43,974 nt of DNA, from NCBI GenBank assembly GCA_947463095.1, contig CANHRE010000012.1, forward strand, positions 1-43,974, in the 5' to 3' direction. Origin of the DNA: Flavobacteriales bacterium. GTDB lineage: Bacteria; Bacteroidota; Bacteroidia; NS11-12g; UBA955. Each line of letters opens with the position of its first letter. Positions within the stretch are counted from its first letter, which is position 1. The translations under genes were made by a program, and so were the position numbers. Below are positions 1-43,974 of the stretch, in pieces. The notes under the pieces are model-generated. The model saw only the letters and a list, made by a program, of their open reading frames with translations, was not told the DNA's origin and did not search any database.

Positions 1-1251
1 AGAGAGGCTGAAACGGCTTACAAGCTGAAGCTCGGCCTGTTCCCGGTTTGGCGCTTTCCTGATTAATTCAATGACTTCATCCAGGTTATCAATGGCTATC
101 AACAAGCCTTCCAGGATGTGGATACGCTTTTTCGCTTCAGACAACAAGTATTTGGTGCGTCGAACCACCACTTCATGGCGGTGATTTACAAAATGCTTGA
201 TCAATCCGCGCAGATTCAGTAATTCCGGCTTGCCGTTTACCAGTGCAATGTTATTCACCGAGAAACTGCTTTGCAGCGGAGTGAACTTGAATAATTGGTT
301 TAATACGATATTAGGAATAGCATCGCGCTTCAGCTCAAATACAATGCGCATACCTTGTCTGCCACTCTCGTCGCGCAGCGCTGAAATTCCTTCAATAACC
401 TTTTCATTGATGAGTTCAACGGTTTTAACGATGATTTGGGAAGGAGTTACCTGGTAAGGCACCTCATTCACTACAATCATGTCTTTGCCAGTTGCTGTAG
501 TTTCAAATTCCGCTTTACCGCGAACCACCACACGTCCACGTCCGGTATTTATAGCATCGCGTATACCTTCCATGCCATAAATCACCCCTCCGGTTGGGAA
601 GTCTGGCCCTTTGATGTACTGCATCAACTCAACCTCGGTGATGTCTTGATTGTCAACATACGCGATAATTCCTTCGCATACTTCTCGGAGGTTATGCGGC
701 GGCATATTGGTGGCCATACCTACGGCAATACCGGATGCACCATTCACCAATAAATTCGGAATCTTAGCGGGCATCACGGAAGGTTCTTCCAGGCTGTCAT
801 CGAAATTCGGCCTGAAGTCAACGGTGTCTTTTTCCAGGTCCACCATCATATCTTCAGCAAGGCGACGCAAACGCGCTTCTGTGTAACGCATGGCAGCGGG
901 TGGATCTCCATCAATTGAACCGAAGTTACCCTGGCCGTCAACCATGGTATAACGCAAACTCCAGTCCTGCGCCATTCGAACCATGGTATCGTAAACCGAA
1001 GAATCACCGTGCGGGTGATACTTTCCAAGAACTTCCCCAACAATTCTCGCTGATTTTTTATAGGGCCTGTTTGGTGCCAGCCCCAATTCACTCATTCCAT
1101 AAAGCACCCTGCGGTGCACTGGCTTCAAACCGTCGCGTACATCCGGAAGCGCCCTGCTTACAATCACCGACATTGAATAATCAATGTAGGCGGTCTTCAT
1201 CTCGTCCTCGATATTAATCGGAATGATTTTCTCGTTTAATGCATCACTCAT
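1..1251 (-). CDS. gyrA: DNA gyrase subunit A, 5' part (cut by window start)
   Basis: GyrA is the DNA breakage-reunion subunit of the type II topoisomerase that introduces negative supercoils. The reading frame starts at an ATG at 1251 and stays open for 417 codons to the window edge, so the C-terminal half, including the beta-pinwheel domain, is missing here. The N-terminus carries the GyrA signature [20 protein letters not shown] around residues 24-43. The catalytic tyrosine is Y123 in [10 protein letters not shown]. The quinolone-resistance region reads [11 protein letters not shown], with S84 and D88 at the positions of E. coli S83 and D87, that is, the susceptible-type residues. ParC is the alternative, but the N-terminus fits Bacteroidota GyrA. 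It points the same way as mutS, which lies downstream in neither operon nor overlap (mutS is transcribed towards it). Confidence 0.95.
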
Positions 1252-1413
1252 GGCTAGTGCGTCAAATTTCCCCGCAAGTTAAGCATGGATAAGCCCTTTC
1301 AGGACTGGCATTACGCACACATTGTAGACATTTTAGGAACATCAAAGGCACCCTGCCCCTATCCCCTTCCCTATGCTATAGTAAGAATACAGCTAACAAA
1401 GTATAAACTACTA

Positions 1414-4017
1414 CTAATCAAGCATTTGCTTGATTTCATTTAGTTTAAAAAGTGCTTCCACAGGCGACAGTGAATTGATATCAATCAGTTCCAGTTTTTG
1501 ACGAATGCCTGCCAGTACCGGATCGCTGAGGCTGAACATTTGCAATTGGGCTGTTTCCCGGGGTTGAAGCTTGCGGGTAGTTTCCCTGCCTGTGGCGCTG
1601 CTGCGGTCCTCTTCCAGCCTAGCCAGGATTTCATCAGCCCGCTGTGTTACCACACTTGGGATACCGGCCATTCGGGCAACATGAATACCGAAGCTGTGTT
1701 CGCTGCCTCCGGGCTTCATTTTCCTGAGAAATACCACATGTTGTTCGTATTCCCTGATGCTGATGTGAAAGTTGTGAACGCCTTCCAGTTTGGCCTCCAG
1801 CTCGTTCAATTCGTGATAGTGCGTGGCAAACAGGGTTTTAGGTTTTTCAGCATGCGTGGCCAGGAATTCCGCAATGCTCCAGGCCAGTGAAATGCCGTCA
1901 TAGGTGCTTGTTCCGCGGCCAATTTCATCAAGTATGATTAAACTGCGGCTGCTAACGTTATTCAGGATGCTGGCTGTTTCAATCATTTCCACCATGAAGG
2001 TACTTTCCCCCAGGCTGATGTTATCGCTTGCCCCTACACGGGTATAAATCTTGTCAACAAGCCCAATTTGGGCACTGCTGCAAGGTACAAAACAGCCTAT
2101 TTGAGCAAGCAATACCGCCAAAGCGGTTTGACGCAATATGGCGCTTTTCCCGCTCATGTTGGGCCCGGTTAGGATGATCATGCGCTGCTGTTCGCTGTTT
2201 AGCTTTATGTCGTTGGGTATATAGTCAGTCCCCGGTGGAAGTTGACGCTCAATGACCGGATGCCGTAAATCTTTAATGTCCAAATCCAGGCCTTCCGTTA
2301 TAAGAGGTCGCACATAAGCATTCAACCTGCTTATTCCAGCAAAAGCCGCCAGGCAATCCAGCTTGGCCAAAACGCCCGCATTAACCTGCATCGGTGCCAC
2401 ATGTTCAGCCATGCGTTGCACAAACTCATTCCAATGGTGTTGCTCGAGTGCCGCAATGCGCTCTTCCGCATTCAGGATTTTCTCTTCATAGGTTTTAAGC
2501 TCTGGCGTGATGTAACGTTCGGCACCGGTTAGCGTTTGTTTCCGTACCCAGGAATCAGGAACTTTATCCTTATGGGCATTGGTAACTTCAATGTAGTAGC
2601 CAAAAACATTGTTGAAGGCTACCTTTAGTGAAGTGATACCGGTTTGTTCCGCTTCCCGCCGCTGCAAGTTGGCCAGATATTCCTTGCCGCTGCTGGCCAT
2701 ATTGCGCAGTTCATCCAGTTCAGGTAAGATCCCTTCTTTCAGGATTCCGCCTTTGGCCGCTATGGCCGGAGCATCTTCGCTGATGGACTTTTCAATCAGT
2801 TCACATACCGTGAGGCATGGATTGAGCTGATCGGCCAGTTGCCTGATGGACGCAGCCTCACTGTTGAGCAGCAGTTCACGCAACCGACCGGTATGGCGCA
2901 GGGACCTGGCCAATTGCACCATCTCTCTTGGGTTTACCCTAGCCAGTGCCACTTTTCCTGTAAGTCGTTGAACATCACCTATCTGCAGCAATTGTTCACC
3001 GGAAAGTTCAAGTTGTTCCGGATGGGCAAAAAACCATTCCACACATTCGTGGCGTTCGTTGATAGGTCCTGCTTCCTTCAATGGCAATACCAACCAGTGC
3101 CGAAGCAGCCGAGCACCCATGGGTGTACGGGTTTGGTCCAGTATTTCCAGCAGGCTCTTACCTCCCGGAAATAATGGCTGCAGCAGCTCCAGATTTCTGA
3201 TGGTGAAGCCGTCCAGCCATAAATACTTCTCCCTGTCTATTCGGCTGATGCCACTGATATGTCCGGGCTGATGATGCCTGGTTTGCTCCAGATAATGCAG
3301 GATGGCTCCTGCAGAAATGCAGGCCTGTTTCCATTCAGATATGCCAAATCCTTTCAGCGATGCCACTTGAAACTGGCGCAACAGCTTTTCCGTTCCGTAG
3401 GTCTCGGAATATACCCAATCATCTAATAACTGAGTAAACCATTTATCGCCAAATAACGATGTAAACTCTTTAATGCTGTTTCTGGATAGCAGTACTTCGC
3501 TTGGCTTAAAGCTGTGCAACAGTTTACCGGCATAATCACTGTCGCCCTGGGCAGTCAGAAACTCACCAGTGCTGATGTCCAGAAACGACAAACCGTGTTC
3601 CTGATCGTTGACCGACCACGAGGCCAGGTAGTTGCTGCTTTTTGATTCCAGCACTTTATCGTTCACGGATACCCCTGGCGTTACCAATTCGGTTACGCCT
3701 CTTTTCACGATAGTTTTCGTTTGCTTGGGATCCTCTAATTGATCACAAATGGCCACCCTGTGGCCTGCCCGAACCAGCTTAGGGAGATAATTATCCAGCG
3801 AATGGTAAGGGAAACCGGCAAGTTCCATTTCAGAAGCTGCGCCATTGGCCCTTTTGGTGAGCACAATGCCCAATACGTTGCTTGCAACACGCGCATCTTC
3901 GCCGAATGTTTCGTAAAAATCCCCAACCCTGAACAGCAACAGCGCACCCGGATATTCCGCCTTGATGCTGTTGTATTGTTTCATCAGCGGGGTTTCTTTG
4001 TCTGTTGCCTTGGCCAT
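1414..4017 (-). CDS. mutS: DNA mismatch repair protein MutS
   Basis: MutS recognises base mismatches and small loops and, with ATP, recruits MutL. The product has 867 residues, close to the 853 of E. coli MutS. The mismatch-binding F-x-E motif is in GDFYETF (F34, E36). The ATPase domain has the Walker A GPNMSGKS (618-625, K624) and the downstream STFMVEM and LDEIGRGTSTYDG motifs, followed by the FATHYHEL segment typical of the family. The start ATG at 4017 gives a normal N-terminus for MutS1. It is transcribed away from the trmH-like gene at 4121, with about 100 bases between the two starts. I see no clear terminator in the 160 bases between its stop and gyrA. Confidence 0.97.
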   Translation of the reverse strand: MAKATDKETPLMKQYNSIKAEYPGALLLFRVGDFYETFGEDARVASNVLGIVLTKRANGAASEMELAGFPYHSLDNYLPKLVRAGHRVAICDQLEDPKQTKTIVKRGVTELVTPGVSVNDKVLESKSSNYLASWSVNDQEHGLSFLDISTGEFLTAQGDSDYAGKLLHSFKPSEVLLSRNSIKEFTSLFGDKWFTQLLDDWVYSETYGTEKLLRQFQVASLKGFGISEWKQACISAGAILHYLEQTRHHQPGHISGISRIDREKYLWLDGFTIRNLELLQPLFPGGKSLLEILDQTRTPMGARLLRHWLVLPLKEAGPINERHECVEWFFAHPEQLELSGEQLLQIGDVQRLTGKVALARVNPREMVQLARSLRHTGRLRELLLNSEAASIRQLADQLNPCLTVCELIEKSISEDAPAIAAKGGILKEGILPELDELRNMASSGKEYLANLQRREAEQTGITSLKVAFNNVFGYYIEVTNAHKDKVPDSWVRKQTLTGAERYITPELKTYEEKILNAEERIAALEQHHWNEFVQRMAEHVAPMQVNAGVLAKLDCLAAFAGISRLNAYVRPLITEGLDLDIKDLRHPVIERQLPPGTDYIPNDIKLNSEQQRMIILTGPNMSGKSAILRQTALAVLLAQIGCFVPCSSAQIGLVDKIYTRVGASDNISLGESTFMVEMIETASILNNVSSRSLIILDEIGRGTSTYDGISLAWSIAEFLATHAEKPKTLFATHYHELNELEAKLEGVHNFHISIREYEQHVVFLRKMKPGGSEHSFGIHVARMAGIPSVVTQRADEILARLEEDRSSATGRETTRKLQPRETAQLQMFSLSDPVLAGIRQKLELIDINSLSPVEALFKLNEIKQMLD

Positions 4018-4111
4018 TTTCCCGCAATTTATACTTGTTCATTAGCCTTTAAATGAACATCTTTTCCCAAGGTTTATAAAGGTTGACCGGCTGCAGCTTT
4101 ACAGGAAATTG

Positions 4112-4119
4112 TAGATTTG
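4112..4119 (+). promoter_or_regulatory. -7 box TAGATTTG before the TrmH-like gene
   Basis: TAGATTTG matches the Bacteroidota -7 consensus TAnnTTTG exactly. It ends one base before the ATG at 4121, so a transcript from it would be leaderless or would begin between the two tandem ATGs (4121 and 4124). No TTG lies at the expected 19-21 base spacing, so only half of the promoter pattern is present. Confidence 0.4.
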
Positions 4120-4120
4120 C

Positions 4121-4654
4121 ATGATGCCTGACAAGCTTCATCTTACTGAATTGAATCGCCTGAGCATCAGCGATTTCAAGTTGGCCGCCAAGCGTTCGGT
4201 TGACCTCATTTTGCTGAATATTCGCAGTGCCGGAAATGTAGGATCCATGTTTCGCTCTGCAGATGCCTTTTGCATCAATAAAATCTGGCTTTGCGGAATT
4301 ACACCGCAACCTCCAGACAGGGAATTGAGTAAAACGGCCCTTGGCGCTGATCAGAGCATGAGTTGGGAATACCGAAGTGATGCCATTTCTTTGGTCCGCG
4401 AATTGAAACAGCAGGATTATCGAATCATTGCCGTGGAACATACCACGGCTTCAAGGCCGTTGAATGACCTCAGGCCCATCACACAACCCGTTGCCTTTGT
4501 TATGGGTAACGAAGTTTTTGGTGTTGATAATCCTGTATTGGAATGTTGTGATTCATGTGTTGAAATCCCTCAATTTGGCACCAAGCATTCCCTGAATGTT
4601 TCGGTTTGCGCAGGCATTGTTCTATGGCACTATACGCACCAAATACAGGGATAA
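4121..4654 (+). CDS. TrmH/SpoU-family RNA 2'-O-methyltransferase
   Basis: This is a SPOUT-fold methyltransferase that would transfer a methyl group from S-adenosylmethionine to a ribose 2'-OH in tRNA or rRNA. The 177-residue length fits the short, single-domain TrmH-like proteins without an RNA-binding extension. The three family motifs are visible: NIRSAGNVGSMFRSADAF (about 33-50), VMGNEVFGVD (about 126-135) and KHSLNVSVCAGIVLWH near the C-terminus, which forms the knotted SAM site. There are two tandem ATGs; the first is used here, but the promoter-like box ending at 4119 would favour the second (4124). Which nucleotide it modifies cannot be told from sequence. The next gene begins 39 bases downstream. 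Confidence 0.9.
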   Translation: MMPDKLHLTELNRLSISDFKLAAKRSVDLILLNIRSAGNVGSMFRSADAFCINKIWLCGITPQPPDRELSKTALGADQSMSWEYRSDAISLVRELKQQDYRIIAVEHTTASRPLNDLRPITQPVAFVMGNEVFGVDNPVLECCDSCVEIPQFGTKHSLNVSVCAGIVLWHYTHQIQG

Positions 4655-4693
4655 CATATTCGGTATGACTATTGACTTCATTAAAGCAATCAC

Positions 4694-6736
4694 ATGAATC
4701 GCTTATTGCTTCTACTCCTGCCTTTGGCCTTTGCAGGTGCCCTGCAGTCCCAGAATACACCCGACGGACGAAGTGCGGTGCGTCTGGAACAGGATCGTAT
4801 TGATATGCTGGATGGCATGGCCGATTTGGAGTTGCATTTCCCCAACCCGTCGCTCACCCGCAGAGCAAAACACTTGTATTTTGAACTGATTGACCGCATC
4901 TCCGGGCATATTGAGTTGAATTATCCCTCAGAAACGGAATACTGGAATACGCTTGCTCAGGATCTGGCTGGCATCAATCGCACCAATATGCAATTTCTGA
5001 GCAGCTACGAACAATATTTTGATTTATTGGACCAGATCCTCAGCCATCCAGGTGATTCAAGGGAATTGGAACTGGTGCAAAACCGGGTACTGATTGGCCT
5101 GAAAATGATGCCTTACCTGCTGAAACGACCCTGGTGCAGGAGTTTTCTGAACTATGCTGCCGGAGTTTTCCCTTATGAAGTGCTCAGGGTATATCAAGAC
5201 TTCAGCAATGAAGGCTATGCATTAGAAATCCTGGAACAAGTGGCCATCCATGATCCAAATGCCATGAAGCAATATCTCGGAACTTACCATCCCGTGAACA
5301 TGCTGATCCAAACAAGCAATGATCCAGTGGTACAAACCCTTATCGACATTCATATAAGTCAAGGCTCAAGGGCACGCAGCTATACACTGATAGACTGGAT
5401 TTACAAGGGAAAATTTACACTAGAAGCGGCTGAAGCCTTGTGCAATAATGAAGATGCCTATTTCGGGAAATTGGTTGAATTGCGAAAAAGCAAGCAAATT
5501 CTCGGGGCCTATTCGGTTGATCAGGAATTGGGAGCCATAGCCCTGGATAAAATAAGGCACATGAATCTGTTGCACGACGAATCTGATGAAGTTCGCTTTG
5601 CTTCCGTGCGCTACAACAGTGCAGAAGAACTCTATTCCCTGATGGTTTATGGTCAGGAAGAAATTTTCACTTCCACGTTCAACGGATTGTTTAAGCGATT
5701 TATGGCGCGAAGGCCTGATTCCTCAGGATTTGGCTTTCTGAAACGCATGGGCATGAACAAGTTCAGAACCTTCGTGAAAATGTGCGCCGGTTACAATACC
5801 CTGCAAAGTTTCCTGAATACCATGGAGCCCTTTGAGCGTGTGGTGCTGATGGACGAAGTAGTGAAGGGCATTGACCGCACCGGAGGCAATCTAGCTCCCG
5901 CTGTTGAAGTTGCCGATATTTTCGGCAGCATTACAGACCCTCAACTGAAAGAGAAGTTTATTCAGCGATTGGAAAAGGAATTGTCGAATAACATCGCCCA
6001 GGGCCATGATTACGGCATCAGGCTGTTTGGATTCCTTTATAAATTGGCCGGAAAAGATCCTCAAGCATTAACCGGGCCCGCTTATCGCTTCGATATTCCC
6101 GACCTGGCTGGCATTGAAAGTCAACTGCTATTTCCAGGTGGGAAACATGTACAACTTCATGTGTTCTATAATGATGATGATGGAGAGTCCTCCTATAATT
6201 CATTCGTTCAAACGTTTTATAACGATAAAATAAACTGGCAGGTAACGCCTTCCGGGATGTACACCTTGATCAGTGCAAAGACCGGACAAAAGGTGGTGAT
6301 TTACGCCAATAAGCCAGAATTTCACGATGAAGCCATACCCCAGCTGCAAGAATTATTTGAGAAAGACAAACACGAGCCTGATTTAGTCGTTCATCGCGGA
6401 CACAGCTACCACTTAAGCGGAACCATTGCGCTGCTGGGAAGCAACACCCGGGTTGCCATCCTGGGAAGCTGTGGAGGTTATCAGAACATCAGCCGGGTGC
6501 TTGACCAAGCCGCTGAGGCACAGATTGTTTCCTCCAAGCAAATAGGAACCTTTACGGTAAATAATGTGCTGCTAAAAGATTTGAGCGATATGCTGCGCGA
6601 AGGAAAAAACCTGAACTGGCAGGAACTCTGGGCGCAACTTGACCGCAAACTCGCCAGCAACAATCGCTGGGCAGATTATATCCCGCCTTATAAGAACCTT
6701 GGCATGAGGTTTATCAAAGCATTCCAGCAAATATGA
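4694..6736 (+). CDS. secreted protein with C-terminal caspase-like (clan CD) signature
   Basis: I do not recognise the whole protein as a named family. It has 680 residues and begins with a signal peptide (MNRLLLLLLPLAFAGALQSQ). Residues about 25-460 look alpha-helical and repetitive in character, with no catalytic motif that I know. From about residue 475 the character changes to alternating beta and alpha, with DLVVHRGHSYH (H567, H570) followed by RVAILGSCGGY (C593). A hydrophobic strand ending in His, then a second strand ending in S-C-G-G, is the arrangement of clan CD cysteine peptidases (caspase, gingipain, separase, CHAT). The His-Cys spacing of 23-26 residues is short but similar to separase. 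Peptidase activity is an inference. Its stop overlaps the start of the next gene by ATGA (6733-6736), so the two are translationally coupled. Confidence 0.75.
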   Translation: MNRLLLLLLPLAFAGALQSQNTPDGRSAVRLEQDRIDMLDGMADLELHFPNPSLTRRAKHLYFELIDRISGHIELNYPSETEYWNTLAQDLAGINRTNMQFLSSYEQYFDLLDQILSHPGDSRELELVQNRVLIGLKMMPYLLKRPWCRSFLNYAAGVFPYEVLRVYQDFSNEGYALEILEQVAIHDPNAMKQYLGTYHPVNMLIQTSNDPVVQTLIDIHISQGSRARSYTLIDWIYKGKFTLEAAEALCNNEDAYFGKLVELRKSKQILGAYSVDQELGAIALDKIRHMNLLHDESDEVRFASVRYNSAEELYSLMVYGQEEIFTSTFNGLFKRFMARRPDSSGFGFLKRMGMNKFRTFVKMCAGYNTLQSFLNTMEPFERVVLMDEVVKGIDRTGGNLAPAVEVADIFGSITDPQLKEKFIQRLEKELSNNIAQGHDYGIRLFGFLYKLAGKDPQALTGPAYRFDIPDLAGIESQLLFPGGKHVQLHVFYNDDDGESSYNSFVQTFYNDKINWQVTPSGMYTLISAKTGQKVVIYANKPEFHDEAIPQLQELFEKDKHEPDLVVHRGHSYHLSGTIALLGSNTRVAILGSCGGYQNISRVLDQAAEAQIVSSKQIGTFTVNNVLLKDLSDMLREGKNLNWQELWAQLDRKLASNNRWADYIPPYKNLGMRFIKAFQQI

Positions 6737-7320
6737 TTGCAGCCGGAAAATGGTTGTGTTATCTGTTCACTATGGCATTGCTGTTTAGTGCAGGAATGTT
6801 GATACAGCGTCGCACTCAGCCACCCGCAAAGGTTTTGGTTTTTGATTCATTTGTCAGTCGCCAACAATCCAACATGCCCAGCCTGCTGCTCTGGGTGAAT
6901 GGCACTTGTCCGTTAAGCAGACAGTATGTGCCGCATTTAAAACACATCATTCAGCAAGCAAGTCTTTGGAACTGGAATACAGTGCTGGTTTCTGTTCAGG
7001 ATAGTGTTTGTGATCCCCTGTTCAGGCAGCTTGGAGTTTCATGGCATGTTCAGGATACCCAGGCCCTTTTGGCAAATTGGTTTAATGTATCCGTCATTCC
7101 AACGGCAATGCTCTTCAGGTCTTTCCCCGATACGAAAAATGTTGCAGCAGGACTGGTTTATCAGGGTGCTATTGACAACTGGGCTTCGGAAACCGGAAAG
7201 CATCGCCAAAACATAGACGAACATTTTCTGCAGGACGCCATGGAGGATCTGCATTCCGGGCACTCCATCCGGAACAGAAATACAAAACCTTTTGGATGTT
7301 TCATCGAATATAACCAATGA
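6733..7320 (+). CDS. membrane-anchored thioredoxin-fold (redoxin-like) protein
   Basis: The 195-residue product has an N-terminal hydrophobic segment (about 8-24) that would anchor or export it, followed by a thioredoxin-like domain. The strand LLLWVNG leads into TCPLSRQYVPHL, placing C59 at the active-site position with a C-x-x-S arrangement. A VIP segment around residue 120 fits the cis-proline loop. Two more cysteines, C93 and C189 (in PFGCFIEY near the C-terminus), could act as resolving partners. The single active-site Cys suggests a peroxiredoxin-like or disulfide-handling role, not a CXXC oxidoreductase. It overlaps both neighbours by ATGA, so it is likely made in step with the protease-like protein and the heme/copper lipoprotein. 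A comparable domain is, to my recollection, fused to the copper monooxygenase in some other bacteria. Confidence 0.8.
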   Translation: MIAAGKWLCYLFTMALLFSAGMLIQRRTQPPAKVLVFDSFVSRQQSNMPSLLLWVNGTCPLSRQYVPHLKHIIQQASLWNWNTVLVSVQDSVCDPLFRQLGVSWHVQDTQALLANWFNVSVIPTAMLFRSFPDTKNVAAGLVYQGAIDNWASETGKHRQNIDEHFLQDAMEDLHSGHSIRNRNTKPFGCFIEYNQ

Positions 7321-8708
7321 AATTTACGCACAAAAGAATAGATATCTTTACGATAAGTGCTGCACTTCTACTGGCAGCCTGCAATGGAAGTTTCACGGAT
7401 CACAATGCCGTCACCCATCCTACCTATCACAGGGATGTGGCACCCATACTCAGCATGAATTGCGTTCCCTGCCATCGTCCCGGCGGCGGCGGCCCCTTTC
7501 CTCTGGAACAATATCAGCAGGTAAGACAGAAGGCGCGCACCATAGCACGGGTTGTCGCTTCAGGATTCATGCCTCCCTGGCCTGCAGATCCAGGCTATCA
7601 GCACTTTCTGGGTGAACGGGTGCTAAATGACACCCAAAAACGCATTATTGCCAACTGGGTACAACAAGGTTGTCCGGAAGGCGCACGCTCCGCTAATTCC
7701 ATTAAAAAATCAGGCTTCCTGAACTACCAATCGGCCATAGGGAAACCGGATCTGGTGCTGGAATTAACACCTGTAAGCCTGAAGGGCGACCGAAGCGATC
7801 GGTTCTTCCTCTCCAAGGTATGCGGCAGCTTGCCGAAGGATACCTGGGTTCGGGCTATTGAATTTGTGCCTGGAATTCCTGGACTGGTGCACCATTTCAA
7901 CGGACACATCATCAATTATACGCAGGCACGTAAGAACCATGAAAGTGGGCTGCGGGTGAAAGAAGTAGTTGCAGGAACATATGATGCAGTTTTCCCCGAG
8001 TTGGAATTATTCAACGATGACGGAAGCATTCCGGAACGGATCCACAGCGCAGTAAATTACTTACCGGGGATGAGCGCAAGGCTTTTGCCTGAGGGCCTGG
8101 GAACGGTGCGGCTGAACAATCGGTTTGCCATTGTTGGCAATGATTTGCATTATGGTCCGGCTGAGCGAGATACGCTGGACAAGAGCCGCATCAACCTGTT
8201 TTTCAGCAAGGTGCCGCCCAGTAGGGCTGTTCATGAACTTATGCTGGGTACCAATGGCGTGTCCAAACCCAATCCCCCCTTATTTGTGCCCGCCGGGCGA
8301 AATTCTCGCCATTTCTGCCGGTTCCGGGTCAACCAGGATATCAGCTTGATTTCTGTAAATCCGCACATGCACCTGCTTGGAAAAAGCATCAGGGTATATG
8401 CCTTAAAACCCAACGGCGATACGGTGCGCATCATCAGCATTCCTCAATGGGATTTCCGCTGGCAATACCTATACACTTTTACGCATTTGATGCGCATACC
8501 TGCGGGAAGTGAACTGGTAGTGGACGCAGTTTTCGACAATACAGCAAACAATCCCAACAACCCTAATAAGCCCCCTAAAGACATCGCAGAGCGCCTTGAA
8601 TTTGGCGGAGCAAGCATGCGCGCCAGTGATGAGATGCTTCAATGCATCATCAATTGGACTCCTTACCGCAAAGGCGACGAGCACCTCAGTCTGAAATCCG
8701 GGCTGTGA
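7317..8708 (+). CDS. lipoprotein with c-type heme motif and copper type II monooxygenase domain
   Basis: This 463-residue lipoprotein (lipobox LLAAC, C22) carries a heme-c attachment motif, C49-V-P-C52-H53, within a cytochrome-c-like segment (about 35-125). The rest resembles the copper type II, ascorbate-dependent monooxygenases (peptidylglycine hydroxylating monooxygenase, dopamine beta-hydroxylase). The copper ligands of that family can be matched one by one: the His pair H192-H193 and the HYG histidine H278 for the first copper, and the H-x-H pair H350/H352 with M440 in SDEM for the second copper. The family hydroxylates C-H bonds using O2 and external electrons. The heme in the same chain suggests a built-in electron path (inference). 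The substrate is unknown. It is the last gene of an ATGA-coupled trio, and the rplS terminator lies just beyond. Confidence 0.85.
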   Translation: MKFTHKRIDIFTISAALLLAACNGSFTDHNAVTHPTYHRDVAPILSMNCVPCHRPGGGGPFPLEQYQQVRQKARTIARVVASGFMPPWPADPGYQHFLGERVLNDTQKRIIANWVQQGCPEGARSANSIKKSGFLNYQSAIGKPDLVLELTPVSLKGDRSDRFFLSKVCGSLPKDTWVRAIEFVPGIPGLVHHFNGHIINYTQARKNHESGLRVKEVVAGTYDAVFPELELFNDDGSIPERIHSAVNYLPGMSARLLPEGLGTVRLNNRFAIVGNDLHYGPAERDTLDKSRINLFFSKVPPSRAVHELMLGTNGVSKPNPPLFVPAGRNSRHFCRFRVNQDISLISVNPHMHLLGKSIRVYALKPNGDTVRIISIPQWDFRWQYLYTFTHLMRIPAGSELVVDAVFDNTANNPNNPNKPPKDIAERLEFGGASMRASDEMLQCIINWTPYRKGDEHLSLKSGL

Positions 8709-8723
8709 TTTAGCCAACAGGCC

Positions 8724-8749
8724 AAAAAAAAACCCCGGAAATACCGGGG
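8724..8749 (-). terminator. intrinsic terminator of rplS
   Basis: A 6-bp GC stem (8733-8738 pairing with 8744-8749, loop of five bases) is followed, in the direction of rplS transcription, by a run of nine T. On the plus strand the trailing T-run is weak, so it would end transcription of the heme/copper lipoprotein gene less efficiently. Confidence 0.85.
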
Positions 8750-8772
8750 CTTCTAAATTATTTTCAGGGATA

Positions 8773-9120
8773 TTAAGACCTTTTTTCCTTGATGCGGGCG
8801 GCCTTACCAATGCTTTTGCGCAGATAGAAAATACGTGCTCTTCTAACCTTACCGCGCCTGTTTACTTCTATTTTATCGATGAAGGGGCTGTGCAATGGGA
8901 AGATGCGTTCAACACCTACACCATTCGAAATTTTGCGAACCGTAAAGGTTTCTGTCACACCGGCATTGCGGCGCTGAATTACATCGCCCTGAAACAACTG
9001 GATACGCTCCTTGTTGCCTTCCTTAATTTTGTAGTGCACAGTTACACGGTCACCGGCTTTGAAATCGGGTATTTCCTGGCGCAGGTATTCAGCACTGATT
9101 GCTTTAACTATAGGATTCAT
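8773..9120 (-). CDS. rplS: 50S ribosomal protein L19
   Basis: L19 sits at the interface of the 30S and 50S subunits. The 115-residue length is normal. Recognisable segments are [31 protein letters not shown], and the highly conserved [20 protein letters not shown] and [12 protein letters not shown]. The start ATG at 9120 gives the standard N-terminus. It stands alone here, without the trmD/rimM neighbours found in many bacteria, and has its own full-pattern promoter (9141-9170) and strong terminator (8724-8749), so it is a single-gene transcription unit. Confidence 0.98.
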
Positions 9121-9140
9121 CGTGTTGGTGAATGGGGCTG

Positions 9141-9170
9141 CAAATGTAGGAATTGTTTCTCAAATAACAA
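9141..9170 (-). promoter_or_regulatory. rplS promoter (TTG-N19-TACATTTG)
   Basis: Reading the minus strand, TTG at 9170-9168 is followed after exactly 19 bases by TACATTTG at 9148-9141. This matches the Bacteroidota pattern of a -33 TTG and a -7 TAnnTTTG. The box ends 20 bases before the rplS ATG, leaving a short leader. It is one of the best promoter matches in the window. Confidence 0.7.
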
Positions 9171-9338
9171 CGATGTACCGCCCTTTTAACGCAAATGTAC
9201 ATGCAGATTCACCGTTGAAGCCTTTTTTGGCGCATGCGCTTCATGGCTCTTCCATGCTCCCGATGTGCAACATAACATACAGCACGCGTTTACCATCATG
9301 AAATAAAGCCCTCCGCAACCTAATCAACCCATGAATGT

Positions 9339-9346
9339 TAATATTG
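9339..9346 (+). promoter_or_regulatory. possible -7 box before the AlkB-like gene
   Basis: TAATATTG differs from TAnnTTTG at one base and ends four bases before the ATG at 9351. A transcript from it would be leaderless or nearly so. No -33 TTG is present at the usual distance, so this is a weak call. Confidence 0.3.
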
Positions 9347-9350
9347 CATC

Positions 9351-10373
9351 ATGAGCTATCGCCTGCGAAACGCTGCATACCTTTTAAGCTTCACTCCGGC
9401 AGTATTGGTTATTTACGGAAACCTGCACGGTACCTGGTTTAGTTGGTTAAACATCATCTACTCCCTAGTTCTACTCGGTATGATTGAATCATTCACCGGA
9501 AGTTCCGATGCCAACGAGCACAGCGCAGCAAAAGACCCATTCCCTGAAATGATTCTATTCGGCCATGTGCTTAGCCATACGGCAAGCCTGTATTCTTTAT
9601 TCTTTGGCATCAGGATGGGCATTTTGGAGGGCCCGTGGTTAATCGGGGCAATTTTAAGTACCGGTGTGGCAGCAGGCTCCTCGGGCATCATCGTTGCCCA
9701 TGAACTCATTCATAAAGCCAATCCTTTCAAGCGCTTCCTCGGAAGGTATTTGCTGGCAAGTACCGGAAATTTCTATTTCTATGTGCATCACCTGAGGATT
9801 CACCACCGCGACGTAGCCACAACACAGGATGCAGCCACTGCAAGAAAGGGCGAATCTCTGTATGCCTTTTTTCTGCGCTCCGTGCGGGAACAAATAACTC
9901 AATCTGCAGCCAGCGAACACAAAAGAACCGGAGGGAAATCCTGGGGCCTTAATCACGAACTAACCAAAGCACTGTTTATGGTGCTGATGGTAGCACTGAC
10001 AGTGTGGTGGTTTTCCGGCATAACCGGACTGCTCAGCTGGATGGGAATGGGTTTATTCGCCAATTTCCTGCTGGAATACGTCAACTATATTGAACATTAT
10101 GGACTGAGCCGCAATCCCGGAACCCGGGTGAATGAATGGCACAGCTGGAGTTGCGACAAGCACATCAGCCGATTCCTGCTAATTGACCTAAGTCGCCATG
10201 CCGACCACCACAACGTGGCTTCCAAGCCTTACCATACCTTAATATCCTATGAACAGGGGCCTCAGCTGCCAGGAGGTTATGCCAGCCTAATTCTGCCCGC
10301 CTTGATTCCCCAATGGTGGTTTCGGATTACCCACCCCATTCTAGCTGTTATTGAAAAAGAAAAAGCAGCCTGA
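9351..10373 (+). CDS. alkB: AlkB-type alkane 1-monooxygenase (membrane diiron)
   Basis: AlkB inserts one oxygen atom into the terminal carbon of n-alkanes, using a histidine-bound diiron centre in the inner membrane and electrons from rubredoxin. The 340-residue protein has about six hydrophobic segments. The histidine motifs are in the expected order: HELIHK (117-122), HHLRIHHRDVAT (146-157), NYIEHYGL (245-252) and SRHADHH (281-287), followed by the family-typical GPQLPGGY. It is about 60 residues shorter than Pseudomonas AlkB, mostly at the N-terminus, which is common for Bacteroidota members. No rubredoxin, rubredoxin reductase or alcohol dehydrogenase lies nearby. A related desaturase or xylene-type hydroxylase is possible, but the NYIEHYGL motif favours AlkB. 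Expression seems independent of its neighbours. Confidence 0.85.
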   Translation: MSYRLRNAAYLLSFTPAVLVIYGNLHGTWFSWLNIIYSLVLLGMIESFTGSSDANEHSAAKDPFPEMILFGHVLSHTASLYSLFFGIRMGILEGPWLIGAILSTGVAAGSSGIIVAHELIHKANPFKRFLGRYLLASTGNFYFYVHHLRIHHRDVATTQDAATARKGESLYAFFLRSVREQITQSAASEHKRTGGKSWGLNHELTKALFMVLMVALTVWWFSGITGLLSWMGMGLFANFLLEYVNYIEHYGLSRNPGTRVNEWHSWSCDKHISRFLLIDLSRHADHHNVASKPYHTLISYEQGPQLPGGYASLILPALIPQWWFRITHPILAVIEKEKAA

Positions 10374-10424
10374 GGATTAAACCTGAGATAGGTACCGGCA
10401 TCAAAAATCAAACGAGTTGAACTA

Positions 10425-10985
10425 TTGCTGCCGGGTGATGAAATAACAGACGATGCCGTACTGATTCGTGAAATGGCGGATGAACAGCTTAGGGAAAGGG
10501 CTTTCATGACTTTGGTTTCTCGATATAAACAGCGCGTTTATCTTCATGTTAGAAGCATCCTTCACCATCATGACGATGCCCACGATGCTGCTCAGAATAC
10601 CTTCATCAAGTTATGGGAAAAACACCACATGTTCAAAGGAAACTCCAGCGTATATACGTGGTTGTATCGCATTGCCAGCAATGAGGCACTGACCATCCTC
10701 AGAAAAAGAAAAAAAATGCCTCAACCCTTTGCCGACGGTATGAACGACCTTGGTGTTTCAGGCCTGTTTCACCATGCAAGTCCGGGTAGCATAGAACAAA
10801 AGCTGGAACGCGCCATCCAAAACCTCCCCAATAAGCAGCGAATGGTATTTTGTCTGCGATATTTTCAGAACATCAGTTATGCTGAATTGTCTGCCTTTCT
10901 GAATACCAGCGAAAGCGCGCTTAAGGCGAATTACCATTTTGCCCTAAAGAAAATTGAAAAACAACTTAAGGAAGGCGCTTTTTAA
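10425..10985 (+). CDS. ECF-type RNA polymerase sigma factor
   Basis: This 186-residue protein has the two-domain layout of extracytoplasmic-function sigma factors. Region 2 includes DDAHDAAQNTFIKLWE and the SSVYTWLYRIASNEAL segment that melts and reads the -10 element. Region 4 ends with LPNKQRMVFCLRY, NISYAELSAFLNTSESALKA and a helix-turn-helix that reads the -35 element. The start is a TTG at 10425, because family members have the DDAVLIREMAD segment upstream of the first internal ATG. Two genes follow on the same strand, a small membrane protein and a Spy-like periplasmic protein, forming the three-gene ECF operon seen in other Bacteroidota. Its target promoters are unknown. Confidence 0.9.
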   Translation: MLPGDEITDDAVLIREMADEQLRERAFMTLVSRYKQRVYLHVRSILHHHDDAHDAAQNTFIKLWEKHHMFKGNSSVYTWLYRIASNEALTILRKRKKMPQPFADGMNDLGVSGLFHHASPGSIEQKLERAIQNLPNKQRMVFCLRYFQNISYAELSAFLNTSESALKANYHFALKKIEKQLKEGAF

Positions 10986-11025
10986 ACCTATTTGTACTGT
11001 ACTCATCAAAACACAAGTATCCGCA

Positions 11026-11490
11026 ATGAACCCGGAAGCATTTAAACACTCAGAGCCCGATTTCAGTCCTCCTGTTCAGTACATGGACAACTTTGAACAG
11101 GAGCTTATGAACCGCATCCATCAGCGCAGGAAGCCTTCTGTTTTTATGGCCGCCAGAAGTTGGTCTTCCATTTTAACGGCAGCGTGTATGGTAGGCCTGT
11201 TATGTGTCGCTGGCTGGAACCTTAATCTGATAATGGGCCACCCGAACCGAATGGATTCCACAGCACAGCAGCCATTTTTTCATCTAATCCCGGATGCGGA
11301 AACGGGCATTCTCAACGATGAAGAACTGTTGGAATGGATCGAATATCCAACTCCGTCAAACAATCAGCCCCATAAGTTGAACAACAATACAAAAGCCGCG
11401 ATGCCAGATGTGCTCAGCACGGATGACCTGGTTGATGCCGGACTTATTGAACCGGAAGACCCGGCATTGAATCTGGAAGGAATTTTCTAA
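11026..11490 (+). CDS. small single-TM protein, possible anti-sigma factor
   Basis: I recognise no named family. The ATG at 11026 gives 154 residues: a cytoplasmic stretch of about 45 residues, one membrane helix (about 46-70, SSILTAACMVGLLCVAGW) and an acidic outer tail ending in NLEGIF. A longer frame beginning at 10954 would overlap the sigma factor gene and is not needed. Its place directly behind the ECF sigma factor suggests a partner or anti-sigma role. However, the cytoplasmic part is short and lacks the HxxxCxxC zinc motif of common anti-sigma domains, so this rests on position only. Confidence 0.75.
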   Translation: MNPEAFKHSEPDFSPPVQYMDNFEQELMNRIHQRRKPSVFMAARSWSSILTAACMVGLLCVAGWNLNLIMGHPNRMDSTAQQPFFHLIPDAETGILNDEELLEWIEYPTPSNNQPHKLNNNTKAAMPDVLSTDDLVDAGLIEPEDPALNLEGIF

Positions 11491-11502
11491 CACCGAACAT
11501 TG

Positions 11503-12009
11503 ATGCAAACCACAAGAATCATATTGTCGTTTATCCTAAGCTCCTGCTGCATGCAGGTGGCAATGGCGCAAACCCAGCCCGATCCTAAGAAGCAAGCTTT
11601 GGAACAGTTGCGCCAAATGAGGAAACAAATGCTCATCGAAAAATTAGCCCTCAGCGATGAAGAACAAAAGAATTTTCTCCCTGTGTATGAAGCATTTAAG
11701 GAGGAAGACCGGTTGCTTTTGGCCGCTTTCAGGCAGAAATATAAGAAGAACGCCGTCATTTACATGACTGAAGAACAGGCCAGGGTGTATCTTGAAGACC
11801 TTATAAAACTGAAGGATGCCCAATGGCTGCTTCAGAAGAACTATTACACAAAATTCCTGGCCGTGTTACCCGCCAAGAAGGTGGCTATGCTTTCCCAGGT
11901 CGAAAAAGAAATTCAGCTGGCCATCAAAATGAAACTGAGGCCCATGCACCAAGCGCCAAATAGACCACAAGGCCCTCCGCCTCCTTCCGATGTACAAGAC
12001 GACGAATAA
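11503..12009 (+). CDS. Spy/CpxP-like periplasmic protein of the ECF operon
   Basis: The 168-residue product has a signal peptide (cleavage after AMAQ) and is otherwise alpha-helical and highly charged. Two segments, KLALSDEEQKNFLPVY and MTEEQARVYLEDLI, resemble the LTxxQ repeats of Spy and CpxP, the periplasmic chaperones and envelope-stress sensors. The tail is proline-rich (PQGPPPPSD). The ATG at 11503 is preferred over the adjoining TTG at 11500. It is the third gene of the ECF sigma operon; similar third genes in flavobacteria are annotated as sensors of the sigma factor. A role in envelope stress sensing is inferred. It ends seven bases from the convergent peptidase gene. Confidence 0.8.
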   Translation: MQTTRIILSFILSSCCMQVAMAQTQPDPKKQALEQLRQMRKQMLIEKLALSDEEQKNFLPVYEAFKEEDRLLLAAFRQKYKKNAVIYMTEEQARVYLEDLIKLKDAQWLLQKNYYTKFLAVLPAKKVAMLSQVEKEIQLAIKMKLRPMHQAPNRPQGPPPPSDVQDDE

Positions 12010-12016
12010 CCTACTT

Positions 12017-14191
12017 TTAAAGGTTTTCCTCAATAAAGCGGGTCATTCGGCGGTACAGGTGCAACCTTGAGTTACCGCCGTAAATGCCGTGGTTTTTATC
12101 GGGATAGAATTCAGCATCGAAATCAACGTTCGCTTCAATCATCGCCCTCACCATCTCGGCAGTATTCTGAAAGTGCACGTTGTCGTCTGCTGTTCCGTGT
12201 ATGATCAGGTAAGCTCCCTTGATGTTCGAAACATAGTTCACCGGTGAGTTTTCATCATATCCAACGTGGTTGTCCTGCGGTTTGCGCAAATACCGTTCTG
12301 TGTAAATATTGTCATAGTAACGCCAATTGGTTACGGGAGCTACGGCAATAGCCATTTTGAACACCTCCGGTGATTTGGACAGGCATAAACTGCTCAGGTA
12401 ACCACCGAAACTCCAACCCCAAATTCCAATGCGGCTTGTGTCTAAATAGGAACAGTTTCGGCTGAACCATTGGGCTGCTTCTGCCTGATCTTCCTGTTCC
12501 AGTTTCCCCAGCTGCAGGTAGGTGCACTTCTTGAAGGAAGCACCCTTGTGTCCCGTGCCACGGTTATCTACGGAAACAACGATATATCCTTTCTGTGTCA
12601 GCATCTGATGCCACAAATAGTTGGCGCCACTCCATCGGTTATTTACCGTATTTGCGCCAGGGCCACCGTACACATGCATCAGTACCGGATATTTCTTCGT
12701 GCTGTCAAAATCAGGTGGCAGCATCATCCAGTAATGCAACTCCGTGCCATTGGCAAGGTTCAGTGTTCCGAAGCGCGCCTTTCCCAGATTAAATGAGCTC
12801 AGGGTTTCGCTGAGCTTGCGGTTTTGTTCAAGAATTTCTTTCTTCTGCTGACCTAGGGCCACCAGGCTGATTACTTCAGGTTTCGTATAAGTACTATGCC
12901 TGTCTACGTAGTATTTATTGCCCGGCAACAGGGTAATGGCGTGATGTCCGGGCTCCGGTGTCAGACAAGTGGCTTTCCTGCCATCGATGCCAATAGAATA
13001 AAAATGCGTTTCCAGAGGACTGATCTGATAGGAAGAATAGTAAATCAGGCCCTTGTTTTCATCCACACCATCCAATGACTCCAAGTCCCAGGCGCCTTGT
13101 GTTATCGGTTTGCGTTTACCTGTTTTGGTATCGTAAACCCAGATATGTCGATAACCTGATAAATCGCTGGTGAACAGGAATTGGGTGCCATTGGCCAGGA
13201 AATACAAGTCATCGGAAATGTCGATGTAGGTATTGCTGATTTCTTCGAGCACCACCTGCCCTGTTCCTGTTTCCGCGTTAAAGTACAGGAGTTCCCAATG
13301 GTTCTGGGTCCTGTTCAGGCGCTGCACGGACAGCACCTTGCTGTTCCCGGTCCATTTGATACGGGGCAGGTACTGATCTCGTTCACTCCCGGTTTCACAG
13401 CGCATCGAATATCTGAAATTCAGGTTGTATACATATACATCCACTTTGGCATTATCCTCTCCCGCTTTGGGGTATTTCCATTGTGTCCGTTCAGGATACA
13501 GGGAACCGTACATATCCATGCCGAATTCCTTCACTGCTGATTCATCAAATCGGTAATAGGCGATGAAAGATCCGTCAGGGCTCCATTCAAAACCCCTGCT
13601 CATGCTGAATTCTTCCTCATAGACCCAGTCAACTGCGCCATTAATGATGAAACCCGGTTTGCCATCGTTTGTAATTTGACTCACCGCTCCGGTGCTCAGG
13701 TTTTGTATCAACAGATTGTTGTTGTACACAAAGGCCACTTTAGACCCATCGGGGCTTAGTGTTGCATACATCACTTTGTCACGGAAAATCTTCTTGATTA
13801 CTCCAGTTTGGGGATAGAATACATAGAAGTCCGATTTTGAAGAATGACGGTAAATCTGTTCCGATGCTGCAGATATCAACAGCACCTGCTCATCTTTACT
13901 AAAGGTATAATCTTCGGCATTGATGGCTTTGCCTTCGTAGATGAGCCTGGAGAAATCTGCAATCAGGGTTGGCGTGTCTTTCTCACCTAAAGGGATATAG
14001 GGAACAGCCATCAGGCGATTCTCTATAAATTTAGCGTAATGAAGCCCGTCCTTCATGCCCTGAAAACCGGCAAATGAAGCAGCCCTGAAGGTTCCCTTAT
14101 TCCAGATGTCTTCCAGTGTAATGTTTTTCTGTGCCCAGGCGGGTGCCAGGAGGCAGAGCAAACCCATTCCGGCGATGATTCTTTTGTTCAT
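12017..14191 (-). CDS. dipeptidyl-peptidase IV-type serine peptidase (family S9B)
   Basis: This exported peptidase would remove N-terminal dipeptides, typically X-Pro, from peptides in the periplasm. It has 724 residues with a signal peptide (cleavage after APAWA). The N-terminal two-thirds is the DPPIV beta-propeller, with the substrate-binding double glutamate likely in DWVYEEEF (about 190-197). The C-terminal alpha/beta-hydrolase has the triad S594 (GWSFGGY), D669 (GTADDNVHF) and H701 (KNHGIYGG). The Asp-His spacing of 32 equals that of human DPP4 (708 and 740). The gene lies 19 bases downstream of kup on the same strand and may be read from the kup promoter. There is no metabolic link that I can see between the two. 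Confidence 0.95.
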   Translation of the reverse strand: MNKRIIAGMGLLCLLAPAWAQKNITLEDIWNKGTFRAASFAGFQGMKDGLHYAKFIENRLMAVPYIPLGEKDTPTLIADFSRLIYEGKAINAEDYTFSKDEQVLLISAASEQIYRHSSKSDFYVFYPQTGVIKKIFRDKVMYATLSPDGSKVAFVYNNNLLIQNLSTGAVSQITNDGKPGFIINGAVDWVYEEEFSMSRGFEWSPDGSFIAYYRFDESAVKEFGMDMYGSLYPERTQWKYPKAGEDNAKVDVYVYNLNFRYSMRCETGSERDQYLPRIKWTGNSKVLSVQRLNRTQNHWELLYFNAETGTGQVVLEEISNTYIDISDDLYFLANGTQFLFTSDLSGYRHIWVYDTKTGKRKPITQGAWDLESLDGVDENKGLIYYSSYQISPLETHFYSIGIDGRKATCLTPEPGHHAITLLPGNKYYVDRHSTYTKPEVISLVALGQQKKEILEQNRKLSETLSSFNLGKARFGTLNLANGTELHYWMMLPPDFDSTKKYPVLMHVYGGPGANTVNNRWSGANYLWHQMLTQKGYIVVSVDNRGTGHKGASFKKCTYLQLGKLEQEDQAEAAQWFSRNCSYLDTSRIGIWGWSFGGYLSSLCLSKSPEVFKMAIAVAPVTNWRYYDNIYTERYLRKPQDNHVGYDENSPVNYVSNIKGAYLIIHGTADDNVHFQNTAEMVRAMIEANVDFDAEFYPDKNHGIYGGNSRLHLYRRMTRFIEENL

Positions 14192-14210
14192 GGATGTTTC
14201 CTCAATTGAA

Positions 14211-16154
14211 TTAACGCTGCACCCTGCGAAGGTCTACCCGTGTTCTTGGTTGAATAACCAATGGCACCAACTCTTCCGTAACCACACTTTCGTCCAGTCC
14301 GAACCATTTTTCCGGACTTCCGGTAATTCCTTTCAGGGCCATATAGGTATTCATTACAAACTGGTCGGCTACAGGAAGTTCATTCTCTACGCTTAGTTCT
14401 TCTTCAATAATAACAAAGCGAAAATCGCCGATGTAGTTCGGATCATTGAAGGCGTGGTAATGAGGATCTAGTTTGATTTCACCTTTTTGCACCATCTCTT
14501 CAATCACCAGCCTAAGGAAGTAACTGATGCGCTGCTGCACCCTGAAGCCCAGTTTAAAGCGCACCCTGATGATGTCATCTTTAGCAATCACATGGGCGGT
14601 ATATTCCATGGTATAGGGCTCATCGGTTACATCCACATTGACAAACCAGTAAAAATCTGCGCGCTTGGGCCTTTTTTGAAGAATAGAATACAGTATTGTC
14701 TGCTCTACTTCATCGTCGTTATGCGCTTTGCTTAGATAAACAAGATGGGTAGCAAATTTCGGCAGCGATGTATCCTTACTTAAAGATATCAGCTTGTCTT
14801 TATGGCTGTTTACTTTCACAAATTCAATAAGGCGTTTCTTAATCACTGCGGCACGGAAGCACACATACATCAAAGCTATGAAGATAGCGGCAATGAGCAG
14901 GGCGATGAAACCACCCTTTGCAAACTTCAGCAGGTTGGAATAGAGGAAGGCAAGTTCTACAACCACAAAAACTGAAAGCACCAGAACGATAAGAATATCA
15001 TGGACCTTTCTTTTCTTTAAGTAATATCCTAAAAGAATGGTGGTCATGAGCATCGCCAGGTTAATGGCTAAACCATAAGCATTCTCCATGCTGCTTGACT
15101 CTTTAAAATACAGAACAACGGCTACGCATCCTAACCAGAGCGACAAATTCACCAGAGGTATATAAATCTGCCCTTTGAAGTTGCTTGGAAATTTCACCGT
15201 CATCTTGGGGAATAAGTGCAGGCGAATGGCTTCTGAAACGAGGGTAAAGGCACCGGAAATAACGGCCTGACTTGCTACAATGGTTGCTATGGTTGAAATG
15301 GCAATTCCTGCCAGCAAAAACCAATCAGGCATCAGGGCAAAAAACGGTCTTTGATCTTCACCAAGGGTGCGACCATCCATGGTCATCAGCCAGCCGGCCT
15401 GTCCCAGGTAATTTAAGACAAGACAAACTTTAACATATATCCATGAAACACGTACATTCTGCTTCCCGCAATGCCCAAGGTCGCTGTACAAAGACTCCGC
15501 TCCGGTACTGCACAAAAAAACCGCCCCCAACAAGGCAAATCCTCCTGGATAATGAGCCAGCAGCTGGTATGCATATTTTGGATTAATGGCCGACAGTACA
15601 TCTGGATGTTGCGTTAATCCAGAGATACCCAGAACGGCAAGCATGGTGAACCAAATCAACATCACCGGGCCGAATGCTTTTCCAACAACGTTGGTACCAA
15701 CACGTTGAAACAGGAAAATGAGAGAAACAATCAGCAGCACAATGGGAACCGTAGGAATATTGCTGTTGATTGCACTCAAACCTTCGATTGCCGAAGAAAC
15801 AGAGATAGCAGGTGTGATGATACCGTCTGCCATTGCCATACCACCTCCAACTATTGCTGCAATAATCAGGTTCTTATATCTGCGACGGAGCAACTGATAC
15901 AATGAAAAGACACCTCCTTCACCTTTATTATCAGCGTTGAGGATAATCCAAACGTATTTAATGGTGGTTTGCAGGGTGAGTGTCCAGAACACGCACGAAA
16001 CACCTCCGTAAACAAGTTCTTTAGAGATGGTACTATGGCCAATGATGGCTGAAAAAACGTACAGTGGTGAAGTACCGATATCACCAAAGATGATTCCTAA
16101 AGTAACAAGCAGACCGGCGCCTGACAGTTTTTGTATGCTATGCTGGTGTGGCAT
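14211..16154 (-). CDS. kup: Kup-type potassium uptake protein
   Basis: Kup is a proton-coupled, low-affinity potassium importer of the KUP/HAK/KT family in the inner membrane. The 647 residues match the usual 620-650. The signature GIIFGDIGTSPLYVF is at about 21-35, NKGEGGVFSLYQLLRRR follows the second hydrophobic segment, and about 12 membrane helices run to about residue 440. A hydrophilic C-terminal domain of about 200 residues follows, as in the family. A TAAATTCG box lies 13 bases upstream of the ATG. The gene is separated from the mevalonate operon by 42 bases that contain part of an inverted repeat. Confidence 0.97.
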   Translation of the reverse strand: MPHQHSIQKLSGAGLLVTLGIIFGDIGTSPLYVFSAIIGHSTISKELVYGGVSCVFWTLTLQTTIKYVWIILNADNKGEGGVFSLYQLLRRRYKNLIIAAIVGGGMAMADGIITPAISVSSAIEGLSAINSNIPTVPIVLLIVSLIFLFQRVGTNVVGKAFGPVMLIWFTMLAVLGISGLTQHPDVLSAINPKYAYQLLAHYPGGFALLGAVFLCSTGAESLYSDLGHCGKQNVRVSWIYVKVCLVLNYLGQAGWLMTMDGRTLGEDQRPFFALMPDWFLLAGIAISTIATIVASQAVISGAFTLVSEAIRLHLFPKMTVKFPSNFKGQIYIPLVNLSLWLGCVAVVLYFKESSSMENAYGLAINLAMLMTTILLGYYLKKRKVHDILIVLVLSVFVVVELAFLYSNLLKFAKGGFIALLIAAIFIALMYVCFRAAVIKKRLIEFVKVNSHKDKLISLSKDTSLPKFATHLVYLSKAHNDDEVEQTILYSILQKRPKRADFYWFVNVDVTDEPYTMEYTAHVIAKDDIIRVRFKLGFRVQQRISYFLRLVIEEMVQKGEIKLDPHYHAFNDPNYIGDFRFVIIEEELSVENELPVADQFVMNTYMALKGITGSPEKWFGLDESVVTEELVPLVIQPRTRVDLRRVQR

Positions 16155-16167
16155 GGATTTAATGGAG

Positions 16168-16175
16168 CGAATTTA
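16168..16175 (-). promoter_or_regulatory. -7 box TAAATTCG before kup
   Basis: On the minus strand TAAATTCG (16175-16168) matches TAnnTTYG and ends 13 bases before the kup ATG. No TTG is seen at 19-21 bases upstream, so the match is partial. Confidence 0.4.
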
Positions 16176-16188
16176 GAAGAAACAGCCG

Positions 16189-16214
16189 TTTCTGAATCAG
16201 GGTTGATTCAGAAA
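16189..16214. repeat. 11-bp perfect inverted repeat over the UbiA stop codon
   Basis: Bases 16189-16199 are the exact reverse complement of 16204-16214, with a four-base loop. The hairpin covers the stop codon of the prenyltransferase gene. On the minus strand the T-run lies before, not after, the stem, so it is not a standard intrinsic terminator. It may mark or protect the 3' end of the mevalonate operon mRNA. Confidence 0.6.
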
Positions 16215-17081
16215 AAAAAGATTGGTCAAAGCCAGCAGTATGACCAGGCGCATCAAGGCATGGGCATGAACAATGCGCAGGCGGTCGAAACGGAAAAACT
16301 CCCATATCACTGCCAGAAAATTCAAGGCCGAAGTAATAAGCAGCATGACTCCGAACAGACTATGCTGCTTTGGAAGCCAAAGCAGCAGCACAGGCAGCAG
16401 TGAACTGAAGAAAACCAGCAACAGCAAGCGCAGAAGGCGTTTTTCGCCCAAGGCGACGGCCATGGTGGCATATCCATAAATCACATTGCCCTTCTGGGCT
16501 ACCAGATCCTTGATTCCCTCGCGCATGAACAAAAGCAACATGAAGTACACGCCGTATAAAATCAATTCCTGGCTGTAATGACCATAATGCAATCCTACAG
16601 AAACCAATGATATTACAGACAATATCGACGCGCTGATTTCCCTGATTACAGGCTTTTTCTGCAGTTTATGAGAATACAGCCACAGCCCCATGGCAAAAGC
16701 ACACATAAACAGAAATACCCGAAAACCGGCCATGGCGGCGAGCGATAGCGCCAAAAGATTGAGCAAAACATAAAAGCGAAGGGCGAAATCCTTCCCCAGC
16801 AAGCCTTGAATTTTCAATCTTTGGGGATGATTGATGGCATCCCGTTCCAAATCGTAAAAACTGTTGATGATGAATCCTGCAGAAATGATGAAGGAAGTGC
16901 AAACTACAATCACATGCAGCCTGCTGTCGTACAAAATCCCCGGAAATCCTGTTTTTTGAGAGAATACAAACGCTGCTGCCAGATATTGAACCAGTAGTGT
17001 GAGCAGCACAATCTGCCACCTCACCAACTGCAACAGGGCAATCCATTTCAAGAGCGTACGTGATCTTGAACGGACTTCCAT
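16197..17081 (-). CDS. UbiA-family prenyltransferase
   Basis: UbiA proteins are membrane enzymes that attach an isoprenyl chain to an acceptor. The 294-residue protein has 8-9 hydrophobic segments. The first Asp motif is NSFYDLERD (N73, D77, D81), a variant of NDxxDxxxD. The second motif is weakened: REGIKDLVAQKGN (187-199) keeps D192 but has A195 and N199 where the family normally has Asp. It is the last gene of the mevalonate operon, three bases behind the mevalonate kinase gene. The same kinase-UbiA order in flavobacteria is usually annotated as geranylgeranylglycerol-phosphate geranylgeranyltransferase. The true acceptor here is unknown, and the altered motif leaves activity uncertain. 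Confidence 0.85.
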   Translation of the reverse strand: MEVRSRSRTLLKWIALLQLVRWQIVLLTLLVQYLAAAFVFSQKTGFPGILYDSRLHVIVVCTSFIISAGFIINSFYDLERDAINHPQRLKIQGLLGKDFALRFYVLLNLLALSLAAMAGFRVFLFMCAFAMGLWLYSHKLQKKPVIREISASILSVISLVSVGLHYGHYSQELILYGVYFMLLLFMREGIKDLVAQKGNVIYGYATMAVALGEKRLLRLLLLVFFSSLLPVLLLWLPKQHSLFGVMLLITSALNFLAVIWEFFRFDRLRIVHAHALMRLVILLALTNLFFLNQP

Positions 17082-17084
17082 TGT

Positions 17085-18029
17085 CTAAAAACGATAAATA
17101 ACTTCTAAACTGTGCCCTTCCAACTTGTGCCGGGCCAGTTCCAAATCCTGAGTGAATCCCAGAATAAATCCTCCACCCCCGCTTCCGCATAATTTCAAAA
17201 AGTAGGCGTTAGACTCGATACCTTCTTTCCAAAGTTTTTCGAATGAATCAGGGATCATAGGCCTGAAATTCTCAAGGAACAATGTTGATAATTCCTTAAG
17301 ATTTTGGAACAAGGGTTTGGGGTCGCGGTTCAGAAAGGCGCGAATACATTCGTCGTTGTATTTGACCAATTGTTGCTTAATCATATTCCGGAACCCTTCG
17401 TGTTTCAATTTCTCCAGAAAGATGCTCACCATGCTGCTGGTTTTGCCGGGGGCTCCGGTATCCAACAGAAAGATGCCACCTTTACCGGTGTTGTTTTCCG
17501 TAGGTAAGCCTACCGTTCCCAAATCGTCTCTGGAGCGAATCAGCACCGGAAGGTTCAGGTAACATATTAAGGGGTCCAGCCCGCTGCTCTTCCCGTGGAA
17601 ATGACTTTCCAACCGGGAAAAAACCGTTTTCAGATGCAACAAGGAATCTGCATCGGAACACGCCTCACCTACCGGTTTATCCGCCGCATAACGGTCATAG
17701 ATGGCCGCCACTACGGCACCGCTGCTTCCTACGCCAAAACCCTGAGGAATGCTGCTGTCAAAGTACATACCCTTGGCCAAATCGGTTTGAAACCTGTCCA
17801 GCTCCATGGCGCAAGGCAATTGCTGATTTTGCTCCAGCGAACGAAGGAACAGGTAAAAATCTTCAAGCGCCTTATTCGAGGATTGAGCTTCAGGATGATC
17901 CTGTTGCGGAAACAGTATTTTTCCTTTGTAAAAATTGAAAGGTATACTTAATCCCATGGAATCTTCGATGATTCCGTATTCTCCGAACAAGAGAATCTTT
18001 GCATAAAAAAGGGGATGTGTATTGTTCAT
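17085..18029 (-). CDS. mvk: mevalonate kinase (GHMP kinase family)
   Basis: It phosphorylates mevalonate at C5 with ATP, in the cytosol. The 314-residue protein starts at the ATG at 18029, which overlaps the mvaD stop as ATGA; a longer frame from 18086 would run well inside mvaD. The N-terminus AKILLFGEYGIIEDS is the first GHMP motif. PQGFGVGSSGAVVAAIY is the ATP-binding glycine/serine loop. HGKSSGLDP supplies the catalytic Asp in the form typical of mevalonate kinases (family HGKPSGID). LCGSGGGGFILGF is the third motif. The HGKxSGxD form separates it from the other GHMP kinase of the operon. Confidence 0.88.
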   Translation of the reverse strand: MNNTHPLFYAKILLFGEYGIIEDSMGLSIPFNFYKGKILFPQQDHPEAQSSNKALEDFYLFLRSLEQNQQLPCAMELDRFQTDLAKGMYFDSSIPQGFGVGSSGAVVAAIYDRYAADKPVGEACSDADSLLHLKTVFSRLESHFHGKSSGLDPLICYLNLPVLIRSRDDLGTVGLPTENNTGKGGIFLLDTGAPGKTSSMVSIFLEKLKHEGFRNMIKQQLVKYNDECIRAFLNRDPKPLFQNLKELSTLFLENFRPMIPDSFEKLWKEGIESNAYFLKLCGSGGGGFILGFTQDLELARHKLEGHSLEVIYRF

Positions 18030-19063
18030 GTTAAAGATGCGCTGCCTGCCGCTATGTTGCTGCAAATATACCGCCCTCTCTCGCAATCCTTTGCCAGATC
18101 TACGAATAAGGTTTCCTCAAGGTGCTTGTGCTGCTGTCCTGCATATAATACATGCACATTAGCGCCGGCATCAAGGGTAAAAACAACCGGAATTCCGGTT
18201 TGTTCTCGGAATGACCTTATTTTTTGAATGATGCTGAGCGTTTGCGGTTGCATGAGCATGTAAGAAGGACTGGAGCACATCATCATGGCATGCAATTGCA
18301 GCGCTTCTGATTCCACCAATGCGACAAAAGATGGTATATCTCCCTCCTGCAGGATGCGCTTCAGCCGGCTCATGTTCCGGTTGGCTTCCTGAAATCTGGC
18401 TGCGGCATATGGATGCTCGCTGAGCAAGGCATGGCCCTGGGTACTGCTCACTGACTTGCTTCCCGTTTCTACCAGCATTACGGCATCCATCCATCCTTGA
18501 AATACAGGATGCAGCAAAGCATCTACCGCGATGGCATGTTGGTCATTGCTGTCCGGATAATCATCGTGTTGCCCCCACATGGAAACAGCTCCCCTGATGC
18601 TGCGACAGGCGCTACCCGAACCCAAACGGGCCAGGTTCGAAGCCAGCACAAAATCCATGGATTGATTGTTCAGCCTGGCGTGAATTTCGGCCATACACAG
18701 GGCCAGGGCACCCATTCCTGATGCGGATGATGCGATACCGCTGCTGTGCGGAAAATTGTTCATTGTTGCTACGCTAAACCCATACTCCGTCAGCCATGGC
18801 AACAAATCGCCGATGCGCTGCATGAATTCCAGTATTTTGGGCTCAAAAGCGGGCTGATGCACGCCGTCTAAATACACTACCAGGGTTCCAGGGTGCTCTC
18901 TGGTGCACAACAGTGTCGTTTCCGTGTACAGGTCGGCAAGGGTAAAACTTAAACTGGCATTGGCTGGAAGCTGTTTGCCTTTTTTTCCCCAGTATTTAAC
19001 CAGGGCAATGTTGGAAGGGCAACGCCAGGCTGCTTTTTGTATTTCGGGTATGCTTAAGGCCAT
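18026..19063 (-). CDS. mvaD: diphosphomevalonate decarboxylase
   Basis: It converts mevalonate diphosphate to isopentenyl diphosphate with ATP use and loss of CO2. The 345-residue protein opens with NIALVKYWGKKG, which binds substrate. It has the ATP loop FPHSSGIASSASG and the SGSACRS segment, and D298 in TLDAGANVH is the catalytic Asp. This family in Bacteroidota also includes the mevalonate 3,5-bisphosphate decarboxylase relatives, but the operon with two kinases fits the ordinary route. It overlaps the upstream kinase gene by 10 bases and the downstream mevalonate kinase gene by ATGA, so translation is coupled. Confidence 0.93.
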   Translation of the reverse strand: MALSIPEIQKAAWRCPSNIALVKYWGKKGKQLPANASLSFTLADLYTETTLLCTREHPGTLVVYLDGVHQPAFEPKILEFMQRIGDLLPWLTEYGFSVATMNNFPHSSGIASSASGMGALALCMAEIHARLNNQSMDFVLASNLARLGSGSACRSIRGAVSMWGQHDDYPDSNDQHAIAVDALLHPVFQGWMDAVMLVETGSKSVSSTQGHALLSEHPYAAARFQEANRNMSRLKRILQEGDIPSFVALVESEALQLHAMMMCSSPSYMLMQPQTLSIIQKIRSFREQTGIPVVFTLDAGANVHVLYAGQQHKHLEETLFVDLAKDCERGRYICSNIAAGSASLT

Positions 19064-19983
19064 CGGGCTATTTCTGCTAATTTGAATGAGGTTAAATGTC
19101 CGAACACAGCTTCAAAATCGCCGGGATGATACTCTGCCAGGAGGGCATCTCCACCCCAGGCACCCAAACTTTTCATGAATCCCTGGTATTCCGGGAACTG
19201 ATTTCCCGTGGGGGTCAAGCCCAAAACCTGAGATAACAATTGTTCGTATTGAGACATGGCTCGGTTGAAATCTTCAGCAACAGAGGCTTCCAGGGCTTCT
19301 AGGGCCCATTGATTCAACTGATTGCTGAATACGGCCAGCTGATCAATGGCTTCTCTGACATCGGAAACAGAATCCCTGCTGTTTACTTTTTTTCCAAGGA
19401 AAACAACCCGATAGTCTTCCAGGAAGCCGGGCAATACAGGCAACGGTTCTATCACCCTTTCTGCGCCATCCAACCGATACAAAACAGGCTGGTCGTGAAA
19501 CGCGGCTGCTACATCATAACCACTTCCGGGAAAGGAAACATCCATAAGTGCAAATGGGTCGATACCGGACCAGCGGGCAAGATTGGCGATGAGCGCAGAA
19601 CTGCTGCCCAAGCCCCATTCTTTGCGAAAAGAAGCTTTGATGCGCACCTGCAGGTCGCATAATTCACCACACAAATCTGGCTTTTGCGCTGCAATGAAGT
19701 CCAGCATTTGCCTCAATGGACGAAGTACAGATAACATCTCTGAAGGGTCGTCCTGCATCCTGAATTGGCAGTTCATCCATTCTTTACCATCGAAATCAAA
19801 ACTCTGCCACTGCACTTTGCCATCGCCGGGCGTGACGAGCACTTCAAGATTCTGACGAAACTTCACAGGCAGGGCACATGCCCATGCTCCGGCCAGCACA
19901 GCATACTCACCGAAAAGCATAATCTTTCCGGGAGAAGAACAGCGAAACAGGTCCGCCTCTATATCAGCGCTGCTGTTTGGCAA
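19054..19983 (-). CDS. GYDIA-type GHMP kinase, probable phosphomevalonate kinase
   Basis: The protein has GHMP-kinase motifs: SSPGKIMLFGEYAVLAGA at the N-terminus, KEWGLGSSSALIANLA as ATP loop and FPGSGYDVAAAF, which gives the GYDIA family its name. GSGYDVAAA resembles the SGxDVxxA segment of phosphomevalonate kinases, not the HGKPSGxD of mevalonate kinases, and the next step of the pathway has no other candidate here. The start is uncertain: TTG at 19983 leaves a family-like N-terminus and a 20-base overlap with mvaA, whereas GTG at 20034 would extend 71 bases into mvaA. It sits between mvaA and mvaD in the operon. Confidence 0.85.
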   Translation of the reverse strand: MPNSSADIEADLFRCSSPGKIMLFGEYAVLAGAWACALPVKFRQNLEVLVTPGDGKVQWQSFDFDGKEWMNCQFRMQDDPSEMLSVLRPLRQMLDFIAAQKPDLCGELCDLQVRIKASFRKEWGLGSSSALIANLARWSGIDPFALMDVSFPGSGYDVAAAFHDQPVLYRLDGAERVIEPLPVLPGFLEDYRVVFLGKKVNSRDSVSDVREAIDQLAVFSNQLNQWALEALEASVAEDFNRAMSQYEQLLSQVLGLTPTGNQFPEYQGFMKSLGAWGGDALLAEYHPGDFEAVFGHLTSFKLAEIARWP

Positions 19984-21325
19984 ATTGTTCGGCCGGTATT
20001 CCGCGTAGTTGACAAAAAATAGCAACGGCAGCACTGTGGCTTACCACTTTGTCTTTGAAGTATTCAACGATGGTTTTCTTTTCGTCTTCGGTAGCCTCCA
20101 GTTGGTTCAGGATGTTCAGGAGGTGCATTTTCATATGTCCCTTTTGAATGCCTGTGGTGATGAGCGAACGTATGGCCGAGAAGTTCTGCGCCAAGCCGGC
20201 AGCAGCGGTGATCATCATCAATTCAGCCGCGTTCGGATTACCCAACATTGCATGGGCAAATTTCACCATGGGATGCAGCCTGGTAATACCGCCAACCGTG
20301 CCCAGTGACATAGGAACTTCTATCCAGAACTTAAATACATCGTTTTCTACCGATGCATGTGTGAGGCTGGTGTACTGACCGCTGCGGGATGCATAGGCGT
20401 GCGCACAAGCTTCCACGGCCCTGAAATCATTACCGGTAGCCAAAACCACGGCGTCGATACCATTCATAATTCCCTTGTTATGGGTAACGGCCCTGTAGGG
20501 TTCGATTTCCGCTATTCGCACCGCACGGCAAAACTTTTCTGCAAATTCCTGGTTGCTGATACCGCTGCCCTCTTCAATGGCCGAAACCGGACAGGAAACC
20601 TCTGCCCTGACAAGACATTCCGGGGTGTAGTTACTTAAAATACACATCACCACCTGGATGCTTCGGTCTTCCATTGGAAGTGCTACTTCCTCCATTAGGG
20701 CATTCTGAAAAATTCCTGCACATTCCTCCAGGCAGGAGTTGATGAAGTTCGCCCCCATGCTGTCACAGGTTTCAAAGCGAAGCTCCAGCTGGTAATAGCC
20801 CGGTTCTACCTGTGTTTTATCAACCAGCGCCACATCTTTAATTCCGCCTCCGCGCGTCCGCATGTTGGCCGTGATGTGGTTGGTACCCGAGAGGAAATTC
20901 GTTTTTATCCGATGGAAGAAATCTGTAAATGACTGCTTATCGGTTCCATTCCAGATAAAATGTACATGACCGATTTTGGTACTTTGCAGCACTTCGGCCT
21001 TGAACCCTCCACGTTCTATCCAGAAGTTTGCCGCTTTGGAAGCCGCAGCAACTACTGAACTTTCTTCAATGGCCATGGGAAGGGCATACATACGGCCATT
21101 CACTTGGAAATTGGGAGCTACGCCAAAGGGCAGATAGAAATTGGTAAGTGCATTCTCAATAAACTCATCATGAATTTTTTGCAAATCTGGATTGATATGC
21201 CAGTATTCTTCGATGGTTCTGAGGGCGCTTTGGGGCTCTGCGCTGTAGTGGGCAATCAACCACTCTATTTTGGCTTGTTTTGACCACTTGCTGAAGCCTT
21301 TAACCGGCGCTGTTTGTTTGTTCAT
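19964..21325 (-). CDS. mvaA: hydroxymethylglutaryl-CoA reductase, class II (degradative type)
   Basis: It reduces HMG-CoA to mevalonate with four electrons from NAD(P)H. The 453-residue protein matches the class II (bacterial) form, with no membrane domain. The catalytic glutamate lies in PMAIEESSVVAAASKAA (E87/E88), the lysine in THNKGIMNGIDAV, the aspartate in ATGNDFRAVEA and the C-terminal histidine in QKGHMKMHL. MSLGTVGGITRLHP is also characteristic. Although called degradative after Pseudomonas mevalonii, here it lies within a biosynthetic operon and should act in the synthesis direction. Its start overlaps the fni stop by ATGA (21322-21325). Confidence 0.95.
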   Translation of the reverse strand: MNKQTAPVKGFSKWSKQAKIEWLIAHYSAEPQSALRTIEEYWHINPDLQKIHDEFIENALTNFYLPFGVAPNFQVNGRMYALPMAIEESSVVAAASKAANFWIERGGFKAEVLQSTKIGHVHFIWNGTDKQSFTDFFHRIKTNFLSGTNHITANMRTRGGGIKDVALVDKTQVEPGYYQLELRFETCDSMGANFINSCLEECAGIFQNALMEEVALPMEDRSIQVVMCILSNYTPECLVRAEVSCPVSAIEEGSGISNQEFAEKFCRAVRIAEIEPYRAVTHNKGIMNGIDAVVLATGNDFRAVEACAHAYASRSGQYTSLTHASVENDVFKFWIEVPMSLGTVGGITRLHPMVKFAHAMLGNPNAAELMMITAAAGLAQNFSAIRSLITTGIQKGHMKMHLLNILNQLEATEDEKKTIVEYFKDKVVSHSAAVAIFCQLRGIPAEQFAKQQR

Positions 21326-22335
21326 GTTGTTGTTACAGGCTTAAGATATTGCCAGGCCAGTTGAAGGCCTTTGATTTCATTTTCAATGTATTGGAAAAGC
21401 GCATCTTCCCCTTCCAGTGCCATTTTTAGAAAGGCGGAAGCCTGACCGTAAAGGGCGGGCAGCGGAATTTGACTAATGTGGTAATAGCCATCCAGGAAAT
21501 TACCGATACCGCCGCTAACAATGATGCTCCGGGCCTTGATGGTTTCCGGCTTACTGGCGTAACGATGCAATACCATTTGCGTCATTTGTTCTGCAGAATG
21601 ACCAACAGAAGCAATTCCGGCAAAAGCCGCCAGGTGGCCGGCATCATGGCGCAACAGTTCCAGAAGGCTGAAATTGGTACCGCCAAGGGCTCCGAAGTCA
21701 ACAGATTCCAGCGGCAGGTCGAGCAAAGCATTAAGGCTTTGCGGTCCGAATCCTTGCCCTACTTCTTTAACCATGATGGGCAAGTGAAGGCTGTCCAAGG
21801 TTCTTTTGATGGTGTCAAGGGGCGCAACCCTGATCATGTCACCTTCCGGCTGCATCCATTCCTGAAGGGGATTGACGTGAATAATCAACCCGTCGGCTTC
21901 AATGCGTTTTATCATTTCTGCAACAGCAGCCATGTTGTTGGCAGCCTGCAATTGTTCCAACTGAGCAATACCCAGATTGGCGAACAGCGGTTGATCGCCC
22001 AGCAACGACCGTACCTGAAAATCCGCAAGCGCTTCATCACGGTCCAGCAGAGGCCTGCAGGAACCCAGTCCCATACCCAGTCCAAAATGCCCGGCAGCCT
22101 TGGCCAGACGTTGGTTTATCATTCCGGCTTTTGCTGCTCCGCCGGTCATACTGGAAATCCATATGGGGGCTTTCAATACCCTGCCTGCCAATACACGCGG
22201 AGGAAGCGCTAATCCATGTGGATGAGGAGCAAATAAGGGTTCATAAAAAAAACGAGGGTCGGCTTCAACCACTTGAGCTTTAAAGGCCAGTTCAATGTGG
22301 TCAGATTTTCTTTGGGTTTCGTTGGAGCCGCTCAA
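21322..22335 (-). CDS. fni: type 2 isopentenyl-diphosphate delta-isomerase
   Basis: This FMN-dependent enzyme interconverts IPP and DMAPP. The 337-residue TIM-barrel protein has KSDHIELAF at the N-terminus, WISSMTGGA, GLGMGLGSCRPLL, LIIHVNPLQEWMQPEGD (the family NPLQE..QPEG motif), MVKEVGQGF, and VSGGIGNFLDG. The start is TTG at 22335; no ATG fits, because the DHIEL segment must be included and the next in-frame Met is far inside the barrel. It is the first gene of the mevalonate operon. A TAACTTTG box ends eight bases before the TTG. Confidence 0.94.
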   Translation of the reverse strand: MSGSNETQRKSDHIELAFKAQVVEADPRFFYEPLFAPHPHGLALPPRVLAGRVLKAPIWISSMTGGAAKAGMINQRLAKAAGHFGLGMGLGSCRPLLDRDEALADFQVRSLLGDQPLFANLGIAQLEQLQAANNMAAVAEMIKRIEADGLIIHVNPLQEWMQPEGDMIRVAPLDTIKRTLDSLHLPIMVKEVGQGFGPQSLNALLDLPLESVDFGALGGTNFSLLELLRHDAGHLAAFAGIASVGHSAEQMTQMVLHRYASKPETIKARSIIVSGGIGNFLDGYYHISQIPLPALYGQASAFLKMALEGEDALFQYIENEIKGLQLAWQYLKPVTTT

Positions 22336-22343
22336 AACAGTTT

Positions 22344-22351
22344 CAAAGTTA
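22344..22351 (-). promoter_or_regulatory. -7 box TAACTTTG of the mevalonate operon
   Basis: TAACTTTG on the minus strand (22351-22344) matches TAnnTTTG exactly and ends eight bases before the fni TTG start. It would drive the six-gene operon with a leader of only a few bases. No TTG lies at the usual -33 position. Confidence 0.45.
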
Positions 22352-22430
22352 ACCGCTGTAGTGTTTTTTTGTTTGTGTGCCTTGAAGGTACAAGGTGTAT
22401 AACTTTCATTCTAATTGACCGAAAGCCGGA

Positions 22431-22438
22431 TATTTTCG
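22431..22438 (+). promoter_or_regulatory. -7 box TATTTTCG before the DUF4920 gene
   Basis: TATTTTCG matches TAnnTTYG and ends four bases before the ATG at 22443, again implying an almost leaderless message. The identical octamer serves secDF. The -33 element is not evident. Confidence 0.4.
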
Positions 22439-22442
22439 CTGC

Positions 22443-22925
22443 ATGAAAAAGTTTCTTTATTTCACTGCGGCCATAGGCATTTTTTCCTGGTACGGATGCC
22501 AGAATCATGGCGTTCCGGCCAACCCGAACAGCACGCACTTTGGCAGCGAATTTTCAGATTCAACCGGCTTTTCTGCCGCTGATGCCCTTAGCCGCGTTGA
22601 TTCTTTGAAAGGAGATGTAACAATTTCCGGCAAGGTATCCAACGTATGTCAGACTGAAGGATGTTGGTTCAATTTAAGCCTTGACAGCAATCGCCTGCTG
22701 TTTGTTGATTTCAACCATCAATTCACCGTACCCAGGAATATTGCGGGTAAAGATGTTCTGGTGCACGGCCGATTTTATCAGGATACCCTTTCTGTAGAAC
22801 AACAGAAACACCTTGCTGCAGATGCAGGAAAATCAAAAGCAGAAACAGATCTGATTCAAACGCCTAAGGTAGAATTAAATTTTCGTGCCTTTGGGGTGAA
22901 AATGATCAGCAAAACGCAACCATGA
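22443..22925 (+). CDS. DUF4920 lipoprotein
   Basis: The 160-residue protein has a lipoprotein-type signal peptide ending at C19 (SWYGC). The body (about 45-155) resembles DUF4920: a small beta-rich domain with VTISGKVSNVCQTEGCWFNL, DVLVHGRFYQDTLS and a closing KVELNFRAFGV. The paired Cys around CQTEGCW are a typical feature of that domain. The function is unknown; a metal- or ligand-binding OB-like fold is sometimes suggested. Its stop overlaps the rnhA start by ATGA (22922-22925), though no functional link to RNase H is obvious. Confidence 0.82.
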   Translation: MKKFLYFTAAIGIFSWYGCQNHGVPANPNSTHFGSEFSDSTGFSAADALSRVDSLKGDVTISGKVSNVCQTEGCWFNLSLDSNRLLFVDFNHQFTVPRNIAGKDVLVHGRFYQDTLSVEQQKHLAADAGKSKAETDLIQTPKVELNFRAFGVKMISKTQP

Positions 22926-23428
22926 GCCAGCATGGTCCGCTGGTAATTATGTTCACCGATGGCTCCGCACTTGGGAATCCTGGTCCGGCTGGTCTGGGCG
23001 TGGTACTCATGAGTGGTGCACACCGCCTGGAAATTTCGCAGGGTTTTCGCCTGAGCACGAACAACCGCATGGAATTGCTGGCGGTGATTGTAGGTTTAGA
23101 AGCTTTAAAGAAACCGGATTGCAAGGTTCAAGTACATACCGATTCCAAATATGTACACGATGCGGTAAGTAAGGGCTGGCTGCGGCAATGGCAGCGCAAT
23201 GGCTGGCGAACAGCCCAGAAATCGCCGGTAAAGAATCCTGACTTATGGAAGCGCTTTATGATTGTTGAAGCGCAACATCAAATTGAATTTGTATGGGTAA
23301 AAGGACATGCCGGAATCCCTGAAAATGAACGCTGTGATGTTTTGGCAACAACAGCTGCATCGGGAAAGAACCTGATGGAAGACGACGGATATTTAGCCGG
23401 CATTGCGTCCGGCGATGTGCTACTTTAA
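22922..23428 (+). CDS. rnhA: ribonuclease HI
   Basis: RNase HI cuts the RNA strand of RNA-DNA hybrids, clearing R-loops and primers. The 168 residues are close to the usual 155. The catalytic carboxylates are D13 (FTDGSALGNPG), E51 (NNRMELLAV), D74 (VHTDSKYV) and D139 (NERCDVLA), with H129 in WVKGHAG. The basic protrusion segment KGWLRQWQRNGWRT is also present. It starts by ATGA overlap with the DUF4920 gene. It runs convergently into recN, and the two stop codons overlap by four bases with no terminator between them. Confidence 0.96.
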   Translation: MSQHGPLVIMFTDGSALGNPGPAGLGVVLMSGAHRLEISQGFRLSTNNRMELLAVIVGLEALKKPDCKVQVHTDSKYVHDAVSKGWLRQWQRNGWRTAQKSPVKNPDLWKRFMIVEAQHQIEFVWVKGHAGIPENERCDVLATTAASGKNLMEDDGYLAGIASGDVLL

Positions 23429-25092
23429 TGTTGCGATGCGTTTTTTAGCAGGGTCATGGCATGCAGCCTTGCTGAATTACCGGGGTCTTTTCCACTGATC
23501 ATTACAGCCAATTCTTCCACGCGTTCCGATTCTGCAAGTTTTCTCAGTGCCGAGCCTGGCTTATCACCATCTTTTTCCTTGAACACATAAAAATGTGCAT
23601 GCGCGGCACCTGCTACCTGAGGCAGATGTGTGATGGCTATCACTTGATGGGCCGCGGCCATTTGACGCATCATACTGCCAAATTTCGAAGCCACTTCTCC
23701 TGATACACCTGAATCAGCTTCATCGAATACCAATAAGGGCATATGCGCCTGCCTGGCACTCACACACTGTATGGCAAACATCAGTCGCGCCAGTTCACCT
23801 CCGGAAGCTACGCGACTCAATGAATTCAATGGCAGCGCGGAAGATGAACGAAACCGGAACATTACCTGATCTGCGCCATAGGGCCCTGGTTCAGGCAACG
23901 GCTCTAAAGACACTTCCAACTGAGCATCCTGCATTTCAAGCTGTTGCAGCAGCTCAGTAACCTGCGCCGCGAAACTGGTTTTCCCCTGCATGCGGCTTTC
24001 GGTTATTTCTCCTGCCAGCACCAGTAATTCTTGCTGCAATTGTGCACAACGGGCCTTTACTTCAATAATCAGGTCCTGTAGGGAATCACCCTCCTGAAGT
24101 CGCTGCGCCAGTTCGTCCATATAATCGCAGAGCGCCTCCGTATTGTTTTTCTGGTGTTTCTTCAACAAGGCCTGCAAACGAAAGTGTCTATCGTTCAGTG
24201 ATTCAAGCTGTTCGGGAGCAACTGCTTCAAGCGAAGTAAAGCCACTGAGCGAAGCAGAAATATCGCGTAATTCATTGAACAACAGTTCAGCACGCTCGTG
24301 CAATTCGGCAAGCTTGGCACTGAATTTGGATCCTGTTTTCAACACATTGCGCAGGCGTGCAACGCTGCTGATCAGCCCATGTTCAGATTGATCAAGCATA
24401 TCTGCAGCCTCCCAGGCTGTCCGGGAAATTTCGGCGCCATGCGTGAGTGCGGCTATTTCTGAATCCAACTGCTGTTCTTCATTTGGCTGGGGTTGAAATT
24501 GCTCCAGTTCCTGATATTGAAATTGCAGGTAATCTCGCTCCTTGAGCCAGGCGGTCTGCTCTGCCAACAGTTGTTCACTGTGTTCCTGTGCGGCGCGAAA
24601 CTGCTGGTAAAGCCTTGCATATCGCCCCAGTAAATTTCGATTACCGGCATAATCATCCAGGAGGGTGCGCTGCCTGTTGGCATCCTGTAGGTTGATGATG
24701 GCATGTTGGGTTTGAATTTCTACCAGCCACTCCCCGATTGTTTTCATTTGCTGGAGGGAAGCCGGAGTATCATTAATAAACGACCTTGACTTACCGCCGG
24801 GTACCACTTCCCTGCGCAATACCAGCTTCGCGTCCCAGTCGAGATCCTGTTCCTCAAACCAGGGCTTTAAATGAGTATCTTCCAGATGAAATAGACCCTC
24901 AACAACACATTTTTCATCTTGGGCCAGCAGCACAGTCTGGTCTGCCCGATTTCCGAGAATCAGACCCAATGCACCAAGCAAAATGGATTTTCCAGCTCCG
25001 GTTTCACCCGTAATCACATTCAGCCCCTGTTCAGGTTTGAATACCAAACTCCTGATTAAGGCGTAGTTTTTAACCCTGAGTTCCTGTAACAT
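23425..25092 (-). CDS. recN: DNA repair protein RecN
   Basis: RecN is an SMC-like ATPase that acts early in recombinational repair of double-strand breaks. The 555 residues fit the family. The N-terminus LQELRVKNYALIRSL leads to Walker A GETGAGKSILLGAL (about 31-44). A long coiled-coil-rich middle follows (about 150-350). The C-terminal ATPase half has the ABC signature LSRVASGGELARLMFA and Walker B LLVFDEADSGVSG. The ATG at 25092 directly abuts the pfkA stop codon (25093-25095), so pfkA and recN are one operon with coupled translation. Confidence 0.96.
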   Translation of the reverse strand: MLQELRVKNYALIRSLVFKPEQGLNVITGETGAGKSILLGALGLILGNRADQTVLLAQDEKCVVEGLFHLEDTHLKPWFEEQDLDWDAKLVLRREVVPGGKSRSFINDTPASLQQMKTIGEWLVEIQTQHAIINLQDANRQRTLLDDYAGNRNLLGRYARLYQQFRAAQEHSEQLLAEQTAWLKERDYLQFQYQELEQFQPQPNEEQQLDSEIAALTHGAEISRTAWEAADMLDQSEHGLISSVARLRNVLKTGSKFSAKLAELHERAELLFNELRDISASLSGFTSLEAVAPEQLESLNDRHFRLQALLKKHQKNNTEALCDYMDELAQRLQEGDSLQDLIIEVKARCAQLQQELLVLAGEITESRMQGKTSFAAQVTELLQQLEMQDAQLEVSLEPLPEPGPYGADQVMFRFRSSSALPLNSLSRVASGGELARLMFAIQCVSARQAHMPLLVFDEADSGVSGEVASKFGSMMRQMAAAHQVIAITHLPQVAGAAHAHFYVFKEKDGDKPGSALRKLAESERVEELAVMISGKDPGNSARLHAMTLLKNASQH

Positions 25093-26064
25093 TTACCGCG
25101 TAAGAATATTGGCCAGTTCCCAAAGATGTTCGTTGATGTCTTTTTTGCGGTTGATGGCTTCGGCAAATGGGGTAAAGGTGATTTCATTGTTCACTACCCC
25201 CACGGCCATACTGCGTTTGCCTTCAAACAGGGCCTTTACGGCATGCGCACCCAACCTGGATGCAAGAATTCTGTCGTTGGCCGTTGGCATTCCGCCTCTT
25301 TGTATGTGCCCAAGAACGGTCACCCTGGTATCTGAATCGGGATAAATCTTTTTGAACTTTTCGGCAAGGATGTACGCATTTCCTTCTTCATCGCCTTCCG
25401 CCACAATAAAGATGGAAAAGGCTTTCTTTCGTTTCTTGCTGCCATAGCGTTCTATAAAGGCTTCCGATTCATGGATGCGTTCGGGAATGAAGATGGCTTC
25501 TGCACCGCCGGCAAGTCCGGCATTCATGGCAATATGACCGGAATGGCGGCCCATTACTTCAATAAAAAACACCCGGTTATGCGCATCGGCCGTATCGCGC
25601 ACCTTATCGATGGCATCGAGGGCCGTATTCACCGCGGTATCAAAACCTATGGTATAGTCGGTTCCAAACAAGTCATTATCAATGGTACCGGGACAACCAA
25701 TGGATGGAATGCCATGTTCCTGTTCAAAGTACATTGCTCCGGTATAGGTTCCGTTGCCACCAATGCAAACCAAACCGTCTATTCCTCGTCGTTTCAGGTT
25801 TTCGGCAGCTTTTTTTCTTCCTTCAGGGGTGGTAAACTCCTTGCTGCGGGCCGATTTCAGAATCGTTCCCCCAAACTGAATCACATTTGAAACACTTTCA
25901 GGCATCAATACCTGAATATCATCTTCAATCATCCCTTCATAGCCGCGCATAATACCATAAGTTTCCAAACCATAATGAACGCCGGCGCGCACTACTGCCC
26001 TGATACAGGCATTCATACCCGGCGCATCACCTCCTGAAGTAAATACTGCTATTCTTTTTACCAT
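25093..26064 (-). CDS. pfkA: 6-phosphofructokinase
   Basis: It phosphorylates fructose 6-phosphate to fructose 1,6-bisphosphate, the committed step of glycolysis. The 323 residues match E. coli PfkA (320). Motifs in order: VFTSGGDAPGMNA (ATP binding), CIGGNGTYTGA, CPGTIDNDLFGTD with the catalytic TIDND, EVMGRHSGHIA (sugar phosphate binding) and LGHIQRGGMPTANDR. In CIGGNGT the residue N104 replaces the Asp (E. coli D103) usually present in GGDGS/T, a site near the ATP-magnesium. The following Gly, linked to ATP instead of pyrophosphate use, is kept. A TATATTCG box lies 23 bases upstream. Confidence 0.95.
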   Translation of the reverse strand: MVKRIAVFTSGGDAPGMNACIRAVVRAGVHYGLETYGIMRGYEGMIEDDIQVLMPESVSNVIQFGGTILKSARSKEFTTPEGRKKAAENLKRRGIDGLVCIGGNGTYTGAMYFEQEHGIPSIGCPGTIDNDLFGTDYTIGFDTAVNTALDAIDKVRDTADAHNRVFFIEVMGRHSGHIAMNAGLAGGAEAIFIPERIHESEAFIERYGSKKRKKAFSIFIVAEGDEEGNAYILAEKFKKIYPDSDTRVTVLGHIQRGGMPTANDRILASRLGAHAVKALFEGKRSMAVGVVNNEITFTPFAEAINRKKDINEHLWELANILTR

Positions 26065-26087
26065 AAATCTCTTGCTGAAACGGAGTT

Positions 26088-26095
26088 CGAATATA
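26088..26095 (-). promoter_or_regulatory. -7 box TATATTCG before pfkA
   Basis: TATATTCG on the minus strand (26095-26088) matches TAnnTTYG, 23 bases before the pfkA ATG and just beyond the terminator of the upstream lipoprotein gene. No -33 TTG is found at the standard spacing. Confidence 0.4.
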
Positions 26096-26105
26096 AAGTC
26101 AAAAT

Positions 26106-26136
26106 AAAAAGCCCCGACGCAGTGCCGGGGCTTTTT
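26106..26136 (-). terminator. intrinsic terminator of the lipoprotein gene
   Basis: A 6-bp GC stem (26111-26116 with 26126-26131, nine-base loop) is flanked by five A and five T that extend the pairing. It lies 23 bases after the stop of the lipoprotein gene on the minus strand and is symmetrical enough to work in both directions. Confidence 0.85.
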
Positions 26137-26159
26137 CAGAAAGAAGTGCAGCGCTTGGC

Positions 26160-27014
26160 TTACAGTCCTTTGTAAGAAATTACGTATTTGTCGTTGTTGT
26201 TACCGGTAGTCAGCACCAGGTCAGTTACGTTCACCAGAAAGTAAGGGAACGTAACGTTCTGGCCTGTTTTCACCATAATCACATCACCTTTAGCAATGTT
26301 GGTAACGGTGTTGGCAGCAGATGACGACTTGGCATTCCACAGGTCAACCAACTGTTGGTTTGTAGAGGTAGCAGTGTAATCGGCTGCAGTTACCTTAACG
26401 AACTTAGAACCATTACCGCTCGTCCAGCTTTGTGAGAATGTGTAGGTATTGGATGTGTTGGTGGTGGTCATGTCTTTGATATCCTTGCGGGCTTCAGCAG
26501 AATCTGAGCGCATTTGGACACCGGCAACCAGGTTGTAGGCACCGGAATTCGGGCCAATCATGTTGTTGATTTCCTGACCAGCTGATTCGCTCAGGTTTTC
26601 TATTGGAGCTATCACGGTAACGGTTACTGACTTGCTGTCGGTTTCTCCATTTTCCAGGGCCACTGTAAAGCTCAGGGTAATTTTATCGTTCACGGAACCG
26701 TTCACGGTAAAAGTCCAGTCGTAATTAAGCGATGAAGCATTAAGTACTGTGTCTTTCAGGGCCGCTGCTACGCCGCCGTTGGTTGCAATTTTCACGGTGA
26801 ACTGCTTCAGCTTTTCGCCTGAAGGAGCAGTAGCAACTACGCCAAATTTCAATTTGGTGCCGTTCTCGCTTTTCACGTCAACTGCGGTATAACCTGCTGC
26901 AGAGTTCAGGGTGATGGTTGGTTTTGGCTTGATGGGATCATCTTCGCCGCAGGCGCTCAGGAATGCCAGACCGGCAGCCGCGCACACAAGGGTGTAGTTG
27001 AATAAACGTTTCAT
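26160..27014 (-). CDS. putative lipoprotein, unknown function
   Basis: I do not recognise a named family. The ATG at 27014 gives 284 residues with a clear lipoprotein signal peptide (MKRLFNYTLVCAAAGLAFLSAC, C22) followed by acidic and proline-rich GEDDPIKPKP, typical of exported Bacteroidota lipoproteins. A longer frame from 27143 would put 43 unrelated residues before the signal. Residues about 40-145 look like an immunoglobulin-like beta domain (LKFGVVATAPSGEKLKQFTV, DKITLSFTVALENGE). The second half, rich in Ser, Thr and Asn, may form another beta domain. It is a single-gene unit with a full-pattern promoter (27047-27076) and a strong terminator, so it may be well expressed. Confidence 0.82.
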   Translation of the reverse strand: MKRLFNYTLVCAAAGLAFLSACGEDDPIKPKPTITLNSAAGYTAVDVKSENGTKLKFGVVATAPSGEKLKQFTVKIATNGGVAAALKDTVLNASSLNYDWTFTVNGSVNDKITLSFTVALENGETDSKSVTVTVIAPIENLSESAGQEINNMIGPNSGAYNLVAGVQMRSDSAEARKDIKDMTTTNTSNTYTFSQSWTSGNGSKFVKVTAADYTATSTNQQLVDLWNAKSSSAANTVTNIAKGDVIMVKTGQNVTFPYFLVNVTDLVLTTGNNNDKYVISYKGL

Positions 27015-27322
27015 ATTGGTGATTTCTGTTTTTAAATTCTGAATTGCAAAGTTGCATTGTTGGCTCTGAAATACAAAACCGCTCCTACCAACATCAACCC
27101 GTTGCCTCGATTCATGTTGCTTTACTTCCGATAAATCTGCCAAAACGCTGCCTTATGCGCCAATTTGACATCGTACCATCCAATCAATACACCAAGCACC
27201 GGCAGCGCCCCTTCACCTACAAATGATGGTTGTTTGAGTAATAGGGGTTCGGTTCATTCCCTCAGACCCTAAATTGCCGCTCCGTTTGGCATATTAGTTG
27301 AACGGGCGCAATCACGAAAATT
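27015..27322. other. 308-base intergenic region between divergent lipoprotein gene and lon
   Basis: It holds the lipoprotein promoter at its left end and, presumably, the lon promoter at its right end, where I find no exact TAnnTTTG box. A short imperfect pairing (TAGGG near 27243 with CCCTA near 27270) is visible upstream of lon but has no clear role. I see no tRNA, small RNA or short gene in it. Confidence 0.6.
27047..27076 (-). promoter_or_regulatory. promoter of the lipoprotein gene
   Basis: On the minus strand TTG (27076-27074) is followed after 19 bases by CAACTTTG (27054-27047), one base away from TAnnTTTG. The spacing is the same as in the rplS and secDF promoters. The leader would be about 30 bases. 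Confidence 0.5.
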
Positions 27323-29809
27323 ATGTTTGACCCCAAGCAGGTGAATTTTATCATTAACGACGAACATGCAGATGCGGAAAATGGTGGCGATTTCATCCCT
27401 TTATTCAGCAAACAGGAAGAAGATGAAATCAATAAAGAAAAACTTCCTGAAGAGCTTCCCATATTACCGATCCGGAACACAGTACTTTTTCCCGGTGTAG
27501 TATTTCCCATTACGGTAGGGCGTGATAAAAGCATTAAGCTGATTAAAGAAGCCAATAAAGGCAATAAGATTATTGGTGTTTGTGCGCAAAAGGATTCCTC
27601 TGTAGAAGATCCGGGTGCTGAAGATTTGTATCCTGTAGGCACCATGGCCGTCATCATGAAGGTTTTGCGCATGCCTGACGGCAATACAACCCTGATTATT
27701 CAGGGCCGAAGAAAGTTCCAGCTTGGTGCCATTACCCAGGTTGAGCCCTATCTGCGAGCAAAAATCACCCCGCTTGACGATATAAAAATTAAAGAAGACA
27801 AGGGTTTCAGGGCCCTGATGGATACGCTAAAGGAAACAGCGCTGCAAATCATTGAACTCAGTCCGAATATTCCCAGTGAAGCGGCTACTGCAATTCGCAA
27901 TATTGACAGTAATCGCTTCCTGGTCAACTTTGCGGCCAGCAACCTGAATGTTGATATTAAAGACAAGCAGGAGATCCTGAATAGCGATTCTCTGAAGCAA
28001 CGTGCTGAACTGGTTCTTGAACACCTCACCAGGGAACTGCAGATGGTGGAGCTGAAAGATCAGATTCAGAATAAGGTTCGAACGGATATTGACAAACAAC
28101 AGAAAGAATATTTTCTTCAGCAACAAATTCGCGCCATTCAGGAGGAACTGGGACAGGAAAGCCCGGACAAAGAAATCCAGTCGCTGAGAGACAAAGGCAA
28201 CGAGAAAATCTGGTCTAAAGAGGTTCATGAACATTTCAACCGCGAACTTGACCGCATTTTGCGTATCAACCCGGCCTCCCCGGATTATTCTGTAGGCTTA
28301 AATTATGTGCAGTTGCTGCTGGACCTACCCTGGGGCGATTACAGTTTAGACTCATTTGATGTTGCTCATGCCGCCAAAATTCTGGATGAAGACCATTTTG
28401 GTTTAGAGAAAGTAAAAAAACGCATCCTGGAATACCTGGCCGTAATCAAATTGAAGGGCGACATGAAAAGTCCGATAATTTGCCTGTATGGCCCTCCAGG
28501 TGTTGGCAAAACCAGCCTGGGACGAAGCATAGCGCGCGCTATTGGGCGCAAGTATGTGCGCATGAGCCTGGGCGGCCTTCACGATGAATCAGAAATTCGA
28601 GGCCATCGGAAAACCTACATTGGAGCCATGCCCGGGCGTATCATTCAAAACCTGAAAAAAGCAGGTACCAGCAATCCCGTTTTCGTTTTGGATGAAGTGG
28701 ATAAAATGGGACGTGATTTTAGGGGAGACCCCAGTTCTGCCCTTTTGGAGGTGCTGGATCCAGAACAGAATACCCATTTCTACGACAATTACATCGAAGT
28801 TGATTACGACCTGAGCAAGGTGATGTTCATTGCTACGGCAAACAACCTCGACTCCATACAACCCGCCCTGCTCGACCGGATGGAAGTTATCGAAATTGCA
28901 GGGTATACCGTTGAAGAGAAAATACAAATAGCCAAAAAATACCTCGTACCAAAACAACGAGAAGCCCATGGACTGAAGGCATCAGACCTGAAGCTTGGCG
29001 ACAAGGTTATTGAAGCCATCGTAGATCAGTACACCCTGGAAAGTGGCGTGCGCGGATTGGAAAAGCGGATTGCAACCATTGCCAGGTACCTGGCCCGGAA
29101 AAAAGTGAGTGGCGAGGCATACAAAGCGTCCCTGAGTATTGCAGACATACAGCTGATACTCGGTTCTGAAAAAATTGAGCGTGAGCAATATGAAGACAAC
29201 GATCATGCGGGCGTGGTAACAGGACTGGCCTGGAGCCAAAGCGGTGGGTCGGTGCTGTTTGTAGAAAGTGCCATAACGGCTGGAAAGGGAAATCTGGTGT
29301 TAACCGGGCAATTGGGCGATGTGATGAAAGAAAGCGCAACACTGGCACGCACCTTTATCAAGTCAAAGGCTCATATCCTTGGTATCGATTCATCCCTATT
29401 TGATGCAGTAGATATCCACATTCATTTTCCTGCCGGCGCCATACCGAAAGACGGCCCGTCGGCGGGTGTTACCATCCTAACGGCTCTGGCTTCTTTGTTT
29501 ACCCAGCGCAAGGTGCGCGCTAAACTGGCCATGACCGGTGAAATTACCCTGCGCGGCAAGGTGCTTCCCGTAGGAGGCATCAAAGAGAAAATCCTGGCCG
29601 CAAAAAGAGCAGGAATTACTGATGTGCTGCTTTGCGAAGGAAACAGGAAGGATATAGAAGACATCAACCCTGACTATGTGCGCGACATGCGCTTCCATTA
29701 TGTAAAAAATATGGAAGAGGTGCTGGATATTGCACTGACCAAAGAACAGGTTTCACTTCCTATTGACTTGGCTTCATTCATTAAGAAGGCCGTTGAAACG
29801 AAGTCCTGA
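27323..29809 (+). CDS. lon: ATP-dependent protease Lon
   Basis: Lon is a cytosolic AAA+ serine protease that degrades misfolded and selected regulatory proteins. The 828 residues compare with 784 in E. coli; the extra length is an acidic N-terminal extension of about 40 residues. The substrate-binding LON domain spans about 45-245, followed by a coiled coil. The ATPase has Walker [13 protein letters not shown] and Walker [12 protein letters not shown]. The protease domain has the Ser-Lys dyad S713 (KDGPSAGVT) and K756 ([14 protein letters not shown]), 43 residues apart as in E. coli (679 and 722). It is followed after 37 bases by a membrane microprotein gene. Confidence 0.98.
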
Positions 29810-29846
29810 TGAACATGCAGCAGGGAAATTGGTTATCATTGTATCT

Positions 29847-30002
29847 ATGATTCTGAATAAACTTTTATCCTACCTCACTTTCAGAAAACAAGAAGGTGAA
29901 ACAAATAATTCCTTCCTGCGAACCATGCACCGCATCAACCGAATCAGCATCCTGATGTTCCTGGTTGGCATAGCAGTGTTGATTTACAAATGGACCCGTT
30001 GA
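29847..30002 (+). CDS. 51-residue single-TM microprotein (DUF6728-like)
   Basis: The ATG at 29847 gives 51 residues; a longer frame from 29763 runs inside lon and is not credible. The first half is polar and basic (FRKQEGETNNSFLRTMHRIN), the second half is one membrane helix (ISILMFLVGIAVLIYKW) ending in TR. Small proteins with a closely similar RTMHxINxISILMFL core occur in other Bacteroidota, and I recall them under DUF6728, though I cannot confirm that here. The function is unknown. It lies 37 bases after lon and about 150 bases before a membrane metallopeptidase gene, on the same strand. Confidence 0.75.
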   Translation: MILNKLLSYLTFRKQEGETNNSFLRTMHRINRISILMFLVGIAVLIYKWTR

Positions 30003-30149
30003 AACGCTTTTCATCATCCGTTCGGAAATGCCTACCTTCAATTTGGGAAAGATGGATTCGGTTCAACCGCTCCCCCCGTCCCTACCTTGTTTGGTGTTAC
30101 GGAACGAACGAACATAAACATTTACCTAATCTAAAGAACAAATAACCAC

Positions 30150-30857
30150 ATGGGTATCGGATACATCCTCCTCACCGTCCTGATCATCGTTATGAGCTTA
30201 GCGGTATCAGCGCGTTTAAAAAGCAAGTTTCGCCACTACAGTGAAGTATTTCTGGAAAATGGCATGAGCGGCTATGAAGTAGCCAGTAAAATGTTGGAAG
30301 ACCATGGAATCTATGACGTCAAGGTTGTGCATGTGGAAGGCGAACTTACAGACCACTACAATCCTTTGAACAAAACGGTAAATCTGAGCGAATCGGTTTA
30401 CCATCAGCGCAATGCGGCAGCAGCCGCTGTAGCAGCGCACGAATGCGGTCATGCCGTGCAACATGCGCAGGCGTATTCCTTGCTTCAGCTTAGAAGCAAA
30501 CTCGTGCCCTTGCAAAATGCCAGTGGCAGGATTTTAAACATGGTAATGATTTTCTCTCTTTTTTTGGGAGGCGCCATTTCATCAATGTTCACTGCCCAAA
30601 TGGTATTGGGAATTATTGTAGCCTGCTATGGTGTCATTCTGGCATTCTCACTGGTAACACTTCCGGTTGAATTTGATGCCAGCCGCCGCGCATTGGCCTG
30701 GATGCAGAACAGAGGCGTTGTGAACAGCCGCGAATACGACGGCGCCAAAGATTCATTAAAATGGGCCGCCATGACCTATCTGGTTGCCGCATTTGGCTCT
30801 TTGCTAACCTTCCTGTATTTCCTGTTGCAGTTCCTTGGAGCTGGTGACCGCGACTAA
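30150..30857 (+). CDS. membrane zinc metallopeptidase (YugP-like, Zn_peptidase_2)
   Basis: The 235-residue protein is an integral-membrane metallopeptidase of the neutral zinc type represented by Bacillus YugP. It has an N-terminal helix (about 4-20), the zinc motif HECGH (97-101) in AAVAAHECGHAVQHAQ, two helices at about 125-170, LPVEFDASRRAL with a glutamate that could be the third ligand, and a C-terminal helix. The substrate is unknown; membrane protein quality control is plausible given lon upstream, but this is inference. The following gene starts inside its last codons. Confidence 0.88.
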   Translation: MGIGYILLTVLIIVMSLAVSARLKSKFRHYSEVFLENGMSGYEVASKMLEDHGIYDVKVVHVEGELTDHYNPLNKTVNLSESVYHQRNAAAAAVAAHECGHAVQHAQAYSLLQLRSKLVPLQNASGRILNMVMIFSLFLGGAISSMFTAQMVLGIIVACYGVILAFSLVTLPVEFDASRRALAWMQNRGVVNSREYDGAKDSLKWAAMTYLVAAFGSLLTFLYFLLQFLGAGDRD

Positions 30858-32148
30858 AAATATCTTCCTAACCCTGAGCCTGCTGGTGGGTTTTGCATTA
30901 AAAGCCCAACAAACCCAGCAGGTTCAGCTGAACATCAGGGCTCTGGACGATCGCTTCGGGCGAAGCATGATGGTTGCACCCTGTTTCTATTATTCCAATC
31001 CGGTGGAAGCCTGCCAGAATTTCGGCGCCGGGGAAACACCACTGTCAAAAACAAGCATTCATTTACCCCATACCATGGGCAAACTTCATGATACAGCCTA
31101 TGGTTATCTGTTCTACGGAGCAGCCGAACATCCATTTTCCCCCGGCTACCTGATGTTCCTCATTGGAAACAACAGGCGTCTGGAACTTCCGCACCCTATT
31201 TGGGTAGACCGCAACAACAACCTGGATTTCAGCGACGACGGTCCTCCAGATACATCCGTTTATTACAAGCGTTTCCTGGATATCAGCATTCCCGGAACCA
31301 AACCCGGTCAGGGTGATTATGCAGTGCGACTGTCGCGATTTCCCGTTGACTCATTTTTCAGTTTCAAAAACATGGTCAACACCTTTTATGGCGCATCCAA
31401 AGGCACCAAACGCTTTGCCGATGCGAACCACAGTTTTCGTGAACAACGCCTGAATATTCTGGCTGCAGATGTGCGGTTTGTTGCCAACAACGGCGTTGCG
31501 GATTCTTTCCGCATTGGTTTAAAAGACGTGAACTGCAATGGATACTTTAACGAAGCAGGTGTTGACGAATTGCTTGTTGGGCGTTATGGTGAAACCCTCC
31601 CTTCAGAACAGGCCCAGTTGTTATCAGATAAACAAACACAGGAAATCGAATGGGAATTACATCGTTACCAGGTTTCTAACCTCGCCTCTGATGGTCGTTC
31701 CATGCAGCTGTTCCAATTAAAACAATCTGTTTTGGAACAATCATTCAAACCCGGAAAAAGACTGCCGCGCTTTAGGTTTCAAATGGTAAACCGTCAAGCA
31801 AAACAGCAAATACGTTCCTTTAAAGGCAAACCGCTGTACCTGTACATATGGAATTCAAACAAGGCTCAGTTCAAACAAGACAGTGCCGCTTTGAATAAAC
31901 TGGTTACTCAACATCCTGAAATCCAGGTTCTATGTCTCAATTATGGAGACAGCCCTAAATGGATTGCCAAATTCAATCAGTACTACAATACTAAATGGTT
32001 GATGGGATTTTCTTCATCTTATATAAACGATAAATTGAAGATTCAGTATATACCATGGGGAATCTTCCTGGATCGCAAACAAAAAGTAGTGCTTCCATTG
32101 GTTCACCCTCGTGCTTTACTGGAGCACATGAGCAATATCAGAAGCTAA
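30844..32148 (+). CDS. secreted protein with calcium-loop-like segments and Cys-less thioredoxin-like end
   Basis: No named family recognised. No ATG is available; GTG at 30844 gives 434 residues with a good signal peptide (cleavage after LKAQ) and a 14-base overlap with the metallopeptidase gene, while TTG at 30835 is an alternative. The N-terminal part (about 25-300) holds two Asp/Asn-rich loops, DRNNNLDFSDDG and DVNCNGYFNEAGVDE, that resemble calcium-binding EF-hand or thrombospondin-type loops. The C-terminal 110 residues (GKPLYLYIWNSN, then IPWGIFLDRKQKV) look like a thioredoxin fold in which the CXXC is replaced by WNSNKA, so redox activity is unlikely. It may bind or scaffold at the cell envelope. 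Confidence 0.78.
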   Translation: MTATKNIFLTLSLLVGFALKAQQTQQVQLNIRALDDRFGRSMMVAPCFYYSNPVEACQNFGAGETPLSKTSIHLPHTMGKLHDTAYGYLFYGAAEHPFSPGYLMFLIGNNRRLELPHPIWVDRNNNLDFSDDGPPDTSVYYKRFLDISIPGTKPGQGDYAVRLSRFPVDSFFSFKNMVNTFYGASKGTKRFADANHSFREQRLNILAADVRFVANNGVADSFRIGLKDVNCNGYFNEAGVDELLVGRYGETLPSEQAQLLSDKQTQEIEWELHRYQVSNLASDGRSMQLFQLKQSVLEQSFKPGKRLPRFRFQMVNRQAKQQIRSFKGKPLYLYIWNSNKAQFKQDSAALNKLVTQHPEIQVLCLNYGDSPKWIAKFNQYYNTKWLMGFSSSYINDKLKIQYIPWGIFLDRKQKVVLPLVHPRALLEHMSNIRS

Positions 32149-32174
32149 GCGTGCCTCCGTAATGTGAAAATGAT

Positions 32175-32182
32175 TAAGTTTG
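32175..32182 (+). promoter_or_regulatory. -7 box TAAGTTTG before the coiled-coil gene
   Basis: TAAGTTTG matches TAnnTTTG exactly and ends 20 bases before the ATG at 32203. The expected -33 TTG is not present at 19-21 bases. Confidence 0.45.
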
Positions 32183-32202
32183 CACGCCTTACACGTTAAG
32201 AA

Positions 32203-33087
32203 ATGAACCGTAATGTATTAACCGCGGTGCTTGCCGTATTGCTGGCAGGAAGTTTCGCAGGAAACGCCTACTTGTTTATGCAGCACCAGAAATTGAGTAA
32301 ATCATCCAGTGAGCGGGATTCAGCCGTTGCGCTGCGCGACAGCCTTCAACGCGTGCTGTTGAACATGCGTGATTCACTGGAACAGATGATTTCCACACGC
32401 GAAGAGAACCAAAGGCTGGCTGCTAAAATCCAGGAGCTTGAAGGTTCTTCCGCTGCACTGGCAGCGAAGGAAGCCTCTTACCTGGCAAGAATCAAACAGC
32501 TGCAGAAAGCCATCGGCAACATGAGTCCCGCTCAGATTGAGAAATTCAAATCTGAACTGACTGCTAAGGCTGACGAAATCAAGAAACTGCAGGATTTGTT
32601 GCTCCGCGCCCAGCTGGATAAAGAACAAATTGCCCGGCAGGCTGAAACTGATCGGGCTTCCATGGAATCTGAAAATCGATCTATGAAGGATAAAATTGCC
32701 AAAGGTCAATCGCTGCAATTCGGTCCGGTGCTCACCTTCGGTATCAGAAACAAAAATGGCCAGCAGGAAGAAACCTTTAAATCGAAATCCATTGACCGTT
32801 TAAAAATCACCTTCGACATCATTCAGAATCCTCTGGTTGAGCAACCTGTGGAGCAGGAAGTAAAAATAAGGATTGTAGGTCCGGAAGGTGAAATCCTCAC
32901 CAAGGATAATAAAAGCCTGTCCGACAAAAGCAGTCTGTTCTCGCTGAAAGAAACAGTTGTGTTTGACGGCGAACAGCAAAAAGTGAAATTGTATTTCACC
33001 TCCGCATCTTTCAAAAAAGGTAAATACACTGTTGAGTTGTGGGCGGATGAATTGATGAAACAAAAAAACACCTTTACCCTCGAGTAA
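32203..33087 (+). CDS. membrane-anchored coiled-coil protein, unknown function
   Basis: The 294-residue protein has one N-terminal hydrophobic helix (about 5-26, LTAVLAVLLAGSFAGNAYLF) that could be a signal anchor. Residues about 30-165 form a long charged coiled coil (for example ELTAKADEIKKLQDLLLRAQ). The last 125 residues form a beta-rich domain (LQFGPVLTFGIRNKNGQQEE, EQEVKIRIVGPEGEILTKD, YTVELWADELM) that could be an immunoglobulin-like fold. Similar architectures are common but uncharacterised in Bacteroidota. It is a single-gene unit with a -7 box and an intrinsic terminator just after the stop. Confidence 0.82.
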   Translation: MNRNVLTAVLAVLLAGSFAGNAYLFMQHQKLSKSSSERDSAVALRDSLQRVLLNMRDSLEQMISTREENQRLAAKIQELEGSSAALAAKEASYLARIKQLQKAIGNMSPAQIEKFKSELTAKADEIKKLQDLLLRAQLDKEQIARQAETDRASMESENRSMKDKIAKGQSLQFGPVLTFGIRNKNGQQEETFKSKSIDRLKITFDIIQNPLVEQPVEQEVKIRIVGPEGEILTKDNKSLSDKSSLFSLKETVVFDGEQQKVKLYFTSASFKKGKYTVELWADELMKQKNTFTLE

Positions 33088-33108
33088 AGCAAAACAACTA
33101 TGAACATT

Positions 33109-33141
33109 AAAAAGCCACATCATAGGATGTGGCTTTTTTGT
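33109..33141 (+). terminator. intrinsic terminator after the coiled-coil gene, probably shared with lysA
   Basis: An 8-bp stem (33114-33121 with 33126-33133, four-base loop) extended by A-T pairs is followed by six T, G and five more T. It lies 21 bases after the coiled-coil gene and three bases from the lysA stop on the other strand. The A-run on its left lets it work for the convergent lysA transcript too. Confidence 0.9.
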
Positions 33142-33143
33142 TT

Positions 33144-34385
33144 TTACAGGCTCAGGATTAATTGATTCCGAAGCAAATCATCTAAATCTTCCCGCTTGCG
33201 GATTAAGTGCGCCTGTCCATCCAGAAGCAATACTTCTGCGGGCCTTAATCGGGAATTGTATTGATTGGCCATAGCAAAACCATAGGCACCGGCATTGAAT
33301 ATCGCCAGCAAGTCCCCTTCCCTCACCTCGTTCAGCTTGCGATCGTAGGCAAAGGTGTCGGTTTCGCAGATATAGCCCACCACCGAATAAAGCCTGGTTG
33401 CACCCTCAGGATTACTCAGGTTCTGAATTCGATGGTAGGCTTGATAAAACATGGGTCGAATCAGGTGATTTTGCCCAGAATTCACGCCAACAAACACCGT
33501 AGAAGTGGTTTGCTTCACCACATTTGCACGCACAAGGAGGAGTCCGGCCTCGCTTACCAGGTATTTGCCTGGTTCAAATTTAAGTTCAAGTTCTCGGCCA
33601 TAGGTAGCGCAAAACGCACTGAAAACCTGCGCGATTTTTTGGCCCGTTTCCTCAATGTCTGTAGCTGGTTCCCCTTCCTTATATGGCACCTTGAAACCAC
33701 TGCCAAAATCGAGGTAATCAAGCTCACTGAATTGAACAGCGGCTTCAAAAAGTAGTTCGGCGCCGCGCAAAAACACATCGGCATCGAGAATATCGCTGCC
33801 CGTGTGCATGTGCAAGCCTTCTATTCTGATATTCAGCAATTCAACCAGCCTTAATACATGGCGCAACTGATGAATGGATATGCCGAACTTAGAGTCTATG
33901 TGGCCTACTGAAATTTGAGCATGTCCACCGGCCATGATATGGGGGTTTATCCTTACGCAACATGCATAAGTATTGCCGTATTGCATCCCGAATTGCTCTA
34001 AAATACGGAGGTTGTCAATATTGATACGAACCCCAAGCGCCACCGCCTGCTGAACCTCACTGAAATCTACCGAGTTTGGCGTATAGATGATGTCATGTGG
34101 TTGGAAACCTGCTAGAATACCCAACTGTACCTCTTCTATGGAAACTGCATCCAGTCCGGCGCCTTCTGATTTCAGCAACTTCATGATGCTGATGTTCGCA
34201 TTGGCCTTGCAGGCGTAATGGAGCCGTATACGAATACCGGAAAAGGCTGATTTCAACTTATGATATCGTGCTTTAATGGTGGCAGCATCATACACATATA
34301 GTGGAGTTCCAAACTGATTTGCCAGTTCGTTGATGTTTACTCCGGAACATTCATAATTATTGTTTTGGTGATTCAGTTGAAGCAT
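33144..34385 (-). CDS. lysA: diaminopimelate decarboxylase
   Basis: It removes CO2 from meso-diaminopimelate to give lysine, the last step of the pathway, using PLP. The 413-residue protein has the fold III PLP lysine K60 in HYACKAN, the phosphate-binding region around the LDFGSGFKVPY segment, EPGKYLVSEAG, and C340 in CETDTFAYDR, the active-site cysteine contributed across the dimer. LHMHTGSD is the family HIGS-like segment. No other lysine gene is near. The ATG lies 12 bases beyond the secDF terminator, so transcription of lysA must pass or start within this structure. Confidence 0.94.
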   Translation of the reverse strand: MLQLNHQNNNYECSGVNINELANQFGTPLYVYDAATIKARYHKLKSAFSGIRIRLHYACKANANISIMKLLKSEGAGLDAVSIEEVQLGILAGFQPHDIIYTPNSVDFSEVQQAVALGVRINIDNLRILEQFGMQYGNTYACCVRINPHIMAGGHAQISVGHIDSKFGISIHQLRHVLRLVELLNIRIEGLHMHTGSDILDADVFLRGAELLFEAAVQFSELDYLDFGSGFKVPYKEGEPATDIEETGQKIAQVFSAFCATYGRELELKFEPGKYLVSEAGLLLVRANVVKQTTSTVFVGVNSGQNHLIRPMFYQAYHRIQNLSNPEGATRLYSVVGYICETDTFAYDRKLNEVREGDLLAIFNAGAYGFAMANQYNSRLRPAEVLLLDGQAHLIRKREDLDDLLRNQLILSL

Positions 34386-34397
34386 GGCTGCGTTTTT

Positions 34398-34436
34398 TTA
34401 TAAAAAAGAAGGGCGAAGCAATCTGCTCCGCCCTTC
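34398..34436 (-). terminator. intrinsic terminator between secDF and lysA
   Basis: On the minus strand an 8-bp stem (34429-34436 with 34408-34415), continued inside by a 4-bp stem (AGCA/TGCT), is followed by six T (34407-34402). It lies 25 bases after the secDF stop and 12 bases before the lysA ATG. It could end secDF transcription or act as an attenuator for lysA. Confidence 0.85.
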
Positions 34437-34461
34437 AGGAAAATGATTGTTCAGCGGAAGC

Positions 34462-37400
34462 TTATTTCTTCCCGCGTTTACCACCAAAGTCGATAACGAT
34501 GGGGGTTGCAATGCAAATGGATGAATAAGTACCTACAACTACACCAATCAACAGTGCGAGGGAGAAACCTTTCAGCACATCGCCACCAAACAGGAACAGC
34601 ACAATCAACACCACAAATACGGTCAGTGATGTAACAATGGTTCGGTTCAGTGTTTGGTTAATGGCCATGTTGATCAGCGAACTTTCGTTTTTATCCGTGC
34701 GGTGCTCGTTCAGGTATTCCCTGATACGGTCAAACACAATCACCGTATCGTTGATGGAGTAACCAACCAGCGTAAGCAGGGCCGCAATCAGGTGCTGATC
34801 TATTTCGAGCGGGAAAGGCAGGATTCCCTGGAAGATGGCGAAGAACGACAACACCACCAAAACGTCGTGAATCAGGGCAACGGTGGCACCCAAACCGTAG
34901 GCGATGTTGCGGAATCGGAATACGATGTAGGCGAAGATACCCACGATGGCCAAAATGACCATGGTGATGCTCTTGTTGCGTGTATTGGCTGCAATGGCGG
35001 GGCCTACCTTACTGGTAGCCAGGATGGGTCCTTCGCCGGTGCTGTTTTTTGTCAGTTCAAAACCTTTCAGCGCGTTCAGCACAGCATTGCCTACAGAATC
35101 GCGGGCTTCTTTCATGTCTGTGTTGATCATGTAGCTGGTAACGATTTTGAATTGTCCGTCATTACCGATGGTTTTCACCTCATTGCTGGATCCTTTAAGA
35201 TTATCATCCAAAGATTTTTTCAAATCGGCTACGTTGTAATCTTTAGAAGGATTGGTTTGAATTTGGAAAGACCAACCTCCTTTAAAATCAAGACCGGCAG
35301 GAATGCCACCCCTGGTAAAGAACGCTACGGCGCCGGCAGCAATGAACAGACCAGAAAGGATGTAATACTTTTTCCTGTTCTTCACAAAGTTGATATTCTT
35401 TCCGCTCAGCACGTTATCGCTGTAAGGGAAGGAGAATTTGATATCTTTACCCTTAGCCATGCGGTTTTCAATCAGCATCCTGGTTACCAGCAGCGCGGTA
35501 AACATAGAACTGAAGATACCGATTACCAGGATGATGGCAAAACCATAGGCAGGACCTGCACCGGTAAACGTCAGGATAACGCCCGCCAGAAGTGTGGTAA
35601 GGTTAGAATCCACAATCGCGCTTAAGGCCGCCTGGAAACCATTAGTTACTGCAGTTCTCAGCGATTTCCCATCGCGAAGTTCATCTTTAATACGTTCGTA
35701 AATCAACACGTTGGCATCCACCGCCATACCGATGGTCAGTACGATACCGGCCATACCTGGCAAGGTCAGGGCCGCGCCGTATGAAGACAGAACGCCAAGA
35801 ATCAGGAAGATGTTGGCAAATACGGCAATGATGGAAATCACACCACCTCTGTTATAATACAGAATCATGAAGAGGATTACGGCCATGAAACCGAGTATCA
35901 GCGACCAGGATCCATTGCGGATGGCCTCTTTACCCAAAGAAGGACCTACCACATCGCTGGCCACAATTTTTGCGGGAGCGGGAAGCTTACCTGCCTTCAA
36001 CACATTGGCCAAATCCTCGGCTTCCTTCACATCAAAGCTTCCTGTAATCTGGCTTTGGCCTCCAGTTATTTTAGATTGAACAGTAGGCGCTGAATATATC
36101 TTATCGTCTAGTACGATGGCCACGCATCGGTCAAGGTTATCGCCTGTAACCTGGGCCCACTCATTGGCAGCGGCAGGGTACATGCGCATATTGATTTCAA
36201 TTTCACCGGTCTGGCTGGTGCTGGCGAACGCGTCGCTAATCAAGTTCTGGTCGCCGGAAATGGCAGGCTTACCCAATTTATTATATTTCAGGAAATACAG
36301 ACCATAAACGTTGGTACCATCCGCGATGGGTTTGGCATCCCAGACCACTTTAACGTCGAAAGGCAGCACCTTCTTCACCAGCGGATGCTCGAGGATGGCC
36401 ATAACCTTAGCCTGATTTTCCTTAGTGGCCAGCGCCAGTCGAGCACCGGGGAACACCCTGCCCTGCTGGTCTGAGTTGGGCTGAAGAATTTTCATCAAAG
36501 GGCTGTTGGCAATTTTGCTGTCGGCAGCCTTTTGTTCCTTCTGTTGTTTTGCTTTTGCGAGAGAATCGCTGCGCTTTCTCGCTACGGAATCAGCAGCGGT
36601 AGCGGCAACGGCAGCGGTGGTATCTTTTTTGGCAGCAAGAGCAGCTGAATCTTTTTTAGCGCTGGTATCTTTAGGCATGCCCAGGTCGGCAGATGCTTCG
36701 TAGGCTGCTTTCAGATATTTCAGGGCCTGGTAGCCATTCTTCTCGCTGTTGTCATAAGTTTCCCAAAATTCCAGACGGGCAGATTTTTCAAGCAGGTCTT
36801 CCATCCGTTTGGGATTATCCACACCGGGAAGTTCAACGGAAATACGACCACCGTCCAATTGCTGAATGGTAGGTTGTGTAACGTTGCTCTGGTTGATACG
36901 TTTTTCAATTACGCTGTACACACGATCAACAGCGCTGGTCGCTTCCTTCTTAATGTAGTTCACCACCTGAGCATCTGTGCTGGTGAAGGTGATGTACTGC
37001 CTGTTATCGGTGTTGGCAAAAAGATTGGCCAACTTTTTACCGTTGGTCACGCGGTTGTATTCTGTGGCAAAAATTTCCACAAAATCACCACTCTGTTTAT
37101 TCATCTGATCCTGAGTGGTTTTTAAAGCTTTCAGCAGATCAGCGTCTTCTTTATTGTTAGACAAACCACGGATGATCTCGCTTTTTTCCACTTCAAGAAT
37201 CACGTTCATCCCACCGCGGAGGTCAAGTCCGAGGTTGATTTCGCGCTGTTTGCACTCGAAATAGTTAAACTTAGCAAAACCCAGGTTGTAGATGTTGGTA
37301 CGACCAACAGAATCTACATAGTTGTTGTACACTCGGGGGTTGTACACTCCATTCTTGGTGGCTGCCCGTTTCGCCTTGTCCTCAAATCTGCGCACCACCC

Positions 37401-37476
37401 AGGTGAACGACAGCTGGTACACGCAGGCCAGGGCCAGGATGATGGAGATGCCAATGACGGTTCCTTTATTCTTCAT
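34462..37476 (-). CDS. secDF: fused protein translocase subunit SecDF
   Basis: SecDF is the membrane partner of SecYEG that uses the proton gradient to pull exported proteins across. SecD and SecF are one chain of 1004 residues, as is usual in Bacteroidota. SecD begins with a membrane helix and LGLDLRGGMNVILEV (D1 motif). The periplasmic P1 head includes a low-complexity, Ala/Lys/Asp-rich stretch (about 267-321). The D4-like segment GMAVDANVLIYERIKDELRDG follows in the transmembrane block. SecF starts near residue 700, with GLDFKGGWSFQI and the motif YSINDTVIVFDRIREYL. The promoter at 37507-37536 is a full-pattern match and a terminator follows the stop. Confidence 0.97.
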   Translation of the reverse strand: MKNKGTVIGISIILALACVYQLSFTWVVRRFEDKAKRAATKNGVYNPRVYNNYVDSVGRTNIYNLGFAKFNYFECKQREINLGLDLRGGMNVILEVEKSEIIRGLSNNKEDADLLKALKTTQDQMNKQSGDFVEIFATEYNRVTNGKKLANLFANTDNRQYITFTSTDAQVVNYIKKEATSAVDRVYSVIEKRINQSNVTQPTIQQLDGGRISVELPGVDNPKRMEDLLEKSARLEFWETYDNSEKNGYQALKYLKAAYEASADLGMPKDTSAKKDSAALAAKKDTTAAVAATAADSVARKRSDSLAKAKQQKEQKAADSKIANSPLMKILQPNSDQQGRVFPGARLALATKENQAKVMAILEHPLVKKVLPFDVKVVWDAKPIADGTNVYGLYFLKYNKLGKPAISGDQNLISDAFASTSQTGEIEINMRMYPAAANEWAQVTGDNLDRCVAIVLDDKIYSAPTVQSKITGGQSQITGSFDVKEAEDLANVLKAGKLPAPAKIVASDVVGPSLGKEAIRNGSWSLILGFMAVILFMILYYNRGGVISIIAVFANIFLILGVLSSYGAALTLPGMAGIVLTIGMAVDANVLIYERIKDELRDGKSLRTAVTNGFQAALSAIVDSNLTTLLAGVILTFTGAGPAYGFAIILVIGIFSSMFTALLVTRMLIENRMAKGKDIKFSFPYSDNVLSGKNINFVKNRKKYYILSGLFIAAGAVAFFTRGGIPAGLDFKGGWSFQIQTNPSKDYNVADLKKSLDDNLKGSSNEVKTIGNDGQFKIVTSYMINTDMKEARDSVGNAVLNALKGFELTKNSTGEGPILATSKVGPAIAANTRNKSITMVILAIVGIFAYIVFRFRNIAYGLGATVALIHDVLVVLSFFAIFQGILPFPLEIDQHLIAALLTLVGYSINDTVIVFDRIREYLNEHRTDKNESSLINMAINQTLNRTIVTSLTVFVVLIVLFLFGGDVLKGFSLALLIGVVVGTYSSICIATPIVIDFGGKRGKK

Positions 37477-37506
37477 TTCAGTTAAGTACCTTTACAGATA
37501 AGGTCG

Positions 37507-37536
37507 CGAAAATAAAGAAAAACCGCCTCTTACCAA
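37507..37536 (-). promoter_or_regulatory. secDF promoter (TTG-N19-TATTTTCG)
   Basis: On the minus strand TTG (37536-37534) is followed after exactly 19 bases by TATTTTCG (37514-37507), fitting the Bacteroidota pattern with C in place of the last T. The leader to the secDF ATG would be about 25-30 bases. Confidence 0.65.
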
Positions 37537-37603
37537 GCAGGCATCCATAGCTGTTTTTGCACCGGCTAACTCTGGGCTTTTCAGCCATCTTGCCTACTTT
37601 TAA

Positions 37604-37611
37604 TATCTTTG
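37604..37611 (+). promoter_or_regulatory. -7 box TATCTTTG before the arginase-family gene
   Basis: TATCTTTG matches TAnnTTTG and ends 17 bases before the ATG at 37629. It is divergent from the secDF promoter, about 70 bases away. No TTG at the standard distance. Confidence 0.45.
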
Positions 37612-37628
37612 CCTAAACAAACTGGCTT

Positions 37629-38570
37629 ATGCGTACCTTGAAAATCGTTGAAGCACCATCAGAAAACGGAGCAGGAAAACGAGGCGCTTCCCTGGGTCCA
37701 CAAGCCGTTGTATTGCAAGCCCGTCAGGAAGGCTTCGCTGCATTGGAGGAAATTAGCAGGGTGCTTGTACCCGATTTAAACCACCAGTTTGAATACCAAA
37801 GCCCCTTCCCTTTTGCCAGAAATATTGATCACCTGGCCGTTGCTCAGGGTATGGTTGCTTCTTATGTGGAAGATATTATCGGTGATGCTGATACACCACT
37901 AATCTTTTCCGGCGACCACAGCAATGCCATTGGAGCCTTTTCAGGACTTAAAAACCATAATCCCGAAAAGCGCATCGGCCTGATATGGATTGATGCCCAC
38001 CTGGACCTGCACAATCCCCTGACCACGCCCTCAGGAAATGTACATGGCATGGCGGTAAACGCACTGCTGGCAACTCCGGAAGGATTTCAATACCCCGCAA
38101 AAAACAAGCCCGATGAGGAAACCATGATGCTGTGGAACCAGCTCAGAACCTTGGGCAGCCATCAGGTGGACGGAAAGGTGCTTCCCTCCGATCTGGTATT
38201 TATCGGCATCCGCGACTACGAAAAAGAAGAACGTGCCCTGGCTGAACAGCTGGGCATTCGCATATTCTATGCTACTGAGGTAATGGAACGCGGCATTAAA
38301 CTGGTATTGCAGGACGCCCTGAAGCATCTGGAGCACTGCGAACAATGGTATGTTTCTTTTGATGTGGATTCTCTGGATACTTCCGTTTCAACAGGCACCG
38401 GCACTCCTGTTGACGGGGGATTAAGCCTTCAGGATGCCGCACATCTGTTCCATGAGCTGTTTCCGCATCCCAAAACAGCGGCCTTTGAAATCACCGAAAT
38501 CAATCCCCTGTTGGATCAGAAGAACAGCATGGCCTCCGCGGTGGTGCGCTTGCTCAGAGAGGTCCTTTAA
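37629..38570 (+). CDS. arginase/agmatinase-family ureohydrolase
   Basis: Members hydrolyse the guanidino group of arginine, agmatine or formiminoglutamate with a two-manganese centre. The 313-residue protein has all the metal ligands: H97 (FSGDHSNAIG), D122, H124 and D126 (WIDAHLDLH), and D245 and D247 (SFDVDSLD). The segment STGTGTPVDGGLS matches the arginase PGTGTPxxGG loop more closely than agmatinase, and H139 in NVHGM corresponds to the arginase HG site. Arginase is the best call; formiminoglutamase is the alternative. It is a single gene, convergent with the acyl-CoA reductase gene 12 bases away. Confidence 0.9.
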   Translation: MRTLKIVEAPSENGAGKRGASLGPQAVVLQARQEGFAALEEISRVLVPDLNHQFEYQSPFPFARNIDHLAVAQGMVASYVEDIIGDADTPLIFSGDHSNAIGAFSGLKNHNPEKRIGLIWIDAHLDLHNPLTTPSGNVHGMAVNALLATPEGFQYPAKNKPDEETMMLWNQLRTLGSHQVDGKVLPSDLVFIGIRDYEKEERALAEQLGIRIFYATEVMERGIKLVLQDALKHLEHCEQWYVSFDVDSLDTSVSTGTGTPVDGGLSLQDAAHLFHELFPHPKTAAFEITEINPLLDQKNSMASAVVRLLREVL

Positions 38571-38582
38571 AGATTTCGAATA

Positions 38583-39575
38583 TCACAAGCCCTGCAGCCA
38601 GGTCAGGGTATCCACGCCGTCGGCATAGTCGTTCAGGCCGGGACGCTGCGTAGTTCCGGGCAGGGTATCGCAACAAGAAGCAGTGCCCACCACGCATTGT
38701 ATTTCTTCGCGATGTTGGTTTATCACTGCTGCTGCAATTGTTTCATTGTTATAAAACGAATAATGTAGTACCCCTACCGGACTGTACAGTTTCTCATCTT
38801 CCTTAAGCAGCACAAAACCATTATCCAGATGCCAATCCAGGTTCATCAGCAGGATGGCTTTATGGTAGTGGTAGTTGTTGGCGTATTTGTTGTGGTTGAT
38901 GATATGGGCCCAGGTTTCCATGAACGGAAACAAGGTGCGCGGGTCAAAACCTTCGGGAAGGAAGATATGGGTCACATTTCTGCAACCAAGTCCATAGTAG
39001 CGGAACAGATCGTCGGGCAGCGCCTTCAGTGTGCTTTCGGGTTCATTGGGAGCAATAAACGCTACTGAATTACGGTTTTTCCGGATGATGTGGGGCATAT
39101 GGCCGAAATACTGTTTGAAGTAACGGGCGGAGTTGTTGCTGCCCGTGGCGATGGCCGCCTCTACCCCTTTCAGTTGCTCGGTTTCTTCCATGATTTGTCC
39201 GGCAGGCAACCCGTATTCGCGGGCAAAGCGCATCACTTCGCGCATGAGTACCTGATCATCGGACGATAACTTCACCAGGGCATGATGTCCCGAGGCCAGC
39301 ACGCACAGCAGATCGTGGAGTCCTACGAGCGGAATATTACCGGCCATGAGGATGCCTACTTTTTTAGGATGGGTGCCTAGCTGCATCCCCTGAAGCCAGG
39401 AGGCAACAGATTCCGGCTGAAGCGCCTCTGCCCAGGTTTCCAGACAAAATTCCACCTGTTCGCGGCTGAACCAGGGATTGCGGATACCGGCTTCCTCGAT
39501 TACCTGCTGCCAGTGCTCGTCGGTATTATAGCCGGAAAAGTGGCGACCCAGCGCGGCAAAAAAATCTGCTTCCAT
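38583..39575 (-). CDS. LuxC-type acyl-CoA reductase
   Basis: LuxC-family enzymes reduce acyl-CoA or acyl esters to aldehydes with NADPH. The 330-residue protein is shorter than Vibrio LuxC (about 480) but contains the nucleotide-binding half and KVGILMAGNIPLVGLHDLLC. The catalytic cysteine is C198 in YYGLGCRNVTHIF, and LVKLSSDDQVLM and IRKNRNSVAFI follow the aldehyde dehydrogenase-like fold. No luciferase or acyl-transferase genes are near, so a bioluminescence role is not suggested; the physiological acyl substrate is unknown. It is divergent from the beta-barrel gene, with the two -7 boxes 19 bases apart. Confidence 0.86.
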   Translation of the reverse strand: MEADFFAALGRHFSGYNTDEHWQQVIEEAGIRNPWFSREQVEFCLETWAEALQPESVASWLQGMQLGTHPKKVGILMAGNIPLVGLHDLLCVLASGHHALVKLSSDDQVLMREVMRFAREYGLPAGQIMEETEQLKGVEAAIATGSNNSARYFKQYFGHMPHIIRKNRNSVAFIAPNEPESTLKALPDDLFRYYGLGCRNVTHIFLPEGFDPRTLFPFMETWAHIINHNKYANNYHYHKAILLMNLDWHLDNGFVLLKEDEKLYSPVGVLHYSFYNNETIAAAVINQHREEIQCVVGTASCCDTLPGTTQRPGLNDYADGVDTLTWLQGL

Positions 39576-39583
39576 TGGTAACG

Positions 39584-39591
39584 CAAAAGTA
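39584..39591 (-). promoter_or_regulatory. -7 box TACTTTTG before the acyl-CoA reductase gene
   Basis: TACTTTTG on the minus strand (39591-39584) matches TAnnTTTG exactly, eight bases before the ATG at 39575. It shares a 51-base intergenic space with an opposite-facing box at 39611-39618. Confidence 0.45.
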
Positions 39592-39610
39592 GCTTTCCGC
39601 GTTACACGCT

Positions 39611-39618
39611 TAACTTTG
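39611..39618 (+). promoter_or_regulatory. -7 box TAACTTTG before the beta-barrel gene
   Basis: TAACTTTG matches TAnnTTTG exactly and ends eight bases before the ATG at 39627. The same octamer precedes fni. No -33 TTG at the normal spacing. Confidence 0.45.
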
Positions 39619-39626
39619 AAGCGGGA

Positions 39627-40328
39627 ATGTTTAAAAAATTACTTTTCACAGCAGCGGCCTTAGTGCTTGGTGAAGCCGCAACAGCCCAGCAGGGGTTTCG
39701 CTTGGGCATAACCGGTGGCGCCAATATTTCCAGGGCGAATCCCATCGATACACTGCCGCGCAATTTCTCCAGAAGGAATAAATCCGGCATCAGTGCAGGA
39801 CTGGCCTGGGAATACGGCTTAACAAACAACAGCGCCCTGATGGGCAGTATTCAGTTTGTGCAGAAGGGCTACCGCATCTCGAATGATACCTTCAGCCGCA
39901 ACCCTTACATCAACCGCAGCATCACCACAGTGCAGATTCCGCTGGGTATTTCTTTTAAGCAACGCTTTAACGAGTTAAACTTCATGCGTGAGAATTTCGG
40001 TGTGGCTTACGCCTTCCGTTTCGATCATTCCGATTCCGTGTTGCGCACCAATGGCACTCCGGGTACCTTCAGCATCACAGAAAAACGCGCCGGATCGGGC
40101 TATCCTATGTTTTTCCTTGGTCTGGAACTCGGCGGAGCCACCGAAAGCAAGAATACTTATTCCTTCGGATTGAATTACTTCCAGACCTTCGGCAGGGATG
40201 CCGACATCACTGGCAGATCTGGAAACCGCAGTTTCGACATGATTTACAAAGGTGGATTCGTGAACATCACCTTCACCTATACCTTCAGCCTGCAAAACAT
40301 GAAGAAGTCTGAAGAGTGGTTCTATTGA
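39627..40328 (+). CDS. outer-membrane beta-barrel protein (porin family)
   Basis: The 233-residue protein has a signal peptide (cleavage after AATAQ) and a body of alternating amphipathic strands with Gly and aromatic residues at strand ends, for example FRLGITGGANISRAN, SGISAGLAWEYGL, TTVQIPLGISFKQRF, NTYSFGLNYFQTFG and GFVNITFTYTFSL. This fits the 8-stranded OMP_b-brl family common in Bacteroidota. The last residues, KKSEEWFY, lie beyond the closing strand. Function is not known; these small barrels are rarely characterised. It runs convergently towards pepP, with six bases between the stops. Confidence 0.85.
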   Translation: MFKKLLFTAAALVLGEAATAQQGFRLGITGGANISRANPIDTLPRNFSRRNKSGISAGLAWEYGLTNNSALMGSIQFVQKGYRISNDTFSRNPYINRSITTVQIPLGISFKQRFNELNFMRENFGVAYAFRFDHSDSVLRTNGTPGTFSITEKRAGSGYPMFFLGLELGGATESKNTYSFGLNYFQTFGRDADITGRSGNRSFDMIYKGGFVNITFTYTFSLQNMKKSEEWFY

Positions 40329-40334
40329 ACCGGC

Positions 40335-41624
40335 TCAGGTGTTCATCAGCGCTTCTATTTCTTCAACTTCTCTTGGGATGTCCTGCATCAGGTCTTCAAT
40401 ACCCTGTTCGCGGATGACCACATCGTTCTCAATACGCACCCCGATGCCCCATTCAGGGATGTATAATCCAGGTTCCACCGTCAACACATTGCCCATTTCC
40501 AGTTTGGCATAACGGTTCATGATGTCGTGCACATCGATGCCCAGATGGTGGCCCAGTCCGTGCATAAAGTACTTTTTGTATAAGGGCCTGGCAGGATCCT
40601 GATTCTTCACCGCATCCATGCTGAGCAGGCCCAGGTTTACCAGTTGTTCGGTAGCCAGTTCACCGGCCATAGCAAACCATTCCTGTAGGGTCAGGCCTGC
40701 TTTCAGGTTTTTGATGGATTCCTTCTGGATGTGCAACACCGCGTTGTATACCGCTTTCTGCCGTTCGGAGAAGCGGCCGTTCACGGGAATGCATCGGGTC
40801 AGGTCGCCGTTGTAGTTGGCGTAATCCGCGCCGAAGTCCAGCAGCAGCAGGTCGCCTTCTTTGCAGGGTTTGTTGTTTTCCACGTAGTGCAGCACACAGG
40901 CGCTGGCGCCGCTGGCAATGATGGGGTCGAAAGCATAGCCGTTGCCGCGGTTGCGGATGAATTCATGAATCAGCTCCGCCTCTACTTCATATTCCATCAC
41001 GCCGGGTTTTACAAAGCCCAACAGGCGACGGAATCCAAGTCCGGTGATGCGCACCGCTTCGCGCAGCAGTTCAATTTCCTCTTCCTCCTTGCGGGTGCGC
41101 AGGGCAGCCATAATCGGGGCGCTGCGCTCGCAGCGGTGCAAGGGGAATTTCGCCATGATGTCGCGGGCAAAGCGGATGGCGTTGTAGGGCGCATGGTCGT
41201 TGAATCGGTCGTTCTCGTTCAGATTCAGATAAATCTGTTCCGCCAGCAGGATGACCGGGCGGACGGTTGCCTCAAATTCATCAAACCAGAAGATGCTGCT
41301 CACCCCTGACACGGCCAGCGCTTCTTCCGGCGTGAGCTTGTGCCCGTCCCATTGGGCGATGGTTTCGTTGGTGCGTTTGATGAAGAGCATTTCCCGGAAC
41401 ATTGGATTCGGACTGTCAGGAAAAAGCACCAGCACCGTATCTTCCTGGTCAATACCGCTCAGGTAGAACAGGTCGCTGTTCTGACGGAAGCGGTAGAAGG
41501 CATCGGCATTGCGCGGCATTTCGTCGTTGCTGTGGAACAGGGCCATACTGCCTGGCTTCATGGCTGCGCTGAACTTCTTGCGGTTGCGTATAAAGAGGGA
41601 TTGGGAAATGGGTGCGTATTTCAT
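40335..41624 (-). CDS. pepP: Xaa-Pro aminopeptidase (aminopeptidase P)
   Basis: It removes an N-terminal residue that precedes proline, using two manganese ions. The ATG at 41624 gives 429 residues, close to E. coli PepP (441); the longer frame from 41672 adds an unlikely hydrophobic start. The N-terminal creatinase-like domain contains NSDLFYLSGIDQEDTVLVLF. The pita-bread catalytic domain has LLLDFGADYANYNGDLTR (metal Asp pair), HGLGHHLGIDVHD (metal and proton-shuttle His), LTVEPGLYIP and VRIENDVVI (metal Glu residues). It is a cytosolic enzyme. The gene is GC-rich relative to the region just to its right, where composition drops sharply. Confidence 0.95.
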   Translation of the reverse strand: MKYAPISQSLFIRNRKKFSAAMKPGSMALFHSNDEMPRNADAFYRFRQNSDLFYLSGIDQEDTVLVLFPDSPNPMFREMLFIKRTNETIAQWDGHKLTPEEALAVSGVSSIFWFDEFEATVRPVILLAEQIYLNLNENDRFNDHAPYNAIRFARDIMAKFPLHRCERSAPIMAALRTRKEEEEIELLREAVRITGLGFRRLLGFVKPGVMEYEVEAELIHEFIRNRGNGYAFDPIIASGASACVLHYVENNKPCKEGDLLLLDFGADYANYNGDLTRCIPVNGRFSERQKAVYNAVLHIQKESIKNLKAGLTLQEWFAMAGELATEQLVNLGLLSMDAVKNQDPARPLYKKYFMHGLGHHLGIDVHDIMNRYAKLEMGNVLTVEPGLYIPEWGIGVRIENDVVIREQGIEDLMQDIPREVEEIEALMNT

Positions 41625-41732
41625 GATCACTGTTGCGAAGTAAGTAAAAGTGTACGAATAGATTCCGCTCATTTTCTATCTCTAAAGAATGAACTGTGAT
41701 GAACTATTTCACACCACCAAAACTACAAAAAC

Positions 41733-42164
41733 TTATTCCGCTTTGATAACACCTGATTTGCTGTTGTCTTGTGCCCATTTTAGCAACGGAATTATATTGG
41801 CAAAACAACTGACCTTGGCACAAGTATCATTTATACAATAAATAATGTTGTGGCCGAAGTCACCCTGAGTAAGGAAATCAAAAGTATCTTTATTATTAAT
41901 GTATGTTAAGCCTTTGATTGCATTGTTGAAATAATCTTTTGATCTGTCCAGATAAATTTGCTCACGACCAGTAAACCCACGAGTAACGATACTGATAGAA
42001 GCGTTCGTATCTATCAACCTGATTTGTTGCATCACGGGTATAAGACAAGTTTCACACATTGCCCCTGAATATATTATATAAAATCTGCCTTTAAATCTTA
42101 CATGCTCATCCGGTATCCAGGAAATACCAAAAAAAAACAAGGCCAGCAGGACAGGTATTTTCAT
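41733..42164 (-). CDS. small exported thioredoxin-like protein with CETC motif
   Basis: The ATG at 42164 overlaps the upstream gene's stop as ATGA and gives 143 residues starting MKIPVLLALFFFGISW, a signal peptide or anchor. The body starts with a strand, FYIIYSG, then AMCETCLIPVMQQIR, which matches the thioredoxin pattern of strand, CXXC and helix. Two further cysteines are in YCINDTCAKVSC. A short C-terminal segment, FANIIPLLKWAQ, closes the domain. No cis-Pro motif is obvious, so this is at most a divergent member. It is the last gene of an AT-rich cluster of secreted proteins. Confidence 0.72.
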   Translation of the reverse strand: MKIPVLLALFFFGISWIPDEHVRFKGRFYIIYSGAMCETCLIPVMQQIRLIDTNASISIVTRGFTGREQIYLDRSKDYFNNAIKGLTYINNKDTFDFLTQGDFGHNIIYCINDTCAKVSCFANIIPLLKWAQDNSKSGVIKAE

Positions 42165-43486
42165 TCTTTCAAACATTGGAACTCCATGATTTCAGGGACT
42201 TTTCTGTTCTTATTATCCGTACTTTTTCTTGAAATAAACAGCTCATTGTCCGTTAGATTCAACAGATTTATTTCTTGAGTACTAGAAACATATTTGTCTA
42301 CGTACTTTGATTTCTTTATATCGTAAACGGCCAATATTCTATTTCTTCCTTCGAGAACATCTAATAGTATTTTATTACCCATTTTCCTCATGTCAAACAA
42401 TGCAAAATACAAATCCTCATCTAAATTTAATCCACTCTTTAAACCATAATCAAAATTATATATGGAGTCAATATTTAAGGACAGGAATGGTAGGTTAACC
42501 ATTTTATACGTTCCGTTTTTTTTATAAATATAAAAATAAGGATCCCTAGCATTACTAAAAATAAACCGATTTCGGCTTTTTATCAATCTCGGAAAAATAT
42601 AGCTTATTCTTTCCGTAATTCTGGATGCCATTTCACCAGCAATACCCACATTGATAAAGTTAAGAAATACCAACTTATGTGCGCTCCAATCTAATTTGAT
42701 TCGGGCATACAGCCATTTGTTGGGTATGAGCTTCGAATCTGTCAAGCTAAACTCAGATTGGTGATGACAATACCAAAATGCTTCGTCTGCATCTTTTGAA
42801 AAGGTAATCATAGCATCCATCGGTACAAAAGGACCACTCATGCGATATGTATCTTTACCCTCATACAAAGCCACTGAATCAAACTTTTGAAAAATCCATT
42901 GTTCAGGTTTATAGTTGCTGTTTAAAGATACCATAAAAGTTCCAAATTTCAGATCCAGCAGTTTGCTATTTGGCATGCTATCCAAATAATTGAATGATCC
43001 TGTTACGTAAAATTTTCCATCACGAGTCATGATGTCAATCACATCAAATTCATGGGTCATTCCCACCTGGTACATTCCATCCTTGATATATTTATTGCGG
43101 TGACTTAAAAAAGTTCTTGCCAGCGCGGTATCCGGGTATATAGTTGAATAAATATCACTACTCAGAGGGGCAAGAATGGTATCTACTAATTGAACCTCAT
43201 TTGAAGTTTTGTTATAAATGAAAAATTCCTTGGTGAAGTAACTTTTTAAAAATACAAACTCACTGTTTTCAGATATTTTTACCCAATAATTCGTAAAAAC
43301 GTCACTGCCAAAATAATCACTGATTTTAAATGTACCTTTAAACCTGAAATACTTATGAAAAGAACTGGACAACAGGGTGTCTTTCTGTTTCCTGCCTGAG
43401 GTTGAATCTCCTGTTAAAGCCCCTTGTGCTTGGAATGCACTTAAAGCCAGTATGGCCACAATCAAGATGATTCTAAATAGTTTCAT
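42161..43486 (-). CDS. secreted protein of unknown function, possibly a beta-propeller
   Basis: No named family recognised. The ATG at 43486 gives 441 residues beginning with a standard signal peptide (MKLFRIILIVAILALSAFQAQGA). An alternative ATG at 43549 would overlap the upstream stop as ATGA but adds 21 residues before that signal. The body is beta-rich, with repeated short strands and phrases such as FVFLKSYFTKEFFIYNK, YFYIYKKNGTYKMVNLPFL and NRILAVYDIKKSKYVDKY, spaced as in 6-bladed propeller proteins of Bacteroidota. The DNA is AT-rich compared with the rest of the window. Its stop overlaps the start of the CETC protein gene (ATGA). Confidence 0.75.
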   Translation of the reverse strand: MKLFRIILIVAILALSAFQAQGALTGDSTSGRKQKDTLLSSSFHKYFRFKGTFKISDYFGSDVFTNYWVKISENSEFVFLKSYFTKEFFIYNKTSNEVQLVDTILAPLSSDIYSTIYPDTALARTFLSHRNKYIKDGMYQVGMTHEFDVIDIMTRDGKFYVTGSFNYLDSMPNSKLLDLKFGTFMVSLNSNYKPEQWIFQKFDSVALYEGKDTYRMSGPFVPMDAMITFSKDADEAFWYCHHQSEFSLTDSKLIPNKWLYARIKLDWSAHKLVFLNFINVGIAGEMASRITERISYIFPRLIKSRNRFIFSNARDPYFYIYKKNGTYKMVNLPFLSLNIDSIYNFDYGLKSGLNLDEDLYFALFDMRKMGNKILLDVLEGRNRILAVYDIKKSKYVDKYVSSTQEINLLNLTDNELFISRKSTDNKNRKVPEIMEFQCLKE

Positions 43487-43545
43487 AGTTTTGATACAGA
43501 GCAACTGAGTGATTAACGAATTATATCTGATCTTTTTCACAAAGT

Positions 43546-43974
43546 TCATGAAAAAATCCAGATCCAGCGATCATCGCTAAAGTCATATGGTGTGTTGTTG
43601 GGATCAAAAGTAAACCAACACATTTCGGCAGGATAAGCATTATTACACAATGGTATTATTCCTCCTGCTACCGGTCGTGGCGGCATAATTGCGCGTCCGC
43701 ATCCTCTTGGGCCAACTGGAATACCTTGATAAACATTGGTAGAACAAGGTATTCTGGTTGGAATTGGTATATCCCCAAATTCCTTCTTCCAAACATCATC
43801 GGCATTGGTGATTACTAATTCTCCAAGTATTTTAATTCCACCTTCGGAAAATTCTATTCCCTGAGTGCCTTGCATACGCTCAAAATGTCCATTGTAGATA
43901 CGATATACTTGTATCGGTGGTGAGTTCAATCCAGTTGTAATAGTCTGTGCATGACTTATCATAGTCATTAACAT
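43546..43974 (-). CDS. secreted Cys-containing protein, 5' end beyond the window
   Basis: The frame is open to the right edge. Its first visible residues, MLMTMISHAQ, look like the end of a signal peptide, so the true start is probably outside. The remaining 130 residues are rich in Pro and Gly, with four cysteines (IPCST, PRGCG, PLCNN, EMCWF) and an aromatic C-terminus (DDRWIWIFS). I know no family for it. The segment DRSP-free middle, IKILGELVITNADD, may be a beta-strand pair. It is the first visible gene of the AT-rich cluster and its stop is next to the start of the propeller-like gene. Confidence 0.65.
   Translation of the reverse strand: MLMTMISHAQTITTGLNSPPIQVYRIYNGHFERMQGTQGIEFSEGGIKILGELVITNADDVWKKEFGDIPIPTRIPCSTNVYQGIPVGPRGCGRAIMPPRPVAGGIIPLCNNAYPAEMCWFTFDPNNTPYDFSDDRWIWIFS

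Follow-up and report, generated by a model that had tools for sequence, protein, structure and literature searches.

In the 43,974-nucleotide stretch of Flavobacteriales DNA analyzed here (the window; contig CANHRE010000012.1 of assembly GCA_947463095.1, a 2.6-Mb draft genome referred to as G000), four consecutive genes on the plus strand probably represent two independent units placed end to end. The first is a SpoU/TrmH-type RNA methyltransferase gene (4121..4654; Pfam SpoU_methylase, E 9e-31) followed by the gene for protein A (4694..6736, 680 aa), of which SpoU is the usual predecessor. The second consists of the genes for protein B, a membrane-anchored or exported redoxin-like protein (6733..7320, 195 aa), and protein C, a probable lipoprotein with an N-terminal heme c and a dicopper monooxygenase part of the PHM/DBH type (7317..8708, 463 aa). 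This explanation draws on observed gene order statistics, a single origin of the A-B-C arrangement, invariant residues, homology of C to PHM and a B-C fusion, to which it adds proposed catalytic steps and presumed translational coupling. The lasting interest of the locus lies in A. Judged from its sequence, A represents a so far undescribed family of exported proteins in which a His-Cys pair never varies.

The positions of the three genes, and the ATGA overlaps at 6733-6736 and 7317-7320 from which the earlier note had argued for translational coupling, match exactly the ORFs read in the sequence. Such overlaps are common in the window, where one further gene pair on each strand shares 4 nt (21322-21325, minus; 22922-22925, plus), so that the overlaps of A-B-C are not unusual here and carry little weight alone; they would reflect tight packing of co-directional genes rather than shared function. 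Export of all three proteins, also proposed earlier, is likely from their sequence features, i.e. a Sec-type signal sequence at the N-terminus of A, a single hydrophobic N-terminal segment in B, and a lipobox (LAAC, Cys22) in C, where the LPAM_1 match is weak (18.1 bits, cut-off 20).

The predicted architecture of A comprises the signal sequence, an alpha-solenoid at about residues 25-460 and a C-terminal alpha/beta domain at about 463-680, as seen in an AlphaFold2 model of the full protein built from 79 sequences (pLDDT 90) and in a model of the C-terminal domain alone (pLDDT 94.7). Two motifs stand out in this domain. A strand at 564-568 leads into HRGHS (6392..6406), with H567 and H570, and the next strand, 587-589, leads into GSCGG (6464..6478), with C593 as the predicted nucleophile at its end; a helix follows each motif, so that both models share the order strand-His-helix-strand-Cys-helix. 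Among 62 sequences, tandem paralogues included, H567 and C593 are found in all, whereas H570 has one exception (61/62), which makes H567 the likelier catalytic histidine on conservation. The same 62 sequences are without variation at D494, D496, G497, R568, G569, S571, G591, S592, G594, G618, N623, W642, W646, Y662, P665 and N668, while some members of family f13 deviate around C593, with GSCGA or GGCGG. By the proposed mechanism, the alpha-solenoid would most likely hold a substrate in place for an active site of the Cys-His type in the C-terminal domain, with C593 as nucleophile and H567 or H570 as general base, and the exported protein, acting in the periplasm, would most likely cleave peptide or amide bonds. 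The family yields a clean prediction, namely that C593 and H567 are essential.

The earlier note had called A caspase-like and clan CD-like. The invariant His and Cys and the order of the structural elements agree with that clan, but family and fold searches gave no confirmation. A had no match in Pfam, NCBIfam, PADLOC or the PDB, even when 22 relatives were used in the search. Foldseek comparisons of the full-length model and of the domain with the PDB returned nothing at E <= 1e-3, only generic alpha/beta matches, among which caspase-6 came at rank 45 (E 0.023, TM 0.37) and small GTPases and EF-Tu scored similarly; against viral models the domain likewise found only generic alpha/beta folds, the best of them unnamed or GTPase-like. 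Profile alignment (hhalign) of A to sets of C14 and C25 peptidases gave scores equal to those of the negative controls, in a comparison where the positive control, C14 against C25, failed as well. Like the clan CD peptidases, i.e. C14 metacaspases and caspases, C25 gingipains and C11 clostripain, A as modelled has a His after one strand, a Cys after the next and a helix after each, and that clan too has exported members with large extra domains. Unlike them, A is fused to an alpha-solenoid, has its His and Cys only 23-26 residues apart and carries HRGHS where they have the HG or GHG motif, and neither sequence nor fold searches link the two. Since these searches lend no confirmation, we regard A as a probable Cys-His hydrolase of an unplaced family, and its membership in clan CD as a good guess. 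There is about an even chance that A is the first member of a new, remotely caspase-like family of cysteine hydrolases that bacteria export and that have an alpha-solenoid substrate holder of their own; hundreds of Bacteroidota genomes would contain this family, with tandem duplicates in lineages of the Chitinophagales type.

Two other readings of A are each rather unlikely. According to the first, A is a cysteine enzyme of another alpha/beta fold, not caspase-like but e.g. similar to glutamine amidotransferases, with GSCGGY as the nucleophile elbow. Weak matches to GATase_3 and cobyric acid synthase in 5-6 of the 22 relatives (best E 0.007-0.009), which reflect a GxCGGY-like nucleophile motif, fit this proposal, as does the generic alpha/beta character of the Foldseek matches. 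In class I amidotransferases, the His and Glu of the triad lie downstream of the Cys. A has no such residues and no conserved His past C593; its invariant His lies 23-26 residues upstream instead, which argues against this assignment. The second reading, equally doubtful, makes A a non-catalytic exported binding protein whose HRGHS and GSCGG motifs bind a metal or hold the structure together. It is in keeping with the lack of any known activity and with the many Gly, Ser, Trp and Pro residues that are likewise invariant in the motifs, but a His and a Cys that end one strand and the next and never vary, in paralogues that are about 35% identical, are typical of active sites. A role in anti-phage defence was discarded, there being no PADLOC match, and so was a viral origin, as no relative occurs in viral contigs.

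Relatives of A were detected in 64 of 117 near-kin genomes and at 547 places in a set with one genome per species. Gene neighbors were counted for the best 80 of these 547 relatives, all of them named and nearly all labelled Bacteroidota. The usual neighbor of A is either SpoU or a tandem paralogue: 42 of the 80 loci have a SpoU gene next to A, in 41 cases upstream and on the same strand, and a tandem paralogue lies directly upstream in 26 loci of the Chitinophagales type (L129-L175). These paralogues, of about 1000 aa, abut A and are recognized by its profile at E 2e-140; those examined carry the same HRGHS (HRGHSxH) and GSCGG motifs, and one tested copy had no Pfam match. A phylum-wide sample of 393 genomes contained A in 15, of which 14 belong to family f13. 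There (L198-L213), A is mostly located between a divergent two-component pair (response regulator and histidine kinase) and an ABC transporter, with no B nearby in any of the 16 loci. The SpoU gene of the window itself forms a divergent pair with mutS (1414-4654), and mutS is found near A in 32 of the best 80 loci.

The earlier identifications of B as redoxin-like and of C as a heme c joined to a PHM-type copper domain both hold. For B, the thioredoxin-type Pfam matches are weak and below cut-off, while the corresponding part of a B-C fusion protein matches Redoxin above cut-off and scores as Redoxin/AhpC-TSA. Like redoxins and thioredoxin-like proteins of the ResA, Sco and AhpC types, B has a CP(x)(C/S) motif and a conserved proline, Pro123. 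Unlike them, the B of the window has CPLS in place of CxxC, where many relatives have CPxC, and a second invariant cysteine in a C-terminal GC(F/Y)IE tail. The two cysteines are Cys59 in CPLS (6907..6909; 97% of 40 rows and 22/22) and Cys189 in the tail (7297..7299; 40/40 rows). The second cysteine of CxxC is missing in several copies of B, which suggests a pairing of Cys59 with Cys189, or a metal site, rather than a plain disulfide reductase.

The copper domain of C in the window falls below the Pfam cut-off (21.2 against 23 bits), but Cu2_monoox_C was matched in all 23 relatives of C at E <= 0.1 (best 1.2e-7), and a profile of these 23 relatives found PHM structures at E 3e-4. In the alignment to PHM, the motifs HH, HYG, HxH-LGK and DEM match, which accounts for all six copper ligands, and each of these is invariant. 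The CuH ligands are H192 and H193 (7890..7895; HH in PHM) and H278 (8148..8150; LHYGP, HYG in PHM), and the CuM ligands H350 and H352 (8364..8372; HMH, HTH in PHM) and M440 (8634..8636; SDEM in both). DBH has the same ligand set, i.e. His262, His263, His333, His412, His414 and Met487 (PMC4846438). C thus resembles the PHM/DBH dicopper monooxygenases (Pfam Cu2_monooxygen and Cu2_monoox_C) in its six ligands, their order and their local motifs, and differs from them in having an N-terminal heme c and lipobox in place of DOMON or PAL domains. The heme c site, CVPCH (7461..7475), is invariant in 23 of 23 relatives, as is Met85, the likely second heme ligand.

A further difference concerns the substrate. 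PHM has three residues, Arg240, Asn316 and Tyr318, which we take to bind the carboxylate of the peptide. These align to Asn348, Gln442 and Ile444 of C and are thus not kept, so that a peptidylglycine substrate is unlikely; the peptide oxidation suggested earlier finds no footing here, and peptide amidation by C was rejected on the same grounds. As for the chemistry, the heme c of lipoprotein C would most likely feed electrons to CuH, taking the place of ascorbate as the immediate donor, and CuM would activate O2 for hydroxylation of a substrate. B would be the thiol-redox partner of C and would either maintain its reduced state or assist in the loading of copper or heme.

That B and C belong together is supported by many genomes in which the two genes are adjacent with no A nearby, and by a case in which they are fused; the B-C unit is a real conserved pair, independent of A. 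B lies directly upstream of C in genera g2, g3, g5 and g13 of family f1, in members of family f2 and in families f12, f13 and f34, with overlaps that reach 59 nt in some genomes, while in genera g15 and g16 of f2 it lies 1-2 kb upstream. The fusion of redoxin and heme/copper domains that the earlier note had mentioned does exist: one ORF (L325:756-2555, genome G234) encodes 599 aa with a B part (11-199), heme c and copper domains in this order. A redoxin is thus the consistent partner of this bacterial enzyme of the PHM type with a built-in heme c, in some cases as part of one fused protein, which suggests where its electrons or its copper come from. Our search of the literature on bacterial redoxin-heme-copper monooxygenases found nothing relevant.

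Some copies of C occur without B alongside, namely some from the phylum-wide sample and a set of longer paralogues of about 520 aa with 31-35% identity. The genome of the window has one of the latter, a second C of 525 aa with no B, at G000:C5:56229-57437 (L230). Two conserved proteins were also observed behind C. One, of 212-231 aa and exported-looking (L215, L216, L220, L229 and L231; a 4-nt overlap in three of these), contains a LECSG or LECGG stretch, and the other, of 372-381 aa, directly follows C in genera g3 and g5 (L219, L226, L227 and L228); the tested copy of each was without a Pfam match.

With these units in hand, it is very improbable that A, B and C work as a trio, made in fixed ratio, in which the redoxin and the copper monooxygenase oxidize a peptide after A has cut or bound it. 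This was the reading of the earlier note, and apart from the two overlaps and the shared direction in the window it has in its favor that genera g1, g7 and g12 retain A, B and C in this order, with A identity down to 46%. Homologues of A are, however, mostly without B and C: among the best 80 relatives, B lies directly behind A in eight and C within 700 nt behind A in six, with one more (G009) in which C is 3.9 kb distant. In six of the eight relatives with B, the A-B overlap is gone and replaced by gaps of 1-36 nt. Each unit also occurs without the other in near-complete genomes. A is present with no match to C in G010, G020, G071 and G073, all 99-100% complete, and in more than ten genomes (e.g. 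G011, G017, G029, G036 and G040), including many of genera g3, g4, g5 and g10, SpoU, B and C are contiguous while A is absent genome-wide. Where both units are found in one genome, they are often far apart, i.e. 187 kb in G012, 330 kb in G123 and 674 kb in G074. Neighbor counts, presence and absence, and the tree of A, together with the absence from C of the residues for the peptide carboxylate, thus contradict a functional trio. It would have prompted a search for a joint peptide-oxidation pathway, which the comparative data speak against; what remains is a family of exported proteins, so far undescribed, that has an unvarying His-Cys site and 547 detectable relatives, counted in one genome per species.

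The tree of A, built from 79 proteins, places the A of the window, the eight A proteins with B behind them and one whose contig ends just past A in a single clade of ten sequences (support 98), i.e. one branch and one change. Since all A genes with B behind them fall in this clade, the A-B-C arrangement arose once. In terms of the two units, the simplest history would be that SpoU-A came first, that B-C was inserted into the SpoU locus downstream of A on one occasion, in the ancestor of this small Bacteroidota clade, and that A was later lost in some genera, with the insertion and loss steps in their presumed direction. A is likely to be co-transcribed with B-C in the clade of the window, and there may thus be some lineage-specific cooperation between them in this one clade.

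Two minor observations concern the surroundings of these genes. In one locus (L087, genome G056), a 362-aa frame has a SpoU start that runs into B, which is either a fusion or an assembly error. In the window itself, the segment 10425-12009 holds a gene for an ECF sigma factor and, behind it, two small genes that may be the regulator module of this factor.
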